From assembly GCF_014647915.1 (NCBI RefSeq), contig NZ_BMQC01000006.1:124001-188000 (forward strand): a stretch of DNA of 64,000 nucleotides. The letters are read 5' to 3'. The stretch's first letter is position 1, and each line of letters opens with the position of its first letter. Positions 1-64,000 of the stretch are shown piece by piece. The stretch comes from Pilimelia terevasa (lineage in GTDB: Bacteria > Actinomycetota > Actinomycetes > Mycobacteriales > Micromonosporaceae). Made by a program: the position numbers and the translations under genes. Below the pieces are notes generated by a model, which made no database searches, was not told the DNA's origin, and saw nothing but the letters and a program-made list of their open reading frames with translations.

Positions 1-152
<152 letters not shown>

Positions 153-193
153 CTATCGACGCCCGCGACCCGGTCTCCGCCACCCGCCCGCCG

Positions 194-1285
194 TCACGGG
201 GTGACGACCCGGCCGCGCAGGATGATGTGCCGCGGCGCCTGGACGACCCGCAAATCCGTCCGCGGGTCCGCCGGGTACACCGTCAGGTCGGGCAGGCCGC
301 CGTGGGTGAGGCCGGCGAACCCGAGCCACTCGCGCGCCTTCCACGACGCGGCGGCCAGGACGTCGACCGGGGCCATCCCGGCCTTGTCCCGCAGCATGAG
401 CATCTCGCTCGCCGCGAGTCCGTGGTGGATCCCGCCACCGGCGTCGGTGCCGACGTAGATCGGCACACCCGCCTCGTACGCCGCCGCGACCACCTCGGGG
501 AACCGCCGGTGCAGCGCGCGCATGTGCGCGGCGTACCCCGGGAACCTCGGCTGCGCCTGCGCGGCGATCTCCTCGAAGTTCTCGATATTGATCATCGTCG
601 GAACCAGCGCGGTCCCGTTGCGGGCCATGGTGTCGACCAGGTCCAGCGACAGGCCGGTGCCGTGCTCGACGGAGTCCACACCGGCCCGGACCAGGATCTC
701 CACGGCCTCCTCCGAGAACGTGTGCGCCGCCGCCCGGGCGCCCACGGCGTGCGCGGCGGCGACGGCGGCGCGCAGCGCGTCGGCGCTCCAGGCCGGCGCC
801 AGGTCGCCGACCCCGCGGTCGATCCAGTCGCCGACCAGCTTCACCCAGCCGTTGCCGGCCCGGGCCTGCCGCACCACCTCGTCCACGACGTCCTCGGCGG
901 TCACCTCGGCGCCGATGTCGCGCAGGTACCGCCGCACCGGCGCCACGTGCCGGCCCGCCCGCGCCAGCCGCGGCACGTCGGGGTCGTCGTCCAGCTCGGG
1001 GTACGGCACCGGCGAGCCGGCGTCGCGCAGGGCCAGCACCCCGGCGTCGCGGTCCACCAGCGCCAGCTCCCGGGCGTGCCGCACGTCGCGGACCGGCTTC
1101 GCCCCGTACGCGATGCCGATGTGGCAGTGCGCGTCGACCAGCCCGGGCAGGATCCAGCCCTCCGTACAGACGGTCCGGGCGCCCGGCAGCGGTTCGAGAC
1201 TCACGGCGTCCTCGGTCAGCCAGAGGTCCCGCACCTCGTCGTCCGGTAGGACCACCCCGCGCACGTGCAGCACCATCCGCCCCAC
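194..1285 (-). CDS. Amidohydrolase family metal-dependent hydrolase
   Basis: A 363-residue protein of the amidohydrolase superfamily (TIM barrel, one or two metal ions). Visible metal-site residues are the HxH pair H53/H55 in DAHCHIG, a candidate bridging lysine K149, H188, H208 in VEHGTG and the catalytic aspartate D281 in GTDAGGG. The small N-terminal beta-domain and the C-terminal LTVYPADP..HIILRGRVV strand are typical of imidazolonepropionase/prolidase-like members. The start is GTG at 1285, with GAGGGAAA just upstream; ATG at 1276 is possible. The substrate cannot be told from sequence. An amidohydrolase beside ffh is also seen in mycobacteria, so this may be a conserved neighbour. Confidence 0.85.
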   Translation of the reverse strand: MGRMVLHVRGVVLPDDEVRDLWLTEDAVSLEPLPGARTVCTEGWILPGLVDAHCHIGIAYGAKPVRDVRHARELALVDRDAGVLALRDAGSPVPYPELDDDPDVPRLARAGRHVAPVRRYLRDIGAEVTAEDVVDEVVRQARAGNGWVKLVGDWIDRGVGDLAPAWSADALRAAVAAAHAVGARAAAHTFSEEAVEILVRAGVDSVEHGTGLSLDLVDTMARNGTALVPTMINIENFEEIAAQAQPRFPGYAAHMRALHRRFPEVVAAAYEAGVPIYVGTDAGGGIHHGLAASEMLMLRDKAGMAPVDVLAAASWKAREWLGFAGLTHGGLPDLTVYPADPRTDLRVVQAPRHIILRGRVVTP

Positions 1286-1476
1286 TCCGTTTCCCTCGCT
1301 TCGTCCGGTTCACGCCCCGCGGCCACCGCACAGTGGCCATTTCCCTCTGCTGGGAGCGGCGGCGTTCTCCGTACCGTCCGATAACCGCGCATCCTCCGCG
1401 GCCCGACCGGTGTCGGCCACGGCGGACCCGCACCGCACACATCACACCAGACGCGCCGCGCGACCGGAGGCCGACC

Positions 1477-2247
1477 ATGCCGCACATCCGACCCGCCCAC
1501 GCCCGCCGGCTCGGGCCGCTGGGCCTGGCGCTGGCGCTGGGTCTGGCGGCCGCGAGCTTCCTGGCGGTGGACGAACCCGCCGCCGCGCCCCCGGCCGCCG
1601 CCACGCCGACCCCCGCCGCCAGCCCGGACCTGACCGACTTCCCCGCCCGGCTGGCCCACGTCTCGCAGATGCGGACCGGGGCGAGCCGCCGCGGCGTGGT
1701 CGCGCTCACGTTCGACGACGGGCCCTCCGCCTACACCCCGGGGATCCTGAAGGTCCTGAAACGCCACGGCGTCCGCGCCACGTTCTTCGCCCTGGGCGTG
1801 GAGACGCAGAAGCACCCGGTCCTGGCCCGGCGGATCGTGCGCGAGGGGCACCGGATCGGCAACCACACCTGGGACCACCCCGACATGCGCACGCTCAGCG
1901 ACGACGGGGCCCGCAGCCAGATCACCCGGCAGCAGCGCCTCCTGCGCCAGGCCACCGGCGTCACCCCCACGTCGTTCCGGTTCCCCTACGGCGCCACGGA
2001 CGCCCGGACCACCGCGATCGTCGCGAGCTGCGGCCTGCGCCCGGTCAAGTGGAACATCGACACCCAGGACTGGGAGCGCCCCGGCGCCAACCGGATCCGC
2101 GCCCACATCCTCGGCGCCGTCCGCAAGGACCGCCTGAACGTGGTCCTCATGCACGACGGCGGCGGCAACCGTGCGAACACCGTCGCGGCGCTGGACCGCA
2201 CCATCGCCACCCTCAAGGCGCGCGGCTACCGCTTCGGGGTCGTCTGA
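1477..2247 (+). CDS. Secreted polysaccharide deacetylase (NodB domain)
   Basis: A 256-residue exported enzyme of carbohydrate esterase family 4, which removes acetyl groups from chitin, peptidoglycan or related glycans outside the membrane. ATG at 1477 is chosen because GGAGG ends six bases upstream and the product then opens with a signal peptide (about residues 10-30) followed by a Pro/Ala-rich linker. All NodB motifs are present: TFDDGPS (D80, D81), the metal pair H130/H134 in NHTWDHP, RFPYG near 168-172, DTQDW near 195-199 and LMHDGG (H226). It converges on ffh with a 15-base gap. The exact glycan is not deducible. Confidence 0.9.
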   Translation: MPHIRPAHARRLGPLGLALALGLAAASFLAVDEPAAAPPAAATPTPAASPDLTDFPARLAHVSQMRTGASRRGVVALTFDDGPSAYTPGILKVLKRHGVRATFFALGVETQKHPVLARRIVREGHRIGNHTWDHPDMRTLSDDGARSQITRQQRLLRQATGVTPTSFRFPYGATDARTTAIVASCGLRPVKWNIDTQDWERPGANRIRAHILGAVRKDRLNVVLMHDGGGNRANTVAALDRTIATLKARGYRFGVV

Positions 2248-2262
2248 CCGACGCCCGCCGCG

Positions 2263-3819
2263 CTACTGCTCGCGGGGGTCCTCGTCGCGCTTGGTCAGCT
2301 TCGTGAAGTCCAGATTGGGCAGCGTGAACCCGCCACCGCCCGGCGCGCCCGGGTCCAGCCCCGGGGGGAGCTGCGGCATCCCGCCCGGCAGGCCCCCGGG
2401 CAGCCCGCCCACTCCGGGCAGCCCGCCGCCGGTGCGCGGACGGTTGCCGCCGGACTTGCCCTTGCGCTTGTTCTTGGGCGACTTGGTGGCCTTGCGCCGG
2501 CTGCCGGGCAGGCCCATCATGCCGCCCATCTGCTTCATCATCTTCTGCGCCTGGCCGAACCGGTTGAGTAGCTGGTTGACCTCCATGACGGTCACCCCGG
2601 AGCCGTTGGCGATCCGCACCCGCCGCGAGCCGTTGATGATCTTCGGGGTGGTGCGCTCGGCCGGCGTCATCGACCGGATGATCGCCGTGATCCGGTCGAA
2701 GTGGCTGTCGTCCAGCTCGGCGAGCTGGTCCTTCATCTGGTTCATGCCCGGCAGCATCCCGAGCACGTTGGCGATGGGCCCCATCCGGCGGACCGCGGTG
2801 AGCTGGTCGAGGAAGTCCTCCAGCGTGAACTGCTCGCCACCGAGCAGCTTCGCCGCCATCTTCTCCTTCTGATCGGCGTCGAAGGCCTGCTCGGCCTGCT
2901 CGATCAGGGTGAGCATGTCGCCCATGCCGAGGATCCGGCTGGCCATCCGCTCGGGGTGGAAGACATCGACGTCGGTCAGCTTCTCGCCCGTCGACGCGTA
3001 CATGATCGGCTGGCCGGTGACGTGCCGCACCGACAGCGCCGCGCCGCCGCGGGCGTCGCCGTCCAGCTTGGACAGCACGACGCCGGTGATCCCCACGCCG
3101 TCCCGGAACGCCTCGGCGGTGGCGACCGCGTCCTGGCCCACCATCGCGTCGATGACGAACAGCGTCTCGTCCGGCTCCACCGCGTCGCGGATGGCGGCCG
3201 CCTGGGCCATCATCTCGCCGTCGATGCCGAGCCGGCCGGCGGTGTCGACGATCACGATGTCGCGGGCCGCGCGGGTGGCGTGGGCGACGGAGTCGCGGGC
3301 CACCTGCACCGGGTCGCCGACGCCGCTGCCCGGCTGCGGTGCGTAGACCTCGACGCCGACCCGCTCGCCGACGACCTGGAGCTGGTTGACCGCGTTGGGG
3401 CGCTGGAGGTCGCAGGCGACGAGCAGGGGCTGGTGCCCCTGGCCCTTGAGCAGGCCGGCCAGCTTGCCGGCGAACGTCGTCTTTCCCGCGCCCTGGAGGC
3501 CGGCGAGCATGATCACGGTCGGCGGGTGCTTGGCGAACTGGAGCCGGCGCGCCTCGCCGCCCAGGACGCCCACCAGCTCGTCGTGAACGATCTTGATGAT
3601 CTGCTGGGCCGGGTTGAGCGCCTGAGAGACCTCGGCTCCGCGCGCGCGGGTCTTCACCGCGTGGATGAACGCCTTGACCACCGGCAGGGCGACGTCGGCC
3701 TCCAGCAGCGCCAGCCGGATCTCCCGGGCGGTGGCGTCGACGTCCGCGTCGGTCAGCCGGCCCTTCCCGCGCAGCTTGGTGAAGATGCCGGAGAGGCGGT
3801 CACTCAGGGTGTCGAACAC
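2263..3819 (-). CDS. ffh: Signal recognition particle protein Ffh (SRP54)
   Basis: A 518-residue GTPase that binds signal sequences on ribosomes together with 4.5S/SRP RNA and hands them to FtsY. The family-typical start FDTLSDRLSGIF follows GTG at 3819; the open frame extends further upstream but without family similarity. The N domain covers roughly 1-90 and the G domain roughly 90-300, with P-loop GLQGAGKTT near 110, DTAGRLG and SKLDGDARGG. The methionine-rich M domain follows. After the usual end the protein carries a Gly/Pro/Leu-rich tail of about 70 residues (GGGLPGVGGLPGGLPGG and similar) ending in TKLTKRDEDPREQ, longer than in most homologues. Its partner ftsY lies 6 kb away on the same strand. 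Confidence 0.97.
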   Translation of the reverse strand: MFDTLSDRLSGIFTKLRGKGRLTDADVDATAREIRLALLEADVALPVVKAFIHAVKTRARGAEVSQALNPAQQIIKIVHDELVGVLGGEARRLQFAKHPPTVIMLAGLQGAGKTTFAGKLAGLLKGQGHQPLLVACDLQRPNAVNQLQVVGERVGVEVYAPQPGSGVGDPVQVARDSVAHATRAARDIVIVDTAGRLGIDGEMMAQAAAIRDAVEPDETLFVIDAMVGQDAVATAEAFRDGVGITGVVLSKLDGDARGGAALSVRHVTGQPIMYASTGEKLTDVDVFHPERMASRILGMGDMLTLIEQAEQAFDADQKEKMAAKLLGGEQFTLEDFLDQLTAVRRMGPIANVLGMLPGMNQMKDQLAELDDSHFDRITAIIRSMTPAERTTPKIINGSRRVRIANGSGVTVMEVNQLLNRFGQAQKMMKQMGGMMGLPGSRRKATKSPKNKRKGKSGGNRPRTGGGLPGVGGLPGGLPGGMPQLPPGLDPGAPGGGGFTLPNLDFTKLTKRDEDPREQ

Positions 3820-4027
3820 GGTGGCTACGTCCCATGCGTCGGTCCAGCGGCGGTCGGGGCCTGCGGGCCCGCCTGCCAGCGTAGCCGCCGGCCGGCTCCG
3901 CCCGGGTACCCCGGCTCCCGGCCGGCCCTCCGACGCCCCGCGCGGCGGGCTCCCTCCCGCGGCCCTACCCCGGACGAGCCACGCTGTCGGCCTCCGCGGC
4001 CCCGTCGGGCCTGGCAGGCTGGTCGCC

Positions 4028-4753
4028 ATGACTGAAGAATGGCGCTTCGACGGCCTCCGTGCCCTTTTCGTCAACTGCACGCTCAAGCCGTCCCCCGAGC
4101 GCAGCCACACCGGCGGCCTCGTGGCCCTGAGCCGCCAGATCATGGAGAAGCGCGGCGTCGAGGTGGACGAGTTCCGCGCCGTCGACCACGACATCGCCGC
4201 GGGCGTGTACCCCGACATGCGCGCCCACGGCGCCGCCACCGACGAGTGGCCGGAGCTGTACCGCCGGGTGCAGGCCGCCGATATCCTCGTGCTGGCCGGC
4301 CCGATCTGGCTGGGCGACAACAGCTCGGTCACCAAGCGGGTCATCGAGCGGCTGTACGGCAACTCCGGGCAGCTCAACGACGCGGGCCAGTACGCCTACT
4401 ACGGGCGCGTCGGCGGCTGCCTGATCACCGGCAACGAGGACGGCGTCAAGCACTGCGCCATGAACATCCTGTACAGCCTCCAGCACCTCGGCTACGTCGT
4501 CCCGCCGCAGGCCGACGCCGGATGGATGGGCCCGGCCGGGCCGGGCCCGTCCTACCTGGACGAGGGCTCCGGCGGGCCGGAGAACGACTTCGTCAACCGC
4601 AATCTGACCTTCATGACCTGGAACCTCATGCACCTGGCCCGCATGCTCAAGCACGGGGGCGGCATCCCCGCCCACGGCAACCAGCGGGCGGCCTGGGACG
4701 CCGGCCGCCGGTTCGACTTCACGAACCTGAGCACGTCCCAGCGCGGCGGCTGA
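4028..4753 (+). CDS. Flavodoxin-fold NAD(P)H-dependent FMN oxidoreductase
   Basis: A 241-residue protein of the NADPH-dependent FMN reductase family. The first strand LRALFVNCTLKPSPERSHT supplies the FMN phosphate loop, and AADILVLAGPIWLGDNSS is the second flavin-binding loop. The segment GGCLITGNEDGVKHCAMNI, followed by a helix-rich C-terminus, is typical of this group. It probably reduces flavins or quinone-like substrates in the cytoplasm. ATG at 4028 is taken; no strong ribosome site precedes it. It diverges from ffh across 208 bases, which must hold both promoters. Confidence 0.85.
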   Translation: MTEEWRFDGLRALFVNCTLKPSPERSHTGGLVALSRQIMEKRGVEVDEFRAVDHDIAAGVYPDMRAHGAATDEWPELYRRVQAADILVLAGPIWLGDNSSVTKRVIERLYGNSGQLNDAGQYAYYGRVGGCLITGNEDGVKHCAMNILYSLQHLGYVVPPQADAGWMGPAGPGPSYLDEGSGGPENDFVNRNLTFMTWNLMHLARMLKHGGGIPAHGNQRAAWDAGRRFDFTNLSTSQRGG

Positions 4754-4790
4754 CGGCGGCTGACGCTGGCCCTGCCCGGACCGCGTCGCC

Positions 4791-4926
4791 CTAGCTGGAC
4801 ACCGTGCGCGGCTCGGCCTGCTCCGGGCTGTCCCACGTCAGGACGTTCGGAGCAGCCCAGCCGGTGGCGTTTCAGACCGTGCTCGTCCGCGAACTCCGTA
4901 CGACGCGCCCGCACCTCGGCCGGCAC
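4791..4926 (-). pseudogene. Possible frameshifted gene remnant, unknown family
   Basis: One minus-strand frame reads AEVRARRTEFADEHGL and then loses sense. A neighbouring frame picks up at the same point with NATGWAAPNVLTWDSPEQ and ends naturally in a stop after RTVSS. Reading the two as one protein needs a single frameshift near 4880. Both pieces have balanced, protein-like composition, unlike shadow frames in this DNA. No family is recognised and the upstream part is absent, so this is a tentative relic of a small or truncated gene. Confidence 0.25.
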
Positions 4927-5008
4927 CTTGCGCTGTCGTCGCTGCCGGCCCGGGTGCGCGTGGCTCCACGATGACTCGCCCCGCTGGGCGACACAGGAGG
5001 TCGTTTCG

Positions 5009-5089
5009 ATGAGCTACCAGGGCCTGCCGACCCGTCCGCCCTTCATCGTCGTGCGTCGATTTGTTCTGGTCGTTGCTGCGGGGAGCTGA
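5009..5089 (+). CDS. Possible 26-residue peptide ORF
   Basis: A perfect AGGAGG (4995-5000) sits eight bases before ATG 5009, giving MSYQGLPTRPPFIVVRRF followed by a hydrophobic end and TGA. It lies in a gap without other genes on this strand and reads into the 3' end of the protease gene. The ribosome site is better than that of many real genes nearby, but the peptide matches no family known to me. It may be a relic start of a lost gene. Confidence 0.3.
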   Translation: MSYQGLPTRPPFIVVRRFVLVVAAGS

Positions 5090-5150
5090 AATCGACAGGC
5101 GAGCGGGGCGAACGGGCCGGCGGAGCCGGGAGCGGGCCGAGGGTGGGTGG

Positions 5151-6152
5151 TCAGTCAATCTTGCGGTACATGGCGCGGACGGCCAGGTCGAACTGGGGGC
5201 CGTCCACCTCCTTCTCCGCCTTCGGCATGTTGCTGTTCACGCTCATGATCCGGCCGTAGCCGTCGGCGTAGTCGCGCAGCCACGGTCCGCCGCTGGCGCC
5301 CTTGGTGAGGTCGCAGTCGATCCGGAGCTGCTTCCATTGACCCGAGCGGCGCGTCGCGTCGGCGCACTTCTTCTGCTGCGCGTTGCCCGTGAACTTGTGG
5401 CTCGACGGGTACCCGATCGCCGTCACCTTGACCCCGAAGCGCCGGCCGCCGAACGCGTAGCCCTGGGCGCCCACCTCGGACTCCAGGCCCTTGCCGAGGT
5501 CGCTTTTCGTGACGCGGAAGAACGCCACGTCCCGGCCCTGGTTGGACCGCTTGGTCCAGCCGTTCATCGCGCGGACCTTCTCCGCCGCGAACGTGCCGTG
5601 CGGCCGGACGTGCTCCGTGCCCTTGACGTCGTAGCCGGGGATGAAGACCAGGTTCTGCACCCACCGGCCGCCCTTGCCGGTGTGCACGCAGTGCCCGGCG
5701 GTGGCGACCAGCATCTTGTGCGTGCTGCGGACGACCGAGCCCGAGCAGCGCATGTCCTTCTTCGCCACCGGGTCGTGAAAGAAGATCATGCCGACGGGGC
5801 GGGACATGACCGCCCGGCCGGTCGCGCGGGTGTCAGGTCGGGTCGGGCCGGCGGTGTCCTCGTCCTCGTCCGGGTCCCGCTGGGGGTCGTCGGGGTCGCT
5901 GACGGTGTGGGCCGGATCGGCGTACGGCGCGCGGCTGAGCCGGTCGGCCGTCCAGTACTTCCGGATCCGCTCCGCGGTGTCCCGGCCCGGCGGGGCGTCG
6001 GCGGACGCCTCGACGGTGCCCTCGGTGGAGTCCTTGTCCTCGGGGTCGAGGACCGCGGCCGGTGGCCGCGCCGCCGCGACGGGCGCGGCGCCGAGCGGCA
6101 GGACGGCGACACAGAGCGCGGCGATGACGCCGGCCGTGGTGCGAGGTCTCAC
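5151..6152 (-). CDS. Secreted trypsin-like serine protease
   Basis: A 333-residue exported S1-fold peptidase. The start is GTG 6152, with GGGAGG five bases upstream. A signal peptide (about 1-28) is followed by an acidic Asp/Glu/Pro-rich propeptide-like stretch to about residue 105. The catalytic triad is visible: H154 in ATAGHC, D208 in GRDVAFF and S287 in GASGGPW. The cysteine pairs near the first two motifs and around the active serine suggest disulfides outside the cell. The closest pattern is the V8/glutamyl-endopeptidase-like group rather than digestive trypsins. Specificity is unknown. It precedes a second exported protease gene on the same strand, about 180 bases away. Confidence 0.9.
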   Translation of the reverse strand: MRPRTTAGVIAALCVAVLPLGAAPVAAARPPAAVLDPEDKDSTEGTVEASADAPPGRDTAERIRKYWTADRLSRAPYADPAHTVSDPDDPQRDPDEDEDTAGPTRPDTRATGRAVMSRPVGMIFFHDPVAKKDMRCSGSVVRSTHKMLVATAGHCVHTGKGGRWVQNLVFIPGYDVKGTEHVRPHGTFAAEKVRAMNGWTKRSNQGRDVAFFRVTKSDLGKGLESEVGAQGYAFGGRRFGVKVTAIGYPSSHKFTGNAQQKKCADATRRSGQWKQLRIDCDLTKGASGGPWLRDYADGYGRIMSVNSNMPKAEKEVDGPQFDLAVRAMYRKID

Positions 6153-6332
6153 TGATGCCTCCCTGGGTGTGGCGGGCGCTGGCGTGCCGCCCGACACCAC
6201 CCTCGCAGCGGCGGGCGGCCCTAACATCCGTGATTTCCCTAGGTGCCGACCCGGACCGCGGCCGGCGCGTCCGTCCCCGGCACGGCGCGGTGCCCGCGGC
6301 CGGCGTGGCCGCGGGCACCGCGTGCTCGGCGG

Positions 6333-9300
6333 TCAGCCGATCCGGTACGCCCGGATCGTCGTCTGCTCCGTGGTGTTGCCGGCCTGGTCGGTCACCACCG
6401 CCCGCAGGGACGCGAAGCCCGGCGCGGCGGGGTTCTGCGCCTGGTAGGTGTACCGGCCGTCGCCGCGCCGGGTCAGCTCCAGGCCCGCCCACGTGCGGCC
6501 GTCGTCGTAGGACACCTGCGCGGTGACCGACTTCAGGCGACCCGGGGCACCCGTGCGCTGCACGAGCACCGGCACCTCGATCCGGGCGCCCCGCGGGCTG
6601 GCGTTGCGGTCGTCCAACGCCGGGCTGAACCGGACGGCGGCGGCGTCGGGGGTCACCTCCCCCTGGGCCGGCGGCGCCTGGGTGAACGCGTACCGCGTCC
6701 GGGTCTCCGTGCTCACCGCGAGGTCGCGCATCCGCGCCACCACGTCCACCTCGTACCGGGCCGTGCCCGCCGGCACCGGCAGCTGGCCGCACAGCTCGTC
6801 CAGCCGACCCAGCTCGGCGCCGTCCCGGCGGACCGTGACCGTCCCCGCCAGGGTGCCGAAGCCGGCCCGGCCGGCGCCGTCGTCGAGCAGGGCGGGACAG
6901 ATGCTCATGGTGCCCTGCCCCATCCGCACCGGCGCGTCGTCCGACCTGACGGCCGGGCCGAACACCCCCCTGTTCCACTTCTCGAAGTACCCGCGGCCGG
7001 GCTCGTAGCGCCGCGGCGTGTCCATCGTGCCGAGCATCGTCGCGTCCTCGGCGATCGTGCCCTCCATGGTGTCGCTCTGCCAGCGGAGGTCCGGGCTGTC
7101 GTTGAGGAAGTACTCCGTCATGACGTACGGGCGCGGGAGCGCCTCGCTGACCCCCATCGACATCATCGGCGTGCCCATCTGGGCCATGTTGAACTTGGCG
7201 CCGGTCCCCAGGCCGACGTCGGCGATGTCGGTGGTGACCGTCGCGAGCTGGTCACCGGAGACGGTGCGGGCGAAGCCCGTCGGCACCCGCCCCTGGACGG
7301 CCCACGCCAGGTTGTAGCCGTACCCGCGGTTGCGGCGGCCGTCGCCCTCCGGGTGCAGCTTGGTGACCTGGACCATGGTGCGCAGGTGCGGGTAGCTGAT
7401 CTTCGGGCCGAGCTGGCCCACGTACATCGACGCGCCGCCGGGCCGGGGCGAGTCGCCGAACATCAGGGCCGTCTCGGACGGCCGGTCGGTGAACGTCGGG
7501 GCCATGACCACGCCGAGGTCCCGGGCGTCGGCGTGCGGGACCCGCGTGACGACCGGTCTGGTGATCCGCGCGTCGGCCGTGATGGTGGTCGTGCGCGACA
7601 CCCGGTACGCCGGGTGGACCATGAACGCGGCCGGCTTGGTCCCGTCGACCGGGATGCTGATGAACGCCGCGGCGAACGTGCCCTTGGCCAGCCGGAGTTG
7701 CGGCTGGTCGACGCCGGGCCGGCTGGTGGCCATGAACATCTGACCGGCCATGTCCGCCATCAGGGTCAGGCCGACCGCCGGGAGGCCGTCGCGGTCCAGC
7801 GTCCTGACCGTGACGTCGTACCGCTCGCTGTCGCGCTGGATGCCCACCGGGGTGCGCAGCGAGACGCCCGGCGCGGTCGCCGTGACCGTGCCGGCGTAGT
7901 CGCCGAGGGCGCCCTCGACGGCGGTGCGCGCCGTCAGGTCGACTGTCGCCGTGGTACCCGGGGCGACGGTGACCTGGCTGGCGGCCAGGGTGAACATGCC
8001 CGACGGCGCGGGGGTGCCGTCGGCGGTGCCCATGTCCAGCCGCAGCGCCAGCGTCACCGGGGCGGTACCGGGGTTGACATAGGAGACGGACCGGCTGACC
8101 GGCTGGTCGTCGTCGTGCGGCCAGAGCTGACGCGGGAAGTTGACCGAGGCGGTACCCGGCAGCACCGACGCGCGGACCGCGGCCGCGACGTCGACCTGCC
8201 CGGCCCCCTGGGCGTGTACCGCGGTGCCGACCGTGGGCTTGGCGTACGCCACGAGCGCGCGCTTGAGGTGGTCCCCGGTCCACTCCGGGTGCCGCTGGGC
8301 GAGCAGCGCGGCGGCACCGGCGACGTGCGGGGTGGCCATCGAGGTGCCCGACATCGTGGTGTACGGCCCGCTGCCCGGGCTCTGCGCGCTGCGCGCGGCG
8401 TTGATGTCCAGGCCCGGCGCGGCGATCTCCGGCTTCACGGCCCCGTCCTCGCGCAGGCCCTTCGAGGAGAACGCGGTGACCTGGCCGGCGCCGTCGACCG
8501 CGGCGACCGACAGGGCGGCGTCGGCCGTCGACGGGGAGCCGACCTGGCCCAGCCCGTAGGAGTTGCCGGCCGCGACGACGAACAGCGTCCGGTGTCGCGC
8601 GCTGAGGCCGTTGACCGCCTGCTCCAGCGGGTCCTCGCCGATCGTGTCGCTGCCGCCGAGGCTCAGGTTCACCACCCGCGCGCCCTGCTCGGCCGCCCAG
8701 GTCATGCCCTCGACGATCGCGCTCTCGTCGCACATCTCCGACGCGCAGACCTTGCCGTTGAGCAGGGACACCTGCGGCGCCATGCCCTTGCGCCGCCCCT
8801 GCGACGCAGCGCCGGAGCCGGCGACGGTGGAGGCGACGTGGGTACCGTGGCCGACCTTGTCGACCCCCGGGTCGCCGGTGTCGGTGCCGAAGCTGCGCGC
8901 GGCGGCGACCCGGCCGGCGAGGTCCGGGTGGGTCGCGTCGACCCCGGTGTCCAGCACCGCCACCTTGACCCCGGCGCCGTCCAGGCCGGCGGCCCACGCG
9001 GCGGGCGCGCCGGTCTGCGGCACGCTCTTGTCGAGCGACACCTGGCGTACGCCGTCGAGCCAGACCTTGCCCAGCCCGCCGCGGAGCTGGCGGGCCTGGC
9101 CGGTGTCCGCGGTGATGCCGCGCCACAGCGCGGCGGCCTGGCCCGCCCCGGCGCTCACGGCCAGGGCGCCGATGGCCGGCAGCGGCCGGGCCGCGCCGCC
9201 CGGCGTCGCGGTGACCGCGGCCCGGGCGGCCGCCGCGCCCGCGGGGGCGGCGACGATGAGCCGGACCGCGTCGCTGCGCCGGGCCCGGTTGGCCGCCAGG

Positions 9301-9638
9301 ATCTCGTCCACGCGGAACAGCCGCTGGTCCAACTTCCCCGCGGCGAGCAGGCTGACGGCGTCGCGCGGGATTACCAGGACGGACCGACCGGCGCGCTGGC
9401 CGACGAAGGTCATTCCCGTCCGGCCGGGACCGGGGCGCGCCACGACGCCGCCGTCGGCCCGCACCTCCACCCGGTCGCCCGTGAGCAGGGTGACCGCCCC
9501 GGCCGCGGCGGCCGGCGCGGGTCGGGCGGCCGGCGGGCGCGCGGGCGGGGCGGCGGCGGCGGGGGCCGCGGCCAGTCCGCCGCCGAGCAGGGCGGCGCCC
9601 AGGGCGGCCGCCGTCGTCGTTCTGGACCGATGAGGCAC
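6333..9638 (-). CDS. Large secreted subtilisin-like (S8) serine protease
   Basis: A 1101-residue exported protease. GTG 9638 follows GGAGG and opens a signal peptide with AAAAP near residue 30. An inhibitor-like prodomain fills about 40-215. The S8 triad is D230 in VLDTGVD, H264 in GHGTHVAS and S433 in SGTSMATPH, followed by AALLAQRHPEW. About 600 residues beyond the catalytic domain are beta-rich, with Fn3/Ig-like stretches (PSGMFTLAASQVTV, STETRTRYAF) as in other large actinobacterial subtilases. No cell-wall sorting motif is seen, so it is probably released. It lies in the space between ffh and ftsY. Confidence 0.95.
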   Translation of the reverse strand: MPHRSRTTTAAALGAALLGGGLAAAPAAAAPPARPPAARPAPAAAAGAVTLLTGDRVEVRADGGVVARPGPGRTGMTFVGQRAGRSVLVIPRDAVSLLAAGKLDQRLFRVDEILAANRARRSDAVRLIVAAPAGAAAARAAVTATPGGAARPLPAIGALAVSAGAGQAAALWRGITADTGQARQLRGGLGKVWLDGVRQVSLDKSVPQTGAPAAWAAGLDGAGVKVAVLDTGVDATHPDLAGRVAAARSFGTDTGDPGVDKVGHGTHVASTVAGSGAASQGRRKGMAPQVSLLNGKVCASEMCDESAIVEGMTWAAEQGARVVNLSLGGSDTIGEDPLEQAVNGLSARHRTLFVVAAGNSYGLGQVGSPSTADAALSVAAVDGAGQVTAFSSKGLREDGAVKPEIAAPGLDINAARSAQSPGSGPYTTMSGTSMATPHVAGAAALLAQRHPEWTGDHLKRALVAYAKPTVGTAVHAQGAGQVDVAAAVRASVLPGTASVNFPRQLWPHDDDQPVSRSVSYVNPGTAPVTLALRLDMGTADGTPAPSGMFTLAASQVTVAPGTTATVDLTARTAVEGALGDYAGTVTATAPGVSLRTPVGIQRDSERYDVTVRTLDRDGLPAVGLTLMADMAGQMFMATSRPGVDQPQLRLAKGTFAAAFISIPVDGTKPAAFMVHPAYRVSRTTTITADARITRPVVTRVPHADARDLGVVMAPTFTDRPSETALMFGDSPRPGGASMYVGQLGPKISYPHLRTMVQVTKLHPEGDGRRNRGYGYNLAWAVQGRVPTGFARTVSGDQLATVTTDIADVGLGTGAKFNMAQMGTPMMSMGVSEALPRPYVMTEYFLNDSPDLRWQSDTMEGTIAEDATMLGTMDTPRRYEPGRGYFEKWNRGVFGPAVRSDDAPVRMGQGTMSICPALLDDGAGRAGFGTLAGTVTVRRDGAELGRLDELCGQLPVPAGTARYEVDVVARMRDLAVSTETRTRYAFTQAPPAQGEVTPDAAAVRFSPALDDRNASPRGARIEVPVLVQRTGAPGRLKSVTAQVSYDDGRTWAGLELTRRGDGRYTYQAQNPAAPGFASLRAVVTDQAGNTTEQTTIRAYRIG

Positions 9639-9771
9639 GGATCCTCCAAACGGTGGATGTGGTACCCGCGATCCCACCAGATTGGACGCCTCCCGGGCGA
9701 CGACCTGTCCGGCTTCCGACACTCCGGTGTGACGCCCGGCCGGGGAAGCCGGGCCGGCGCCCGGCCGGGCT

Positions 9772-11046
9772 TCAGTCGGCGAGGAGCGCGTCGACGAAGG
9801 CGGCCGGCTCGAACGGCGCGAGGTCGTCGGGGCCCTCGCCCAGGCCGACGAGCTTGACCGGGATGCCGAGGCGCCGCTGCACGGCGATGACGATGCCGCC
9901 CTTGGCCGTACCGTCGAGCTTGGTGAGCACCACGCCGGTCACGTTCACCGCCTCGGTGAACACGCGGGCCTGCTCCAGACCGTTCTGTCCCGTCGTCGCG
10001 TCGAGGACGAGCAGGGTCTCGGCGACCGGGCCGTGCTTCTCGGCGACCCGCTTGACCTTGCCCAGCTCGTCCATCAGCCCGACCTTGTTCTGGAGCCGGC
10101 CGGCGGTGTCGATGAGGACGGTGTCGGTACCGGCGTCGATGCCGCGCCGGACGGCGTCGAAGGCGACGCTCGCCGGGTCGCCGCCCTCGGGTCCCCGGAC
10201 GACCTCCGCGCCGACCCGGGACGCCCAGGTGGTGAGCTGGTCGGCGGCAGCGGCGCGGAAGGTGTCGGCGGCGCCCAGCACGACGGTGTGCCCGTCGGCG
10301 ACGAGCACCCGGGCGATCTTGCCGCAGGTGGTGGTCTTCCCAGCGCCGTTGACGCCGACGACGAGCAGGACCGCGGGCATACCGCCGGTGGGGGTCGCGG
10401 CGAGCGAGCGGTCCAGCGCGGGGTCGAGGACGGCGACCAGCTCCTCGGCCAGCAGCGCCCGCAGCTCGGCGGGGCTGCGGGTGCCGAGGACCTTCACCCG
10501 CGCGCGGAGCCGGCCGACGATCTCGGTGGTCGCGTCGAGCCCGACGTCGGCGCCGATCAGGCTCTCCTCGATCTCCTCCCAGGCGTCCTCGTCGAGGTGG
10601 TCGCGGGCCAGCAGGCTCAGCAGGCCCCGGCCGAGCAGGCCCTGCGAGCGGGCCAGGCGGCCGCGGAGCCGGACCAGCCGCCCGGCCGTGGGCGCGGGTG
10701 CCTCGACCCCGGCCTCCGCCGCCCCGGCACCGGCGGGCTCCTCGGTCGGGGCGGGCTCCCGGGTCGGCGCGGGCTCCTCGGTCGGGGCGGGCGCCGGCGG
10801 TCCGGGCTCCGCCGGGGCGGGCGCCTCGGCGGGCACGGCCGGCGGCTGCGGCGCGGCCCCGGCGGAATCCTCGTGCGGGCGCGGGGTGGGCAGCGTCGTC
10901 GTCGCCGGTACCGCGGTGGCGCCCGTGGTGGCCCCCTCCCCGGCCGGCGGCGCGGTCGGGCGGCGGCGCAGCCGGGGCGCGAGGAGGGCCACCGCGCCGA
11001 GCAGGAGCACGCCCAGGAGGATGATGACGGCAAGCACGGGATCCAT
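9772..11046 (-). CDS. ftsY: Signal recognition particle receptor FtsY
   Basis: A 424-residue SRP-receptor GTPase docking ribosome-SRP complexes at the membrane. ATG 11046 gives MDPVLAVIILLGVLLL, a true N-terminal membrane helix, as in other actinobacteria. An Ala/Pro/Glu-rich linker with repeated PAPTEEPAPTREPAP units runs to about 125. The NG domain follows: P-loop GVNGAGKTTT near 234, DTAGRLQNK, TKLDGTAKGG and the closing GEGPDDLAPFEP motif. It is transcribed toward the protease gene and diverges from the PhoD-like gene across 55 bases. In related genomes smc is usually just upstream; here about 12.5 kb of other genes intervene. Confidence 0.97.
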   Translation of the reverse strand: MDPVLAVIILLGVLLLGAVALLAPRLRRRPTAPPAGEGATTGATAVPATTTLPTPRPHEDSAGAAPQPPAVPAEAPAPAEPGPPAPAPTEEPAPTREPAPTEEPAGAGAAEAGVEAPAPTAGRLVRLRGRLARSQGLLGRGLLSLLARDHLDEDAWEEIEESLIGADVGLDATTEIVGRLRARVKVLGTRSPAELRALLAEELVAVLDPALDRSLAATPTGGMPAVLLVVGVNGAGKTTTCGKIARVLVADGHTVVLGAADTFRAAAADQLTTWASRVGAEVVRGPEGGDPASVAFDAVRRGIDAGTDTVLIDTAGRLQNKVGLMDELGKVKRVAEKHGPVAETLLVLDATTGQNGLEQARVFTEAVNVTGVVLTKLDGTAKGGIVIAVQRRLGIPVKLVGLGEGPDDLAPFEPAAFVDALLAD

Positions 11047-11101
11047 GCTGAAATCCTGGCAGACCGGCAGGATGCTGATCCCTTTGCCCCGGAGGTTCGC
11101 C

Positions 11102-12718
11102 GTGTCAGCACCGTCGATCGTGATCGGCCCGCTGCTGCGCCGCGTCGTCGGCGACCAGGCCACCGTCTGGCTGGAGCTGAGCGACCCGGCGACGGTCGAG
11201 GTGCGGGCGGGGGCGGCGGCGGGCCGGGCGCGGACCTTCAGCGCGTACGGCCACCACTACGCCCTCGTCGTCGTCAGCGGCCTGCCGCCGGCCGCGGCCA
11301 CGCCGTACGAGGTGCTGGTCGACGGCGCGCCGGCCTGGCCGGACCCGGAGCGCACCGCGCACCCGGCGGCGGTGATCCGCACCCGCGGCGCCGGGGACCC
11401 GGTCCACCTGGTGTTCGGCTCGTGCCGCGAGGCGACCGAGCGGACCAGCGGCCGCGGGCTGCCGCCGGACGCCCTGGACGCCTACGCGCGGCGGCTGGCG
11501 GCGGACCCGTCGACGCCCCGCCCAGACCTGCTGGTGCTGCTCGGCGACCAGGTCTACGCCGACGAGACCTCCACGGTCGTCCGGCGCTGGCTGCGCCAGC
11601 GCCGCCGGCCGGCGCACGCGCCGCAGGACCAGGTGATGACGTACGAGGAGTACACGGGGCTGTACCGCGAGTCGTGGCGGGACCCGGAGATCGCCTGGCT
11701 GCTCGCCACCGTCCCCTCCGTGATGATCTTCGATGACCACGAGGTCATCGACGACTGGAACTCCTCGGCCTTCTGGCGGGAGGAGATCCGCCGCCAGCCC
11801 TGGTGGCCGGAGCGGATCGCCGCCGGTCTGGCCTCGTACTGGATCTACCAGCACCTCGGCAACCTGGCGCCCGCGCAGCTCGCCGAGGATCCGCTGTACG
11901 CCCGGCTGCACGACGCCGCGGACGCCACCGGCGCCGTCCGGGAGGTGACCGCCGACGGCGGCAGGTACCGGTGGAGCTACGTGGTCGACCTCGACCGCAC
12001 CCGCCTGGTCATGCTGGACAACCGCGCCGACCGGGTCCTGGAGCCCGGCCGCCGGTCGATGCTGGCCGAGCGGGACTGGCACTGGCTCGCCGCGCAGGTC
12101 GCCGACCCGCCGGACCACCTCGTCATCGGCGCGTCCCTACCGTGGCTGCTGCCGCCCGCGGTCCACCACCTGGAGAACCTCAGCGAGCGCCTGGCCGAGT
12201 CCGGCCGGGCCGGGGTCCGGGCGTGCGGCGAGCGGCTGCGGCTGGCGGTGGACCTGGAGCACTGGGGCGCCTTCCGGGCGTCGTTCGACCGGCTGGTCGC
12301 GCTGTGCGCGGAGATCGGCTCGGCCGCGCGGGGGCCGGCGACGATCAGCGTGCTCTCGGGCGACGTGCACCACTCGTACGTCGCGCGGGCCCGGTACAAC
12401 AGCGCGGTGCGCGCGCCGGTGCACCAGCTCACCTGCTCGCCGCTGCACAACGACGTGCCCGGCTTCATGCGGCCGTTCCTGCGGCTGGGCTGGTCGCGCG
12501 GCGCCGCGGTGGCCGGACGGGCGCTGGCCCGGCTGGCGGGGCTGCCGCGGCCGTCCCTGCGCTGGCGGCGGCTGGCCGGCCCGTTCTTCGGCAACGCGGT
12601 CGCCACACTCCGGCTGTCCGGGCGGGCGGCGCACGTGGACTTCGAGGCGACCACGAAGGAGGGGACGCTGCGCCCGCTGGCCTCGGTACCGCTGACCGGC
12701 GGGCCGGAGCGGGGGTGA
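11102..12718 (+). CDS. PhoD-like metallophosphatase (alkaline phosphatase D family)
   Basis: A 538-residue protein with an N-terminal fibronectin-like domain (about 1-90) and a PhoD-type metallophosphatase core. Metal-site motifs are visible: FGSCRE near 102, LGDQVYAD, FDDHEVIDDWN, and SGDVHHSYVA toward the end. It likely hydrolyses phosphate mono- or diesters using Fe/Ca. No signal peptide is seen after the chosen GTG 11102, which has GGAGG six bases upstream, so it may act in the cytoplasm, unlike classical Tat-exported PhoD. It converges on the antitoxin-like gene with seven bases between stops. Confidence 0.85.
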   Translation: MSAPSIVIGPLLRRVVGDQATVWLELSDPATVEVRAGAAAGRARTFSAYGHHYALVVVSGLPPAAATPYEVLVDGAPAWPDPERTAHPAAVIRTRGAGDPVHLVFGSCREATERTSGRGLPPDALDAYARRLAADPSTPRPDLLVLLGDQVYADETSTVVRRWLRQRRRPAHAPQDQVMTYEEYTGLYRESWRDPEIAWLLATVPSVMIFDDHEVIDDWNSSAFWREEIRRQPWWPERIAAGLASYWIYQHLGNLAPAQLAEDPLYARLHDAADATGAVREVTADGGRYRWSYVVDLDRTRLVMLDNRADRVLEPGRRSMLAERDWHWLAAQVADPPDHLVIGASLPWLLPPAVHHLENLSERLAESGRAGVRACGERLRLAVDLEHWGAFRASFDRLVALCAEIGSAARGPATISVLSGDVHHSYVARARYNSAVRAPVHQLTCSPLHNDVPGFMRPFLRLGWSRGAAVAGRALARLAGLPRPSLRWRRLAGPFFGNAVATLRLSGRAAHVDFEATTKEGTLRPLASVPLTGGPERG

Positions 12719-12725
12719 GTGCGGC

Positions 12726-13049
12726 TCAGGCCGCGCGGATGCTCTGGGTCGCGTGGGCGATGGCCCGCCGGAGGGCGGCCAGCGGGATCGTCCGGTCGTC
12801 CTCGGCCTCGGTGAGACCCAGCTCGATCCACTCCCGGATGAGGGTGGAGAACGGGATGCCGGCCCGCTCGGCGGCGGCCCGGACGCGGCGGTCCAGCTCG
12901 ACGGGCAGCCGGACGCCGCGCATCACCATCGGCTCGGTCTCGGCGGGCGGCGGCGGGTCCTCCTCGATCTGCGCGGCGTAGTCGACGTCCCCGTGGTCGA
13001 AGGCCCGTGCGGCCGCGGTCAGCTCACGCTCGGACTGCGCTCCGGTCAT
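12726..13049 (-). CDS. Ribbon-helix-helix antitoxin-like protein (BrnA-like)
   Basis: A 107-residue protein whose middle (about 43-85) reads MRGVRLPVELDRRVRAAAER followed by GIPFSTLIREWIELGL, a classic ribbon-helix-helix DNA-binding domain. The N-terminal 40 residues are acidic. It starts at ATG 13049 inside the stop of the preceding gene (ATGA overlap), so translation is coupled. Toxin-first order with overlap, RHH partner second, is the arrangement of BrnT/BrnA modules. By that model it would bind the toxin and repress the shared promoter; this is inference from order and fold. Confidence 0.65.
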   Translation of the reverse strand: MTGAQSERELTAAARAFDHGDVDYAAQIEEDPPPPAETEPMVMRGVRLPVELDRRVRAAAERAGIPFSTLIREWIELGLTEAEDDRTIPLAALRRAIAHATQSIRAA

Positions 13050-13318
13050 GCCGTCGCCTCCCACTGCTCGAACCGGGCGGTCTCCGCCGGTGTCAACTCC
13101 CGGGCACCCAGGATGAGCTGGTCGAAGTCATCGATGCGGCGGACCGCGACGATGAGCGCCCGCCCCGTCAGCGTACGCCCGGCGACGGTGATGATCCGGA
13201 CTCCGCCGCTGATCGCGGCCACGGGCATCCGCCGCGGCGCGGCCAGCACCTGGGTGACTTCGTGCGGCTGGACACCGCGCAGCGACTCCAGCGCCGCCGG
13301 CAACCAGTCGTACCCCAT
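13046..13318 (-). CDS. Small BrnT-like toxin candidate
   Basis: A 90-residue protein from ATG 13318. The second half has the alternating pattern seen in BrnT-type RNases: IITVAGRTLTGRALIVAVRR, then ILGARELTPAETARFEQWE, where the GARELT..E segment corresponds to the family's SAR..T..E motif. The N-terminal helix PAALESLRG and the VTQVL segment replace the usual DE..N..KHGV region, so similarity is partial. Its position directly upstream of, and overlapping, an RHH protein supports a toxin-antitoxin pair. The function is inferred, and it could belong to an unnamed sister family. Confidence 0.55.
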   Translation of the reverse strand: MGYDWLPAALESLRGVQPHEVTQVLAAPRRMPVAAISGGVRIITVAGRTLTGRALIVAVRRIDDFDQLILGARELTPAETARFEQWEATA

Positions 13319-13353
13319 GGGGCGAGTGTAAAACGCTTGCTGGACGGCGGTAA

Positions 13354-13896
13354 ATGGCGAAGATGGGACACATGACCTGGACCGCACCCGCGCAGGACCG
13401 CGCCGACGTACCCCACACCGGCGACGAGCGCGCGCAGCTCGCCGCGTGGCTGGACTTCCACCGCGCCACGCTCCTGACCAAGTGCGCCGGCCTGACCGGC
13501 GCACAGCTCGCGACCGCCTCGGTACCGCCCTCGCGGCTCACCCTGCTCGGGCTGGTCCGGCACCTGGCCGAGGTGGAGCGGTACTGGTTCCGCCGCGTCC
13601 TGGACGACGAGCCGGTGCCGAGCCTGTTCTCGTACGACACCGATGCCGACGCCGACTTCCACGACCTGGACCCGGACCGGGCGGAGGCCGACTTCGCCAC
13701 CTACCGGGCCGAGGTCGCCGCGGCCCGGGCCGCGGCGGGCCGGCACGACCTGGACGCCACGGTGTCCTCCCGCGGCCGGCCCGGCGGCGACTTCACGGCC
13801 CGCTGGGTGCACCTGCACATGGTCGAGGAGTACGCCCGGCACAACGGCCACGCCGACCTGATCCGCGAGCGGATCGACGGCGCGGCCGCCACCTGA
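13354..13896 (+). CDS. DinB-fold (DUF664) protein, possible mycothiol-dependent enzyme
   Basis: A 180-residue protein of the DinB/DUF664 four-helix family. The metal-binding histidines are recognisable: LVRHLAEVERYWF and the HLHMVEEYARHNGHADLIRE region. Members include thiol S-transferases using mycothiol in actinobacteria; the substrate here is unknown. In-frame starts are at 13354, 13363 and 13372. The last one gives the MTWTAP opening usual for the family, so the real protein may be 174 residues. It diverges from the toxin candidate across only 35 bases and converges on the SOD-like gene with seven bases between stops. Confidence 0.75.
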   Translation: MAKMGHMTWTAPAQDRADVPHTGDERAQLAAWLDFHRATLLTKCAGLTGAQLATASVPPSRLTLLGLVRHLAEVERYWFRRVLDDEPVPSLFSYDTDADADFHDLDPDRAEADFATYRAEVAAARAAAGRHDLDATVSSRGRPGGDFTARWVHLHMVEEYARHNGHADLIRERIDGAAAT

Positions 13897-13903
13897 CCGG
13901 CCG

Positions 13904-14461
13904 TCAGCGGGCCGCCAGCGTCAGGCAGGCCACCCGGGCACCGGCGACGCCGGGATTGCTGTGGTCGTGGCTGGTCGGGTCGGCGTGCACCACCACCGAG
14001 CCGGGGGCGGCGCGGTAGGTCCACGGGTTCTCCGCGGCGGTCACCGCGGTGCCGTTGGCGTCGGTGGTGACGTCGAGCCAGACCTCGTTCCGCGGGTTCG
14101 CCGCGTGCGGGTCGGTGCCGGGCTCCTGCTGGTAGTGGCCGCCGGACGAGGCCGGCTCCGGGCCGCACGCGAGGGCGTGCAGGTGGGCGCCGTACGTGCG
14201 GTGCGGCAGCAGGCCGTGGACGGTCAGGGTCGTCTTCGTCACGCCGGTGCTCAGCGACGCCGAGCCGAGGTGGACCAGCGCGCCGTCGGGGACGAGCGTG
14301 GCGTCGTACCGGTACGCGCCGCCGCTGCCGCCGTCGGTCGCGGTGCCGGTGCCGTAGAGAAGCTGGGGGCCCACCGCGGTCGCGGCGGCGGGCAGCGCCG
14401 CGCCGGTGAGGCCGATCGCCGCCGCGGCGCCCAGGGCCGCCATCCGCCTGTTCGTTGGCAT
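13904..14461 (-). CDS. Secreted Cu/Zn superoxide dismutase family protein
   Basis: A 185-residue exported protein with a signal peptide (about 1-28). Copper-site histidines can be assigned: H93 and H95 in GAHLHA, H109 in GGHYQQ and H159 in VVVHA. H119 and D130 are plausible zinc ligands, and C98/C179 would form the conserved disulfide. The electrostatic and zinc loops differ from classical SodC (DPHAANPRNEVW), so activity as a dismutase is likely but not certain. The start is ATG 14461. It would remove superoxide outside the cell. Confidence 0.75.
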   Translation of the reverse strand: MPTNRRMAALGAAAAIGLTGAALPAAATAVGPQLLYGTGTATDGGSGGAYRYDATLVPDGALVHLGSASLSTGVTKTTLTVHGLLPHRTYGAHLHALACGPEPASSGGHYQQEPGTDPHAANPRNEVWLDVTTDANGTAVTAAENPWTYRAAPGSVVVHADPTSHDHSNPGVAGARVACLTLAAR

Positions 14462-14562
14462 GGGACTGTCCTCTCGACGGATCCAAGTTCCTCGATGTTG
14501 TGCCAGCTAAACACAATCCCGGCCGCCGGCCCAGCCCCGGCGGCCGGCGGATCCGGCGGGCG

Positions 14563-14828
14563 TCACAGCCCGAGGGCCGCCCGCACGTACCGGACGTCGG
14601 ACGGGCCGCCCGTCCAGCGTTACGCGGCCAGGGCGGCGGCCACGTCGTCGCGCCACTGGCCGCGGTCCGCAGGCCGGCCAGGGCCGGCACCCGCAGGGCC
14701 GGCGCCAGCGCGCCGGCCCGGACCTCGGCGCCGCTCACGCCGTGCCGGGAGCCGAGGTCCCGCTCGTCGGCGTACCGGCGGAGCACGTCGAAGTCGATGA
14801 GCAGGGCGGTGGCGGGGGAACGCCGCAC
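14563..14828 (-). pseudogene. Degraded HAD-family hydrolase remnant
   Basis: From a GTG at 14828 the minus strand reads RRSPATALLIDFDVLRRYAD, then ..HGVSGAEVRAGALAPAL, resembling the opening of HAD-superfamily hydrolases (ALLIDFDGVLR...). The glycine normally following the DFD motif is missing, consistent with a 3-base loss. The frame then shifts near 14670 and GQWRDDVAAALAA appears in another frame before a stop. The last piece, SDVRYVRAALGL, precedes a final TGA at 14563. Only about 85 codons of a usually 200-residue family remain, so large internal deletion and frameshift are both implied. It sits upstream of, and divergent to, the SGNH gene. Confidence 0.55.
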
Positions 14829-14980
14829 GGGGGTCCTCTGGCGGTGGGCCGGGCCGCGGCGACGGCCGGGTGGGCCGGGGGCCGCCGCCGCGGCGGCCGG
14901 GTCGGCGCAACGTCGGACGCTTCGGTAGCAGTCGGGCCAACCAGGCCGCCCGGACGCCCGTGCCACGGTAGTCCTGAGGG

Positions 14981-16018
14981 GTGGGCGACGGCACGGACCC
15001 CGGGTGCGGGGCGGACGCGGGGGCGTTTGCGCCCCGTGCCGCGCTGTCTGGGCGGTTCGGGGTCGGGCGCCCGGCGGCGGGCGCGACGGCCGCCGTTGTC
15101 CTGGCCGCGGTGCTCGCCCTGCTGCCCGCGCCGACCGCCCGGCAGGCGGCGGCCGCCCGCGACCCCGTGCGGATCCTGGCCCTCGGCGACTCGCTGACCT
15201 GGGGTACCGCCGCGCCGCACCTCGACGGCTGGCGGCGCGGCCTGCGCGCCCGGCTGGTCCGCGCGGGCGTCCCGGTGGACTTCGTCGGCAGCCGGGCCAC
15301 CGGCGCCTTCGCCGACAACCAGCACGACGGCCGGCCCGGCTGGCGGATCGCCGACCTCCGCCGCGCCGCCCCGGCCCTGGTCCGCGCCGCGGACCCCGAC
15401 GTCATCCTGCTGCACGTCGGGACCAACGACGTGAAGCTGCCCGGCCCGGGCGTGGCCGGGGCGCCCGCCCGCCTCGGCCTGCTGCTGGACCAGCTCCTGC
15501 GGCTGGCGCCGGCCGCGCCGGTGCTCGTGGCCCAGGTGGCCAACTCGCCGCGGGTCGACATCCAGCCGCGGCTCGCCCGGTTCAACCGGTCGCTGGCGGT
15601 GGTCGCCGCCCGGCGCGGCCCGCGGGTCCGGGTCGTGGACATGGCCGCCCTCGGCGTGTTCTCCGACTTCGCCGACAGCCTGCACCCGAACCGGCGGGGC
15701 TACGCGGTCCTGGCCCACCGCTGGTACCGGGCGCTCCAGCCGGTCCTGCGCCGCGGCGGCGCGCCGTGGAGCGAGGCCGGGGACCCCCAGCGCAGCCGGT
15801 ACCAGTGCGCGCGCGTGCGGGTCGACGCGCACCGGCGGCTGCGGGGCGCGTACTGCCGCTGGTGGCACCTGCGGCCCGGCCCCGGCACCGCCGCCGGCCG
15901 GCCCGGGGCGCTGACGTGGCAGACGGTCCGGGTGCGGACGGTCACCGTCGCCGTCCGGCGGGCCGACGGCACGACCGTGCGCCGGGTCACCCGCGTCCGG
16001 TACTGGTCGGCCGTCTGA
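14981..16018 (+). CDS. Secreted SGNH/GDSL hydrolase
   Basis: A 345-residue exported esterase/lipase-like enzyme. Block I is LALGDSLTWG with nucleophile S71, the oxyanion asparagine N149 lies in VGTNDVK, and the catalytic D232/H235 pair is in DSLHPNRRGY. A hydrophobic segment at about 32-50 acts as signal or anchor after a 30-residue leader. About 90 residues follow the SGNH core (after residue 255), Arg-rich with two cysteines, with no domain recognised. The GTG start at 14981 lies against a GAGGGG stretch; a later start is possible. A second SGNH enzyme lies at 22.9 kb. Confidence 0.85.
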   Translation: MGDGTDPGCGADAGAFAPRAALSGRFGVGRPAAGATAAVVLAAVLALLPAPTARQAAAARDPVRILALGDSLTWGTAAPHLDGWRRGLRARLVRAGVPVDFVGSRATGAFADNQHDGRPGWRIADLRRAAPALVRAADPDVILLHVGTNDVKLPGPGVAGAPARLGLLLDQLLRLAPAAPVLVAQVANSPRVDIQPRLARFNRSLAVVAARRGPRVRVVDMAALGVFSDFADSLHPNRRGYAVLAHRWYRALQPVLRRGGAPWSEAGDPQRSRYQCARVRVDAHRRLRGAYCRWWHLRPGPGTAAGRPGALTWQTVRVRTVTVAVRRADGTTVRRVTRVRYWSAV

Positions 16019-16129
16019 ACCGGACCCTCCCCCGATCGCGGGACCCCACGATTGAAACGCGCGCGGCCCGGGTACCGGTGGCCCCAACAGGATCTCCACT
16101 GGAGACTTCCACTGAGGAGGATCACCGCG

Positions 16130-16486
16130 ATGACCGAACGATTCACGCCGTACGCCTACCGGGCCGACAGCGGCTTCGAGACCGGCCAGGATCTCTCCGG
16201 TTACGACGTCGAGGCCACCGACGGCAGCATCGGCAGCATCGACGACGCCAGCGAGGAGGTCGACGCGCACTACGTGGTCGTCGACACCGGCCCGTGGATC
16301 TTCGGCAAGAAGGTGATGCTGCCGGCCGGCACGATCAACCGGATCGACCACGCCGACAAGAAGGTCTTCCTGGACCGGACGAAGGACCAGGTCAAGGCGA
16401 GCCCGGAGTACGACGAGGACGCCCACCGGCGCCCCGAGTACCGGGACGAGGTCGGCTCGTACTACGACCGCACCTACCAGGCCTGA
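16130..16486 (+). CDS. PRC-barrel domain protein
   Basis: A 118-residue soluble protein. Residues about 20-85 form a PRC-barrel: LSGYDVEATDGSIGSIDDAS, YVVVDTGPWIFGKKVMLPAG and ADKKVFLDRTKDQVKASP. The short charged tail ends EVGSYYDRTYQA. Such proteins are common stress-associated proteins in actinobacteria; the ligand is unknown. ATG 16130 has GAGGAGG nine bases upstream. The 5' region contains GGGTAC preceded by ATTGAAA, vaguely like a SigB/F promoter, which would fit the nearby sigma gene but is weak evidence. A strong terminator-like hairpin follows. Confidence 0.8.
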   Translation: MTERFTPYAYRADSGFETGQDLSGYDVEATDGSIGSIDDASEEVDAHYVVVDTGPWIFGKKVMLPAGTINRIDHADKKVFLDRTKDQVKASPEYDEDAHRRPEYRDEVGSYYDRTYQA

Positions 16487-16526
16487 GCGGCGCACACGGG
16501 ACGGCGAACGGCGCACGCCTGACGTG

Positions 16527-16568
16527 CGCACCGATGGGCGCGGCGTTCTCGCCGCGCCCATCGGTGCG
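16527..16568 (+). terminator. 19-bp hairpin terminator after the PRC-barrel gene
   Basis: A perfect 19-base inverted repeat (left arm 16527-16545, CGCACCGATGGGCGCGGCG) closes over a TTCT loop, 41 bases after the stop. There is no T-tract, as usual for high-GC actinobacterial terminators. Confidence 0.75.
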
Positions 16569-16628
16569 TCCAGGCCACGCCGCTGTCACCGCCGGGGTAA
16601 CCCTGCCGTGCCACGGCGGGGCTGAATG

Positions 16629-16667
16629 TTGCACTATGACAACCGTCATAATGTTGCCGTATGGCAA
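16629..16667. promoter_or_regulatory. Pair of MarR-type operator-like palindromes
   Basis: Two related 14-base sites lie 25 bases apart: TTGCACTATGACAA (16629-16642) and TTGCCGTATGGCAA (16654-16667). The second is a perfect palindrome apart from its 4-base centre. Between them TATGAC-AACC-GTCATA (16635-16650) forms a further inverted repeat. They stand 100-140 bases before the first phosphatase gene. The size and symmetry fit a MarR-family dimer, and a marR gene lies 1.4 kb downstream. The match to that regulator is inferred. Confidence 0.5.
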
Positions 16668-16766
16668 TCGTCAGACGGCGGACGTGAGGGGCGAGCGGAC
16701 CATGGTGGGCGCGGCGGTGTCGAGGGGGAGCGGATGGGGCGCGACGCGCCGGGCGGGAGTCGCGCG

Positions 16767-17948
16767 ATGAACTCCGGCATGGCAGTCATCGGTGCGATGG
16801 CGCGGGCGTGCGCGCACGAGATGGTCGACGTCCTGGCCGCCGCGCTGCACGACGAGCTGGGCGTCACCGCCGTCGAGCTGCTGCTCGCCGACTACCAGCT
16901 CGTCACCCTGCTGCCGGTCCTGGACCCGGCCGGGCCGGCCGCGCCGCTGACCGGCGGCCCGGCCGCCGGGTGCTTCACCCAGCAGGAGCCCGTCGCGGAC
17001 GGCACCGACCTGTACGTGCCGGTCAGCATCCGCGGCGACCGCCACGGCGTGCTGCGCGCCACGCTGCCGGACGCCGGGGCGCTCGCCCGGCACAGCGCCA
17101 CGCTCGCCGAGGTGGCCACGGTGCTCGCGCACATGCTGCCGGCCGCCGACCGGGCCACCGACCGCTACGACCGGGTCCGCCGCACCCGGCGCCTCACCCT
17201 GGCCGCCGAGATGCAGTGGGCGCTGCTGCCGGGCCGGAGCTGCCGGACCGCCACGCTGGACTTCGCCGGTCAGTTGGAGCCGGCGTACGCGGTGCGCGGC
17301 GACGGGTTCGACTGGTCCGACGACCACGACCGGTTCACGGTCACGGTGACCAACGGCATGGGTACCGGCATGGAGGCGGCGACGCTGACCACGGTGGCGA
17401 TCACCGCGCTGCGCAACGCCCGCCGCGCGGGCCTGAGTCTCGTCGACCAGGCCAGCCTGGCCGACCAGGCGCTGTACAGCCAGTTCCGCGGCGAGCTGCA
17501 CCTGTCGACGCTGCTGCTGCAACTGGACCCGCACACCGGCCAGGTGACCTTCATCGACGCCGGCTCGCCGGTGGTCCTGCTGCTGCGGGCCGGCGACCTC
17601 GACGTCGTCGAGCTGGCCCCGCAGCCGCCGCTGGGCGCGCAGGACGGCACCGAGTACACCGCGCAGCACGTCTGGCTGACCCCGGGCGACCGGCTGATCG
17701 TGGTCAGCGACGGCGTGACCGAGCTGCGCGGCGGCGACGGCAACCGGTACGCCGAGCGGGCGCTCCAGCGCGCCCTGCGCCGCACCCGCGCCATGGCCCC
17801 CCTGGACGCGGTCCGCACGGTGGTGGGCGACCTGCTCACCCACCACGGCACCTCGCCGCTGGACGACGACGCTGTCGTGACCTGTCTGGACTGGTACGGG
17901 CCGCGGCCGCCGATCGCGCCGGAGGCGGATGTCCGCGCGCTGTCCTGA
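16767..17948 (+). CDS. SpoIIE-type PP2C phosphatase, active site altered
   Basis: A 393-residue protein: an N-terminal GAF-like domain (about 1-130), then a SpoIIE/PP2C domain (about 150-390). Such phosphatases usually dephosphorylate anti-anti-sigma proteins in partner switching. Homologues carry GDxFD and then a FDGMGHG metal motif. Here GDGFDW is present, but the second motif reads VTNGMGTGMEA, with N196 in place of the metal-binding Asp and Thr for His. The C-terminal DDDAVVTCLDW Asp is intact. Catalysis may be weakened or lost. ATG 16767 follows a GGCGGGAG site. The operator-like palindromes lie upstream. Confidence 0.85.
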   Translation: MNSGMAVIGAMARACAHEMVDVLAAALHDELGVTAVELLLADYQLVTLLPVLDPAGPAAPLTGGPAAGCFTQQEPVADGTDLYVPVSIRGDRHGVLRATLPDAGALARHSATLAEVATVLAHMLPAADRATDRYDRVRRTRRLTLAAEMQWALLPGRSCRTATLDFAGQLEPAYAVRGDGFDWSDDHDRFTVTVTNGMGTGMEAATLTTVAITALRNARRAGLSLVDQASLADQALYSQFRGELHLSTLLLQLDPHTGQVTFIDAGSPVVLLLRAGDLDVVELAPQPPLGAQDGTEYTAQHVWLTPGDRLIVVSDGVTELRGGDGNRYAERALQRALRRTRAMAPLDAVRTVVGDLLTHHGTSPLDDDAVVTCLDWYGPRPPIAPEADVRALS

Positions 17949-17996
17949 GTGCCCGCCGCCCGTCCGGCGGCGGGTTGGCGCGGCACCCGCCGAATG

Positions 17997-18010
17997 TTGC
18001 ACTATGGCAA
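17997..18010. promoter_or_regulatory. Third operator-like site, between convergent genes
   Basis: TTGCACTATGGCAA, embedded in a 19-base stretch matching the one at 16624-16642 at all but one base. It lies between the 3' ends of the phosphatase gene and marR, an odd place for an operator. Either it serves the receiver-phosphatase gene 560 bases on, or it is a leftover of the promoter before marR occupied the gap. Confidence 0.4.
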
Positions 18011-18075
18011 GTGTGGAACCGGAGCCCAGCCCGCCCGCCGCGCCGGGGGCGGGCGGCGGCCGACCCGCGGGCGGG

Positions 18076-18528
18076 TCACGCCAGCCGGCGCTGCCGGCCG
18101 TCGGCCGACCGCAGCGCCGGCCGCATGGTCAGCCCGATCTGCCCGTCGTCGGCCAGCACCCGCGCGATCCCCTCGCGCCGGTGCGCCCGCAGGCCGGCCA
18201 GCAGCCGGCGGCCGTCCCCCGACAGGCTCAGCACCACCTCGCGGCGGTTGTCCTCCCGCGGGTGCCGCTCGATGAGGCCGGTGGCCTCCAGGCGGTCGCA
18301 CAGCCGGCTGGTGGAGGACATCGCGGTGAACAGCAGCTCGGCGAGCCTGCCCAGGTTGAGCGCGCCGTGGCGGTCGATCGCCGTCAGCGCCTGGAACTGG
18401 AGGTGCGAGAGCCGGGGGGAGGTCGCCTCCCGGGCGCGGTCGGTGTACTCCATGACGAGGTCGGCCAGGACGTCCACGCTGTCGGCGTCGGGCCCGGCGA
18501 CGGGCCTCCGACGACCAACCTGCGGCAT
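18076..18528 (-). CDS. MarR-family transcriptional regulator
   Basis: A 150-residue winged-helix regulator. The DNA-binding core is RLSHLQFQALTAIDRHGALN, LGRLAELLFTAMSSTSRLCD (recognition helix) and RLEATGLIERHPREDNRREV (wing), at about 40-105. Flanking helices make the dimer interface. ATG 18528 is preferred to GTG 18537 because GAGGAAGG sits about ten bases upstream. It diverges from the receiver-phosphatase gene across 45 bases and converges on the first phosphatase. It carries no conspicuous cysteine sensor pair, so the inducer is unknown. It is the natural candidate to bind the TTGC..TATGGCAA sites of this block. Confidence 0.88.
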   Translation of the reverse strand: MPQVGRRRPVAGPDADSVDVLADLVMEYTDRAREATSPRLSHLQFQALTAIDRHGALNLGRLAELLFTAMSSTSRLCDRLEATGLIERHPREDNRREVVLSLSGDGRRLLAGLRAHRREGIARVLADDGQIGLTMRPALRSADGRQRRLA

Positions 18529-18573
18529 GAGACGCACCCTTCCTCACCGACACTGCCGGGTTCAGTATCCGGC

Positions 18574-19791
18574 ATGGCGGGGCCGCCCGCGACCGATGCC
18601 CCGACACGGCACCCCGGCGGCCCCCCGCAGGCCGCCGACGGCGGGCGCGAACTGCGCCTGCTGCTGGTCGAGGACGACGCCGGGGACGCCCTGCTGCTGC
18701 GCGAACTGCTGGCCGACAGCGGACTGCCGGCGGCGGTCACCTGGGTGCGGACCCTGGCCGCCGCGCGGGCGGCGCTGCCCGCCGGCGCCGACTGCGTCCT
18801 ACTCGACCTGCACCTGCCCGACGGCCGCGGCCTGGCCGCCCTGCCGGCGGTCCTGGACGCCGCGCCGGACGTGCCGCTGATCGTGGTCACCGGCCTGCAC
18901 GACGAGGCGGCCGGGGCCGGCGCGGTGGCCGCGGGCGCGCAGGACTACCTGGTCAAGGGACAGATCGACACCTCGACGCTGGCGCGCGCCGTCCGGTACG
19001 CCGTCGAGCGCAAGCGCGCCGAGAGCGCGACGGTGCGCCTGCTGGAGAGCCAGCGGCGGGCCGCCGAGAACGCCCGCCTGGAGCGCGGCCTGCTGCCGGA
19101 GCCGATCGTCCGGGACCCGGCCCTGCGGGTCGCGGTCCGGTACCAGCCCGGCCGGCAGCGGGCGCTGCTCGGCGGCGACTTCTACGACCTGGTGCAGCAG
19201 CCCGACGGGACGGTCCGGGCGCTGGTCGGCGACGTGTCGGGGCACGGGCCGGACGAGGCGGCCGTCGGCGTCTGCCTGCGCATCTGCTGGCGGACCGCCG
19301 TCCTGGCCGGGCTGGACGACCTGGCCGCGCTGGACCTGCTCGACCAGGTGCTGCGCGCCGAGCGCCCGACGCCGCAGATGTACACGACCGTGTGCCTGAC
19401 CAGCATCGACGCCGACCGGGCCGGCGCCGCCGTGCTGTGCGCCGGGCACCCGCCGCCGCTGCTGCTCGACGGAGGCGCCGCCGCCGTCGCGCTGCGCCAC
19501 CAGCCGCCGGTCGGCCTGCTGCGCGGCCCCGTCGCCCGGCGCCCCGGCACGCGGATCGCGCTGCCGCCCGGGGCGGAGCTGCTGCTGTACACCGACGGCC
19601 TCGTCGACGGCCGGGTCGGCGACGGCGACGAGCGGCTGGGCATCGACGGGCTTGCCGGTATCGTGTCGCTGCTGCACCAGCGCGAGACCCGCCGACCCCT
19701 GGTGGACGCCGTGGTGGACGCGGTGACGGCCGCCGACGGCGGCCGGCTGGCCGACGACCTGGCCCTGGTGCACGTGAGATGGAGCGCATGA
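18574..19791 (+). CDS. Response regulator fused to SpoIIE/PP2C phosphatase (RsbU/RssB-like)
   Basis: A 405-residue output protein. The receiver domain occupies about 27-145, with phosphoacceptor D78 in LLDLHLP, acidic pair VEDDAGD and the conserved Lys in YLVKG. A short coiled linker RLLESQRRAAENARLERGLL leads to a PP2C domain with intact metal motifs LLGGDFYDLV and VGDVSGHGPDEAA, plus LYTDGLVDGR and the closing DDLALVHVRW. Phosphorylation from the adjacent kinase would switch the phosphatase, which would act on an anti-anti-sigma factor not found in this window. Its stop overlaps the kinase start (ATGA). Confidence 0.92.
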   Translation: MAGPPATDAPTRHPGGPPQAADGGRELRLLLVEDDAGDALLLRELLADSGLPAAVTWVRTLAAARAALPAGADCVLLDLHLPDGRGLAALPAVLDAAPDVPLIVVTGLHDEAAGAGAVAAGAQDYLVKGQIDTSTLARAVRYAVERKRAESATVRLLESQRRAAENARLERGLLPEPIVRDPALRVAVRYQPGRQRALLGGDFYDLVQQPDGTVRALVGDVSGHGPDEAAVGVCLRICWRTAVLAGLDDLAALDLLDQVLRAERPTPQMYTTVCLTSIDADRAGAAVLCAGHPPPLLLDGGAAAVALRHQPPVGLLRGPVARRPGTRIALPPGAELLLYTDGLVDGRVGDGDERLGIDGLAGIVSLLHQRETRRPLVDAVVDAVTAADGGRLADDLALVHVRWSA

Positions 19792-21362
19792 CGATGGCGA
19801 CGCCGATGACGGCGCAGCAGTGGTTCGGCCGGCTGCTGGCCGTCTTCGGCGTCCTCGTCGCCGCGGGCGTCGGCGCCGGCTGGTACGTGCTGGCGCGCAC
19901 GGACGCCACCACCCGGATCCTGGTCGACGACGTGGCGCTGGGCCGCGCGGCGGCCGGCGAGCAGCGCTCGGCGCTGCTGGACCAGGAGACCGGCATCCGC
20001 GGCTACCTGCTCAGCCGCGACCGGACGTTCCTGGCCCCGTACGAGGCCGGGCTCGCGCGGCAGGACCAGGCGGCGCGGAACCTGCGCCGCCACCTCGGCC
20101 GGCACCTGTCCCTGGAGGACGAGCTGTCGGCCGTCGAGCGGACGTCCGCGGCGTGGCGCGACAGCTACGCCGGGCCGGTTCACGAGGGCGCGCCGGCCCC
20201 GGACGCGGCCGCGGGCAGGGCCCGCTTCGAGGACATCCGCGCCGCCGTGGCCGCGCTGGACCGCGAGCTGCTGGCCTTCCGCGACGCCCAGCGGCACACC
20301 CTGGACCGCCAGGCGTACTGGCGGGCGGTCGTCTTCGGCGCCGTCGCCGCGCTGGTCGTCGGCGCCTGCGCCGCGCTGGCCTTCGGCCTGCACCGCGGCA
20401 TCGTGGGGCCCCTGCGCCGGCTCGGCGCCGACACCCGGGCGGTGCTGGACCGGGACACCTTCGACCACCGGGTCAGCGCGGGCGGGACCGCCGAGCTGCG
20501 GCAGCTCGGGGCGGACGTCGACGCGATGCGGCAGCGGATCGTGGCCGAGCTGACGACCGCGCGCGCGGCGCGCGACGAACTGGAGCGGAGCGCGACGGAG
20601 CTGCGCCGCTCGAACGCCGAGCTGGAGCAGTTCGCGTACGTCGCCTCCCACGACCTGCAGGAGCCCCTGCGCAAGATCACCTCGTTCTGCCAGCTTCTCC
20701 AGCGGCGCTACGACGACCTGCTCGACGACCGGGGCCGGCAGTACATCGCCTTCGCCGTCGACGGGGCCTCCCGCCTCCAGGTCCTGATCAACGACCTGCT
20801 GCGGTTCTCCCGGGTGGGCCGGATGTACAGCGGCCGGGCGCCGGTGGACCTCGCGGCGGCACTCGCGGCGGCGCAGCGGCACGTCCAGGCGATGTACGAC
20901 GAGAGCGGCGCCCAGACGACGGTGCGGGTCCCGCTGCCGACGGTCACCGGCGACGTGACGCTGCTGACGATGCTGTTCCAGAACCTCGTCCACAATGCGA
21001 TCAAGTTCGCCGAGCCCGGCGTGCCGCCCCGGATCGAGATCGACTGCGTGCGGCACGACGACGAGTACGAGATCGCCGTGTCCGACAACGGGATCGGCGT
21101 GGCGCCGGAGTTCGCCGAGAAGGTGTTCGTCATCTTCCAGCGCCTGCACACCCGGGAGGCGTACCCGGGCACGGGCATCGGCCTGGCCATCTGCAAGAAG
21201 GTGGTCGAGTACCACAGCGGCAGGATCTGGGTGGATCCGGCGCATACTGGAGGCACCTGTATCCGCTTCACCCTGCCCGCGCCGGGTGAGGACACGTCAG
21301 CGGGCGAGTCCGCCGCCGGAGCGTCCCTGGGCGCCCCCGCGACACCGACAAGGATTGAGTGA
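19788..21362 (+). CDS. CHASE3-HAMP sensor histidine kinase
   Basis: A 524-residue membrane kinase. The first membrane helix is at about 12-35, an extracellular CHASE3-type helical domain (LLDQETGIRGYLLSRDRTFL) runs to about 175, and the second helix is at about 180-203. HAMP follows, then the dimerisation/phosphoacceptor helix FAYVASHDLQEPLRK with H288, and an HATPase domain with N-box NLVHNAIKFAEPG and G-boxes DNGIGVAPEF and GTGIGLAICKKV. This phytochrome/Cph1-like kinase class usually signals to single-domain Rcp1-like receivers, as encoded next. It is translationally coupled on both sides (ATGA before, GTGATG after). Confidence 0.95.
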   Translation: MTMATPMTAQQWFGRLLAVFGVLVAAGVGAGWYVLARTDATTRILVDDVALGRAAAGEQRSALLDQETGIRGYLLSRDRTFLAPYEAGLARQDQAARNLRRHLGRHLSLEDELSAVERTSAAWRDSYAGPVHEGAPAPDAAAGRARFEDIRAAVAALDRELLAFRDAQRHTLDRQAYWRAVVFGAVAALVVGACAALAFGLHRGIVGPLRRLGADTRAVLDRDTFDHRVSAGGTAELRQLGADVDAMRQRIVAELTTARAARDELERSATELRRSNAELEQFAYVASHDLQEPLRKITSFCQLLQRRYDDLLDDRGRQYIAFAVDGASRLQVLINDLLRFSRVGRMYSGRAPVDLAAALAAAQRHVQAMYDESGAQTTVRVPLPTVTGDVTLLTMLFQNLVHNAIKFAEPGVPPRIEIDCVRHDDEYEIAVSDNGIGVAPEFAEKVFVIFQRLHTREAYPGTGIGLAICKKVVEYHSGRIWVDPAHTGGTCIRFTLPAPGEDTSAGESAAGASLGAPATPTRIE

Positions 21363-21823
21363 TGAGCGAAGACAACCAGCAGCCGATCGTGGTGCTCCTG
21401 GTGGAGGACGACCCGGGCGACGAGATGATGACCCGGGAGGCATTCGACGAGAACAAGGTCGCCAACGACCTGCGGGTGGTCCGCGACGGCGAGGAGGCGC
21501 TGGACTTCCTGTACCGGCGCGGCGCCCACGTCGGCGCCCCCCGCCCCGACCTGATCCTGCTGGACCTCAACCTGCCCAAGTACGACGGACGGGAGATCCT
21601 GGCCCAGCTCAAGGGCGACGAGGACCTGCGCTCGATCCCGATCGTCGTGCTGACGACGTCCAAGGCCGAGGAGGACATCGTCCGCAGCTACCGGCTGCAC
21701 GCCAACGCCTACGTGACCAAGCCGGTCGACTTCGTCCAGTTCATCGACGTGGTCCGGCAGATCGACAACTTCTTCGTGGCCGTGGTGAAGCTCCCCGGGC
21801 GCGGCGGCCCGCTGCCCGGCTGA
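21362..21823 (+). CDS. Single-domain response regulator (Rcp1-like)
   Basis: A 153-residue receiver without output domain: VLLVEDDPGDEMMTREAF, phosphoacceptor D68 in LILLDLNLPKYDG, the switch threonine in VVLTTSKAEED, and K in YVTKPVDF. The long beta4-alpha4 and the C-terminal helix FIDVVRQIDNFFVAVVKLP match cyanobacterial Rcp1-type receivers that pair with phytochrome-like kinases. ATG 21362 overlaps the kinase stop. It may act as phosphate sink or shuttle between the kinase and the receiver-phosphatase fusion. Confidence 0.93.
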   Translation: MSEDNQQPIVVLLVEDDPGDEMMTREAFDENKVANDLRVVRDGEEALDFLYRRGAHVGAPRPDLILLDLNLPKYDGREILAQLKGDEDLRSIPIVVLTTSKAEEDIVRSYRLHANAYVTKPVDFVQFIDVVRQIDNFFVAVVKLPGRGGPLPG

Positions 21824-21838
21824 GCCGCCGCGGCGGAA

Positions 21839-21870
21839 ACGGTCCGGCCGCGGGTGCGCGGCCGGACCGT
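21839..21870. terminator. 13-bp hairpin between convergent operon ends
   Basis: Inverted repeat with arms 21839-21851 (ACGGTCCGGCCGC) and 21858-21870, and a six-base loop, just after the receiver stop. It can end transcription of the kinase operon and possibly, on the other strand, the sigma gene. Confidence 0.7.
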
Positions 21871-21871
21871 G

Positions 21872-21928
21872 GCTCAGGCAGGGGTACCGCTTCAGGGGGA
21901 CTGCCGCTCAGGCGGGGGACCGCTCAGG
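21872..21928. repeat. Short tandem repeats, period 16-17 bases
   Basis: Three imperfect units, GCTCAGGCAGGGGTACC, GCTTCAGGGGGACTGCC and GCTCAGGCGGGGGACC, run from 21872 to 21921, and a partial fourth GCTCAGG covers the sigma gene stop codon. Role unknown. Confidence 0.6.
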
Positions 21929-22721
21929 TGAGCGCGCCGCGCAGCGTGCCCAGCGCGCGGGCCAGCAGCCGCGACACGTGCATCTGGGAGACGCCGATCT
22001 CGGCGGCGATCTGCGACTGGGTCATGTTGCCGTAGAACCGCATCACGATGATCTTCTGCTCGCGGGGGTCGAGCTGGGACAGCGCCGGGCCGAGGGTCGC
22101 CCGCAGGTCGGCGGCGGCGTACTCGTCCGAGGGCTCCGGCAGGGTGTCGCCCAGCTCGCCGCCGCTGTCGGCGGCGCCGCCCAGCGGGGTCGACAGCGAG
22201 ACGGCGTTGTAGGCGTGCGCGGCCTCCAGGGCCTCCAGCACGTCCTCGTCGCCCACGCTGAGGTGCTCGGCGATGTCGGTGACCGTCGGCGACCGGCCCA
22301 GGCTCTGGGTCAGCGCGCCGCGCGCCTCGGCGATCTGGAGCCGCAGCTCCTGCAGCCGCCGCGGCACCCGCACGTCCCACGTGCGGTCGCGGAAGTGCCG
22401 CTTGATCTCGCCGACGATGGTCGGGATGGCGAACCCGGCGAAGTCGACCCCGCGGCCGGGGTCGAACCGGTCGACGGCCTTGATCAGGCCGACGGTCGCC
22501 ACCTGGATCAGGTCGTCGGTGTTCTCGCCCCGGTTCGTGAACCGCAGCGCCAGCTTGCGGGCCAGCGGCATCCACGACTCGATGACGGTGTCGCGGACCT
22601 TCGCCCGGGACGGGTGCTGGGCCGGCAGGGACGCCAGCAGGGCCAACCGCTCACGGGAGACGCTGTCGAACTCGGTCTCCGCGTGGGCCGGGGTCGTACG
22701 GGTGTGCACAGACGTGCTCAT
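21924..22721 (-). CDS. RNA polymerase sigma factor, SigB/SigF/SigG family
   Basis: A 265-residue alternative sigma factor of the stress/sporulation group. Region 2 is SWMPLARKLALRFTNRGENTDD, LIQVATVGLIKAVDRFDPGRG and FAGFAIPTIVGEIKRHFRD (about 50-115). Region 3 reads TQSLGRSPTVTDIAEHL. Region 4 ends with LDPREQKIIVMRFYGNMTQS and the helix-turn-helix AEIGVSQMHVSRLLARAL. ATG 22721 has AGGAGG six bases upstream. Such factors are normally held by an anti-sigma kinase and freed by a SpoIIE-type phosphatase acting on the antagonist. Two phosphatases lie next door, but no anti-sigma or antagonist gene is in view. A degenerate operator-like site lies in its 5' region. Confidence 0.95.
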   Translation of the reverse strand: MSTSVHTRTTPAHAETEFDSVSRERLALLASLPAQHPSRAKVRDTVIESWMPLARKLALRFTNRGENTDDLIQVATVGLIKAVDRFDPGRGVDFAGFAIPTIVGEIKRHFRDRTWDVRVPRRLQELRLQIAEARGALTQSLGRSPTVTDIAEHLSVGDEDVLEALEAAHAYNAVSLSTPLGGAADSGGELGDTLPEPSDEYAAADLRATLGPALSQLDPREQKIIVMRFYGNMTQSQIAAEIGVSQMHVSRLLARALGTLRGALT

Positions 22722-22757
22722 CAGTCCTCCTGGTGTACCGGTGGGCTGCGCGCTCGC

Positions 22758-22771
22758 TTAACTTATGGCAA
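22758..22771. promoter_or_regulatory. Degenerate fourth operator-like site upstream of the sigma gene
   Basis: TTAACTTATGGCAA shares 10 of 14 positions with TTGCACTATGGCAA, including the whole right half TATGGCAA. It lies 37 bases before the sigma start codon, where a repressor could act. Confidence 0.3.
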
Positions 22772-22802
22772 AGGTCTAACCAAAGTCTAGCCGTTCATCC
22801 GG

Positions 22803-22831
22803 TTGACTTTGACTGATCGTATCTGTATAGC
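22803..22831 (+). promoter_or_regulatory. Sigma-70/HrdB-type promoter
   Basis: TTGACT (22803-22808), a 17-base spacer and TATAGC (22826-22831) form one of the best vegetative promoter matches in the window. It would drive the short upstream ORF and the Tat-exported SGNH hydrolase; the messenger start would fall near 22838. Confidence 0.6.
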
Positions 22832-22843
22832 GGAGGTCCCTCT

Positions 22844-22891
22844 ATGAGGCAGGTCACTGGCCTATTAGTACAATTGCCGCGAAACAGCTAG
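22844..22891 (+). CDS. 15-residue upstream ORF in a 5' leader
   Basis: ATG 22844 preceded by CGGAGG (22831-22836) encodes MRQVTGLLVQLPRNS and stops with TAG, 20 bases before the GTG of the SGNH gene. It lies just inside the predicted transcript. Its ribosome site and spacing are good, so it is probably translated. It may regulate the downstream gene in cis, but I recognise no known leader peptide class. Confidence 0.45.
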   Translation: MRQVTGLLVQLPRNS

Positions 22892-22911
22892 CACCCGTCG
22901 TGGAGGAACAC

Positions 22912-23586
22912 GTGAGTTGGACACGGCGGCGCCTGCTCACCGCCCTCGGCGGCGGTACCGGCGCCCTCCTGCTGCCCGCCGGGGCGGCCGCCGCGGACGC
23001 GCCCGTACGGATCATGGCCCTCGGCGACTCGCTGACCTCCGGCACCGGCTCCTCCGACGGGACCGGCTGGCGGCGGTACCTGGCCGCCCTGCTCACGCCC
23101 GTGCGCGACGTCGCCTTCGTCGGCTCCCGCCGCGGCGTCGACTCCCCCGACCACGAGGGCCACCCCGGCCTCCGGCTCGCCCAGGCCGCCGACCGGGCGC
23201 CCGACTGGCTCGCCGCCGCGGCGCCGGAGCTGGTTTTGCTGCACCTGGGGACCAACGACATGAAGATCGCCGGCCGCGAGCGCGGCGCCACCGCCCGCCT
23301 CGCCGGCCTCCTGGCGACGCTGTGGCGGGCCGCGCCCGACGCGCTGGTACTCGTGTCCACGCTGGTGGGCTCGCCCGCGCCGGCGGTCCAGCGCCGGATC
23401 GCCGCCTACAACGCGACGATCCCCGGCCTCGTCGCGGCCAGCTACGGGCGCGCGGCGCTGGTCCGGATGGACGCCGTCGACCCGGCGGTCCACCTCGGCG
23501 ACAACCTGCACCCCAACGACCTCGGGTACGCGGCGATGGCCGACTGCTGGAACGCCGTCCTCGCGCCGCTGCTGGCCCCGCGCTAG
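22912..23586 (+). CDS. Tat-exported SGNH/GDSL hydrolase
   Basis: A 224-residue esterase-like enzyme. GTG 22912 follows GGAGG by five bases and opens SWTRRRLLTALGGG, a twin-arginine signal with cleavage after AAAA near residue 28. The core shows MALGDSLTSG (S40), HLGTNDMK and GDNLHPNDLGY (Asp/His of the triad). It resembles the SGNH enzyme at 15 kb in core motifs but lacks that protein's C-terminal extension. The likely job is ester cleavage on an envelope or extracellular substrate. It converges on smc with a four-base gap. Confidence 0.88.
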   Translation: MSWTRRRLLTALGGGTGALLLPAGAAAADAPVRIMALGDSLTSGTGSSDGTGWRRYLAALLTPVRDVAFVGSRRGVDSPDHEGHPGLRLAQAADRAPDWLAAAAPELVLLHLGTNDMKIAGRERGATARLAGLLATLWRAAPDALVLVSTLVGSPAPAVQRRIAAYNATIPGLVAASYGRAALVRMDAVDPAVHLGDNLHPNDLGYAAMADCWNAVLAPLLAPR

Positions 23587-23590
23587 CCGG

Positions 23591-26500
23591 TCACTCCTCC
23601 ACCCGCAGGCGCTGGGAGATCACCTCGGTGACGCCGGCCCGCATCGTCACGCCGTACAGCGCGTCGGCGACCTCCATCGTCCGCTTCTGGTGCGTGATGA
23701 TGATGAGCTGGCTCTTCTCCCGCAACTGCTCCATCAGCGTCAGCAGCCGGCCGAGGTTCACGTCGTCGAGCGCCGCCTCCACCTCGTCCATGATGTAGAA
23801 CGGGCTCGGGCGGGCGCGGAAGATGGCGCAGAGCATCGCCACCGCGGTCAGCGAGCGCTCCCCGCCGGACAGCAGCGACAGCCGCTTGATCTTCTTGCCC
23901 GGCGGCCGGGCCTCCACCTCCACGCCGGTGGCCAGCATGTCCGAGGGGTCGGTGAGCACCAGCCGGCCCTCGCCGCCCGGGAACAGCACCGCGAACACCT
24001 GCTCGAACTCGCGCGCGGTGTCGTGGTACGCCTCGGCGAACACCTCCAGGATCCGGTCGTCGACGTCCTTGACGACCGTCAGCAGGTCCCGCCGGGTGTT
24101 GCGCAGGTCCTCCAACTGCTCGGACAGGAACTTGAACCGCTCCTCCAGCGCCGCGAACTCCTCCAGCGCCAGCGGGTTGACCTTGCCGAGCAGGTTCAGC
24201 TCCCGCTCCGCCTTGGCGGCGCGCTTCTCCTGTACCGCCCGGTCGTAGGGCTCGGAGTCCGGCGGCACATCGCCGATGGCGGCGGCCGCCGCGATCTCGA
24301 CCTCGGTCGGCGGTACCGGCTGCTCCGGGCCGTACTCCCCGATCAGCGTCTCGACGTCCAGGCCGAAGTCCTCGGCGGCCTTGGCTTCGAGCTGGTCGAT
24401 GCGCAGGCGCTGCTCCGCGCGGGCGACCTCGTCGCGGTGCACCGCGCTGGTCAGCCGCTCCAGCTCGGCGGCGTGGTCGCGGGCGGCCGCCCGCACCTCC
24501 GACAACTCCGCCTCCCGGCCCGAGCGCGCCGTGGCGATCTCGTCCCGGGCCGCCGCCGCCGCGGTCAGCGACGCCGCCACCCGGTCGAGGGCCTGCCGCG
24601 CGCCGGCCTGGACGGCCCGGGCGATGTGCGCGCCCCGGGCGCGGGCGGCGCGGCGGGCGGCGGCGCGCTCCCGGGCGGCCCGCTCGGCCTCGGCCTGCCG
24701 GGCCAGCGAGTCCGCGCGCCCGGACAGCGCGGACACCCGCTCCTCCGCCGTCCGTACCGCGAGCCGCACCTCCAGCTCGTTCTGCCGGGCGTGCGGCACG
24801 AGAGCGGCGAGGCGGTCCCGCTCGTCGGCGGACGGGTCGGCGTCCACCGGGGTGGCCTCGGCGAGGTCGAGGCGCTCCTCCAGCTCGGCGAGGCTGGTCA
24901 GGTCGGTGTCGCGCGACTGCCGGGCGCGCGCGAGCGCCGCCTCCAGGCGGGCGGTCTCGGCGGTGGCGGAGCGCGCGGCGGCGCCGAGTTCGGCGAGCCG
25001 GCGGGCGGCGGCGTTGCGCTCGCCCTCGGCGGCCCGCCGGGCGGCCGCCGCGGCGTCGACGTCGGCCTTGCGGGCGGCGACCTCGGCGCGGGCGGTGTCG
25101 AGCTGCGCGGCGAGCTCCACCACGGCGCGCTCGGCGGCGCCGCGGCGGGTCCGGGCCTCGTCGACCGCCGCCTGCACCTCGATGAAGCTCGTCGCCTTCG
25201 CCGACCCGCCGGCCGCCTCGTAGGCGCCGAGCACGTCCCCGTCCGGGGTGACGGCGCGCAGCAGCGGGGCCGCGGCGACCAGGGCGGCGGCCGCGCCGAG
25301 GTCGGCGACCAGGACGACGTCGCGCAGGACCCGCAGGACGGCGGGGCGCAGCGCGTCCGGGCAGGTCACCACGTCGGGCGCCCAGCGGGCGCCGGCCGGC
25401 AGCGGCGGCCGGAGCTGATCCAGCGAGCCGCCCAGGCCGGCGCCGGCCGGCCCGGCCACCAGCAGGGCGGCCCGGCCGGCATCGGCGATCTTGAGCGTCC
25501 GCATGGCCTCGGTGGCCTCGTCCACGCCCGCGACGGCGACGGCGTCGGCCAGGCCGGCGAGCGCGGCCGCCAGCGCCGCCTCGCAGCCGGGCTCCACGGT
25601 CAGCAGGGAGGCGAGGCTGCCCAGCAGGCCAGGGACCTCGGCGGCCCGGGCCAGCAGGGCGCCGGCGCCGTCCTTGCGCCTGAGCCCGAGGGCGAGGGCC
25701 TCCTCGCGGGCGTGCCAGCTCGCGGCCTCCTTCTCGGCGGCGCGCTCGGCCTGGGTCAGCTCGCGCACGGTGCGGGTCGCGGCCTCGTGGGCGGCGACGG
25801 CGTCGGCGTGCCGGGCGTCGATCTCGGCGTTGTCCCGGTCGGCCTCGCTGGAGTGCGCCGCCACCTCCTCCAGCTCGCCCTGCGCGACGCCCGCCCGCCC
25901 GGCGGCGTCGGCGTGCGCGGCGCTCAGCCGCTCGATCTCCTCCGCGGCGGTGGCGGTGCGGGTCCGGGCGGCCTGCACCTGGCCGGTGAGGCGGGCCAGG
26001 CCCTCCCGCCGGTCGGCGATCGCCTTGACCTCGGCGACCAGCGCGCGCTCGGCGTCGGCCAGGGCGAGTTCGAGGTCCTCCCGGCGCAGGACCGCCTCCG
26101 CCAGGCGCTCCTGGTCCTCGCGCAGGGCCTCGCGCAGCTCGGCCTCCTGCTCGCGGACCCGCTGCGCCTCCGCGGCGAGCTGGTCGGGGTCGCGGCCGGG
26201 CCGCTCCTCCTCGGCGGGGGCCTCCAGGTGGCGCAGGCGCTGGGCGGCGAGCTGCTCGGTGGCGCGGAACCGCTCGGCGAGGGTCGAGAGCTGGTACCAG
26301 GTGTCCTGCGCGGCGGCCAGCAGCGGGGCGTCGGCGGCGAGCCCGGCCTCCAGCGCGGCCTGCCGGCGCTGTACCTCGGTGTACGCCCGCTCGATCTCCT
26401 GGCGGCGCTCGCGCAGGGCCGTCTCGTCGGCGATCTCCCGGTCGAGGGTGGTGCGCAGCGTGGCGAGGTCGTCGGCGAGCAGGCGCAGCCGGGCGTCGCG

Positions 26501-27166
26501 CAGGTCCATCTGGATGCCGGCGGCGCGGCGGGCCACCTCGGCCTGCCGGCCCAGCGGCTTGAGCTGGCGGCGCAGTTCGGCGGTGAGATCGGTGAGCCGG
26601 TTGAGGTTGGTCTCCATCGCGCCGAGCTTGCGCAGCGCCTTTTCCTTGCGCTTGCGGTGCTTGAGGACCCCGGCGGCCTCCTCGATGAACGCGCGCCGGT
26701 CCTCGGGCTTGGCGTGCAGGATGCCGTCGAGCCGGTTCTGGCCCACGATGACGTGCATCTCCCGGCCGATGCCGGAGTCGCTGAGCAGCTCCTGGATGTC
26801 GAGCAGGCGGCAGGAGTCGCCGTTGATCTCGTACTCGCTCTCGCCCGAGCGGAACATCCGGCGGGTGATCGACACCTCGGTGTACTCGATCGGGAGGGCG
26901 CCGTCGGTGTTGTCGATCGTGAGGGTGACCTCGGCGCGGCCCAGCGGCGCGCGCCCGCCGGCACCGGCGAAGATCACGTCCTCCATCTTGCCGCCGCGCA
27001 GCGCCTTGGCGCCCTGCTCGCCGAGCACCCAGGCGATGGCGTCGACGACGTTGGACTTGCCGGAGCCGTTGGGGCCCACGACGCACGTGATCCCCGGCTC
27101 CAGCTTCAGCGTGGTGGCGGAGGCGAAGGACTTGAAGCCCTTCACCGTGAGGCTCTTGAGGTGCAC
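23591..27166 (-). CDS. smc: Chromosome segregation protein SMC
   Basis: A 1191-residue condensin ATPase. The head starts MHLKSLTVKGFKSFASATTL with Walker A GPNGSGKSN (about 32-40). Two long coiled coils enclose a hinge at about 510-660 (LLGSLASLLTVEPGCEAALA and the following Gly-rich region). The C-terminal head carries signature LSGGERSLTAVAMLCAIFRA and Walker B FYIMDEVEAALDD near 1100-1125. With ScpAB it organises the chromosome after replication. ATG 27166 is the family start. Its usual neighbours ftsY and mutM are present but separated from it by accessory genes. A long antisense frame over this gene is a composition artefact. Confidence 0.98.
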   Translation of the reverse strand: MHLKSLTVKGFKSFASATTLKLEPGITCVVGPNGSGKSNVVDAIAWVLGEQGAKALRGGKMEDVIFAGAGGRAPLGRAEVTLTIDNTDGALPIEYTEVSITRRMFRSGESEYEINGDSCRLLDIQELLSDSGIGREMHVIVGQNRLDGILHAKPEDRRAFIEEAAGVLKHRKRKEKALRKLGAMETNLNRLTDLTAELRRQLKPLGRQAEVARRAAGIQMDLRDARLRLLADDLATLRTTLDREIADETALRERRQEIERAYTEVQRRQAALEAGLAADAPLLAAAQDTWYQLSTLAERFRATEQLAAQRLRHLEAPAEEERPGRDPDQLAAEAQRVREQEAELREALREDQERLAEAVLRREDLELALADAERALVAEVKAIADRREGLARLTGQVQAARTRTATAAEEIERLSAAHADAAGRAGVAQGELEEVAAHSSEADRDNAEIDARHADAVAAHEAATRTVRELTQAERAAEKEAASWHAREEALALGLRRKDGAGALLARAAEVPGLLGSLASLLTVEPGCEAALAAALAGLADAVAVAGVDEATEAMRTLKIADAGRAALLVAGPAGAGLGGSLDQLRPPLPAGARWAPDVVTCPDALRPAVLRVLRDVVLVADLGAAAALVAAAPLLRAVTPDGDVLGAYEAAGGSAKATSFIEVQAAVDEARTRRGAAERAVVELAAQLDTARAEVAARKADVDAAAAARRAAEGERNAAARRLAELGAAARSATAETARLEAALARARQSRDTDLTSLAELEERLDLAEATPVDADPSADERDRLAALVPHARQNELEVRLAVRTAEERVSALSGRADSLARQAEAERAARERAAARRAARARGAHIARAVQAGARQALDRVAASLTAAAAARDEIATARSGREAELSEVRAAARDHAAELERLTSAVHRDEVARAEQRLRIDQLEAKAAEDFGLDVETLIGEYGPEQPVPPTEVEIAAAAAIGDVPPDSEPYDRAVQEKRAAKAERELNLLGKVNPLALEEFAALEERFKFLSEQLEDLRNTRRDLLTVVKDVDDRILEVFAEAYHDTAREFEQVFAVLFPGGEGRLVLTDPSDMLATGVEVEARPPGKKIKRLSLLSGGERSLTAVAMLCAIFRARPSPFYIMDEVEAALDDVNLGRLLTLMEQLREKSQLIIITHQKRTMEVADALYGVTMRAGVTEVISQRLRVEE

Positions 27167-27459
27167 AGATCTCCGCAGGCAGGTCAGCGCGCGGACCGGG
27201 CTGGACCCGCGCGGTCAGAGTGCCGAGGGTACCCGTGCCCGGTGGAGCCGCCGGCTGCGACACGGGCCGGCGGGAGCCGGCGGGCCGCGAATACACCCGT
27301 CCCGCGCACGGCGCGCCCTACCGCCGGAAAGCGGAGGTCAGGGACGGGTGCGTGCGGTAACGGACATGTGCCACCAGGCACGCCGGCCGGACCGGGGTAC
27401 GGACACCCATGGGCCGACGGGCCTGACGGTCCGTTGTCGCTGCCGGTGCGGAAGCGGGC

Positions 27460-27654
27460 TCAGGTGAGCGCCGGTTCCAGCCGCAGCAGGTGGTCGTCCG
27501 ACTCGGCCACCGCGGCGGCGAGGCGGTCGTTCTCGGCCCGTAGGCGGGCGATCTCGAACTCCAGTGCCCGCACCGTGGCACGCAGACGGGTGACCTCGTC
27601 GGTGATGCGGCGATCCCGCGCGACGCCGACGTGGCCGTAGAGGGCCTTCGCCAT
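27460..27654 (-). CDS. Small coiled-coil protein, conserved hypothetical
   Basis: A 64-residue acidic protein. After MAKALYGHVGVARDRRITDE comes a heptad-like segment VTRLRATVRALEFEIARLRA then ENDRLAAAVAESDD. AAGGAGA lies four bases before ATG 27654. Similar short coiled-coil proteins starting MAKALYGHV are known to me from related actinobacteria without assigned function. It may be a scaffold or partner protein. The 293 bases between it and smc hold no gene that I can see. Confidence 0.7.
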   Translation of the reverse strand: MAKALYGHVGVARDRRITDEVTRLRATVRALEFEIARLRAENDRLAAAVAESDDHLLRLEPALT

Positions 27655-28364
27655 ATCGTCTCCTTGTCATGCGCAGCCGGCAAATCCGGCGATTACGCGC
27701 GCCCATCAATCAGGCTACCGCCCGAACACGAGCCCCGGATCGGAACACCCGGGACCACACGTCGTCGCGGACGGCGCACGGCGTCGGCCGTACTCCGTTC
27801 ACGTATTGCGATATAGCGCCAGACCGCGCGAAACCGATATTCGATCCTCAACAGAACGATCTACAGGCATTCGATCTTCGCATCGGTGTGGGCGATCCAG
27901 CCGATACTTAGGCGCCCCCGACCCCGGACCGGTTCCGCACGGAGCGAATCCGATCAGTTCCCGATCCGGGCTGGTCAGCGGGCCGCGTGGCCCACGGACC
28001 GAGTAGGCCCCGCGGACCGAACAGGTCAGCAGACCGAGCAGGTCCGAGGGCCTGGCGCGTCTGGCGATATTTCTATAGTCCGTCGGCCCTGCCGCAGAGT
28101 CAAGCGGGGGCGGCCCTCATCACGCGGCTGACCTCGCCGCCGGCCACTCGGCCGGCACGTAACGGGACACGGGTGACGACCCCGCCGGGAGTACAGCGGA
28201 ACCTTAAGTCTCACTGTGCCGCGTTGTCCTGCGCGGCGGAGAAAACTAACGTCCGCTGCGGCCGAGGCGACATCCGTCGATCCATTCGACCGCGCGCCGC
28301 CGCCCGCGCCACCGATCCGCGGCAGTACCAGCCGGGCGCTGCCGCCCCGCGAGAGGACCTCCCC
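27655..28364. other. 710-base gap with lower-GC stretch
   Basis: The segment about 27780-27960 is clearly less GC-rich than its surroundings (GATATAGCGCC, ATTCGATCCTC twice with variation) and has no credible ORF. Further on lie three spaced 12-base repeats and a TATAGT hexamer (28074-28079), which could be the -10 box of the CAP-protein pair with a leader of about 280 bases. No tRNA, hairpin RNA or insertion sequence end was recognised. Confidence 0.5.
27996..28042. repeat. Three iterated 12-base motifs GGACCGANNAGG
   Basis: GGACCGAGTAGG (27996-28007), GGACCGAACAGG (28014-28025) and AGACCGAGCAGG (28031-28042) recur every 17-18 bases in the same orientation, about 30 bases before a TATAGT box. 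Spacing near 1.7 helical turns suggests stacked protein-binding sites, but the binder is unknown. Confidence 0.5.
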
Positions 28365-29117
28365 GTGACCCGCCCGTTCCCCGCGGACCCGCACACCGCG
28401 CTCCGCCGCCTCGCGCGCCCGCTGCTGGCCGCCTCGGCCCTGCTCGCCGTCGCCAGCGGGACGGGCGCCTGCGCCGTCGACAACGGGACCGCCCGCGGGG
28501 TGCCGGCCGCGGACGCCGCGGCGGACGTCGCCGCCGACCCGCCCCCCGGCGGGGAGCCGCCGACGGCCACCCCCGCGGCGCCGCCCGCGGACGCGCGGCC
28601 GACGGCCGCGCCGTCGCCGACGGCGGGGCGGCAGAACCCGCCGCCGCGCCGCAGGCCCGACGCCCCCGCCCGGCCGCCCGCCCCCCGCAAGCCCGCGCCC
28701 CCGAAGCCGGCGCCCGCCGACCGGGGGGCCTCCACGGCCCAGGAGCGCGAGGTCACCCGTCTGATCAACATCCAGCGCCGCAGGCACGGCTGCGGCGCGG
28801 TGACGATCGACGCCAAGCTGCTCAGGGCGGCGCGCGGCCACAGCGCCGACATGGCGGCGCGCCAGTACTTCAGCCACACCGGCAAGGACGGCCGCCAGCC
28901 CTGGGACCGTGCCGCGGCCGCCGGCTTCCGCAGCCGGTCCGTCAGCGAGAACATCGCGATGGGTACCGGCGTCGACGCCGCGCGGGTCGTGCGGATGTGG
29001 ATGGACAGCCCCGGGCACCGCGCCAACATCCTGCGCTGCGGCTCGGGCGTCACCGCCGTGGGCCGCGCCGCCCGGGGCGGCACCGCGTACTGGACCCAGA
29101 TGTTCGGCGGCCGCTAG
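28365..29117 (+). CDS. Secreted CAP-domain (SCP/PR-1) protein 1
   Basis: A 250-residue exported protein. GTG 28365 follows GAGAGG. A hydrophobic signal ends near ASGTGAC, a weak lipobox, so lipid attachment is possible but unsure. A Pro/Ala-rich stalk covers about 45-125. The CAP domain follows: TRLINIQRRRHGCG, HSADMAARQYFSHTGKDGR, SENIAMGTG and SPGHRANILRCG supply the typical His/Glu tetrad. Bacterial CAP proteins are wall-associated and their substrates are mostly unknown. It is followed 32 bases later by a second CAP gene, clearly a tandem duplicate. Confidence 0.88.
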   Translation: MTRPFPADPHTALRRLARPLLAASALLAVASGTGACAVDNGTARGVPAADAAADVAADPPPGGEPPTATPAAPPADARPTAAPSPTAGRQNPPPRRRPDAPARPPAPRKPAPPKPAPADRGASTAQEREVTRLINIQRRRHGCGAVTIDAKLLRAARGHSADMAARQYFSHTGKDGRQPWDRAAAAGFRSRSVSENIAMGTGVDAARVVRMWMDSPGHRANILRCGSGVTAVGRAARGGTAYWTQMFGGR

Positions 29118-29149
29118 GCCGCCCCCCGACCCCGACGAAAGGGTTCCCT

Positions 29150-29701
29150 GTGACGCACGCCCCCGGTACCCCCGCCGGACCGCGCCTCCGCCGCCCGCTG
29201 CTCGCCGCCGGCCTGCTGCTCGCGGTGTCCGCCCTGCTGGTCGGCGCGCCGGTCGCGGCCGGCGCCCTGACCGCCCCGGCACCCCCCGCCGCGCCGGACG
29301 TGCCGGCCGCCGAGCCCACGGCCGAGGAGGCCGAGGTCACCCGGCTGGTCAACGCCGAGCGGGCCAGGGCGGGCTGCGCGGCCGTGGTCCACCAGGCGCA
29401 GCTCCACACCGCCGCGCGGCTGCACAGCCAGGACATGGCCGACAACGGCTACTTCGACCACACCAGCAAGGACGGGCGCAAGCCGTGGGACCGCGCCCGG
29501 GCGGCCGGCTACCCGAGCCAGTTCGTCGGCGAGAACATCGCCATGGGGCAGCGCGACGCCCAGGCGGTGACGGACGCCTGGATGAACAGCGCCGGGCACC
29601 GCGCCAACATCCTCAACTGCCAGTACCGGTCCACCGCCGTGGGCGTGGTGGTCAACGCCGGGAAGCAGCCGCTCTGGACCCAGATGTTCGGCGGCCAGTA
29701 G
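29150..29701 (+). CDS. Secreted CAP-domain (SCP/PR-1) protein 2
   Basis: A 183-residue exported protein with signal peptide (about 12-38), a short Pro/Ala linker and a CAP domain: TRLVNAERARAGCAAVV, HSQDMADNGYFDHTSKDGRK, GENIAMGQRD and NSAGHRANILNCQYR, ending WTQMFGGQ as the first copy ends WTQMFGGR. It lacks the long stalk of copy 1. GTG 29150 follows GAAAGGG. It was probably co-transcribed with copy 1 and terminated by the hairpin overlapping the mutM end. Confidence 0.9.
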   Translation: MTHAPGTPAGPRLRRPLLAAGLLLAVSALLVGAPVAAGALTAPAPPAAPDVPAAEPTAEEAEVTRLVNAERARAGCAAVVHQAQLHTAARLHSQDMADNGYFDHTSKDGRKPWDRARAAGYPSQFVGENIAMGQRDAQAVTDAWMNSAGHRANILNCQYRSTAVGVVVNAGKQPLWTQMFGGQ

Positions 29702-29734
29702 CGCGCCCCCTGCGCCGCGGCGGAGAGCGGCGCG

Positions 29735-29770
29735 GGTGTCAGCCCCGTCCCCGCGGGCGGGGCTGACACC
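29735..29770. terminator. Bidirectional hairpin between CAP gene and mutM
   Basis: A 13-base perfect inverted repeat (arms 29735-29747, GGTGTCAGCCCCG, and 29758-29770) with a 10-base loop. It covers the last codons and stop of mutM and can end transcription from both sides. Confidence 0.7.
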
Positions 29771-30587
29771 GCGGGCAGGAGAACGACGACCGGTTCATGA
29801 ACGACTCCCGGCGGATCGACGCCCCGCAGCGGTCGCACGGCGCGCCCTCGCGGCCGTAGACGTGCAGGGCACGGTCGAAGTAGCCGCTCTCGCCGTTGAC
29901 GTCGACGTACAGGGCGTCGAAGCTCGTCCCGCCCTGCGCGATCGCCTCTCCCAGCACGTCCACGACGTGGCCGAGCAGCCGGTGCGCCGCCGGCCCGGTC
30001 AGCGCGTCGGCCGGGCGGGCGCCGTGCAGCCCCGCCCGCCACAGCGCCTCGTCGGCGTAGATGTTGCCCACCCCGGAGACCACCGTCTGATCCAGCAGGG
30101 CGCGCTTGACCTCGGTGCGGCGGCGGCGCAGCGCCGCCACGCACCGGTCGGCGTCGAAGCCCGGCTCGAACGGGTCCGGCGCGATGTGCGCGATCTCCGC
30201 CGGCAGGTCCGCGCCGCCGCGGGACACGGCCAGGCCGCCGAACGTGCGCTGGTCCAGGAAGCGCAGTTGCGGGCCCTCGGCGAAGCGGAACCGCACCCGC
30301 AGGTGCGGACCGTCCGGCGCCTCCTCGGGCAGGACGCGGAACTGTCCCGACATCCCCAGGTGACCGATCATGGCGTCGCCGGAGTCCAGCGGCAGCCACA
30401 GGTACTTGCCGCGGCGGCGGACCTCGGTGAACGTGCGCCCGACCAGGGCGGCGGCGAAGTCCTCGGGGCCGGCCGCGTGCCGGCGGACGGCGCGAGGGTG
30501 GTGGACGTCCACCCCGCTCAGGCGGCGGCCCACGGCCCACTCGCGCAGGCCGCGGCGGACGGTCTCGACCTCGGGAAGCTCGGGCAC
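29739..30587 (-). CDS. mutM: Formamidopyrimidine-DNA glycosylase
   Basis: A 282-residue base-excision repair enzyme that removes 8-oxoguanine and formamidopyrimidines and nicks the abasic site. After GTG 30587 the protein reads [13 protein letters not shown]: the processed N-terminal proline and the following Glu are catalytic. The beta-lysine is in RRGKYLW, the H2TH region is [15 protein letters not shown], and the zinc finger is CDRC...CPRC with FMNRSSFSC between. The start lies two bases after the rnc stop, so both are one operon, the usual actinobacterial arrangement. Confidence 0.96.
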
Positions 30588-30589
30588 GG

Positions 30590-31378
30590 CTACTCCGAGG
30601 GCACGACGAGCGACGCCTCGGGCAGCGGCGCCACGTCCTCGTCCGCGGGGGCGACCTCGGGCTCCTCCGGGCCGCTCAGCTCGCGCCAGGCCGCCTCGGC
30701 GGCCCGCTGCTCGGCCTCCTTCTTGCTCCGGCCGCTGGCCCCGCCGTACCGGTGACCGGCGACGACCGCCCACGCCGTGAAGGTCTTCGCGTGGTCCGGG
30801 CCCTCCTCGTCGATGTGGTACTCGGGCACCCCGATCCCCAGCGCGGCGGTCAGCTCCTGGAGGGAGGTCTTCCAGTCCAGCGCCGCCCCCCGCCCCGCCG
30901 ACTCCGCCATCAGCCGGTCGAACAGGGTGTGCACGACGCGGGCGGCGACCTCCATGCCGTACTGGAGGTACACGGCGCCGAGCAGCGCCTCCAGGGTGTC
31001 GGCCAGGATGCTGGCCTTGTCCCGGCCGCCGGTGGCCTCCTCGCCCTTGCCCAGCAGCAGGTACGGGCCGAGGCCCCCGGGTCCCATGCCGCGGGCCACG
31101 TCGGCGAGCGCGCGCATGTTGACCACGCTGGCCCGCAGCTTGGCGAGCTGCCCCTCGGGCAGGTCCGGGTGGTTGTGGAACAGCGCCGTGGTCACCACGA
31201 CGCCGAGGACCGAGTCGCCCAGGAACTCCAGCCGCTCGTTGGTCGGCAGACCGCCGTTCTCGTAGGCGTACGAGCGGTGGGTGAGCGCCCGGTGCAGCAG
31301 GTCGGGGTCGAGCGTGACGCCGATCGCCGCCTCCAGGTGCGCCGTCGACGGACGGCGGCGAACGGTCCGGTCGGTCAT
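30590..31378 (-). CDS. rnc: Ribonuclease III
   Basis: A 262-residue double-strand-specific endonuclease processing rRNA precursors and structured RNAs. The signature [13 protein letters not shown] lies near 45-57, with the second catalytic cluster [19 protein letters not shown], then a dsRNA-binding domain ([20 protein letters not shown] ... [16 protein letters not shown]). An acidic tail of about 30 residues follows the family end. The start is ATG 31378, three bases after the plsX stop. Confidence 0.97.
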
Positions 31379-31381
31379 CCT

Positions 31382-32305
31382 CTAAGCCTCCACGCGGTCG
31401 GCGACGATGGCGGCGAGGGTCTGCGCCACCCGCCGGCGGTACAGGGTCGCGGCGAGCGCGATGCCCGAGGCCACGTCGGCCGGGCCCGCCGCGCCGTGGC
31501 AGACGACGGCCGTGCCCCGGACCCCGAGCAGCGCGCCGGCCCGGGGGGCGGTGCTGGCCGCGCCGGCCATCGCGTACGCCCCCTCGATGCCCTTGAGCAG
31601 GATGTTGCCGGTGAACCCGTCGGTCACCACGACGTCGGCCCGGCTGCCGTCGCACACCTCGTGCCCCTCGACCAGCCCGACGTACCGCGCCCGCCGGGGC
31701 AGGTCCGCCGCGGCGAGGGCGGGGTCGGCGAGCCGCCGCGCCCGGTCGCCCTTGCCGGGCTCGACGCCGATCGACAGCAGGCCGACCCGGGGGCGGTCGC
31801 GGTCGTGGACGAGGGCGGCGTACGCGGCGCCGAGGGCGGCGTGCCACAGCAGGGTGGCCGGGCCGCAGTCCAGAGAGCCACCGACGTCCAGCAGCACCAC
31901 CGGGCCGGCGACCGCGGGGAGCGAGGCGGCGAGCGCGGGCCGCCGGATGCCGGGGAGCCTGCCGAACCCGAGGGCGGCGGCGGTGACGATGGCGCCGCTG
32001 GCGCCGGCCGAGACGACGGCGTCGGCGGTACCGGCGGCGACGGCGGCCACGGCCGCGCGCACGGTGGTCTCGGGGCGGCCCCCGCGGGTCGCGGGGTCGG
32101 TCATGGCGACGGCGCGGGTCGCCGGCAGCACGCTCAGCCGGTCGCGGGTGGCGGCCGGCGCGGCCGCGACGGCGGCCTCGGCGACCGCGGGCGGGCCGAC
32201 GAGCAGCAGGTGTACGGCCGGGTCGGCCGCGCAAGCACGCAGAGCGCCGTCCACCACGACGTCGGGAGCGTTGTCCCCGCCGAGGAGGTCGACGGCGATC
32301 CGCAC
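31382..32305 (-). CDS. plsX: Phosphate acyltransferase PlsX
   Basis: A 307-residue enzyme forming acyl-phosphate from acyl-ACP as the first step of phosphatidic acid synthesis. Family marks are [14 protein letters not shown] at the start, [39 protein letters not shown], and [20 protein letters not shown] 32305 is the family-consistent start; no good ribosome site stands before it. It is slightly shorter than many PlsX proteins. Order rpmF-plsX-rnc resembles the enterobacterial yceD-rpmF-plsX cluster. PlsC and GpsA of the same pathway are encoded at 46.7-48.5 kb. Confidence 0.93.
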
Positions 32306-32458
32306 GGCACCTGGTGCACCCTCACGGTGCGCCGGGGCGTCCGGGCTCGGCCGGCGCGCCGACCGACCGGTGGTCGGACGGGCCACTGGGCTCCTTGGAG
32401 TCCGCAGCCGGGGCGCGGGGCGGGTACACCCCACGCGCGCCGGCCGTGAATCGACGGG

Positions 32459-32632
32459 TCAGACCTCAAGGACCTGACGGTTGTTGTACGTGCCGCAGAC
32501 ACCGCAGGCGGCGTGCGGCAGCTTCGCCGACTTGCACTGCCCGCAGTTCACCGTGGTGACGGCCGCGGCCTTCCAGTTGGCCCGGCGCGACCGGGTGTTG
32601 CTGCGCGACATCTTCCGCTTCGGGACGGCCAC
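32459..32632 (-). CDS. rpmF: 50S ribosomal protein L32
   Basis: A 57-residue ribosomal protein. GTG 32632 gives AVPKRKMSRSNTRSRRANWK, and the zinc-ribbon pairs appear as CGQC and CGVC (the zinc-binding form), ending NNRQVLEV. It follows the DUF177 gene by five bases, the near-universal YceD-L32 pairing. Confidence 0.96.
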   Translation of the reverse strand: MAVPKRKMSRSNTRSRRANWKAAAVTTVNCGQCKSAKLPHAACGVCGTYNNRQVLEV

Positions 32633-32637
32633 GGCTC

Positions 32638-33201
32638 TTACTCCTCAGTCATGGTCATGGTGCGCAGTTCGGCCCACCGGGGGTCGACCTGCTGGTGGCT
32701 GTGGTCAGCCGGGAGATCATCCCAGAGCGCACCGCAGTCGGGGCACAGGCCCCGGCAGTCCGCTCGGCACACCGGGTTCGTCGGCAGTGTCAGTACCACC
32801 GCGTCCCGCAGCGCCGGCTCCAGATCGATCAGGTCGTTGCGCACCCGGCCGATCTCGTCCTCGTCGGTCGTCTCGTCCGTGGCGCTGTCCTCGTAGGCGA
32901 ACAGCTCCTGGACCGTCACCACCAGCTCGTCGCGGAGCTCCCGCAGGCAGCGCCCGCACTCCCCCGCCAGCGGCCCGCTGACCCGGCCGCTGACCAGCAC
33001 GCCCTCGGAGACCGATTCGAGCCGCAGGTCGAGGCTCAGCTCGGCGCCCTCGGGGACGCCGATCATCTCCACGCCGAGGTCGGCCGGCGACGGCGCGACC
33101 CGGGTGAGGGTACGCATGGCACCAGGCCGTCGCGGCAGGTCCTTCGTGTCGAGGACCAGGGGCGCCCTGGGGTCGAGCTGCGGTTCCGAGTGCTTAGGCA
33201 T
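32638..33201 (-). CDS. DUF177/YceD family protein
   Basis: A 187-residue conserved protein linked to large-subunit rRNA accumulation in other bacteria. The core has LVLDTKDLPRRPGAMRTLTR, GRVSGPLAGECGRCLREL, FAYEDSATDETTDED, and the Cys pattern NPVCRADCRGLCPDCG near 145-165, typical of the actinobacterial branch. The gene ends five bases before rpmF. Confidence 0.92.
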   Translation of the reverse strand: MPKHSEPQLDPRAPLVLDTKDLPRRPGAMRTLTRVAPSPADLGVEMIGVPEGAELSLDLRLESVSEGVLVSGRVSGPLAGECGRCLRELRDELVVTVQELFAYEDSATDETTDEDEIGRVRNDLIDLEPALRDAVVLTLPTNPVCRADCRGLCPDCGALWDDLPADHSHQQVDPRWAELRTMTMTEE

Positions 33202-33345
33202 GACTCACGGTGGCTGGTAGCGGCGGGTGGACCCTGCCGTCGGCCCGACGGACCCGGTGACGCCGGCCGCAGGGTGACGCAGACGACCCGGAGGTCGACC
33301 CCTCACGTTACCCGAGCCGCCCCGACGGGGTCGAACCGAGGCCGC

Positions 33346-33843
33346 TCAGATCGCCAGCGGGTGCTCCTCGTCCTCGCTGGCGAACGTCCCGATCTCGCGC
33401 AGCGCGTGCATCTTGTCCCGCCCGCGCTCGATCGAGGCCAGCGACCGGGTGAGGAACTGCTCGAAGTTCGCCAGCGCCGTGTCGACGTAGTCGTCGACCT
33501 CGTCACGCAGCCGCTGGGCCTCGGCGCGCGCCTCGGCGACGAGCCGGGCGGCCTCGTGCTCGGCCGACACGGTGATCTCGTTGACCGAGACGAGCCGGGC
33601 GTGCTCGCCCTCGCCCTCGGCGATGATCCGGTCGGCCTCGCGCTTGCCCGCGTCGACGATCTTGTCGCGCTCCTCCAGCAGGGCAGCGGCCCGGCGCAGG
33701 TCCGCCGGCAGCTCGGCCCGCAGGTCCTCCAGCATCGCGATGGCCTCGGCGCGCTCGATGACGCAGTTGCTGCGCGACATCGGCGCCGACCGGGCCTGTT
33801 CGATCATGGCGATGATCTCGTCGATGCGGTCCAGTGGATCCAT
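33346..33843 (-). CDS. SepIVA/DivIVA-like cell-division coiled-coil protein
   Basis: A 165-residue mostly helical protein. ATG 33843 gives MDPLDRIDEIIAMIEQARS, then PMSRSNCVIERAEAIAMLED, a long coiled coil and ANFEQFLTRSLASIERGRDK. The opening and closing blocks match mycobacterial SepIVA (Rv2927c), encoded in the same chromosomal neighbourhood, though that protein is longer in its middle coiled coil. SepIVA directs septal and polar wall synthesis. The symbol is not assigned because this copy is much shorter. Confidence 0.8.
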   Translation of the reverse strand: MDPLDRIDEIIAMIEQARSAPMSRSNCVIERAEAIAMLEDLRAELPADLRRAAALLEERDKIVDAGKREADRIIAEGEGEHARLVSVNEITVSAEHEAARLVAEARAEAQRLRDEVDDYVDTALANFEQFLTRSLASIERGRDKMHALREIGTFASEDEEHPLAI

Positions 33844-34035
33844 CGGCGCATCACTCCCGTCATCCGTGTGCCGACCGTCGAGGTCGGTCGCTAGCCCATC
33901 CCGCACGTACCCATCATGCTGCCGATCATGACAACTGCCGCTGATCGCGCCCGCGCGTCGCGCCAACTTCTCGCCCGGCGCGCCGCCGCCGGGGCCGGGG
34001 CCGCGCCGGGCGGACCGGTGGGCCGGCGGCGCGGG

Positions 34036-34536
34036 TCAGTCCGCCGCGGCCGGTGCCGGCGGCGCGGCGAACCGGTCGCGCAGCCGCCGCGCCACCAGCT
34101 CCGGCACGTGGGCCGAGACGTCGCCGCCCCACTTGGCGACGTCCTTGACCAGGCTGGAGGACAGGAACGAGTACAGCGGGTTCGTCGGCATGAACAGCGT
34201 CTCCACCCCCGCCAGGCCGACGTTCATCTGGGCCATCTGCAGCTCGTAGTCGAAGTCGCTGACCGCGCGCAGCCCCTTCACCACGACCGGGGCGTCCTGG
34301 GCCCTGCAGAAGTCGACCAGCAGCCCGCGGAACGTCTCGACCCGGATGTTGGGCAGCTCGCGCGTCACGAGCCCGAGCAGTTCGACGCGCTCCTCGATCG
34401 GGAACAGCCCGGACTTGGAGGGATTGATCATGACCGCGACGACCACCTCGTCGAACAGGCGGGACGCCCGCCCGACGATGTCGAGGTGACCCTTGGTGAC
34501 CGGGTCGAAAGAGCCGGGACAGACGGCACGTCTCAT
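34036..34536 (-). CDS. coaD: Phosphopantetheine adenylyltransferase
   Basis: A 166-residue enzyme of coenzyme A synthesis (4'-phosphopantetheine + ATP to dephospho-CoA). Nucleotidyl-transferase motif PGSFDPVTKGHLDI at 8-21, VVKGLRAVSDFDYELQMAQM and the second motif SFLSSSLVKDVAKWGG. ATG 34536 overlaps the rsmD stop by four bases (ATGA). Confidence 0.96.
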   Translation of the reverse strand: MRRAVCPGSFDPVTKGHLDIVGRASRLFDEVVVAVMINPSKSGLFPIEERVELLGLVTRELPNIRVETFRGLLVDFCRAQDAPVVVKGLRAVSDFDYELQMAQMNVGLAGVETLFMPTNPLYSFLSSSLVKDVAKWGGDVSAHVPELVARRLRDRFAAPPAPAAAD

Positions 34537-35090
34537 GATCGGCGACCGTACCAAACCGCGGTCTCGCCGTACCGCCGCGTCGCATGGGCCTCGATGCCCG
34601 CCGGCCAGGACAGGTCCGGCGTGCGCGACGAACGCTCCACGGCCACCACCGCGTCCGGGGCCAGCCAGCCCGCCGCCAGCGCCGCGAGCGCCGCGTCCAC
34701 CTCCGGCGTCGGCGTCGCGTACGGCGGGTCCAGGAACACCACGTCGTACGGCGCCGCGGGGCGCACCGCCAGCGCCGCGGCCACCTTCGCCGCGCTCACC
34801 TGGACCTCGCCGGCCAGGTCGAGCGCCGCCACGTTCGCCCGCAGGACCCGCAGGACGGCCGGGTCGGACTCGACGAGCTGCACGTGCGCCGCCCCGCGCG
34901 AGCGGGCCTCCAGGCCGACCGCGCCGGAGCCGCCGTACAGGTCCAGGACGCGGGCGCCGTCCAGGTCGGTCAGCGACTCCAGGGTGCTGAACAGCGCCTC
35001 CCGCACCCGGTCGCTGGTCGGCCGCGTCCGGTCGCCGGCCGGCACCTTCAGCCGCCGCCCGCCGTACTCGCCCGCCACGATCCTCGTCAC
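34533..35090 (-). CDS. rsmD: 16S rRNA (guanine966-N2)-methyltransferase RsmD
   Basis: A 185-residue SAM-dependent methyltransferase. Opening TRIVAGEYGGRRLKVPAGDR and TRPTSDRVREALFSTL are family marks. SAM motif I is VLDLYGGSGAVGLEARSRG, and the amino-methylase motif is VVFLDPPY. The start is GTG 35090. It is coupled to coaD, as in most actinobacteria. Confidence 0.95.
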   Translation of the reverse strand: MTRIVAGEYGGRRLKVPAGDRTRPTSDRVREALFSTLESLTDLDGARVLDLYGGSGAVGLEARSRGAAHVQLVESDPAVLRVLRANVAALDLAGEVQVSAAKVAAALAVRPAAPYDVVFLDPPYATPTPEVDAALAALAAGWLAPDAVVAVERSSRTPDLSWPAGIEAHATRRYGETAVWYGRRS

Positions 35091-35125
35091 GCCCGGAACG
35101 GTACGCCCCGCCGCCGCGGCCGCGC

Positions 35126-37312
35126 TCAGCCCTTCTCCAGGTACTCCGCCCGGTCCTCGGTGACCAGCGCCGCCACGGCCGCCGCCAGCTCCGGGTGGGC
35201 GGCCAGCTCCGGGTCCCCGGCCAGCAGGTCGACCGCGGCCAGGCGCGCCTCGCCGATGAGCTTCTCGTCGCGCAGCAGGGAGAGCAGGCGCAGCCGCGAG
35301 CGCCGCCCCGACTGGGTGGCGCCGAGGATGTCGCCCTCCCGGCGCTGCTCCAGGTCCAGCTCGGCGAGGCGGAACCCGTCCAGGGTGCCGGCGACGGCGT
35401 CCAGGCGCTCGCGGGCGGGCGTGCCGGGGTCGGACTCGGTGACCAGCAGGCACAGGCCCGGGGCGGCGCCGCGACCCACCCGGCCGCGGAGCTGGTGGAG
35501 CTGGGAGACGCCGAAGCGCTCGGCGTCCAGCACGACCATCACCGTGGCGTTGGGGACGTTCACGCCCACCTCGACGACGGTGGTGGCCACGAGCACGTCC
35601 ACCCGGCCGGCGGCGAAGTCGCGCATCACCGCGTCCTTGGCGTCGGCGGGCAGGCGCCCGTGCAGGACCTCGACGCGCAGCCCGTGCAGCGGGCCCTCGG
35701 CCAGCAGCGGGGCCACCTCGCTGACCGCCAGCGGCGCGCGCCGCCCCTCCTCCGCGCCGGTGTCCAGGTCGGCGTCGTCGTCGGCGTCGTCGGCGCCGAT
35801 CCGGGGGCAGACGACGTACGCCTGGTGGCCGGCGGCCACCTCCTCGGTCAGCCGGCGCCAGGCCCGGTCCAGGTACGCGGGCTTCTCCGCCGCCGGGACG
35901 ACGTGCGAGGCGATCGGGGAGCGGCCCTGCGGCAGCTCGGTCAGCGCCGAGACCTCCAGGTCGCCGTACACCGTCATCGCGACCGTCCGCGGGATCGGGG
36001 TGGCGGTCATCACCAGGACGTGCGGCGGCTGGCCGGCCTTGGCGCGCAGCGCGTCGCGCTGCTCGACGCCGAACCGGTGCTGCTCGTCCACCACGACCAG
36101 GCCGAGGTCGTGGAAGTCGACCCCCTCGTAGAGCAGGGCGTGGGTACCGATCACCAGCCCGGCCCGGCCGGAGGCCAGGTCCGCGAGCGCGGCGCGCCGG
36201 GCGGCGGCGGACAGCGAGCCGGTGACCAGCGTGACCCGGGTGCCGCGCGGGTCACCGTCCAGCTCGCCCGCGCGCCCCAGCGGCCCCAGCAGCTCGGCGA
36301 CGCTGCGCAGGTGCTGGGCGGCCAGGACCTCGGTGGGCGCCAGCAGCGCCGCCTGTCCGCCCGCGTCCACGACCTGGAGCATCGCGCGCAGGGCGACCAG
36401 GGTCTTGCCGGAGCCGACCTCGCCCTGCAGCAGCCGGTGCATCGGGTGCGCGTCGGCCAGCTCGGCCGCGATCCGCGCGCCGATCTCCCGCTGGCCGGCG
36501 GTGAGCGTGTACGGCAGCGCGGCGTCGAAGGCGGCGAGCAGGCCGTCGGCGGCCGGCGGCCGGGCCACCGCGGGCCAGTCGGCGGCCCGCCGCTTGCGCT
36601 GGACGAGCGTGAGCTGGACCGCGAACGCCTCGTCCCACTTCAGCCGCCGCCGCGCCCGACCCAGCTCCTCCCACGACTCCGGCTGGTGGATGCCGCGCAG
36701 CGCCGCCGACAGGCCGACCAGGCCGCGGTCGGCCCGGACGGCGGCGGGGACCGGGTCGGGCACCTCGGCCAGCCGGCCGAGCACCTCGCGGACGCAGCGG
36801 GCGATCGTCCACGTCGGCACCGCCGCCGCGGCCGGGTACACCGGGATCAGCGCCCCCGCGAACTCGACCAGCTCCTCCTGCCCTTCGGCCCCGGCGTCGA
36901 GCAGCACGTAGTCCGGTCCGTTGAGCTGGCGTCTGCCCCGGAACTCGGTGACCTTCCCGGCGAACAGCCCCCACACCCCGGGGCGCAGGTCCTTCTGCCG
37001 CCACGCCTGCTGGAAGAACGCGCAGGACAGCGTGCCGCCGGACCCGTCGGCGAGGGTGACCTCCAGCATGGAGCCGCGGCGCGCCCGCATCGGCCGCACG
37101 CTGGCGCCGCGCACCTGGGCCAGGACGGTCACCTGCTCGCCGACGGTCAGCGCTTGCATGTCGGTGGGGGCGCCGCGCTCGTCGTACCGGCGGGGGTAGT
37201 GCCGCAGCAGGTCGCCCGCGGTGACCAGGTCGAGGTGGGAGTCCAGCGCCTTGGCGGTCTTGGCGCCCAGCACGTCGGCCAGCGGGGTGTCCAGGGTGGT
37301 CGGGCTGCTCAC
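35126..37312 (-). CDS. recG: ATP-dependent DNA helicase RecG
   Basis: A 728-residue helicase that remodels stalled forks and recombination intermediates. The N-terminal wedge/OB domain covers about 60-160 (LAQVRGASVRPMRARRGSML). Motif I LLQGEVGSGKTLVALRAML is near 300, the DExH box is VVVDEQHRFGVEQRDAL near 405, motif III is VMTATPIPRTVAMTVYGDLE, and the C-terminal helicase region has QLHQLRGRVGRG. An acidic insert DDADDDADLDTGAEEG near 505 is unusual but lies in a variable loop. The start is GTG 37312. The gene ends 35 bases before rsmD. Confidence 0.97.
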   Translation of the reverse strand: MSSPTTLDTPLADVLGAKTAKALDSHLDLVTAGDLLRHYPRRYDERGAPTDMQALTVGEQVTVLAQVRGASVRPMRARRGSMLEVTLADGSGGTLSCAFFQQAWRQKDLRPGVWGLFAGKVTEFRGRRQLNGPDYVLLDAGAEGQEELVEFAGALIPVYPAAAAVPTWTIARCVREVLGRLAEVPDPVPAAVRADRGLVGLSAALRGIHQPESWEELGRARRRLKWDEAFAVQLTLVQRKRRAADWPAVARPPAADGLLAAFDAALPYTLTAGQREIGARIAAELADAHPMHRLLQGEVGSGKTLVALRAMLQVVDAGGQAALLAPTEVLAAQHLRSVAELLGPLGRAGELDGDPRGTRVTLVTGSLSAAARRAALADLASGRAGLVIGTHALLYEGVDFHDLGLVVVDEQHRFGVEQRDALRAKAGQPPHVLVMTATPIPRTVAMTVYGDLEVSALTELPQGRSPIASHVVPAAEKPAYLDRAWRRLTEEVAAGHQAYVVCPRIGADDADDDADLDTGAEEGRRAPLAVSEVAPLLAEGPLHGLRVEVLHGRLPADAKDAVMRDFAAGRVDVLVATTVVEVGVNVPNATVMVVLDAERFGVSQLHQLRGRVGRGAAPGLCLLVTESDPGTPARERLDAVAGTLDGFRLAELDLEQRREGDILGATQSGRRSRLRLLSLLRDEKLIGEARLAAVDLLAGDPELAAHPELAAAVAALVTEDRAEYLEKG

Positions 37313-37519
37313 CTGGGCAGCCTAGCCCCGCGCCCCGGCAGCGCGCCGGAACACTTTCGGACCCGCTGTGCACTTTGCCCGGATCGACGCGCACGGTCGG
37401 CCGGCGCCCCAGGTCGGCGGGCCGGCGGTCGGGGTCGGCGTCCGGGCCGGTTCGCGGCGGAGGCCCGCGGTCAGGTAGCCTGATCCGGTTCCGCACCACC
37501 AAGACTTCAGGAGATTCCA

Positions 37520-37711
37520 GTGGCTAGCGTGTGCGACGTCTGCGGCAAGGGGCCGGGCTTCGGCCACAACGTGCCGTGGTCGAAGAAGAAGACCAACCGC
37601 CGCTGGAACCCGAACATCCAGCCGGTGCGTACCCCGGCCGGCGGCGGCACGACCAAGAAGCTCCAGGTGTGCACCTCATGCATCAAGGCGGGCAAGGTCG
37701 TCCGCGCCTGA
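37520..37711 (+). CDS. rpmB: 50S ribosomal protein L28
   Basis: A 63-residue ribosomal protein of the zinc-binding type: VCDVCGKGPGFGHNVPWSKK at the start and CTSCIKAGKVVRA at the end. GTG 37520 follows AGGAGA. It diverges from recG; TAGCCT at 37476-37481 is a plausible -10 box. A hairpin with T-rich end follows. Confidence 0.96.
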   Translation: MASVCDVCGKGPGFGHNVPWSKKKTNRRWNPNIQPVRTPAGGGTTKKLQVCTSCIKAGKVVRA

Positions 37712-37723
37712 CCCCGTCCCCTG

Positions 37724-37757
37724 GAACCGCCGCCCTCCCCCCGGAGCGCGGCGGTTC
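37724..37757 (+). terminator. Terminator after rpmB
   Basis: Inverted repeat GAACCGCCGC (37724-37733) and its complement (37748-37757) around a 14-base loop, followed by TTT. It stands 13 bases after the rpmB stop and separates it from the convergent GNAT gene. Confidence 0.7.
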
Positions 37758-37811
37758 TTTGCGTCCACCCGCCGCACCGCACGCGGCGGCGGGCCGGCGG
37801 GGCGTGTCCGG

Positions 37812-38270
37812 CTAGAGGGTCCGGGCGAAGCTGCGGGCCAGTTCGTGGTCCTTGTAGTGGCCGAAGCCGGGGACCGGCAGGTAGCCGGCCGACTCGTACA
37901 GCGCGATCGCCTCCGGCTGCTTCAGGCCCGTCTCCAGGATCAGCCGGACCTTCCCGGCGGCCCGGGCCGAGTCCTCCACGGCGGCGAGCATCCGCCGGGC
38001 CAGCCCGCGCCCCCGCGCCGCCTCGGCGGTGTACATGCGCTTGAGCTCGGCGTCCGCCCCGCGGCTGCGCCAGCCGGCCGAGGCCACCGGCGTCCAGTCC
38101 AGGTACCCGACCAGGAACGCCCCCCGCGGCGCCTCGAACTCGCCCGGGTCCACCGGTGTGGCGTCGCCCTCCCCCTCGTACCGCCGGCCGAGGTCGGCCA
38201 TCGTGGCCTCGATCAGCAACTGGGCGTCGGGGTGCAGGTACGGCAGGGCGACGATGGTCAGCTCACTCAC
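37812..38270 (-). CDS. GNAT family N-acetyltransferase
   Basis: A 152-residue GNAT-fold enzyme. The acetyl-CoA loop is visible in AELKRMYTAEAARGRGLARR (the R/Q-x-x-G-x-G/A segment RGRGLA). It is followed by MLAAVEDSARAAGKVRLILE and ALYESAGYLPVPGFGHYKD. GTG 38270 overlaps the thiL stop by four bases. The acceptor is unknown; the thiL-GNAT pairing may reflect operon packing rather than pathway. Confidence 0.85.
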   Translation of the reverse strand: MSELTIVALPYLHPDAQLLIEATMADLGRRYEGEGDATPVDPGEFEAPRGAFLVGYLDWTPVASAGWRSRGADAELKRMYTAEAARGRGLARRMLAAVEDSARAAGKVRLILETGLKQPEAIALYESAGYLPVPGFGHYKDHELARSFARTL

Positions 38271-39229
38271 GGGCCCAGCGTAGAACCCGGCCGGAAGTGG
38301 TCCCAACCGGCCGGCCCGTCGCTGTACGGGCGCCCGTCCACGGTCACCTCGCCGGTGTCGGTCACGGCGCCGACGACCCACCAGCCCTCCGGCAGGGGCC
38401 GGCCCGCGGGGAACGTCGCGGCCAGGGCGTGGTCGTCGCCGCCGCCGAGGATCCAGGTGTACGGGTCGACGCCGAGCGCCGCCGCGGCGTCGCGCATCTG
38501 CACCGAGACCGTGAACGCCGCCCGCCGCAGGTCGACGCCCACGCCGCTGGCCCGGGCGACGTGGCCCAGGTCGGCGAGCAGGCCGTCCGAGACGTCGATC
38601 ATCGCGGTGGCGCCCCACCGGGCCGCGGCGGGGCCGGCCGCGTACTCGACCTGGGGGCGGCGGTAGGCGTCCACGAGCAGCTTCGGCGTGCGGAAGCCGC
38701 GCGAGAGGACCGTGTACCCGGCCGCCGCGTAGCCCACCCGGCCGGCCAGCGCGACGACGTCCCCGGGCCGGGCCCCCGCGCGCAGCACGGCCTCCTGGCC
38801 CGCCAGGTCGCCCAGCGCGGTCACCGCGACGGTCAGCACGGGGCTGGCGGTCATGTCGCCGCCCACCACGGCCGCGCCGACCTTCGCGGCCTCGGCCGCC
38901 AGCCCGTCGGCCAGCTCCTCGGCCCAGCGGGCGTCCAGGTCCGGGGGCGCGCACAGGCCCACGAGCAGCGCGGTCGGCCGGGCGCCCATGGCGGCGATGT
39001 CGGCGAGGTTGGCGGCGGCGGCGCGGTGGCCGACGTCCTCGGCGCCGCACCAGTCCCGGCGGAAGTGGCGGCCGTCCACGAGGACGTCGGTCGAGGCCAC
39101 GACCCGGCCGTCGGGGGCGGCGACGATCGCGCCGTCGTCGCCGGGGCCGAGCAGGCAGTCGGCGCCGGTGCCGAGCCGGGCGGTCACCCGGGCGATCAGG
39201 CCGAACTCGCCGGCGTGCGCGACGCTCAT
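38267..39229 (-). CDS. thiL: Thiamine-monophosphate kinase
   Basis: A 320-residue enzyme phosphorylating thiamine monophosphate to the active diphosphate. Motifs: LLGPGDDGAIVAAPDGRVVA near 27-46, STDVLVDGRHFRRDW, ANLADIAAMGARPTALLVGL, GGDMTASPVLTVAVTALGD, and MIDVSDGLLADLGHVARASG. ATG 39229 has AAGGAG five bases upstream. No TPP-riboswitch-like structure was recognised in the 141-base divergent promoter region shared with the Lrp-type gene. Confidence 0.95.
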   Translation of the reverse strand: MSVAHAGEFGLIARVTARLGTGADCLLGPGDDGAIVAAPDGRVVASTDVLVDGRHFRRDWCGAEDVGHRAAAANLADIAAMGARPTALLVGLCAPPDLDARWAEELADGLAAEAAKVGAAVVGGDMTASPVLTVAVTALGDLAGQEAVLRAGARPGDVVALAGRVGYAAAGYTVLSRGFRTPKLLVDAYRRPQVEYAAGPAAARWGATAMIDVSDGLLADLGHVARASGVGVDLRRAAFTVSVQMRDAAAALGVDPYTWILGGGDDHALAATFPAGRPLPEGWWVVGAVTDTGEVTVDGRPYSDGPAGWDHFRPGSTLGP

Positions 39230-39370
39230 GCAGACTCCTTCATCGAAGCTCGTCCCCGGCAACACGGTACGACGGCGCGCGCGTTCCACCACATCCCCAC
39301 GCACGGTAGTCTCATAAGTACACGCCGTCGCATTCTGTCGGCGGCTTCCGCCCAGCGGAGGGGTCCTGTC

Positions 39371-39604
39371 GTGGTACAGGCATACATCCTGATCCAGAGC
39401 GAGATCGGCACGACGGGTGACGCCGTCGAGTGGATCGCGAAAATTCCCGGGGTGGTCCGCGTGGACGCGGTCACCGGGCCGTATGACATCGTGGTCCTCG
39501 GCGAGGCCCCGGACCTCGACCACCTCGGTCGCATGGTGGTCGGCCAGGTTCAGGCCGTCGCCGGAGTCACCCGTACGACGACCTGCACGGTGGTGAATCT
39601 CTAG
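39371..39604 (+). CDS. Stand-alone Lrp/AsnC ligand-binding (RAM) domain protein
   Basis: A 77-residue protein consisting only of the dimeric alpha/beta-barrel ligand-binding domain of Lrp/AsnC regulators, without helix-turn-helix: VQAYILIQSEIGTTGDAVEW, TGPYDIVVLGEAPDLDHLGR and GVTRTTTCTVVNL. GTG 39371 follows GGAGGGG by seven bases. It likely binds an amino acid or similar small molecule as an oligomer. It abuts the DUF3515 gene with no gap. Confidence 0.88.
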   Translation: MVQAYILIQSEIGTTGDAVEWIAKIPGVVRVDAVTGPYDIVVLGEAPDLDHLGRMVVGQVQAVAGVTRTTTCTVVNL

Positions 39605-40222
39605 GTGTCCGACCCGCTCCGCCGCGGTGCCGCGCGCACCGCGACCCTCGTCGCGCTGCCCGTGACCCTGCTCGCCGGCCTCGGCGTGCACCAGCTCCTG
39701 CGCCCGGCCGCCGAGCCGGCCGCGGTGCCGGCCGCCGCCGCCCCGACCCCCTCGGCGGTGCCGGACACCCCGGTGCCGATGGCCGCCCGCCCGCTGGCCG
39801 GCCGCGCGGCGGCACTGTGCCGCGACCTGCTCGCCCAGCTCCCCGCCCGCGCCCGCGACCTCCCGCGCCGCACCGTCACCGCCGGGCCGGCGCAGAACGC
39901 GGCGTACGGCGAGCCCCCGCTGACGCTGGCCTGCGGCACCCCGCCGGCGGTCTTCCCCGCCACCACGCAGCTCCTGCGCCTGGACGGCGTCTGCTGGTAC
40001 GGCCGCGGCACCCCCGCCGGCTCGGCGTGGACCACCGTCGACCGCGCCGTACCGGTCACGCTGACCGTCCCGCCGCCGGCCGACGGCGCCGCCCAGCGGG
40101 TCATCGACTTCTCCGCGCCGGTGGTGGGCGCGGTCCCCGCCGTCGCGGACCCGCCCCCGGGCTGCCGGGACCTGCCCCCGCCCGGCCACCCCGCCGGCAG
40201 TCCCCCGGCCCCGCCGGCCTGA
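39605..40222 (+). CDS. DUF3515 family exported/membrane protein
   Basis: A 205-residue protein with an N-terminal membrane helix (about 12-33), an Ala/Pro linker, and a domain with LCRDLLAQLPARARDLPRRT, TLACGTPPAVFP and LDGVCWYG. These conserved cysteines and the DLP motif mark DUF3515, an actinobacterial family near thiL and ddl with no known role. GTG 39605 directly follows the previous stop codon. Confidence 0.85.
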   Translation: MSDPLRRGAARTATLVALPVTLLAGLGVHQLLRPAAEPAAVPAAAAPTPSAVPDTPVPMAARPLAGRAAALCRDLLAQLPARARDLPRRTVTAGPAQNAAYGEPPLTLACGTPPAVFPATTQLLRLDGVCWYGRGTPAGSAWTTVDRAVPVTLTVPPPADGAAQRVIDFSAPVVGAVPAVADPPPGCRDLPPPGHPAGSPPAPPA

Positions 40223-40299
40223 CCGTCGGCGGGCGGCGACAGCCCGCCGATGACGACGGCGGCGCGCCGCGCGACCCGCAGCTACGCGGGCGACCGCGG

Positions 40300-42948
40300 T
40301 CAGCGGCAGGCGCGCGGCCGGAGCGGGCGCTCCTGGTAGTACGTCTGCTCCTCCACCTGCTGCACCGGGCTGCGCCACCCCTGGTCGATCTCGTACGGCA
40401 CGTCCGCGTCGGTGCGGAACGCCCGCTGGATGTTGCGGGCGCACAGCAGGGTCAGCCGCTTGCCGGTCGCCACGCCGCGGGCGTCGAAGCGGGTCAGCCC
40501 GGTCGTCGAGCGGTACGGGGTGGACAGTGCCCGGGCCTGCGCGTACACCTGCGCCGAGAACCCCGGCTGCGCGCGCCACCCGTCGGCGGTCAGCACGGTG
40601 ACGGCCTTGAGCAGCAGCCGGGTGGCGTCGTAGGCCAGCCCGACCCGCTCGCCCACCGGCCGGCCCGGCGTGCACAGCCCGAGGGTGGTGCGCACGTCCT
40701 CCAGGAAGCCGCCGCGCTCGGTGTCCGCGGCCTGCGCCAGCCGGTCGCAGTAGGCCAGCGCACCCTTGGAGACGTAGGCGACGGGCAGGTTCGCGGGGGC
40801 GCGCTCGCGCAGCCTGGCGTTCGCCATGTACCGGTTCACGGAGTCGTCGGCCAGCAGCACCGCCCGCCCGTTGCACCGGTCGGCCAGGGCCGCGGCGAAC
40901 GCCCCGAACTCGCTGTACCGGCCGCCGAAGAAGACCACGCCGTCGCGGTACCGGTCGGCGCAGTACGGCCGCAGGTCGGTGCCCGGCGTCCAGAAGGCGC
41001 TGTCGTAGTACGCCGCGCCGAACTTGGCCCGCACCCCGGCGGCGAGCGTCTGCACGTACAGGTCGCTCGCGGCACCCGCGAGTCCCTTGCTGCCGTAGGT
41101 GTAGAAGTTCATCACGCGCCTGCGGCCCAGGACCTTGGTCGCGTGGTCGTGCACGAGCCGGGCCTCGTCGATGTTGGGCGCCGAGAGCTGGAGGTACTGC
41201 CGCGCGCCGTCGGCGATGTCGTCGGCGGACAGCGTCGGCGCGACGGTCGGCAGGTGCGCCTCCGACAGCTTCCTGATGGCCTCCTTGGTGCCGGTGCGGC
41301 TCTCCACCAGGCCCACCACGCCGGCAACCGCCGGGTCCTGGCGGGCCAGGTCGCCGAGCATCGGGACGACGTCACCGGCGTGCGCCATCTCCTGGCCGGC
41401 GTTGGCCACGACGATCCGCAGCAGCGGCTGCGCCGGGTCGTTGGTGGCCAGCCCGTAGGCGCGGGCCTGCGCCGCCGCCATGCCCTGCAACTCCTCGCGC
41501 TCGGCGGCGAACGTCTCCTCGGTGGCCAGCGTCCCGGGCTTGGTCAGCGAGCCGAGGTAGACGAAGGTGACGTACGGCTGGTCGGGGCGCTGGTGCGCCG
41601 CCTCCCGGGCCAGCCGGTTGTTCTCAAAGATGATCTTCTCGGCCTCGCGCAGGCCGGCGTCCGCGGTGAAGAACTGGTCCGGGTGGTCGCTGTAGCCGAC
41701 GCACTCGCCGCCGATCAGCTTCGTGCGGACCGCCCCGTCGGTCACCAGGGTGAGGCAGCCGGCCTTGTAGGCCTGGTACGCGCGGTACAGCTCGGGGCTG
41801 TACCAGCCGGCGGTGCCGAGCAGGGCGGCCAGCACCACCAGCCCCACCGCGAGCGGGTGCGCCAGCACCGGCGGCCGCGGCGGGCGGATCTTCGGCAGGT
41901 CGTCGACCAGGTCGACCAGCCCGGGGTGCGGCCGGGCCATCGGCAGGTACCACCGGGTGTTGGCGCCGGCCCGGCTGTCCGCCGCCAGCCGGGTCCGCCA
42001 CGCCTCGTAGGCGCCCGCCGCGCCGCTGACCGGCACGCCCGTGGACTCGCCGGCCGGCACCCGGACCCGGCCGGCGATCACCAGCAGCGGATCGGTCTCC
42101 TCGGTGTCGTGCCGGATGGTGTTGATCAGCTCCAGCAGGGCGGCCCCGGCGGTACCGGCGGTCGCGTCCTCCAGCAGCGCCACCGGCGCCGCGGTGCGCC
42201 GCCACGCGGCCAGCCGCCAGGGCCGGCGCCGGTAGGCCACCCGCAGGTCCTGGAGCAGCGCGTGGACGAGGAGCCGGTCGAGCTTGGGCTGCATCGCCGG
42301 CTCGTGCCCGTGCCGGCCGAGGTGCCGGGCGAGGGCGAAGAAGCCCCCGGCCGGGCGCGGCGACGGGTACTGCTGCCGGACCGCCCAGCGGAACTCCCGG
42401 CCGAACCCGAGCAGCCGCCCCGTCACCAGCATCCGCATCAGCGGACCGGGCAGGACGGTCGCGGCCAGCCAGTACGAGAAGCCGATCCAGCCGCCGAGGG
42501 CCTGCGACGGCGCCCCCGGATCGCCGGTCTGCAGGTGCAGGTGCGCCCGGAGCTGCCGGTACAGGTGCCGCTGCTGCTGGTCGACCGGCACCTGGCGCAG
42601 GTCGAGGCCGACCAGCCAGTGCGCGAGCCGGTAGTGGCGCAGCCGCACCACGGGCAGGCCGAAGTCCTGGGCGAGGCCGCCGTACACCTCGTGCAGCAGG
42701 GCGCGCACGTCCGGCGCGTCGGGGACCACGACGTGCGGCACCTGGCGGCCGTCGGCGGCGAACAGGGGGCCGAGCCAGGCGGTCGCCGACCCGGCCTCGT
42801 CGTGGGTGCGCAGCGGGACCAGGGGCATGGGCCAGGCGCCGCGGCCGCGGCCGCCCAGCAACTGCCGCAGGAGCCGGACGAAGCCGACGGCGGCCGGGTA
42901 CTCGCGCATCGGCCCGCCGGCAGGCGACTCGGTCTGCTCCACGTGCAC
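40300..42948 (-). CDS. Transmembrane protein with periplasmic-binding (receptor) C-terminal domain
   Basis: An 882-residue protein in three parts. About 1-360 is intracellular, helical and Arg-rich, with no signal peptide; it resembles the ATPase-like front part of related actinobacterial proteins but shows no P-loop (GGRGRGAWPMPLVPL stands where one might be expected). One membrane helix follows (about 362-384, AVGLVVLAALLGTAGW). About 385-882 is an outside domain like branched-chain amino-acid binding proteins/type I periplasmic binding proteins: FVYLGSLTKPG, VVGLVESRTGTKEAIRKLSE, YLQLSAPNIDEARLV, YDATRLLLKAVTVL. GTG 42948 follows GGGGGAG. This looks like a one-protein receptor rather than an ABC transporter subunit, since no permease or ATPase gene is nearby. 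Ligand and output are unknown. Confidence 0.7.
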   Translation of the reverse strand: MHVEQTESPAGGPMREYPAAVGFVRLLRQLLGGRGRGAWPMPLVPLRTHDEAGSATAWLGPLFAADGRQVPHVVVPDAPDVRALLHEVYGGLAQDFGLPVVRLRHYRLAHWLVGLDLRQVPVDQQQRHLYRQLRAHLHLQTGDPGAPSQALGGWIGFSYWLAATVLPGPLMRMLVTGRLLGFGREFRWAVRQQYPSPRPAGGFFALARHLGRHGHEPAMQPKLDRLLVHALLQDLRVAYRRRPWRLAAWRRTAAPVALLEDATAGTAGAALLELINTIRHDTEETDPLLVIAGRVRVPAGESTGVPVSGAAGAYEAWRTRLAADSRAGANTRWYLPMARPHPGLVDLVDDLPKIRPPRPPVLAHPLAVGLVVLAALLGTAGWYSPELYRAYQAYKAGCLTLVTDGAVRTKLIGGECVGYSDHPDQFFTADAGLREAEKIIFENNRLAREAAHQRPDQPYVTFVYLGSLTKPGTLATEETFAAEREELQGMAAAQARAYGLATNDPAQPLLRIVVANAGQEMAHAGDVVPMLGDLARQDPAVAGVVGLVESRTGTKEAIRKLSEAHLPTVAPTLSADDIADGARQYLQLSAPNIDEARLVHDHATKVLGRRRVMNFYTYGSKGLAGAASDLYVQTLAAGVRAKFGAAYYDSAFWTPGTDLRPYCADRYRDGVVFFGGRYSEFGAFAAALADRCNGRAVLLADDSVNRYMANARLRERAPANLPVAYVSKGALAYCDRLAQAADTERGGFLEDVRTTLGLCTPGRPVGERVGLAYDATRLLLKAVTVLTADGWRAQPGFSAQVYAQARALSTPYRSTTGLTRFDARGVATGKRLTLLCARNIQRAFRTDADVPYEIDQGWRSPVQQVEEQTYYQERPLRPRACR

Positions 42949-43175
42949 GCGCGTCTCCCCCGCTGTCGGTGCCGACCGCAGGGGCGGTTGCCGACCGCGG
43001 GCGACGGCCAGGCCGCACCCTGTGTAACGACTCTGCCCGGGCCGGCGACGCGCCGGTACCCCGGCACGGGTGACCCGCAGCAGGGCCGGCCGGCCGGTCC
43101 CGCACGGATGCCGGACCCCGGCACCGTCGCGGATGTCAGGTTGCCGACACACCGCTCGACGCCCGCGCCCGGTGC

Positions 43176-43194
43176 TCGCTTGACTGGCAAGCGA
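43176..43194. promoter_or_regulatory. Perfect 7-5-7 inverted repeat before the beta-propeller gene
   Basis: TCGCTTG-ACTGG-CAAGCGA ends 26 bases before ATG 43221. It may be an operator or a 5'-UTR hairpin; no regulator gene is adjacent. Confidence 0.45.
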
Positions 43195-43220
43195 CGGGGA
43201 ACCTGGCGGACGGGGAGACG

Positions 43221-44375
43221 ATGAAACGGCGAATTCTGACAGCGGCGCTTGTGGCCACGTCGATGCTGGTGCCGGCGGTGCCGTCCGCCGCGGCCGGCCG
43301 CGCCAGCGGCGCCGGGTGGCCGTCCACCGGCTTCGACGACTCCGCGTCCAGCTACAACCGGTACGAGACGCGGTTGACCGCCGCCACCGTGAACGGCCTG
43401 GAGGAGGGGCTCTCGCTGCCGCTGCCCCACCCCGACATGAGCTGTCAGGGCGGCGGCCGCCCCGTGCTCGCGGGCGGCCTGCTCTACGTACCCGACGGCA
43501 AGGGCCTGGGCGCCTACGACCCGCGCTCGGGCGACCGCCGCTGGTATGTCCCGCTGGACACCGACGACTTCGTCGGCCAGATCGACGTCGTGCAGGGCAG
43601 GCTCGTCCTCAGCCAGAGCTACTGCCGTTCGTTCAGCGACTCCTCGGGCACCGTGACGGTGTACGACGCGGCGACCGGGGCGAAGCAGTGGAGCCGGTAC
43701 CTCGACGTGCCCGTCAGGACAATGGTGGCCGGGGACGTGCTCGTCGCGGGCGGCGCGGAGTCGACCGACGCCGAGGAGGCGGCGGGCTTCCGCCTCGCCG
43801 ACGGCGAGGTGCTGTGGCAGCGGCACTGGCCGCTGCTCGGCCGCGTCCTGGTCAACGGCGCCGCGGCGGTCGGCACGCCCGAGGGCGACACTGATCTCGT
43901 CGACCCGGCCACCGGCCGCACCCTGCACACGGTCCCCGGAAGCTACGCGCCGGAGAATCTGGGCGCCGACCGCACCCTGACCCTGGAGAGCAACCGCAAC
44001 GTCACCACCGCCCGCGAGGCCGCCACGCGCCGGGTGCGGTGGCGGTCGAGCAGCGCACAGCGCATCGTCGCCCAGGCGGTGGGACCGCGGACCCTCCACC
44101 AGGTGGCGGAGCAGGAGCTGGTGGCTCTCGGCCTGGACGACGGCGCGCAGCGGTACCGCGTGCCGCTGGACGACCAGTACTACTCGATGGTCGGTGCCGG
44201 CGACCTGCTCTACCTCGTCGGGTTGGCGAAGATCCAGGTGCGCCGCGCCGACACCGGCGCACCCGTGGCCGACCTGCCCATCCCCGACGACGGAAGCGTG
44301 GTCGTCGCCGACGGCGACGTCTACCTCAACACAGACCGCACGCTGACCCAGTGGCGGCTGCCGGCGCGGCGGTAG
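43221..44375 (+). CDS. Secreted PQQ-like beta-propeller protein
   Basis: A 384-residue exported protein. The signal peptide ends near PSAAAG (about 25). The rest consists of repeated propeller blades with the motifs LYVPDGKGLGAYDPRSGDRR, VTVYDAATGAKQWSRYL, VLWQRHWP and VDPATGRTLHTVPG, typical of PQQ-/WD-like repeats. Cofactor-binding residues of true quinoproteins are not evident, so binding or scaffold roles are more likely. GGGGAGA lies two bases before ATG 43221. It converges on ddl with 24 bases between. Confidence 0.8.
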   Translation: MKRRILTAALVATSMLVPAVPSAAAGRASGAGWPSTGFDDSASSYNRYETRLTAATVNGLEEGLSLPLPHPDMSCQGGGRPVLAGGLLYVPDGKGLGAYDPRSGDRRWYVPLDTDDFVGQIDVVQGRLVLSQSYCRSFSDSSGTVTVYDAATGAKQWSRYLDVPVRTMVAGDVLVAGGAESTDAEEAAGFRLADGEVLWQRHWPLLGRVLVNGAAAVGTPEGDTDLVDPATGRTLHTVPGSYAPENLGADRTLTLESNRNVTTAREAATRRVRWRSSSAQRIVAQAVGPRTLHQVAEQELVALGLDDGAQRYRVPLDDQYYSMVGAGDLLYLVGLAKIQVRRADTGAPVADLPIPDDGSVVVADGDVYLNTDRTLTQWRLPARR

Positions 44376-44399
44376 GGCGGCGGTCGCGTGACCCCGCGC

Positions 44400-45521
44400 T
44401 CAGCGCAGGCCGGTGCCGCGGGCGAGCGCCGTGTGCACGAGCCGCGCCACCAGCTTCGGGTACTCCAGGCCGGCGGCAGCCCACATGCGCGGGAACATCG
44501 AGGTGGGGGTGAAGCCGGGCATGGTGTTGACCTCGTTGAGCAGGACCTCGCCGGCGTCGGTGACGAAGAAGTCGACCCGGGCCAGGCCGGCGCAGTCCAG
44601 CGCGGTGAACGCCGTCCGGGCCAGCTCCTGGACCCGGGCGGTCACCGCCGCGCCCAGCCGGGCCGGGACGTCGTACTCGCAGGAGTCGTCGAGGTACTTG
44701 GCCTCGAAGTCGTAGAAGTCGTGGCCGGCCACCACCCGCACCTCGGCCAGCGGCGACGCCTCGGGTACCCCGCCGGACTCGCCCTCCAGGACGCCGCACT
44801 CGACCTCGCGGCCGGCGATCCCGGCCTCCACGATCACCTTCGGGTCCACGGCCCGCGCGTGGGCGACGGCGGCGTCCAGGTCGGCCCAGTCGGCGACCCG
44901 GCTGATCCCGTGCGAGGAGCCGGCCCGGCACGGCTTGACGAACACGGGCAGGCCCAGCCGCTGCCGGGTCGGCCCGTCCAGGGTGGCCGTACCGGGCCGC
45001 AGGACGGCGTACGGCCCGACCGGGATGCCGGCCTGCTGCGCCAGCCGCTTGGTGAACTCCTTGTCCATGGCCGCCGCCGAGGCCAGCACCCCCGAGCCGA
45101 CGTAGGGGAGGCCGGCCAGCTCCAGCAGGCCCTGGACCGTGCCGTCCTCGCCGTACGCCCCGTGCAGGACCGGGAACACCACGTCCACGCCGCCCAGCGC
45201 GGCGAACCCGCGCGCCGGGGCCACCACGCCGGGCCGGTCCGCCGGCTCCAGCCGCAGCGGGCCGTGGGCGGGGTCGCCGGGCAGGACCAGGGCCGGCCCC
45301 GAGTCGGCGGTGACCTCGGGGAGCCGCCGGTCGACGATGGCGAGCGGCGCGGTGTCCGCGGGCAGGACCCAGCGCCCGTCGCGGGCGATGCCGACGGGCA
45401 GTACGTCGAACTCGGCCGGGTCCAGCGCGGCGAGGATCCCGCCGGCGCTGACGCAGGAGATCGCGTGCTCGGTGCTGCGCCCGCCGAAGACGACGGCGAC
45501 GCGGATTCTGTCCTGGCTCAC
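44400..45521 (-). CDS. ddl: D-alanine--D-alanine ligase
   Basis: A 373-residue ATP-grasp enzyme making the D-Ala-D-Ala end of peptidoglycan precursors. Start [20 protein letters not shown], with the Glu for the first D-Ala. [51 protein letters not shown] and the omega-loop [12 protein letters not shown] correspond to D-Ala-specific ligases rather than the D-lactate type. The metal site is [21 protein letters not shown] 45521 is chosen; a frame extension to 45548 lacks conservation. It follows the PLP-enzyme gene in the order plsC-gpsA-PLP enzyme-ddl. Confidence 0.96.
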
Positions 45522-45591
45522 CCCGCCACCGTACTGGCCGGTCACCACGGCAGGCGCACGGCGTGGGCGCGCCCGCCGCGGCGCGCCGCGC

Positions 45592-46701
45592 TCAGGGACC
45601 GGTGCCGGCGGCGTCCAGGGCGTCGGTGAGGTCGGCGACGAGGTCCGCGGTGTCCTCGATGCCGCAGGAGATCCGCACGAAGCCCGGGGGCACGTGGTCC
45701 CCCCAGACCGCGCGCCGGTCGACGGTGGTGTGCAGGCCGCCGAACGACGTCGCCGCCGCCGCCAGGCGGCTGTGCCGCAGCAGCCGGGTCACGTGCGCGG
45801 CGTCCGGGAACACCGCGGCCACCAGGCCGGGCGGGCGGCGCAGCAGCTCCCGGGCGCGGTCGTACGCCGGGTCGGTGGGCAGCCCCGGCCAGCGCACGCC
45901 GGTGACCTCGGGCCGGGCCGCCAGCAGGGCGGCCACGGCGGCGGCGTTGACGCCCTGCCGGGCCAGCCGCAGGTCCAGGGTGGCCAGCGAGCGGTGGGCG
46001 AGCCAGCAGTCGAACGGCCCCGGTACGGCCCCCGAGTGCTCCCGCCGGGCCCGCAGCAGCGCCGCCAGCTCGGGGTCGCGCGTGGCGGCGTACCCGATCA
46101 GCAGGTCCGAGTGCCCGGACAGCGCCTTGGTGCCCGAGGCCAGCACGAGGTCGGCGCCGTGGTCGAGCGGGCGCAGGCCCAGCGGCGTCGCGGCGGTGCT
46201 GTCGACCGCCACCAGCGTGCCGGCCGCCCGCGCGGCGGCCACCAGGCCGGCGAGGTCGGGCAGGTCCAGGCCCGGGTTGGCCGGCGCCTCCACCAGCACC
46301 AGCCGGACCCCGTCCAGCGCCGGTACCGGCCCCGCGGTCGGCGCGGTCCGCACCCGGACACCCAGCGGCGCGAGCGTCTCCACGCCGAACGCGGGCGTGC
46401 TGTGGTACCCGTCGGCGGGCAGCACGACGGTGTCGCCGGCGGCGAGCACGGCCAGCAGGGCGCCGGTGACCGCGGCCAGCCCGCTGGCGTACGCGACGGC
46501 CGTGCCGCCCTCCAGCTCCCCGACGGCGGCCTCGAACAGCCGGCGCGTCGGGTTGTCGGTGCGCGCGTAGGTGTCGGCGCCGGTCGGGTCGGCCGGGTCC
46601 AGGTGGAACGGCGCCGCGAACACCGGCCCCGGCAGCAGGGGCTCCCCCGGCCGGGCGGCCGGCAGGCCGGCGCGCACGCAGCGGGTACCGTCGCCGGTCA
46701 C
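45592..46701 (-). CDS. Cystathionine gamma-synthase/lyase family PLP enzyme
   Basis: A 369-residue fold-type I PLP enzyme. Marks: [60 protein letters not shown], and the PLP lysine in [17 protein letters not shown]; the C-terminal end [17 protein letters not shown] is typical. It could be a cystathionine gamma-lyase or synthase or a methionine gamma-lyase; the variable substrate residues do not decide. GTG 46701 overlaps the gpsA stop by four bases, so it belongs to the plsC-gpsA operon. Confidence 0.9.
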
Positions 46702-47702
46702 TCGGGCTTCGGCTTCCGGCTCATCAGCGTGGTCAGCGCCGCGCGCGGGTCCACGCCCTCGTGGCACACCCGCTCGATCTGCTCGGTGATCGGCATCTCG
46801 ACGCCGTGCGCGCGGGCGAGGTCCCGGATGGCCAGGCAGCTCTTGACGCCCTCGGCGGTCTGCCGGGTGGCCCGCTGCGCGTCCTCCAGCGAGCCGCCGC
46901 GGCCGAGGTGTTCGCCGAAGGTGCGGTTGCGGGACATCGGCGAGGAGCAGGTGCCGACCAGGTCGCCGAGCCCGGCCAGCCCGGCGAAGGTCAGCGGGTC
47001 GGCGCCCAGTGCCACGCCCAGCCGCGCGGTCTCGGCCAGCCCGCGGGTGATCAGGGTGGCGCGCAGGTTGTCGCCGAGGCGCATCGCGCACGCCACCCCG
47101 TAGGCGAGCGCGATCACGTTCTTCACCGCGCCGCCCAGCTCGACGCCGATCACGTCGTCGTTGGTGTACGCCCGGAAGTACGGGGTCGTCACCGCCTCCT
47201 GCAACGCGGTGGCGCGGTCCTCGTCGGCGCAGGCGATCACGGTGGCGGTGGGCTGGCCGTCCATGATCTCCGGGGCGAGGTTCGGGCCGGAGAGGACGGC
47301 GACGCGGTCCGCCCGCACGCCGGTGACCTCCCGGATCACCTCGGTCATCCGCCGGCCGCTGCCCAGTTCGACGCCCTTCATGAGGGAGACCAGGGTGGCG
47401 TCGCGGTCGACGTGCCCGACCCAGCCGGCGAGGTTGGCGCGCAGGGTCTGCGACGGTACGGCCAGGAAGACCAGGGCCGCCCCGGACAGCGCCGCGGCGG
47501 CGTCGTCGGTGGCGTCAACCAGGTCCGGCAGCGGTACGTCGGCGAAGTACTCGGGGTTGCGGCGCCGCGCGCGGATGCCGCGGGCCACCTCGGGCCGGCG
47601 CGCCCACAGCGTCACCGGGGTGCCGGCGTCGGCCAGGATCCGGGCCACGGTGGTCCCCCAGGAGCCCGCCCCGAGGACGGCGGCCCGCGGTCGCCCGCTC
47701 AC
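46698..47702 (-). CDS. gpsA: Glycerol-3-phosphate dehydrogenase [NAD(P)+]
   Basis: A 334-residue enzyme supplying glycerol-3-phosphate for phospholipids. The NAD site is [18 protein letters not shown] near 8-25, followed by [68 protein letters not shown] with the catalytic Lys, and [23 protein letters not shown] 47702 overlaps the plsC stop (GTGA). Confidence 0.97.
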
Positions 47703-48454
47703 GCGGCGTCCTCGATAGGCCGCCCGCGGTCGCCCTCGACGGCGCGGTAGCGGCCGGTGGGCGCCGGCCGGTACAGCGGTGGCGGGGTGCCGCCGCGGAT
47801 CTCGGCGAGCATGTCCCGCAGCGTCGTCATGATCACATCAGTCATCTCGGCCAGGGTCTCCCTGCTCGGGTCGGTGTGCCGGAACCGGCTCAGGTCGATC
47901 GGCGGCCCGGCCTTCGCGGTGACGGGGGTGCGCAGGCGCAGCCGCAGGATGCCGGTCCGGGGGTCGAAGATCTGCTGCGCCCCCCAGATGGCCACGGGGA
48001 TGACCGGCGCCCGGGTGGCCAGGGCCAGCCGGGCGGCGCCGGTCTTGCCCACCATCGGCCACAGCTCGGGCTCGCGGGTGGTGGTGCCCTCGGGGTAGAT
48101 CACGACGACGCCGCCGGCCCGGACCGCCCGGACCAGGCGTTCCAACGAGCGGGCGGCGTCGACGGTGCCGCGCTCGACGGGAATCTGGTCGACCCGGTCC
48201 AGCAGCGGCCCGAGCAGCGGCAGCCGGAACAGGCTGGCCTTGCCGAGGAACTGCGGCCAGCGGCCGGCCCGGTGGAGAAACCAGCCGGAGATCAGCGGGT
48301 CGGCGTGGGAGATGTGGTTGACGACGACGATCGCGCCGCCCTCGGCGGGGATGTGGGCGTACCCGAGCCACTCCCCCGCGGTGAACAGGGCGAGGACCGG
48401 CCTGGCCAGGCAGACGGAGAAGCGCCGCCAGAAGCCGAGTCTGCGCCGTGCCAC
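47699..48454 (-). CDS. plsC: 1-acyl-sn-glycerol-3-phosphate acyltransferase
   Basis: A 251-residue PlsC-type acyltransferase acting at the membrane in phosphatidic acid synthesis. The catalytic NHISHADP box (NHx4D) is near 46-52, followed by [14 protein letters not shown], the YPEGTTTRE box binding glycerol-3-phosphate moieties, and [13 protein letters not shown] 48454 has GGGAGGAG upstream. It leads an operon with gpsA, a PLP enzyme and probably ddl. Confidence 0.93.
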
Positions 48455-48515
48455 GCCGCTCCTCCCTGCGCGCTACCGCGGGTCCCCGCGGCACGGAGTC
48501 CCTGACCCGCCATCA

Positions 48516-48533
48516 TGCCCGCCGAGGCGGGCA
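48516..48533. promoter_or_regulatory. 18-base palindrome in divergent promoter region
   Basis: TGCCCGCC-GA-GGCGGGCA lies between plsC and the cold-shock-like gene, 62 bases before the plsC start. It is a possible operator; in such GC-rich DNA, chance palindromes of this length are not negligible. Confidence 0.3.
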
Positions 48534-48631
48534 GGACGGTAGCCGACCTGTCGGCAGGTGATCATCCGATTTGCGGCCGGCGCCGGCCGGGCACGGGGTC
48601 CGGGCCGGGGCCGACCGGTACGGTGCGGGGT

Positions 48632-48856
48632 ATGCAGGCGACGGTGGCGACCTTCGACCCGCGGACCGGTACCGGTGTCGCGCTGACCGACGCCGGGCGG
48701 CGCGTGGACATCACGGCGGCGGCCTTCGCCGCCTCGGGCCTGCGCTTCCTGCGCCCGGGCCAGCGGGTTCGCTTCGACCGCGACCCGCAGGGCGTGCCCT
48801 ACCGCGTCACGCTGCCGACACTGGACACCTCCCGTCCTCCTGGAGTTCAGCCCTGA
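48632..48856 (+). CDS. Cold-shock-like small beta-barrel protein
   Basis: A 74-residue protein with the layout of a cold-shock/OB domain: [20 protein letters not shown] (in place of VKWFNxxKGFGFI), then [20 protein letters not shown] and [17 protein letters not shown]. The aromatic RNA-binding residues of RNP1/RNP2 are largely missing, so nucleic-acid binding is uncertain. ATG 48632 follows a GGGG run. It is followed 28 bases later by ppk and may be co-transcribed. Confidence 0.65.
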
Positions 48857-48884
48857 TTCACCCCGATCGGGTGATGATGTGCCG

Positions 48885-51077
48885 ATGAACGCCACCCCCG
48901 CCGGACGCCCTAGCCGCGCCCGCGCCTCCACGCGCCAGACGGGCCGCCGCCCCGCGCCCGCCCGGCCGGCCCCGGGGGCCGCGACGCCGCCCGAGCCCGA
49001 CGCCGACCCGGCCGCGGCGGAGAGCCCGCTGCCGACCGACCGGTTCCTCAACCGCGAACTCTCCTGGCTCGACTTCAACGCCCGGGTCCTGGCGCTCGCC
49101 GAGGACCCGGCGACGCCGCTGCTGGAGCGGGCCAAGTTCCTGGCGATCTTCGCCAGCAACCTCGACGAGTTCGTCATGGTCCGCATCGCCGGCCTCAAGC
49201 GCCGGCTCCAGGCCGGGCTGCCGGTGCGCGGCGGCGACGGGCTCCCCCTGCGCACCCAGCTCCGCAAGATCACCGACCGGCTGGCCGAGCTGGTCGACCG
49301 GCACGCGCGCTGCTTCACCGAGGAGGTGCGCCCGCGGCTGGCCGCCGAGGACATCCACCTGCTGGGCTGGGCCGACCTGGCGCTGGCCGAGCGCCAGCTC
49401 CTGCACACGTACTTCCACGACAACGTCCTGCCGGTCCTGACCCCCCTGGCCGTGGACCCGGCCCACCCGTTCCCGTACATCTCCAGCCGGTCGCTCAGCC
49501 TCGCGGTCACCGTCCGCGACCCCGGGGGCGGACCGGAGTTCTTCGCCCGGGTCAAGGTGCCCGACAACGTGCCGCGGCTGGTCCGGGTCGAGCGGGCCGA
49601 CGGGTCCTGGTTCCTGCCCGTCGAGGTGCTGATCGCCACCCACCTCGACCAGCTCTTCGCCGGGATGCAGGTGGTCGAGGCGGACCTGTTCCGGGTCACC
49701 CGCAACGCCGACTTCGAGGTCGACGAGGACCGTGACGAGGACCTGCTCCAAGCGCTGGAGCGGGAGCTGGCCCGCCGCCGGCTCGGCCCGCCGGTGCGCC
49801 TGGAGGTCACCGCCGACATGTCCGACCACGTGCTGGAGCTGCTGGTCCGCGAGCTGGACATGGACGCCAACGACGTCCTGCGGGTGCCCGGCCTGATCGA
49901 CCTGTCGTTCCTCTGGCAGGTGTACAACGGCGTCGACCGGCCCGACCTCAAGGACCCGCCGTTCGTGCCGGCCACCCATCCGCGGCTGGCCGACGGCGAG
50001 ACCCCGCGCAGCGTGTTCGCCACCCTCCGCGACGGCGACGTACTGGTGCACCACCCGTACCACTCGTTCTCGACCAGCGTGCAGCGCTTCATCGAGCAGG
50101 CCGCCGCCGACCCGCAGGTGCTGGCGATCAAGCAGACGCTGTACCGGACCAGCGGCGACTCGCCCATCGTCGACGCGCTGATCGACGCCGCCGAGGCCGG
50201 CAAGCAGGTGGTGGTCCTGGTCGAGGTGAAGGCGCGGTTCGACGAGGTGGCCAACATCGGCTGGGCGCGCAAGCTGGAGCGGGCCGGCTGCCACGTGGTG
50301 TACGGGCTGGTCGGGTTGAAGACGCACTGCAAGACCGCGCTGGTGGTGCGGGCCGAGGGGGGCCGGCTGCGGCGGTACTGCCACATCGGCACCGGCAACT
50401 ACCACCCCAAGACGGCCCGGCTGTACGAGGACTTCGGCATGCTGACCGCCGACCCCGACGTGGGGGCGGACCTGACGGAGCTGTTCAACACGCTCACCGG
50501 GTACGCCCGGCAGACCTCGTACCGCCGCCTGCTCGTCGCGCCGCACGGCATCCGCCGGGGCCTGACGGAGCGGATCGCCCGGGAGGCGGCGCACGGCGCC
50601 GAGGGGTCCATCCAGATCAAGGTCAACTCGCTGGTGGACGAGGACATCACCGACGCCCTGTACCGGGCCTCCGCCGCCGGTACGCGCATCGACCTGGTGA
50701 TCCGGGGCATGTGCACGCTGCGGCCGGGGGTGCCGGGGCTGTCGGAGAACATCCGGGTCCGGTCGGTGCTGGGCCGGTTCCTCGAACACTCGCGAGTGTT
50801 CCGGTTCGGCAACGGCGGCCGGCCGGAGGTGTGGATCGGCTCGGCCGACCTCATGCACCGCAACCTGGACCGCCGGGTGGAGGCGCTGGTGCGGGTGACC
50901 GACCCGACCGCCGTCCGCACCGTGGAGAACGTGCTGGAGCTGTCCCTGGGCGAGGACGCCGACTGCTTCGTCCTGGCCGGCGACGGCACCTGGACCCGGC
51001 GGCAGGCCGGCGACCGCCCGCTGCGCCACCTCCAGCGGGACCTCCTGCGCGGCGTGGTCGGCCTCAAGGACACGTGA
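48885..51077 (+). CDS. ppk: Polyphosphate kinase 1
   Basis: A 730-residue enzyme polymerising ATP gamma-phosphate into polyphosphate. After a 45-residue Arg/Pro-rich extension the N domain begins [20 protein letters not shown]. Further motifs are [80 protein letters not shown], and [20 protein letters not shown] with H500, the probable phosphorylated histidine. ATG 48885 is used; GTG 48879 adds two residues. The long disordered N-terminus is common in actinobacterial PPKs. Confidence 0.96.
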
Positions 51078-51120
51078 CCGGCGGCCCCGGAGCGGCCCGA
51101 CACCGGTGATCTCCGACGCT

Positions 51121-51137
51121 TTGTAGGAAACCTACAA
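51121..51137. promoter_or_regulatory. 17-base palindromic operator candidate before the fab cluster
   Basis: TTGTAGG-AAA-CCTACAA is a perfect 7-3-7 palindrome in the 128-base gap between ppk and fabD, followed by a further TTCGTAG half-like element (51140-51146). The size and AT-rich core suggest a TetR-type or similar repressor/activator controlling fatty-acid synthesis. No such regulator gene is in the window. Confidence 0.55.
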
Positions 51138-51205
51138 CGTTCGTAGTGCGAATTGGTGGTTGGCGACAGCGCACCAACCGCCCCCCGTACAGGAAAGTCG
51201 AACAC

Positions 51206-52378
51206 GTGCTCGCACTCCTCGCGCCCGGCCAGGGCGCCCAGAAGCCCGGCTTCCTCGCCCCGTGGCGCGACCTGCCCGGGGTGGCCGCCCGCCTGCGCTG
51301 GTGGTCGGCACTGGCCGGCGTCGACCTGCTCCACCTCGGCACCGACGCCGACGCCGAGGAGATCCGCGACACCGCCCGGACCCAGCCGCTGCTGGTCGCC
51401 GCCGCCCTGGTCACCGCCGAGCAGCTACCGCTGTACGACGTCTCCGTCGTCGCCGGCCACAGCGTCGGCGAGCTGGGCGCGGCGGCGCTGGCCGGGGTCC
51501 TGAGCCCGGACGCCGCGGTCACCCTCGCGGGCGTGCGGGGCCGGGAGATGGCCGCCGCGTGCGCGGCCGAGCCCACCGGGATGTCGGCCCTGCTCGGCGG
51601 CGACGAGGCGGAGATCCTGGCCGCGCTCGCCGACCTCGGGCTGCACCCGGCCAACCGCAACGGCGCCGGGCAGATCGTTGCCGCCGGCGCCCTGGACGCG
51701 CTGGAGAAGCTGGCCGCCGCGCCGCCGGGCGGCGCCCGGATCCGCTCGCTGCCGGTGGCCGGGGCGTTCCACACGCCGTACATGGCGCCGGCCGAGCAGG
51801 CCCTCGCCGGGGTCGCCGCCGGGATCGCCCCCGCCGACCCGCAGCGGATCCTGCTCTCCAACGCCGACGGCGCCGCCGTCAACCACGGCGGCGAGCTGCT
51901 CCAGCGCCTCGTCCGCCAGGTCACCGCGCCGGTGCGCTGGGACCTGTGCATGGGCACCCTGGCCGACCTCGGCGTCACCGGCGTCATCGAGCTGGCCCCC
52001 GCGGGTACCCTCACCGGGCTGCTCAAGCGGGAGCTGAAGGACCGCGGCGTCCCCGAGATCGTCAACCTGAACACCCCCGACGACCTGCCCGCCGCCCGGG
52101 ACCTCATCGCCCGGCACGGCGCCGGGCACACCCACGAGCCGACGCCGCAGTTCCACGTGGTCGTGGCCGCCGCGGCGGGTACCTTCACCCCGGGCGCCGA
52201 CCTCGCCGAGGGCGACACCGTGCGGCAGGGCCAGGTGGTCGGGCAGGTCCGGACCCGCCAGGGCCCCGTCGACGTCACCGCCCACTCGGCGGGTTCGCTG
52301 ACCGAGTGGCTCGCCCACGACGACGACCCGGTGGCCCCGGGTCAGCCCCTGGCCCGCATCGGCGGTGCCCAGCTGTGA
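51206..52378 (+). CDS. fabD: Malonyl-CoA:ACP transacylase with C-terminal lipoyl-like extension
   Basis: A 390-residue enzyme loading malonyl groups onto ACP. Motifs: LLAPGQGAQKPGFLAPW, nucleophile S86 in AGHSVGELGAA, H189 in GAFHTPYMAPA, and the C-terminal EIVNLNTPDDL. About 80 residues follow the normal end (about 310): FHVVVAAAAGTFTPGADLAE, GDTVRQGQVVGQV, DVTAHSAGSLTEWL and DDPVAPGQPLARIG. This follows the biotinyl/lipoyl hammerhead pattern but without the attachment lysine. GTG 51206 follows AGGAAAG. First gene of the FAS-II cluster. Confidence 0.93.
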   Translation: MLALLAPGQGAQKPGFLAPWRDLPGVAARLRWWSALAGVDLLHLGTDADAEEIRDTARTQPLLVAAALVTAEQLPLYDVSVVAGHSVGELGAAALAGVLSPDAAVTLAGVRGREMAAACAAEPTGMSALLGGDEAEILAALADLGLHPANRNGAGQIVAAGALDALEKLAAAPPGGARIRSLPVAGAFHTPYMAPAEQALAGVAAGIAPADPQRILLSNADGAAVNHGGELLQRLVRQVTAPVRWDLCMGTLADLGVTGVIELAPAGTLTGLLKRELKDRGVPEIVNLNTPDDLPAARDLIARHGAGHTHEPTPQFHVVVAAAAGTFTPGADLAEGDTVRQGQVVGQVRTRQGPVDVTAHSAGSLTEWLAHDDDPVAPGQPLARIGGAQL

Positions 52379-52406
52379 AGTCCTACCGCCCAGGGAAGGT
52401 ACGCCG

Positions 52407-53354
52407 ATGACCGGCAGCCGGATCGTCTCACTCGGCCACTACCAGCCCAGCAAGATCGTCACCAACGACGACCTCGCCCAGCTCGTGGACACCAACGACG
52501 AGTGGATCCAGTCCCGCGTGGGCATCGCCAGCCGGCGTATCGCGCAGGACGAGACCGTCGCCGACATGGCCACCGCCGCCGCTGAGAAGGCGCTCGCCGG
52601 CTCGGGCCTGACGGCCGCCGACATCAACATGGTGATCGTCGCGAACTGCTCCTCGGCCGACCGCTGCCCCAACGTCGCCACCCGCGTCGCGGCCGCCCTC
52701 GGCATCGCCGCCCCCGTCGCGTTCGACATCAACACCGCCTGCTCCGGCTTCTCCCACGGCGTCGCGCTCGCCGACCACGCGATCCGCGCGGGCGCCGTCC
52801 GGCACGCCATCGTCGTCGGCGCCGAGAAGCTCTCCGAGCTGATGGACTGGACCGACCGGGCCACCTGCGTCATCTTCGCCGACGGCGCGGGCGCCGCCGT
52901 GGTCTCCGCCGTCGACGGCGACGAGGAGCCGGGCATCGGCCCCGTCGTGTGGGGCTCGGCGCCGGACAAGGGCGACGCCATCCGCATCGAGGGCTGGCAG
53001 CCGAAGATCCAGCAGGAGGGCCAGACGGTCTTCCGCTGGGCGACCACCGCCCTCGCGCCGTTGGCCCGGCAGGCGTGCGACGCGGCCGGGGTCGACCCGG
53101 CCGAGCTGGCCGCGTTCGTCCCGCACCAGGCCAACACCCGGATCATCGACGGCATCGTCCGGCGCCTCGGCCTGCCGGAGACCACCGTCGTGGCCAAGGA
53201 CATCGTCGAGTCCGGCAACACGTCGGCGGCGAGCGTGCCGCTGGCGCTGTCCAAGATGGTCGAGCGCGGGGAGATCGCCAGCGGGGCGCCGGTCCTGCTG
53301 TTCGCCTTCGGCGGCGGCCTCACCTGGGCCGGACAGGTCGTCCGCTGCCCGTAG
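52407..53354 (+). CDS. fabH: 3-oxoacyl-ACP synthase III
   Basis: A 315-residue initiating condensing enzyme joining acyl-CoA and malonyl-ACP. The triad is C112 in NTACSGF, His in PHQANTRIIDGI and Asn in SGNTSAASVPLAL. The opening SRIVSLGHYQPSKIVTNDDL and RVGIASRRIA are typical. ATG 52407 is 28 bases after the fabD stop, with AGGGAAGG before it. Confidence 0.96.
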   Translation: MTGSRIVSLGHYQPSKIVTNDDLAQLVDTNDEWIQSRVGIASRRIAQDETVADMATAAAEKALAGSGLTAADINMVIVANCSSADRCPNVATRVAAALGIAAPVAFDINTACSGFSHGVALADHAIRAGAVRHAIVVGAEKLSELMDWTDRATCVIFADGAGAAVVSAVDGDEEPGIGPVVWGSAPDKGDAIRIEGWQPKIQQEGQTVFRWATTALAPLARQACDAAGVDPAELAAFVPHQANTRIIDGIVRRLGLPETTVVAKDIVESGNTSAASVPLALSKMVERGEIASGAPVLLFAFGGGLTWAGQVVRCP

Positions 53355-53424
53355 CCCCACCCAGATGTCCGGCGGCGGGCCGATCCGCCGCCGGGGAGCA
53401 CCACCGACGAGAGGAAACACCAGC

Positions 53425-53664
53425 ATGACCCGCGAGGAGATCACCGCCGGACTCGCCGCCATCCTGGACGAGGTCGCCGGCGTCAGCAAGGACGACGTCG
53501 CCGAGGACAAGTCGTTCACGGAGGACCTGGACGTCGACTCGCTGTCCATGGTCGAGGTCGTCGTCGCGGCGGAGGAGAAGTTCAGCGTCAAGATCCCGGA
53601 CGACGAGGTGCAGAACCTCAAGACCGTGGGCGACGCCGTCTCCTTCATCGAGAAGGCTCTCTGA
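53425..53664 (+). CDS. acpP: Acyl carrier protein
   Basis: A 79-residue acidic carrier protein. The phosphopantetheine serine is S39 in DLDVDSLSMVEVV, and the remaining helices read AAEEKFSVKIPDDEVQNLKT. ATG 53425 has GAGAGGAA upstream. It lies between fabH and fabF as in other actinobacterial FAS-II clusters. Confidence 0.97.
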   Translation: MTREEITAGLAAILDEVAGVSKDDVAEDKSFTEDLDVDSLSMVEVVVAAEEKFSVKIPDDEVQNLKTVGDAVSFIEKAL

Positions 53665-53669
53665 GAAAC

Positions 53670-54896
<1,227 letters not shown>

Positions 54897-54952
54897 CCCG
54901 CGCCCGCCGCTCCCGCCCGGGGGAACCCGAGCCGCCTAGGAGGCACAACCCC

Positions 54953-56371
54953 ATGACCAGTCCTTCCGTCGTCTCCGACCAGCCGGCGGTCGACCACCGC
55001 GACCCCGAGGTCCGCCTGCGCGCGCTCGTCGACCAGGGCACGCTGCGGCTGGCCGTCCCCGCCGACGACTCCGGGGTCCTGTGGGCGCGGGGCGAGATCG
55101 AGGGGACCGCCGTCGTCGCGTTCGCCACCGACGCCACCCGGATGGGCGGCGCGATGGGCCTGGAGGGCTGCCGGCACGTCGTGGACGCCATCGACGCCGC
55201 CGTCCGGGACCGCGTGCCGGTCGTCGGGCTGTGGCACTCCGGCGGCGCGCGGCTGGCCGAGGGCGTGGTGGCGCTCGACGGCGTGGGGCAGGTCTTCGCG
55301 GCGATGGTCCGGGCCTCGGGCCGGGTACCGCAGATCTCGGTCGTCCTCGGCCCCGCCGCCGGCGGCGCCGCCTACGGCCCCGCCCTCACCGATGTCGTGA
55401 TCATGAGTGACACCGGCCGGATCTTCGTCACCGGCCCCGAGGTCGTCCGCAGCGTCACCGGCGAGCAGGTCGACATGGCCCGCCTGGGCGGCCCCGAGCC
55501 GCACGGCCGGCGCTCCGGCGTCGTCCACATCACCACCAAGGACGACGCGACCGCCCTGGAGAAGGCCCGCGACGTCGCCGCGCTGCTGGGCAGCCAGGGC
55601 CGGATCAGCCCGAGCGACGCCGCCGACGGCGAGGGCCACGACCTGGCCGCGCTGATGCCGGCCGAGGCCGCGCGGGCGTACGACGTCAAGCCCGTCGTCA
55701 AGGCCCTGCTCGACGCCCCCGGCGTCGAGCTGCACGCCAAGTGGGCGCCCAACGTCGTCACCACGCTCGGCCGGTTCGCCGGCCGCACCGTCGGCGTCAT
55801 CGCCAACAACCCGCTGCGGCTCGGCGGCTGCCTGGACGCCTCCAGCGCCGAGAAGGCCGCCCGGTTCGTGCGGATGTGCGACGCGCTCGGCGTACCGCTG
55901 ATCGTGCTGGTCGACGTCCCCGGCTACCTGCCCGGCCTCGGCCAGGAGTGGGACGGCGTCGTCCGGCGCGGCGCCAAGCTGCTCCACGCGTTCAGCGAGG
56001 CCGTCGTACCCCGGGTGACGCTGGTGACCCGCAAGGCGTACGGCGGCGCGTACATCGCCATGAACTCCCGCTCCCTGGGCGCGACCGCCGTGTTCGCCTG
56101 GCCGCACGCCGAGGTGGCCGTGATGGGCGCGTCGGCGGCGGTCAACATCCTGTTCCGCAAGAAGCTGGCGGCCACGCCGGTCGAGGAGCGGGAGGCGATG
56201 CGGGCCAAGCTGATCGAGCGCCAGACCGAGAGCGCGGGCGGCGTCAACCGGGCGCTGGAGATCGGCGTGGTCGACGAGGTGATCGCGCCCGGCGACACGC
56301 GGCGGCGGATCGCCGAGGCGCTCGCGGCGGCGCCGGCCGCCCGCGGCGCCCACGGCAACATCCCGCTGTAG
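54953..56371 (+). CDS. accD6: Acyl-CoA carboxylase, carboxyltransferase (beta) subunit, AccD6-like
   Basis: A 472-residue carboxyltransferase probably making malonyl-CoA for the cluster. Motifs: GLWHSGGARLAEGVVALDGV, VVLGPAAGGAAYGPALTDVV (first acyl-CoA oxyanion hole), NNPLRLGGCLDASSAEKAAR, DVPGYLPGLGQEWDGVVRRG, and TRKAYGGAYIAMNSRSLGA (second oxyanion hole). The length matches mycobacterial AccD6 (473 residues), which also ends a fabD-acp-kas cluster. TAGGAGG lies upstream of ATG 54953. The biotin-carrying alpha subunit is not in the window. Confidence 0.92.
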   Translation: MTSPSVVSDQPAVDHRDPEVRLRALVDQGTLRLAVPADDSGVLWARGEIEGTAVVAFATDATRMGGAMGLEGCRHVVDAIDAAVRDRVPVVGLWHSGGARLAEGVVALDGVGQVFAAMVRASGRVPQISVVLGPAAGGAAYGPALTDVVIMSDTGRIFVTGPEVVRSVTGEQVDMARLGGPEPHGRRSGVVHITTKDDATALEKARDVAALLGSQGRISPSDAADGEGHDLAALMPAEAARAYDVKPVVKALLDAPGVELHAKWAPNVVTTLGRFAGRTVGVIANNPLRLGGCLDASSAEKAARFVRMCDALGVPLIVLVDVPGYLPGLGQEWDGVVRRGAKLLHAFSEAVVPRVTLVTRKAYGGAYIAMNSRSLGATAVFAWPHAEVAVMGASAAVNILFRKKLAATPVEEREAMRAKLIERQTESAGGVNRALEIGVVDEVIAPGDTRRRIAEALAAAPAARGAHGNIPL

Positions 56372-56428
56372 CGGGTGCGGCCGGCCGGCCTGGCGCCGGG
56401 GTCGGGCGCGGGTACTAAGGTGGCGCGG

Positions 56429-57142
56429 GTGGAAGCCACCGAGATCCGCAAACTGGCCGCCCTGGAGGACACCCACTGGTGGTACCGGGAGCGCCGCGCC
56501 CTGCTGGCCCGCGCCCTGCGCCGCCTCTCCCGGTCCGGTGTCCGGCCCGGCCGCGCGCTCGACATCGGCGCGGCCGGCGGCGGCAACACCCGGGTGCTGC
56601 GCCGGCACGGCTGGCAGCCGGCGGCGCTGGAGTACAGCGTGGACGGTGCGCAGGTCGCCCGCGAGCGCGGCCTGGCCGTCCTGCGGGCGGACGCCCGCCG
56701 GCTCCCGGTCCGCTCCGCGAGCCTGGACCTGGTGACGGCCTTCGACATCCTGGAGCACTTCGACGAGGACCACCTGGCCGCGGGCGAGATCCTGCGGGTC
56801 CTGCGGCCGGGCGGTACGGCGCTGGTGGCGGTGCCGTGCGACATGCGGCTGTGGTCGGCGCACGACGTCGCCGTGGGGCACGTGCGGCGGTACGACCGGG
56901 CGGGCCTGCGGGCCGTCGTGGAGAAGGCCGGGCTGGTCGTGGACGAGCTGTGGAGCTGGAACGTCCTGCTGCGGCCGGTGGCCGCCTGGCGGCGGCGCAC
57001 CTCCACCGGCAGCGACCTGGACGAGCTGCCGGCGCTGGTGAACTGGGGGCTCACCGGCGTCATCACCGCCGAGCGGTACCTGCCGGTGCGCGGCCTGCCG
57101 GGCGTCTCCCTGATGCTGCGCGCCCACCGACCGGCGCGGTGA
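56429..57142 (+). CDS. Class I SAM-dependent methyltransferase
   Basis: A 237-residue methyltransferase: front segment RKLAALEDTHWWYRERRALL, SAM motif I ALDIGAAGGGNTRVLRRHGW, VLRADARRLPVRSASLDLVT, FDILEHFDEDHLAAGEILRV and LRPGGTALVAVPCDMRLWS. The W-W-Y front motif and DILEHFDED are common in methyltransferases next to glycosyl-lipid genes. TACTAA (56413-56418) lies about ten bases before GTG 56429, suggesting a leaderless messenger. The substrate is unknown. Confidence 0.85.
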   Translation: MEATEIRKLAALEDTHWWYRERRALLARALRRLSRSGVRPGRALDIGAAGGGNTRVLRRHGWQPAALEYSVDGAQVARERGLAVLRADARRLPVRSASLDLVTAFDILEHFDEDHLAAGEILRVLRPGGTALVAVPCDMRLWSAHDVAVGHVRRYDRAGLRAVVEKAGLVVDELWSWNVLLRPVAAWRRRTSTGSDLDELPALVNWGLTGVITAERYLPVRGLPGVSLMLRAHRPAR

Positions 57143-57253
57143 ACCCCACCGGCGCTATGAACCCAGGCGGCGCCGTGCACCCGCGCGGCGCGGTGCACGC
57201 ACGCCGCGCGGCGCGGCGATCGCCCCGGGTGGTGACCTCGCCCGTCCGGGTCT

Positions 57254-58777
57254 TCAGCGCGCGGTGATGTCCAGCGGGAGGCGGCCGCCGCGCGGCAGCG
57301 TGACCGGCGTGGCGTCCGCGAACAAGGCGGCGCGGTCGTACCACCCGTCGGTCAGCTCCGGCCCGTTGCCGACGACGGTGACCCACCGGAGCCGGGCGTC
57401 GCCGCCGCCGAGCGCCCACACGTCGTAGCGCGGTTCGTCGGCGTCGGTGTTGGAGATGCCGAGCCGGGCGCCGGTGCCGGCGTCGAAGACCTCGATGAAC
57501 CGCAGGTTCTCCCCCGGCCCGACGGGCGCGAACCGGCCCCGGATGTGTACGCCCGGGACGGCGCGCAGCGCCACCTCGGCGGTCTCGCCGGCCGTGACCT
57601 GGACGCCGGTGGCGGTCTCCGACGTGGCCGCGCCGCCGGCCCACTGGTGGGCGAAGCCGGTCCCGGACAGCCGCAGCGCCCAGTCGTACGGGCCGAGCCC
57701 GGGATAGGTGAACTTCCCGGCCGCGTCGGCGGCGACCCCGTCGGCAGCGTCCCAGGCGTACTCGGTGCGCAGGTGCACCCATGCCGGCACGTCGGCGCCC
57801 GCGGGGGTGCTGACCGCGCCGTGCACGGCGCCGGCCGGGTCCAACCGTACCGGCGGCGCGGCCGTGGTGGTACCGGCGGCGACGGTGACCTGGGCGGCGA
57901 GGTGTTCGCGCCCGGTACCACCGGCCGGGCCGACCCACTGGCGACCGAGCGGGCTGCCGGCCGGCGGCGTGGCGAACAGCCGGTAGGTGCCCGGCGGTAC
58001 CGGCGGGGTCTCGGCGGCTCCCGCGGCGTCGGTGTCGCCCCAGCTCACGTGCCCCTGCGCGCCGGTGTGGGCGAAGGCTTCGACCGTGGCGTCGGGGACC
58101 GCGGCACCGGCGGGGTCGGTGACGGCGGCCGTGATCACGCCGCCGCGGCCGAGCGCGACGGCGACCGGGGTCGCGGAGTCGGCCGCGACGACGATCTGCG
58201 CCGCGGCGCCCACGTAGTACCGGTGGGGCGCGGTCCAGACGGCGACGGTGACGGTGCCGGCCGGGATGTTGTCGACGGTCGCGGAGCCGCCGGTGCCGCA
58301 GACGGAGGCGACCTGGGCGGTCGGCAGCAGCGGCTGGGCGCACACGCCGTCGAGGGCAACGCCGGTCGCCGCGTCGGTCGCCGTGGCGACGATGCTGCCG
58401 GTGCCGGCGCGGCGGCCGGTGGCGGGGACGGCCAGCCGGGCGGCCCGCGGGGTGCCGACCACGGCGGCGGCCGCGGCCGGAGACCGGTCGGCGGCCGCGG
58501 ACCGGGCCACCGGCGCGGGCGACGACCCACCCGCGGCTGACGCCGGGGCCGCGCCGGGCAGCACGCCCGGGCCGACCGACAACACCGCGGCGACCACGGA
58601 GGCGACAACCCGCACCCCGACCGGACCCGACCTGGCCGAACGCGACTCCGCCGCACCCCACCCGGCCGTCGCCGTCCTCCACGCGACGGATCCGCGCACC
58701 TCGCCCCCCAGCGATCGACCCAACTCGATCGCCGTACGGTACCGGTGCCGGCCCGCCAGCGGAACTGGCAAGGTCAT
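57254..58777 (-). CDS. Secreted carboxypeptidase-regulatory-like/Ig-like repeat protein
   Basis: A 507-residue protein built from several beta-sandwich repeats: ATDAATGVALDGVCAQPLL, AAVTDPAGAAVPDATVEAFA and VHGAVSTPAGADVPAWVHLR, each resembling carboxypeptidase-regulatory (prealbumin-like) domains. ATG 58777 overlaps the stop of the upstream membrane-protein gene (ATGA). A hydrophobic export signal then sits late (about 53-83, VRVVASVVAAVLSVGPG), so either the signal has a long cytoplasmic lead or translation starts further in. No catalytic motif is seen; it is probably an adhesive or binding surface protein. Confidence 0.65.
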   Translation of the reverse strand: MTLPVPLAGRHRYRTAIELGRSLGGEVRGSVAWRTATAGWGAAESRSARSGPVGVRVVASVVAAVLSVGPGVLPGAAPASAAGGSSPAPVARSAAADRSPAAAAAVVGTPRAARLAVPATGRRAGTGSIVATATDAATGVALDGVCAQPLLPTAQVASVCGTGGSATVDNIPAGTVTVAVWTAPHRYYVGAAAQIVVAADSATPVAVALGRGGVITAAVTDPAGAAVPDATVEAFAHTGAQGHVSWGDTDAAGAAETPPVPPGTYRLFATPPAGSPLGRQWVGPAGGTGREHLAAQVTVAAGTTTAAPPVRLDPAGAVHGAVSTPAGADVPAWVHLRTEYAWDAADGVAADAAGKFTYPGLGPYDWALRLSGTGFAHQWAGGAATSETATGVQVTAGETAEVALRAVPGVHIRGRFAPVGPGENLRFIEVFDAGTGARLGISNTDADEPRYDVWALGGGDARLRWVTVVGNGPELTDGWYDRAALFADATPVTLPRGGRLPLDITAR

Positions 58778-61077
58778 CTCAGGCGGTACACGGCGATCTT
58801 CCCGTTGTCGAAACGCCGCTCCGCGAGGGTGTCCAGCAGGGGCGACTCGGCGCCCGCGGCCCGGTCCGCCACCAGCCAGCGGACGCCGTGGCGGTCCCGC
58901 AGCGCGGCCAGGTCCGCGGCGGTCGGGGCGCGGAAGGCGGCCTCGTTGGCGGCGAACAGATCCTGGTCCCAGAAAGGACCGAACGGACTTATCCCCAGGG
59001 TGACGGCGCGCGGGGCGAACGCCCAGCCCTCCAGCAGGACGGTGCGCTCGGCGTAGGCGCTGAGCCAGAACGACCGCGAGTCGCACCAGCCCTCGACCAC
59101 GGCCAGGCAGTGGGCGTTCGTGGCGACGATGTCCGGCGGCGCGCTGTGGGCGTGTACGTAGCGGGCGGCCTGCACCCGGGAGCGCGGCATCGTGACGTTG
59201 TGGTTGGCGCCGCCGTTGGGCTCGGCGCGGTTGGCCAGCGCGTCCATGACCAGGCCCGGGGCCCCGGCCACGAGGACGCAGGCCAGCGCCGCCGCGCCGC
59301 CGCGCCCGCGCAGCCGCGCGCCGGCCGGGGTCCGGCCGGCCAGCCGCCAGGCCAGCCCGCCGAGCAGCAGGAGGCCGGCGAGCGCCCCCGCCCAGCGCAG
59401 CAGCGGCAGGACGGCGTCGTGGGGCACGTCGTGGTCGCGCGCCGCCGGGCCGTAGCGCACCTGGACGGCGACGAGCGCGCCGCCCAGCAGCAGGGCGCCG
59501 CCCAGCAGCGCCGCCCCGGCCCGGCGGCCGACCCGGGCGCGGGCGCAGACCTCGACGAAGCCCCACGCCGAGGCCAGCACCCCGAAGGCGAAGGCGGCGC
59601 GGACGAAGTACTGGTTGCTGCTGCCCGGGTGCCCCAGCGCCAGGTACAGCGCCGGCCCGGCCAGCGCCCCGCCGAGCAGGAACGCCTCGGCGCCGTCCAC
59701 CCGCAGCCGGCGCCGCCACAGCAGCGCCCCCACGCCGACCAGCCGCACCTGCATGTTGAGCAGGAACGCGAGGACCACCGCCGGCCACGCCCAGGCGACC
59801 CCGGGCGTGGCGTAGGGGGCCAGGCCGGAGAACGGCTGGACGGCGACGCCGTGCCGCTCGAACGCGAACAGCACGACGGTGGCGAAGCCCTGGGCGGCCA
59901 GGGCCAGGGCCAGCACGCCCAGCGCCGGCCACACCGGCCGGCGGCGGCGCAGCAGCACGACCAGCAGGGCGAAGCCGGCCGCCCCGGCGAAGACCGGGAT
60001 GGAGCTGGCCTTGGCGCCGGTGGAGGCCAGCAGCAGCGCCGCCATCAGCAGCCACCCGCCCGGCCCGATCGGCGGCGGCGGCGCGGGCGGCTCACCCGCG
60101 GCGGTCCCCCGCGGTGCGGCGCCCGCCGGCCGGGGTCCGGCATCCGCCGGCCCGCGCGGGGCGGGGGCGAGGCGGTCGGCCGCCAGGGCGATCAGCGGCA
60201 GGAGCAGCACCCAGCTGTACGTCATCGAGGGGCTGCCCCAGACGATGAACGCGGTCTGCGTGCCGAAGAGCTGCCGGACGCCGTTCTCGAACCCGAACTC
60301 CCCGACGGTGAACATCAGCGCCGCGGCGACCGCCCCGACCGCCGGCCGCCGGCTGACCCGCCAGCCGGTGACGCCGACGGCCAGGACGCAGAGGGCGCAC
60401 AGGGCCGGTACCGCGAGCCGGAAGAAGACCAGCGGCAGGTCCACCCCGCTCACGAGGCTGGCCGCCGCCATGTGCGCGAACCCGAACCAGTGGTAGTGCA
60501 GCGCCTCCCCGGCGACCTGCGGCACGTCCAGCGGGAACCGGTGCGTCGCCTCCCCGGCCAGCGAGAGCTGGAAGGCCAGGTCGATGTACTGCTGCTGCCC
60601 CTCCCCGGTCGGCAGCACCGGGTTGCGCCACAGGAACGCCTCGGCCAGGTACCAGGTGAAGCCCACGACGACGGCCGCCAGCGCCCACGACCAGGCCGGC
60701 GGGGTCGGCCGGTACCCGAGCACCCACCAGTGGCGACGCAGCCGCGGTACCGCGGCGAAGACGGCGAGCACGGCCGCCGGCCACAGCCAGAGCCAGCGCG
60801 GGACCCCCGCGGCGGCGAAGACCGCCCACGCGCCCAGTTCGAGAACCAGGCCGGTGACGGCGCCGTAGGTCAGGTCCTCGACCAGCGTGTGGGGGCGGGA
60901 GCGCACGGCCCGGTACACCAGGGTGCCGGGCAGGACGACGGCGAGCGCGGCGTACGCGGCGTAGGCGGCGAGCGCCCGCAGGGGCGTGTCGGCGGAGACG
61001 AGGAAGGCCGCGACGGCGGCGGCACCGACCACGGCGGGCGCGAACCGCACCACGATCCGGTTGACCATTCGCGGCAC
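58774..61077 (-). CDS. Polytopic membrane protein, GT-C glycosyltransferase-like
   Basis: A 767-residue protein with about 12-14 membrane helices over residues 10-590, then an outside C-terminal domain of about 150 residues (QAARYVHAHSAPPDIVATNA, WCDSRSFWLSAYAERTVLL, DRHGVRWLVADRAAG). Such tails with 'interval/locked-away' wording are typical of large unassigned actinobacterial GT-C-like proteins. The first extracytoplasmic loop has WRNPVLPTGEGQQQYIDLAF and LHYHWFGFAHMAA, candidates for a catalytic acidic loop, but no clear DD/DE motif fixes the family. GTG 61077 or ATG 61068 are possible starts. It is coupled to the repeat-protein gene downstream. Confidence 0.7.
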   Translation of the reverse strand: MPRMVNRIVVRFAPAVVGAAAVAAFLVSADTPLRALAAYAAYAALAVVLPGTLVYRAVRSRPHTLVEDLTYGAVTGLVLELGAWAVFAAAGVPRWLWLWPAAVLAVFAAVPRLRRHWWVLGYRPTPPAWSWALAAVVVGFTWYLAEAFLWRNPVLPTGEGQQQYIDLAFQLSLAGEATHRFPLDVPQVAGEALHYHWFGFAHMAAASLVSGVDLPLVFFRLAVPALCALCVLAVGVTGWRVSRRPAVGAVAAALMFTVGEFGFENGVRQLFGTQTAFIVWGSPSMTYSWVLLLPLIALAADRLAPAPRGPADAGPRPAGAAPRGTAAGEPPAPPPPIGPGGWLLMAALLLASTGAKASSIPVFAGAAGFALLVVLLRRRRPVWPALGVLALALAAQGFATVVLFAFERHGVAVQPFSGLAPYATPGVAWAWPAVVLAFLLNMQVRLVGVGALLWRRRLRVDGAEAFLLGGALAGPALYLALGHPGSSNQYFVRAAFAFGVLASAWGFVEVCARARVGRRAGAALLGGALLLGGALVAVQVRYGPAARDHDVPHDAVLPLLRWAGALAGLLLLGGLAWRLAGRTPAGARLRGRGGAAALACVLVAGAPGLVMDALANRAEPNGGANHNVTMPRSRVQAARYVHAHSAPPDIVATNAHCLAVVEGWCDSRSFWLSAYAERTVLLEGWAFAPRAVTLGISPFGPFWDQDLFAANEAAFRAPTAADLAALRDRHGVRWLVADRAAGAESPLLDTLAERRFDNGKIAVYRLR

Positions 61078-61128
61078 GCTACCAGTGCCCGCGGGGCCCG
61101 GCTGCCCCCGTTCGCCGCGGGTCCGGCC

Positions 61129-62811
61129 TCAGCCGCAGGTGCTGCGGGGCAGCCCCGGCACGGCCACGGGCGCGCGGCCCGGTGCCGCGGCCGCGCCGAC
61201 CAGGACGGCGGCGGCGGCGTCCATCGCCGCGGCGGTGGTCGAGTAGGTCGCCAGCAGGACCGGCGAGCGGGCGGCCGCCAGTACGTAGGGAGTGTCGGTG
61301 GCCACGGTCACCGCGGCGTCGGCGCGCAGGTCCGCGGCGTCGTCGCCCTGCCCGACGACGTGGACCGGCACGCCGCCGGCCGGTACGACGGCCACGCCCC
61401 GCGCTGCGAGGCCGGCCCGCAGCCGCGCCGCCGCGGGCGCCTGGTCGGCCGCGGCGGTCACCGTGACCGGGCCGGCCAGCAGCGGCGGGCCGCCGCACCG
61501 GCCGCGCAGCACCGTCGCGGCCGCGGCCGCGACGGCCGCCGCGGCGTGCTGGTGGGCGGCGCCGCGCAGGGTGGACAGCGCCGGCTGCCGGACCGCCGCC
61601 CACCGCTGCTTGAGCCGCAGCAGGCGGGCCACCGACGCCACCAGCCGGTCGCGCGGCAGCCGCCCGTCCCGCACGGCCGCCACGAGTCCGGCGTGGACCG
61701 CGGGCAGGTCGGGCGGCATCAGCAGCAGGTCGTTGCCGGCCAGCAGGGCGCGCAGGGCGGCCTCGGCCGGCGGCCACCGGCGGGCGGGCGCCATGTTGAG
61801 GGCGTCGGTGACGACGACGCCGTCGTAGCCGAGCTGCTCGCGCAGCAGCCCGGTGACGACCGGGCGGGAGAACGCGGCGGGCGTGCCCGGGTCCACCGCG
61901 CGCAGGTCCAGGTGGCCGGTCATGACCAGGCCCGCGCCCGCGGCGATGCCGGCGCGGAACGGCGGCAGGTCGCCGGAGCGCAGGGCGGGCAGCGACCGGT
62001 CGAGCCGGGGCAGGTCGGCGTGGCTGTCGACGACCGTCTGGCCGTGACCCGGGAAGTGCTTGAGGGTCGCGGCGACCCCGGCTCCCCGCAGGCCGCCGAC
62101 GGCCGCCGCGACCTGCCCGCCGACCGCCTCGGGGGTACTGCCGTAGGAGCGCGAGCCGATGACCCCGCCGGGCGCGGCGGCGTGCACGTCGGCGACGGGC
62201 GCGAAGGCGACGTTGACCCCCATCGCGGCGAGTTCGGCACCGGCGGCGCGCCACGCGGCGCGGGTCGCGGCGGGGCGGGCGGCGGCGCCGAAGGCCATGG
62301 CCGAGGGCAGGGCCGTCACGCCGGTGCGGATCCGGGCGACGGTGCCGTACTCCTGGTCGGTGCCCACCAGCAGCGGTACCCCGGCGGGCAGCGCCCGGGC
62401 GGCGCGCTGGAGGCCGTCGGTCAGGCGGCGCACCTGCGCGGGGTCGTCGACGTTGCTGGTGGGCTGGCTCGCGGCGGTCGGGTCGTCGGCGGACTGTCCG
62501 GTCAGGATCAGGCCGCCCAGCCGGTACCGGGCGATCATGTCGGCGGCGGTGTCGACACCGGCGGACGCGCGGTTGGCGGCAACCGAGCCGGGGCTGACCG
62601 CGGTGGCGTCGGCGCCGTACGCGAACGGCATCAGCACCTGGCCGACCAGGTCCTCGTCGGCGAGCGCGGCCGCGGCCCGCGCGGCGGCGTCGCCCGGGGC
62701 CGCCGGGGCGGCCGGGGTGCCGGCGGGCGGCGCCGCAGGGCCGCCGCAGCCGCCCAGCAGCGCCACGGCGAGGAGGGCGGCGCCGGCTACCCATCGCCCG
62801 GAAATGTCCAC
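61129..62811 (-). CDS. Glycoside hydrolase family 3 lipoprotein (NagZ-like beta-N-acetylhexosaminidase)
   Basis: A 560-residue lipoprotein; the lipobox is LAVALLGGC with C22. The GH3 barrel shows FAYGADATAVSPG, GTDQEYGTVARI, ATLKHFPGHGQTVVDSHADL (the KHFPGHG signature of NagZ-like enzymes, with His acid/base nearby) and VVTDALNMAPARRW with the nucleophile Asp. A second domain follows (about 380-560). The probable job is trimming N-acetylglucosamine from wall fragments outside the membrane. GTG 62811 is the start. Confidence 0.9.
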   Translation of the reverse strand: MDISGRWVAGAALLAVALLGGCGGPAAPPAGTPAAPAAPGDAAARAAAALADEDLVGQVLMPFAYGADATAVSPGSVAANRASAGVDTAADMIARYRLGGLILTGQSADDPTAASQPTSNVDDPAQVRRLTDGLQRAARALPAGVPLLVGTDQEYGTVARIRTGVTALPSAMAFGAAARPAATRAAWRAAGAELAAMGVNVAFAPVADVHAAAPGGVIGSRSYGSTPEAVGGQVAAAVGGLRGAGVAATLKHFPGHGQTVVDSHADLPRLDRSLPALRSGDLPPFRAGIAAGAGLVMTGHLDLRAVDPGTPAAFSRPVVTGLLREQLGYDGVVVTDALNMAPARRWPPAEAALRALLAGNDLLLMPPDLPAVHAGLVAAVRDGRLPRDRLVASVARLLRLKQRWAAVRQPALSTLRGAAHQHAAAAVAAAAATVLRGRCGGPPLLAGPVTVTAAADQAPAAARLRAGLAARGVAVVPAGGVPVHVVGQGDDAADLRADAAVTVATDTPYVLAAARSPVLLATYSTTAAAMDAAAAVLVGAAAAPGRAPVAVPGLPRSTCG

Positions 62812-62889
62812 CTTGCAATGAGAACAGGACGGGCGAAGTTAGGCAAATGGGCTAAGTGTCTGGTTTGCCCTGTCGCTTCCCGGACGGTG

Positions 62890-63381
62890 TCAGCCGACCT
62901 GGGTCAGCAGGGTGACCGGGGCGCCGTCGCCGGCATAGCGGTACGGTTCGAGTTCGTGGTCCCAGGCCGCCCCGAGCGCCCGCTCCAGCGCGTGGGCCAG
63001 CGCCTCGGGACCCCGGGCGGACCGCATGATCTCGCGTAGCTGGTGTTCGCCGAGCTGGACGTCCCCGGCCGCCCCGGCGGGGGCGTGGAACAGGCCGCGG
63101 TTGGGCACGTGCATGAACCGCTCCCCGTCGCAGCCGGGACTGGGCTCCTCGCTCACCTCGAACCGCAGCATCGACCACTGCCGCAGTGCGTGCGCGAGCT
63201 GCGCGCCGGTACCGGGCCGGCCGCTCCAGTCGCACTCCGCCCGGTGGGCGCCGGGGTCGACCGGCTGGGGCGTCCAGTGCAGCCGGACGGGCGTTTCCAG
63301 CACACGCGCGATCGCCCACTCGACATGCGGCCGGACGGCGGCGGGTGTCGAGTGCACGTAGACGACGCCACGAGTGGACAC
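62890..63381 (-). CDS. DUF3145 family protein
   Basis: A 163-residue actinobacterial protein: TRGVVYVHSTPAAVRPHVEW, VRLHWTPQPVDPGAHRAECD, LRFEVSEEPSPGCDGERFMH and AWDHELEPYRYAG match DUF3145. In Streptomyces a DUF3145 gene follows the fabD-fabF cluster; here it lies about 7 kb beyond it. Function unknown. GTG 63381 has AGGAGG six bases upstream. Confidence 0.9.
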   Translation of the reverse strand: MSTRGVVYVHSTPAAVRPHVEWAIARVLETPVRLHWTPQPVDPGAHRAECDWSGRPGTGAQLAHALRQWSMLRFEVSEEPSPGCDGERFMHVPNRGLFHAPAGAAGDVQLGEHQLREIMRSARGPEALAHALERALGAAWDHELEPYRYAGDGAPVTLLTQVG

Positions 63382-63987
63382 TGCTGACCTCCTGGGACCG
63401 AGGTACGTCTTCCCCTACGACCTCGGATCCCCGGCGCCAGCCCGGCGTGCCGCACGCACAGCGGGTCGATGGCGGTGCTATGAAAGTGGTGTGGCCCGTG
63501 CAGTGGTCGGTCCGCGGCGAGTGGTGTCGTCGGGACCGCCGGTGCCCGGTCACGCGTTCCTGTGGTGGCTTGCCCCTCCGCGCGCCCGCCGCGGGACGCG
63601 CTCGTCGTGTGCCGGCGCCGCCGCGCGGACCCGGCCGCCGGAAACCCCCTCGACCCCTGCCCGCGCCGCGACTCCCGGAAGCGACGCCGCGTCCTGCCTG
63701 CGCCGCGATTCCCGAATGCGCCGAACGTGTCAGTCACCCCCATGATGCCGGGAAGGGCCCGCGCAGCGCCAGCGATCGGCAAAACTGGCCGCCGCCGGCC
63801 GCGCACCCCCGGTCGTGTACGCTGCTCTCCGGTCACCGCGTGCCGCGAGCCCGCACCGCGTGCCGCGCGCCCGGCGCCCGCCGGCCGCCCGGCACCCGCC
63901 CGCGCCGCGCCTGACCGCACCGACCGCCGGTGACGGCCGCGCAAGACCCGCACGCATCCGACCCGCAAGTCCCTAGGAGTGCCTCCC
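63382..63987. other. 606-base gap between DUF3145 gene and the next gene
   Basis: No convincing ORF is seen; frames here are Arg/Pro-rich shadows. It holds the divergent promoters of both neighbours: CTTTCAT and TAGCAC elements upstream of DUF3145, and TACGCT (63818-63823) as a possible -10 box for the next gene, which would give a leader of about 160 bases. An imperfect direct repeat lies at 63656-63720. Confidence 0.45.
63656..63720. repeat. Imperfect 28-base direct repeat
   Basis: Copies at 63656-63683 and 63693-63720 share 24 of 28 bases (common core GCGCCGCGA.TCCCG). They are separated by nine bases. No function is suggested beyond possible regulator binding. Confidence 0.5.
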
Positions 63988-64000
63988 GTGGCGAGCAACA
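63988..64000 (+). CDS. First codons of a gene cut by the window edge
   Basis: GTG 63988, with AGGAG (63975-63979) eight bases upstream, opens VASN before the sequence ends. Related actinobacteria often carry the pyruvate dehydrogenase gene aceE near the fab region, but four residues cannot identify this one. Confidence 0.5.

Follow-up and report, generated by a model that had tools for sequence, protein, structure and literature searches.

A predicted single-pass receptor of Pilimelia terevasa with a Venus-flytrap domain outside and a degenerate P-loop NTPase inside

STAND proteins normally sense intracellular signals. In actinobacteria, the GlnH-GlnX-PknG system has a binding protein without a permease that controls a cytoplasmic regulator (PMC9769921; see also PMC6069109). 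A membrane-associated actinobacterial conflict system contains caspase proteins fused to a transmembrane (TM) helix and extracellular periplasmic-binding protein (PBP) domains (Kaur et al. 2020, PMC7159879). Inactive STAND (iSTAND) proteins are described in related conflict systems in the same paper. A literature search of partial coverage for TIR-, STAND- or kinase-PBP receptors built like the protein described here returned only PMC7159879 as relevant, for its brief mention of the TM-PBP–caspase proteins. The parts of the receptor are known already; their combination is new to the searched literature.

The window is the whole 64,000-nucleotide stretch of P. terevasa DNA that was analysed. 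The receptor gene and its likely ribosome-binding site are as follows.

40300-42948, minus strand: receptor coding sequence, 882 aa, with a GTG start at 42948, a stop at 40300 and an alternative ATG start at 42909
42955-42961, minus strand: likely ribosome-binding site GGGGGAG, 6 nt before the GTG at 42948, identified by inspection

This ORF has a strong coding score and its homologues are under purifying selection, so 40300-42948 is not a chance ORF. Searches of Pfam, NCBIfam, PADLOC and PDB sequences with the 882-aa protein alone gave nothing usable or convincing. A search for related loci with this single sequence gave no match, and only family profiles worked.

The outer half and the membrane helix are located at the following positions.

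40303-41760, minus strand: predicted extracellular class I periplasmic-binding (Venus-flytrap) domain, residues 397-882 (AF2 and VIA-align; Peripla_BP_6 in homologues)
41800-41856, minus strand: single TM helix, residues 365-383 (AF2 helix at 365-382; homologue hydropathy; an Arg/His-rich stretch lies just N-terminal to it in homologues)

The AF2 model of residues 397-882, built with 26 sequences, aligns to LivK (3td9) over 339 residues at 2.9 A with a Z of 33.1. The Z is 27 against AmiC and about 27 against mGlu ectodomains. Homologues match Peripla_BP_6 (1e-7) and ANF_receptor (2e-6), and a wider profile of the binding domain matches LivJ-type structures with an E of 8e-16. As modelled, the outer half has a binding fold of the amino-acid type, like that of LivK/LivJ, and from this we infer that the outer domain would sense a ligand.

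No N-terminal signal peptide was found in the 882-aa protein by inspection. The outer half contains eight cysteines and the inner half none; over the homologue set the density is 15.9 per 1000 residues outside and 1.2 inside. Six of the eight outer-domain cysteines are conserved, and C398, C416, C663, and C692 are invariant in the homologue set. This distribution, together with the Arg-rich segment that precedes the helix in homologues, points to a topology with the N-terminus inside and the C-terminus outside. The sequence-only reading had proposed a protein lacking a signal peptide, with one central membrane helix and an extracellular domain of about 500 residues resembling amino-acid-binding proteins. 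All of this is borne out, the helix being the single hydrophobic segment of the protein and the domain being the LivK-like residues 397-882.

The inner half contains three features of note.

41959-42897, minus strand: predicted cytoplasmic degenerate P-loop NTPase (STAND/AAA-like), residues 18-330 (hhalign and AF2)
42751-42828, minus strand: lost Walker A site, residues 41-66, reading MPLVPLRTHDEAGSATAWLGPLFAAD, where relatives read LPIVILYGPGGSGKTTVL (profile alignment)
42166-42183, minus strand: Walker B relict, residues 256-261, reading VALLED, where active relatives read LLLLDD or LVLLDN (profile alignment)

The Walker A motif (GxxxxGK[ST]) was found nowhere in the 882-aa protein. Aligned by hhalign to the profile of relatives that have a Walker A, the inner-domain profile matches end to end over 270 columns (99.4%, E 9.4e-22). 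In this register MPLVPLRTHDEAGSATAWL of the 882-aa protein lies under LPIVILYGPGGSGKTTVLDE of the relatives, VALLED lies under LLLLDD, and the Walker B strand and the strand after it are in register. As a specificity control, the inner-domain profile was compared with the binding-domain profile and gave 0.2%. Among the distant matches of the inner-domain profile are proteins with an intact P-loop, reading GPRGSGKS (L171), GMQGIGKS (L172), GPGGSGKT (L173), and GPPGSGKT (L174). Pfam places these four NTPases among AAA_16, AAA_22, NPHP3_N, and NB-ARC-like families.

An AF2 model of the inner domain predicted alone has a pLDDT of 78 and a pTM of 0.81 and is mostly helical. Foldseek returned no significant match with this model, so the claim for the inner-domain fold is based on the profile match and VIA-align. 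In a second look with VIA-align, the best PDB matches were ORC and other AAA+ proteins (Z 9.0, 8.4, and 8.2) and RdrA (Z 8.3). At these middling Z values, the likeness of the model to the AAA+/ORC fold is supportive only. The Foldseek result and the helical model are what would be expected if the inner half were an unrelated helical domain and its NTPase likeness an artefact of the profiles. That reading is very improbable given the 270-column match with the Walker B and following strands in register and the low score of the control. It also sits poorly with the approximately 25 loci, described below, in which homologous NTPase genes adjoin homologous TM-binding-protein genes.

The profile evidence indicates that the inner half is homologous to STAND/AAA-like P-loop NTPases, in ancestry and irrespective of activity, and that its P-loop has been lost. 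The sequence-only reading had noted the missing Walker A in the N-terminal half and had suggested a degenerate NTPase-like inner domain, and both the profile match and the predicted AAA+/ORC-like fold agree with it. It had also named, as a result that would count against it, an N-terminal half that proved to be a known enzyme; this half is not a known active enzyme, and the structure prediction that it recommended gave the AAA+/ORC matches at Z 8-9. Because the Walker A loop is gone, the inner domain should be catalytically dead, and no ATP hydrolysis is expected. An unrelated nucleotide site might conceivably have taken the place of the lost P-loop. The first acid of Walker B is D in 79 of the 109 fused rows of the alignment, and the 882-aa protein reads VALLED. 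Over 15 non-overlapping pairs, the inner domain has a median dN/dS of 0.18 and the outer domain one of 0.19, the pairs being of homologues, as the window copy itself has no close enough partner. By this measure, the inner domain is under constraint as strong as that on the sensor and is not decaying.

Matches are carried by 68 of the 201 genomes of the family. The genera with relatives include Micromonospora, Plantactinospora, Umezawaea, Streptomyces, Actinoplanes, Actinokineospora, and Amycolatopsis. The host genome has five copies of the receptor architecture (contigs 3, 6, 7, 9, and 25). Weak profile matches (E about 1e-6 to 1e-19, mostly frames of about 400 aa) were regarded as ordinary binding proteins and excluded from the census.

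The relatives exist in a split and a fused form. The split form, present at about 25 loci (including L048, L049, L050, L052, L171, L172, and L174), consists of two adjacent genes on the same strand, a soluble NTPase followed by a single-TM binding-protein gene. The two frames overlap or stand within about 100 bases of each other. The NTPase genes of split relatives continue for about 300 residues beyond the NTPase domain. In the tree set, Walker A is present in 19 of the 26 split loci and absent from the other seven, and is absent from 106 of the 107 single-chain (fused) forms; since the census was seeded with profiles of the receptor family and a single genus supplies many of the loci, these counts describe the sample and not independent events. 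The single fused form that keeps Walker A is L173, which matches the 882-aa protein with an E of 2e-13 in the binding domain and 8e-4 in the NTPase part. At the column of the P-loop lysine, nearly all fused rows have a gap or another residue, and 20 of the 33 other rows have K. Walker A strings in two other fused proteins (L169, AVSRRGKS; L234, APLPPGKT) lie away from the P-loop position and were judged to be chance occurrences.

At one split locus (L050:8917-14312, plus strand), a single NTPase gene precedes a tandem pair of TM-binding-protein genes. At L213 and L215 a second binding-protein gene stands behind the first.

A tree of 156 binding domains was constructed with FastTree and rooted at the midpoint. 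In this tree the split forms make up a clade (support 1.0) nested among fused forms. Repeated loss of Walker A is the more plausible history, we infer, compared with its regain.

In other single chains, profile search places known domains at the inner position. These are TIR (L219 and L231), TIR with NB-ARC/AAA_16 (L239), TIR with a Ser/Thr kinase (L243 and L245), a Ser/Thr kinase (L246 and L267), and DUF4062 (L269 and L270). A 19-member clade (support 1.0) that otherwise holds pseudo-NTPase forms encloses two TIR forms, the TIR-STAND form, and one kinase form. This use of the same position by known output domains is the best evidence that the protein would be a signalling receptor with the inner domain as its output or docking module. 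The domain swaps, together with the split two-gene form and its active-looking NTPase, go beyond what the sequence-only reading contained.

Several of these chains have features of their own. The two TIR forms (L219:1126-3537, minus strand, TIR_2 2.7e-34; L231:3439-6099, plus strand, TIR_2 5.4e-34) are single ORFs with one TM helix and a related binding domain. Their layout is that of a Toll-like receptor, in a bacterium. Their TIR stretch S..YL.S.Y.QTEW may contain the catalytic glutamate of TIR NADases. The kinase–TM–binding-domain fusions lie at L243:2320-5826 (plus strand), L245:1147-4191 (minus strand), L246:1030-3936 (minus strand), and L267:469-3069 (plus strand), and in L243 and L245 the TIR domain precedes the kinase. 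The DUF4062 domain is fused to a TM helix and binding domain in L269:3370-6030 and L270:2035-6030 (both plus strand). In L045, L046, and L047, six or seven N-terminal TM helices replace the NTPase domain and are followed by the binding domain, for a total length of about 700-770 aa.

The genes on either side of the receptor are as follows.

39605-40222, plus strand: DUF3515 gene, a neighbour of ddl in relatives (Pfam DUF3515, 1.1e-19)
43221-44375, plus strand: divergent secreted PQQ-propeller gene (Pfam PQQ_2, 3.1e-16)
44400-45548, minus strand: ddl, D-Ala-D-Ala ligase (Pfam Dala_Dala_lig_C, 7.3e-66)

The gene order in relatives is thiL, AsnC-like, DUF3515, ddl. DUF3515 directly adjoins ddl in seven of them (L196, L197, L200, L202, L204, L208, and L210), and in the window the two are separated by the receptor and PQQ-propeller genes, as the earlier claim of an interrupted DUF3515-ddl order required. 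The PQQ-propeller gene, divergent from the receptor, is a possible co-acquired partner. The six scanned neighbours match the DUF3515, PQQ_2, AIRS, GNAT acetyltransferase, ddl, and Cys/Met PLP enzyme families. The search for a conserved partner gene turned up none beyond genus-level synteny.

Branched-chain amino-acid transport binding proteins have this same outer fold, and the receptor could on this ground be a transport component, a membrane-anchored binding protein that supplies a permease encoded at another place and has a degenerate inner domain for energising or regulation. The earlier claim that no permease or ABC ATPase lies nearby extends to the homologues, as the neighbourhood survey it called for found no Liv-type permease or LivF/LivG-type ATPase adjoining the receptor or its relatives (0 of 64 loci, in a scan by motif and TM count rather than by profile). 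The sole ABC matches in these loci are exporter-type fusion genes, at two of them. A permease gene standing consistently next to homologues, which the sequence-only reading had named as a second result that would count against it, was not seen. The likeness of the inner domain is to STAND/AAA NTPases rather than to ABC ATPases, and kinase and TIR domains fill the same position in relatives. We therefore consider a transport role unlikely, with only a small chance of being correct.

The 882-aa protein is probably a single-pass ligand-sensing signalling receptor with a pseudo-NTPase inside. Beside its relatives with a live ATPase, TIR domain or kinase, it looks like one of several forms of a bacterial signalling-receptor family that has been little described. 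In the mechanism proposed, the outer clam-shell would close on a small polar molecule; to judge from the fold, an amino acid or a related compound is the likeliest. Closure would alter the pairing or oligomeric state of the receptor, and this change would pass through the one membrane helix to the inner domain. The pseudo-NTPase would then probably serve as a platform on which a partner protein docks or assembles under the control of the ligand, a role suggested because purifying selection retains a domain without a P-loop.

Two uses of such a signalling receptor can be considered, and the evidence does not decide between them. By analogy with GlnH-GlnX-PknG, the receptor may be a nutrient sensor through which the external amino-acid level sets internal metabolism. 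That precedent is actinobacterial (PMC9769921), the outer fold is of the amino-acid type, and glutamate synthase-like genes stand near many of the Micromonospora homologues, possibly by synteny only. GlnX is, however, a separate protein with four TM segments, unlike the 882-aa build, and the glutamate synthase neighbourhood occurs in a single genus only and is missing from the window. Nutrient sensing is a serious candidate that we hold at somewhat under an even chance. In L080, L088, L091, and other Micromonospora loci, genes for glutamate synthase-like large and small subunits occur a few genes upstream of the receptor. These genes and a gene of about 840 aa (c1) recur near the Micromonospora homologues; the genes in between are variable, neither feature occurs in other genera, and both were rejected as partners and taken as synteny. 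The glutamate synthase-like neighbourhood is probably synteny, and glutamate is a candidate ligand.

The receptor may instead serve in conflict or immunity, sensing a molecule from a phage, a competitor or a damaged cell wall and triggering defence or cell death, with the pseudo-NTPase as a scaffold for an effector encoded elsewhere. The replacement of the inner domain by TIR and STAND domains in relatives would fit this use, as would the caspase fusions and iSTAND proteins of Kaur et al. 2020 (PMC7159879). The 882-aa protein has no effector domain by Pfam and no convincing PADLOC match, no effector gene was seen among the scanned neighbours, and the kinase-bearing relatives fit nutrient sensing equally well. 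This use is put forward tentatively.

On a wider scale, the relatives might constitute a receptor superfamily built like Toll-like and metabotropic receptors, with a Venus-flytrap ectodomain, one helix, and a module on the cytoplasmic side that can be exchanged (STAND-type NTPase, pseudo-NTPase, TIR, TIR-kinase, kinase, or DUF4062). The pseudo-NTPase form would then be a ligand-gated scaffold, and a signal from outside the cell would make it nucleate a signalling complex of an immune or developmental type. This proposal is speculative, and we would not expect it to hold in full.

The arrangement matters as a STAND-like module wired to an extracellular small-molecule sensor, in one chain or in one operon. 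Active-looking, dead, and swapped (TIR and kinase) versions all occur in actinobacteria and provide a natural series on how an outside ligand controls an NTPase-type switch inside. The same series bears on the need for hydrolysis and on what such bacteria listen for. The question of the ligand is open to a direct binding screen because the outer fold is well studied and usually soluble.

The receptor can be compared with known systems domain by domain. Its outer domain has the class I, or Venus-flytrap, fold common to LivJ/LivK, AmiC, and the metabotropic glutamate receptor ectodomain. Unlike the Venus-flytrap receptors, it has a single TM helix, a pseudo-NTPase inside, and no GPCR or transporter partner. 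The binding proteins of HAAT-type ABC importers also have this fold (Z 33 to LivK) but are exported separately by a signal peptide or lipobox, whereas in the 882-aa protein the binding domain comes behind 360 residues of N-terminal domain and is tethered by an internal TM helix.

The AAA_16, AAA_22, and NB-ARC-like NTPases of the split relatives are homologous to its inner domain. Compared with active STAND and AAA_16-type NTPases, the 882-aa protein lacks Walker A and has an extracellular sensor across a membrane helix. The STAND clades (AP-ATPase, NACHT, and SWACOS) carry a winged helix and C-terminal repeats, whereas the 882-aa protein has neither, its TM helix coming almost immediately after the NTPase-like domain. 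The iSTAND proteins have lost their NTPase motifs, as has the inner domain, a likeness drawn by description only. The iSTAND ternary system has linked MoxR and vWA genes, and neither is among the six scanned neighbours of the receptor.

The caspase-TM-PBP conflict protein (System 4) has a cytoplasmic signalling domain, a TM helix, and an extracellular PBP in one actinobacterial chain, as does the 882-aa protein, the PBP domains being likened by description only. The 882-aa protein has no caspase-superfamily or cNMP cyclase domain (Pfam gives no family) and has the pseudo-NTPase instead. In GlnH-GlnX-PknG of Corynebacterium and Mycobacterium, a binding protein serves sensing rather than transport and acts through a membrane protein on the cytoplasm, much as is proposed for the receptor. 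That system is composed of three separate proteins, with four TM segments in GlnX (PMC9769921), whereas the receptor described here is one chain with one TM helix.
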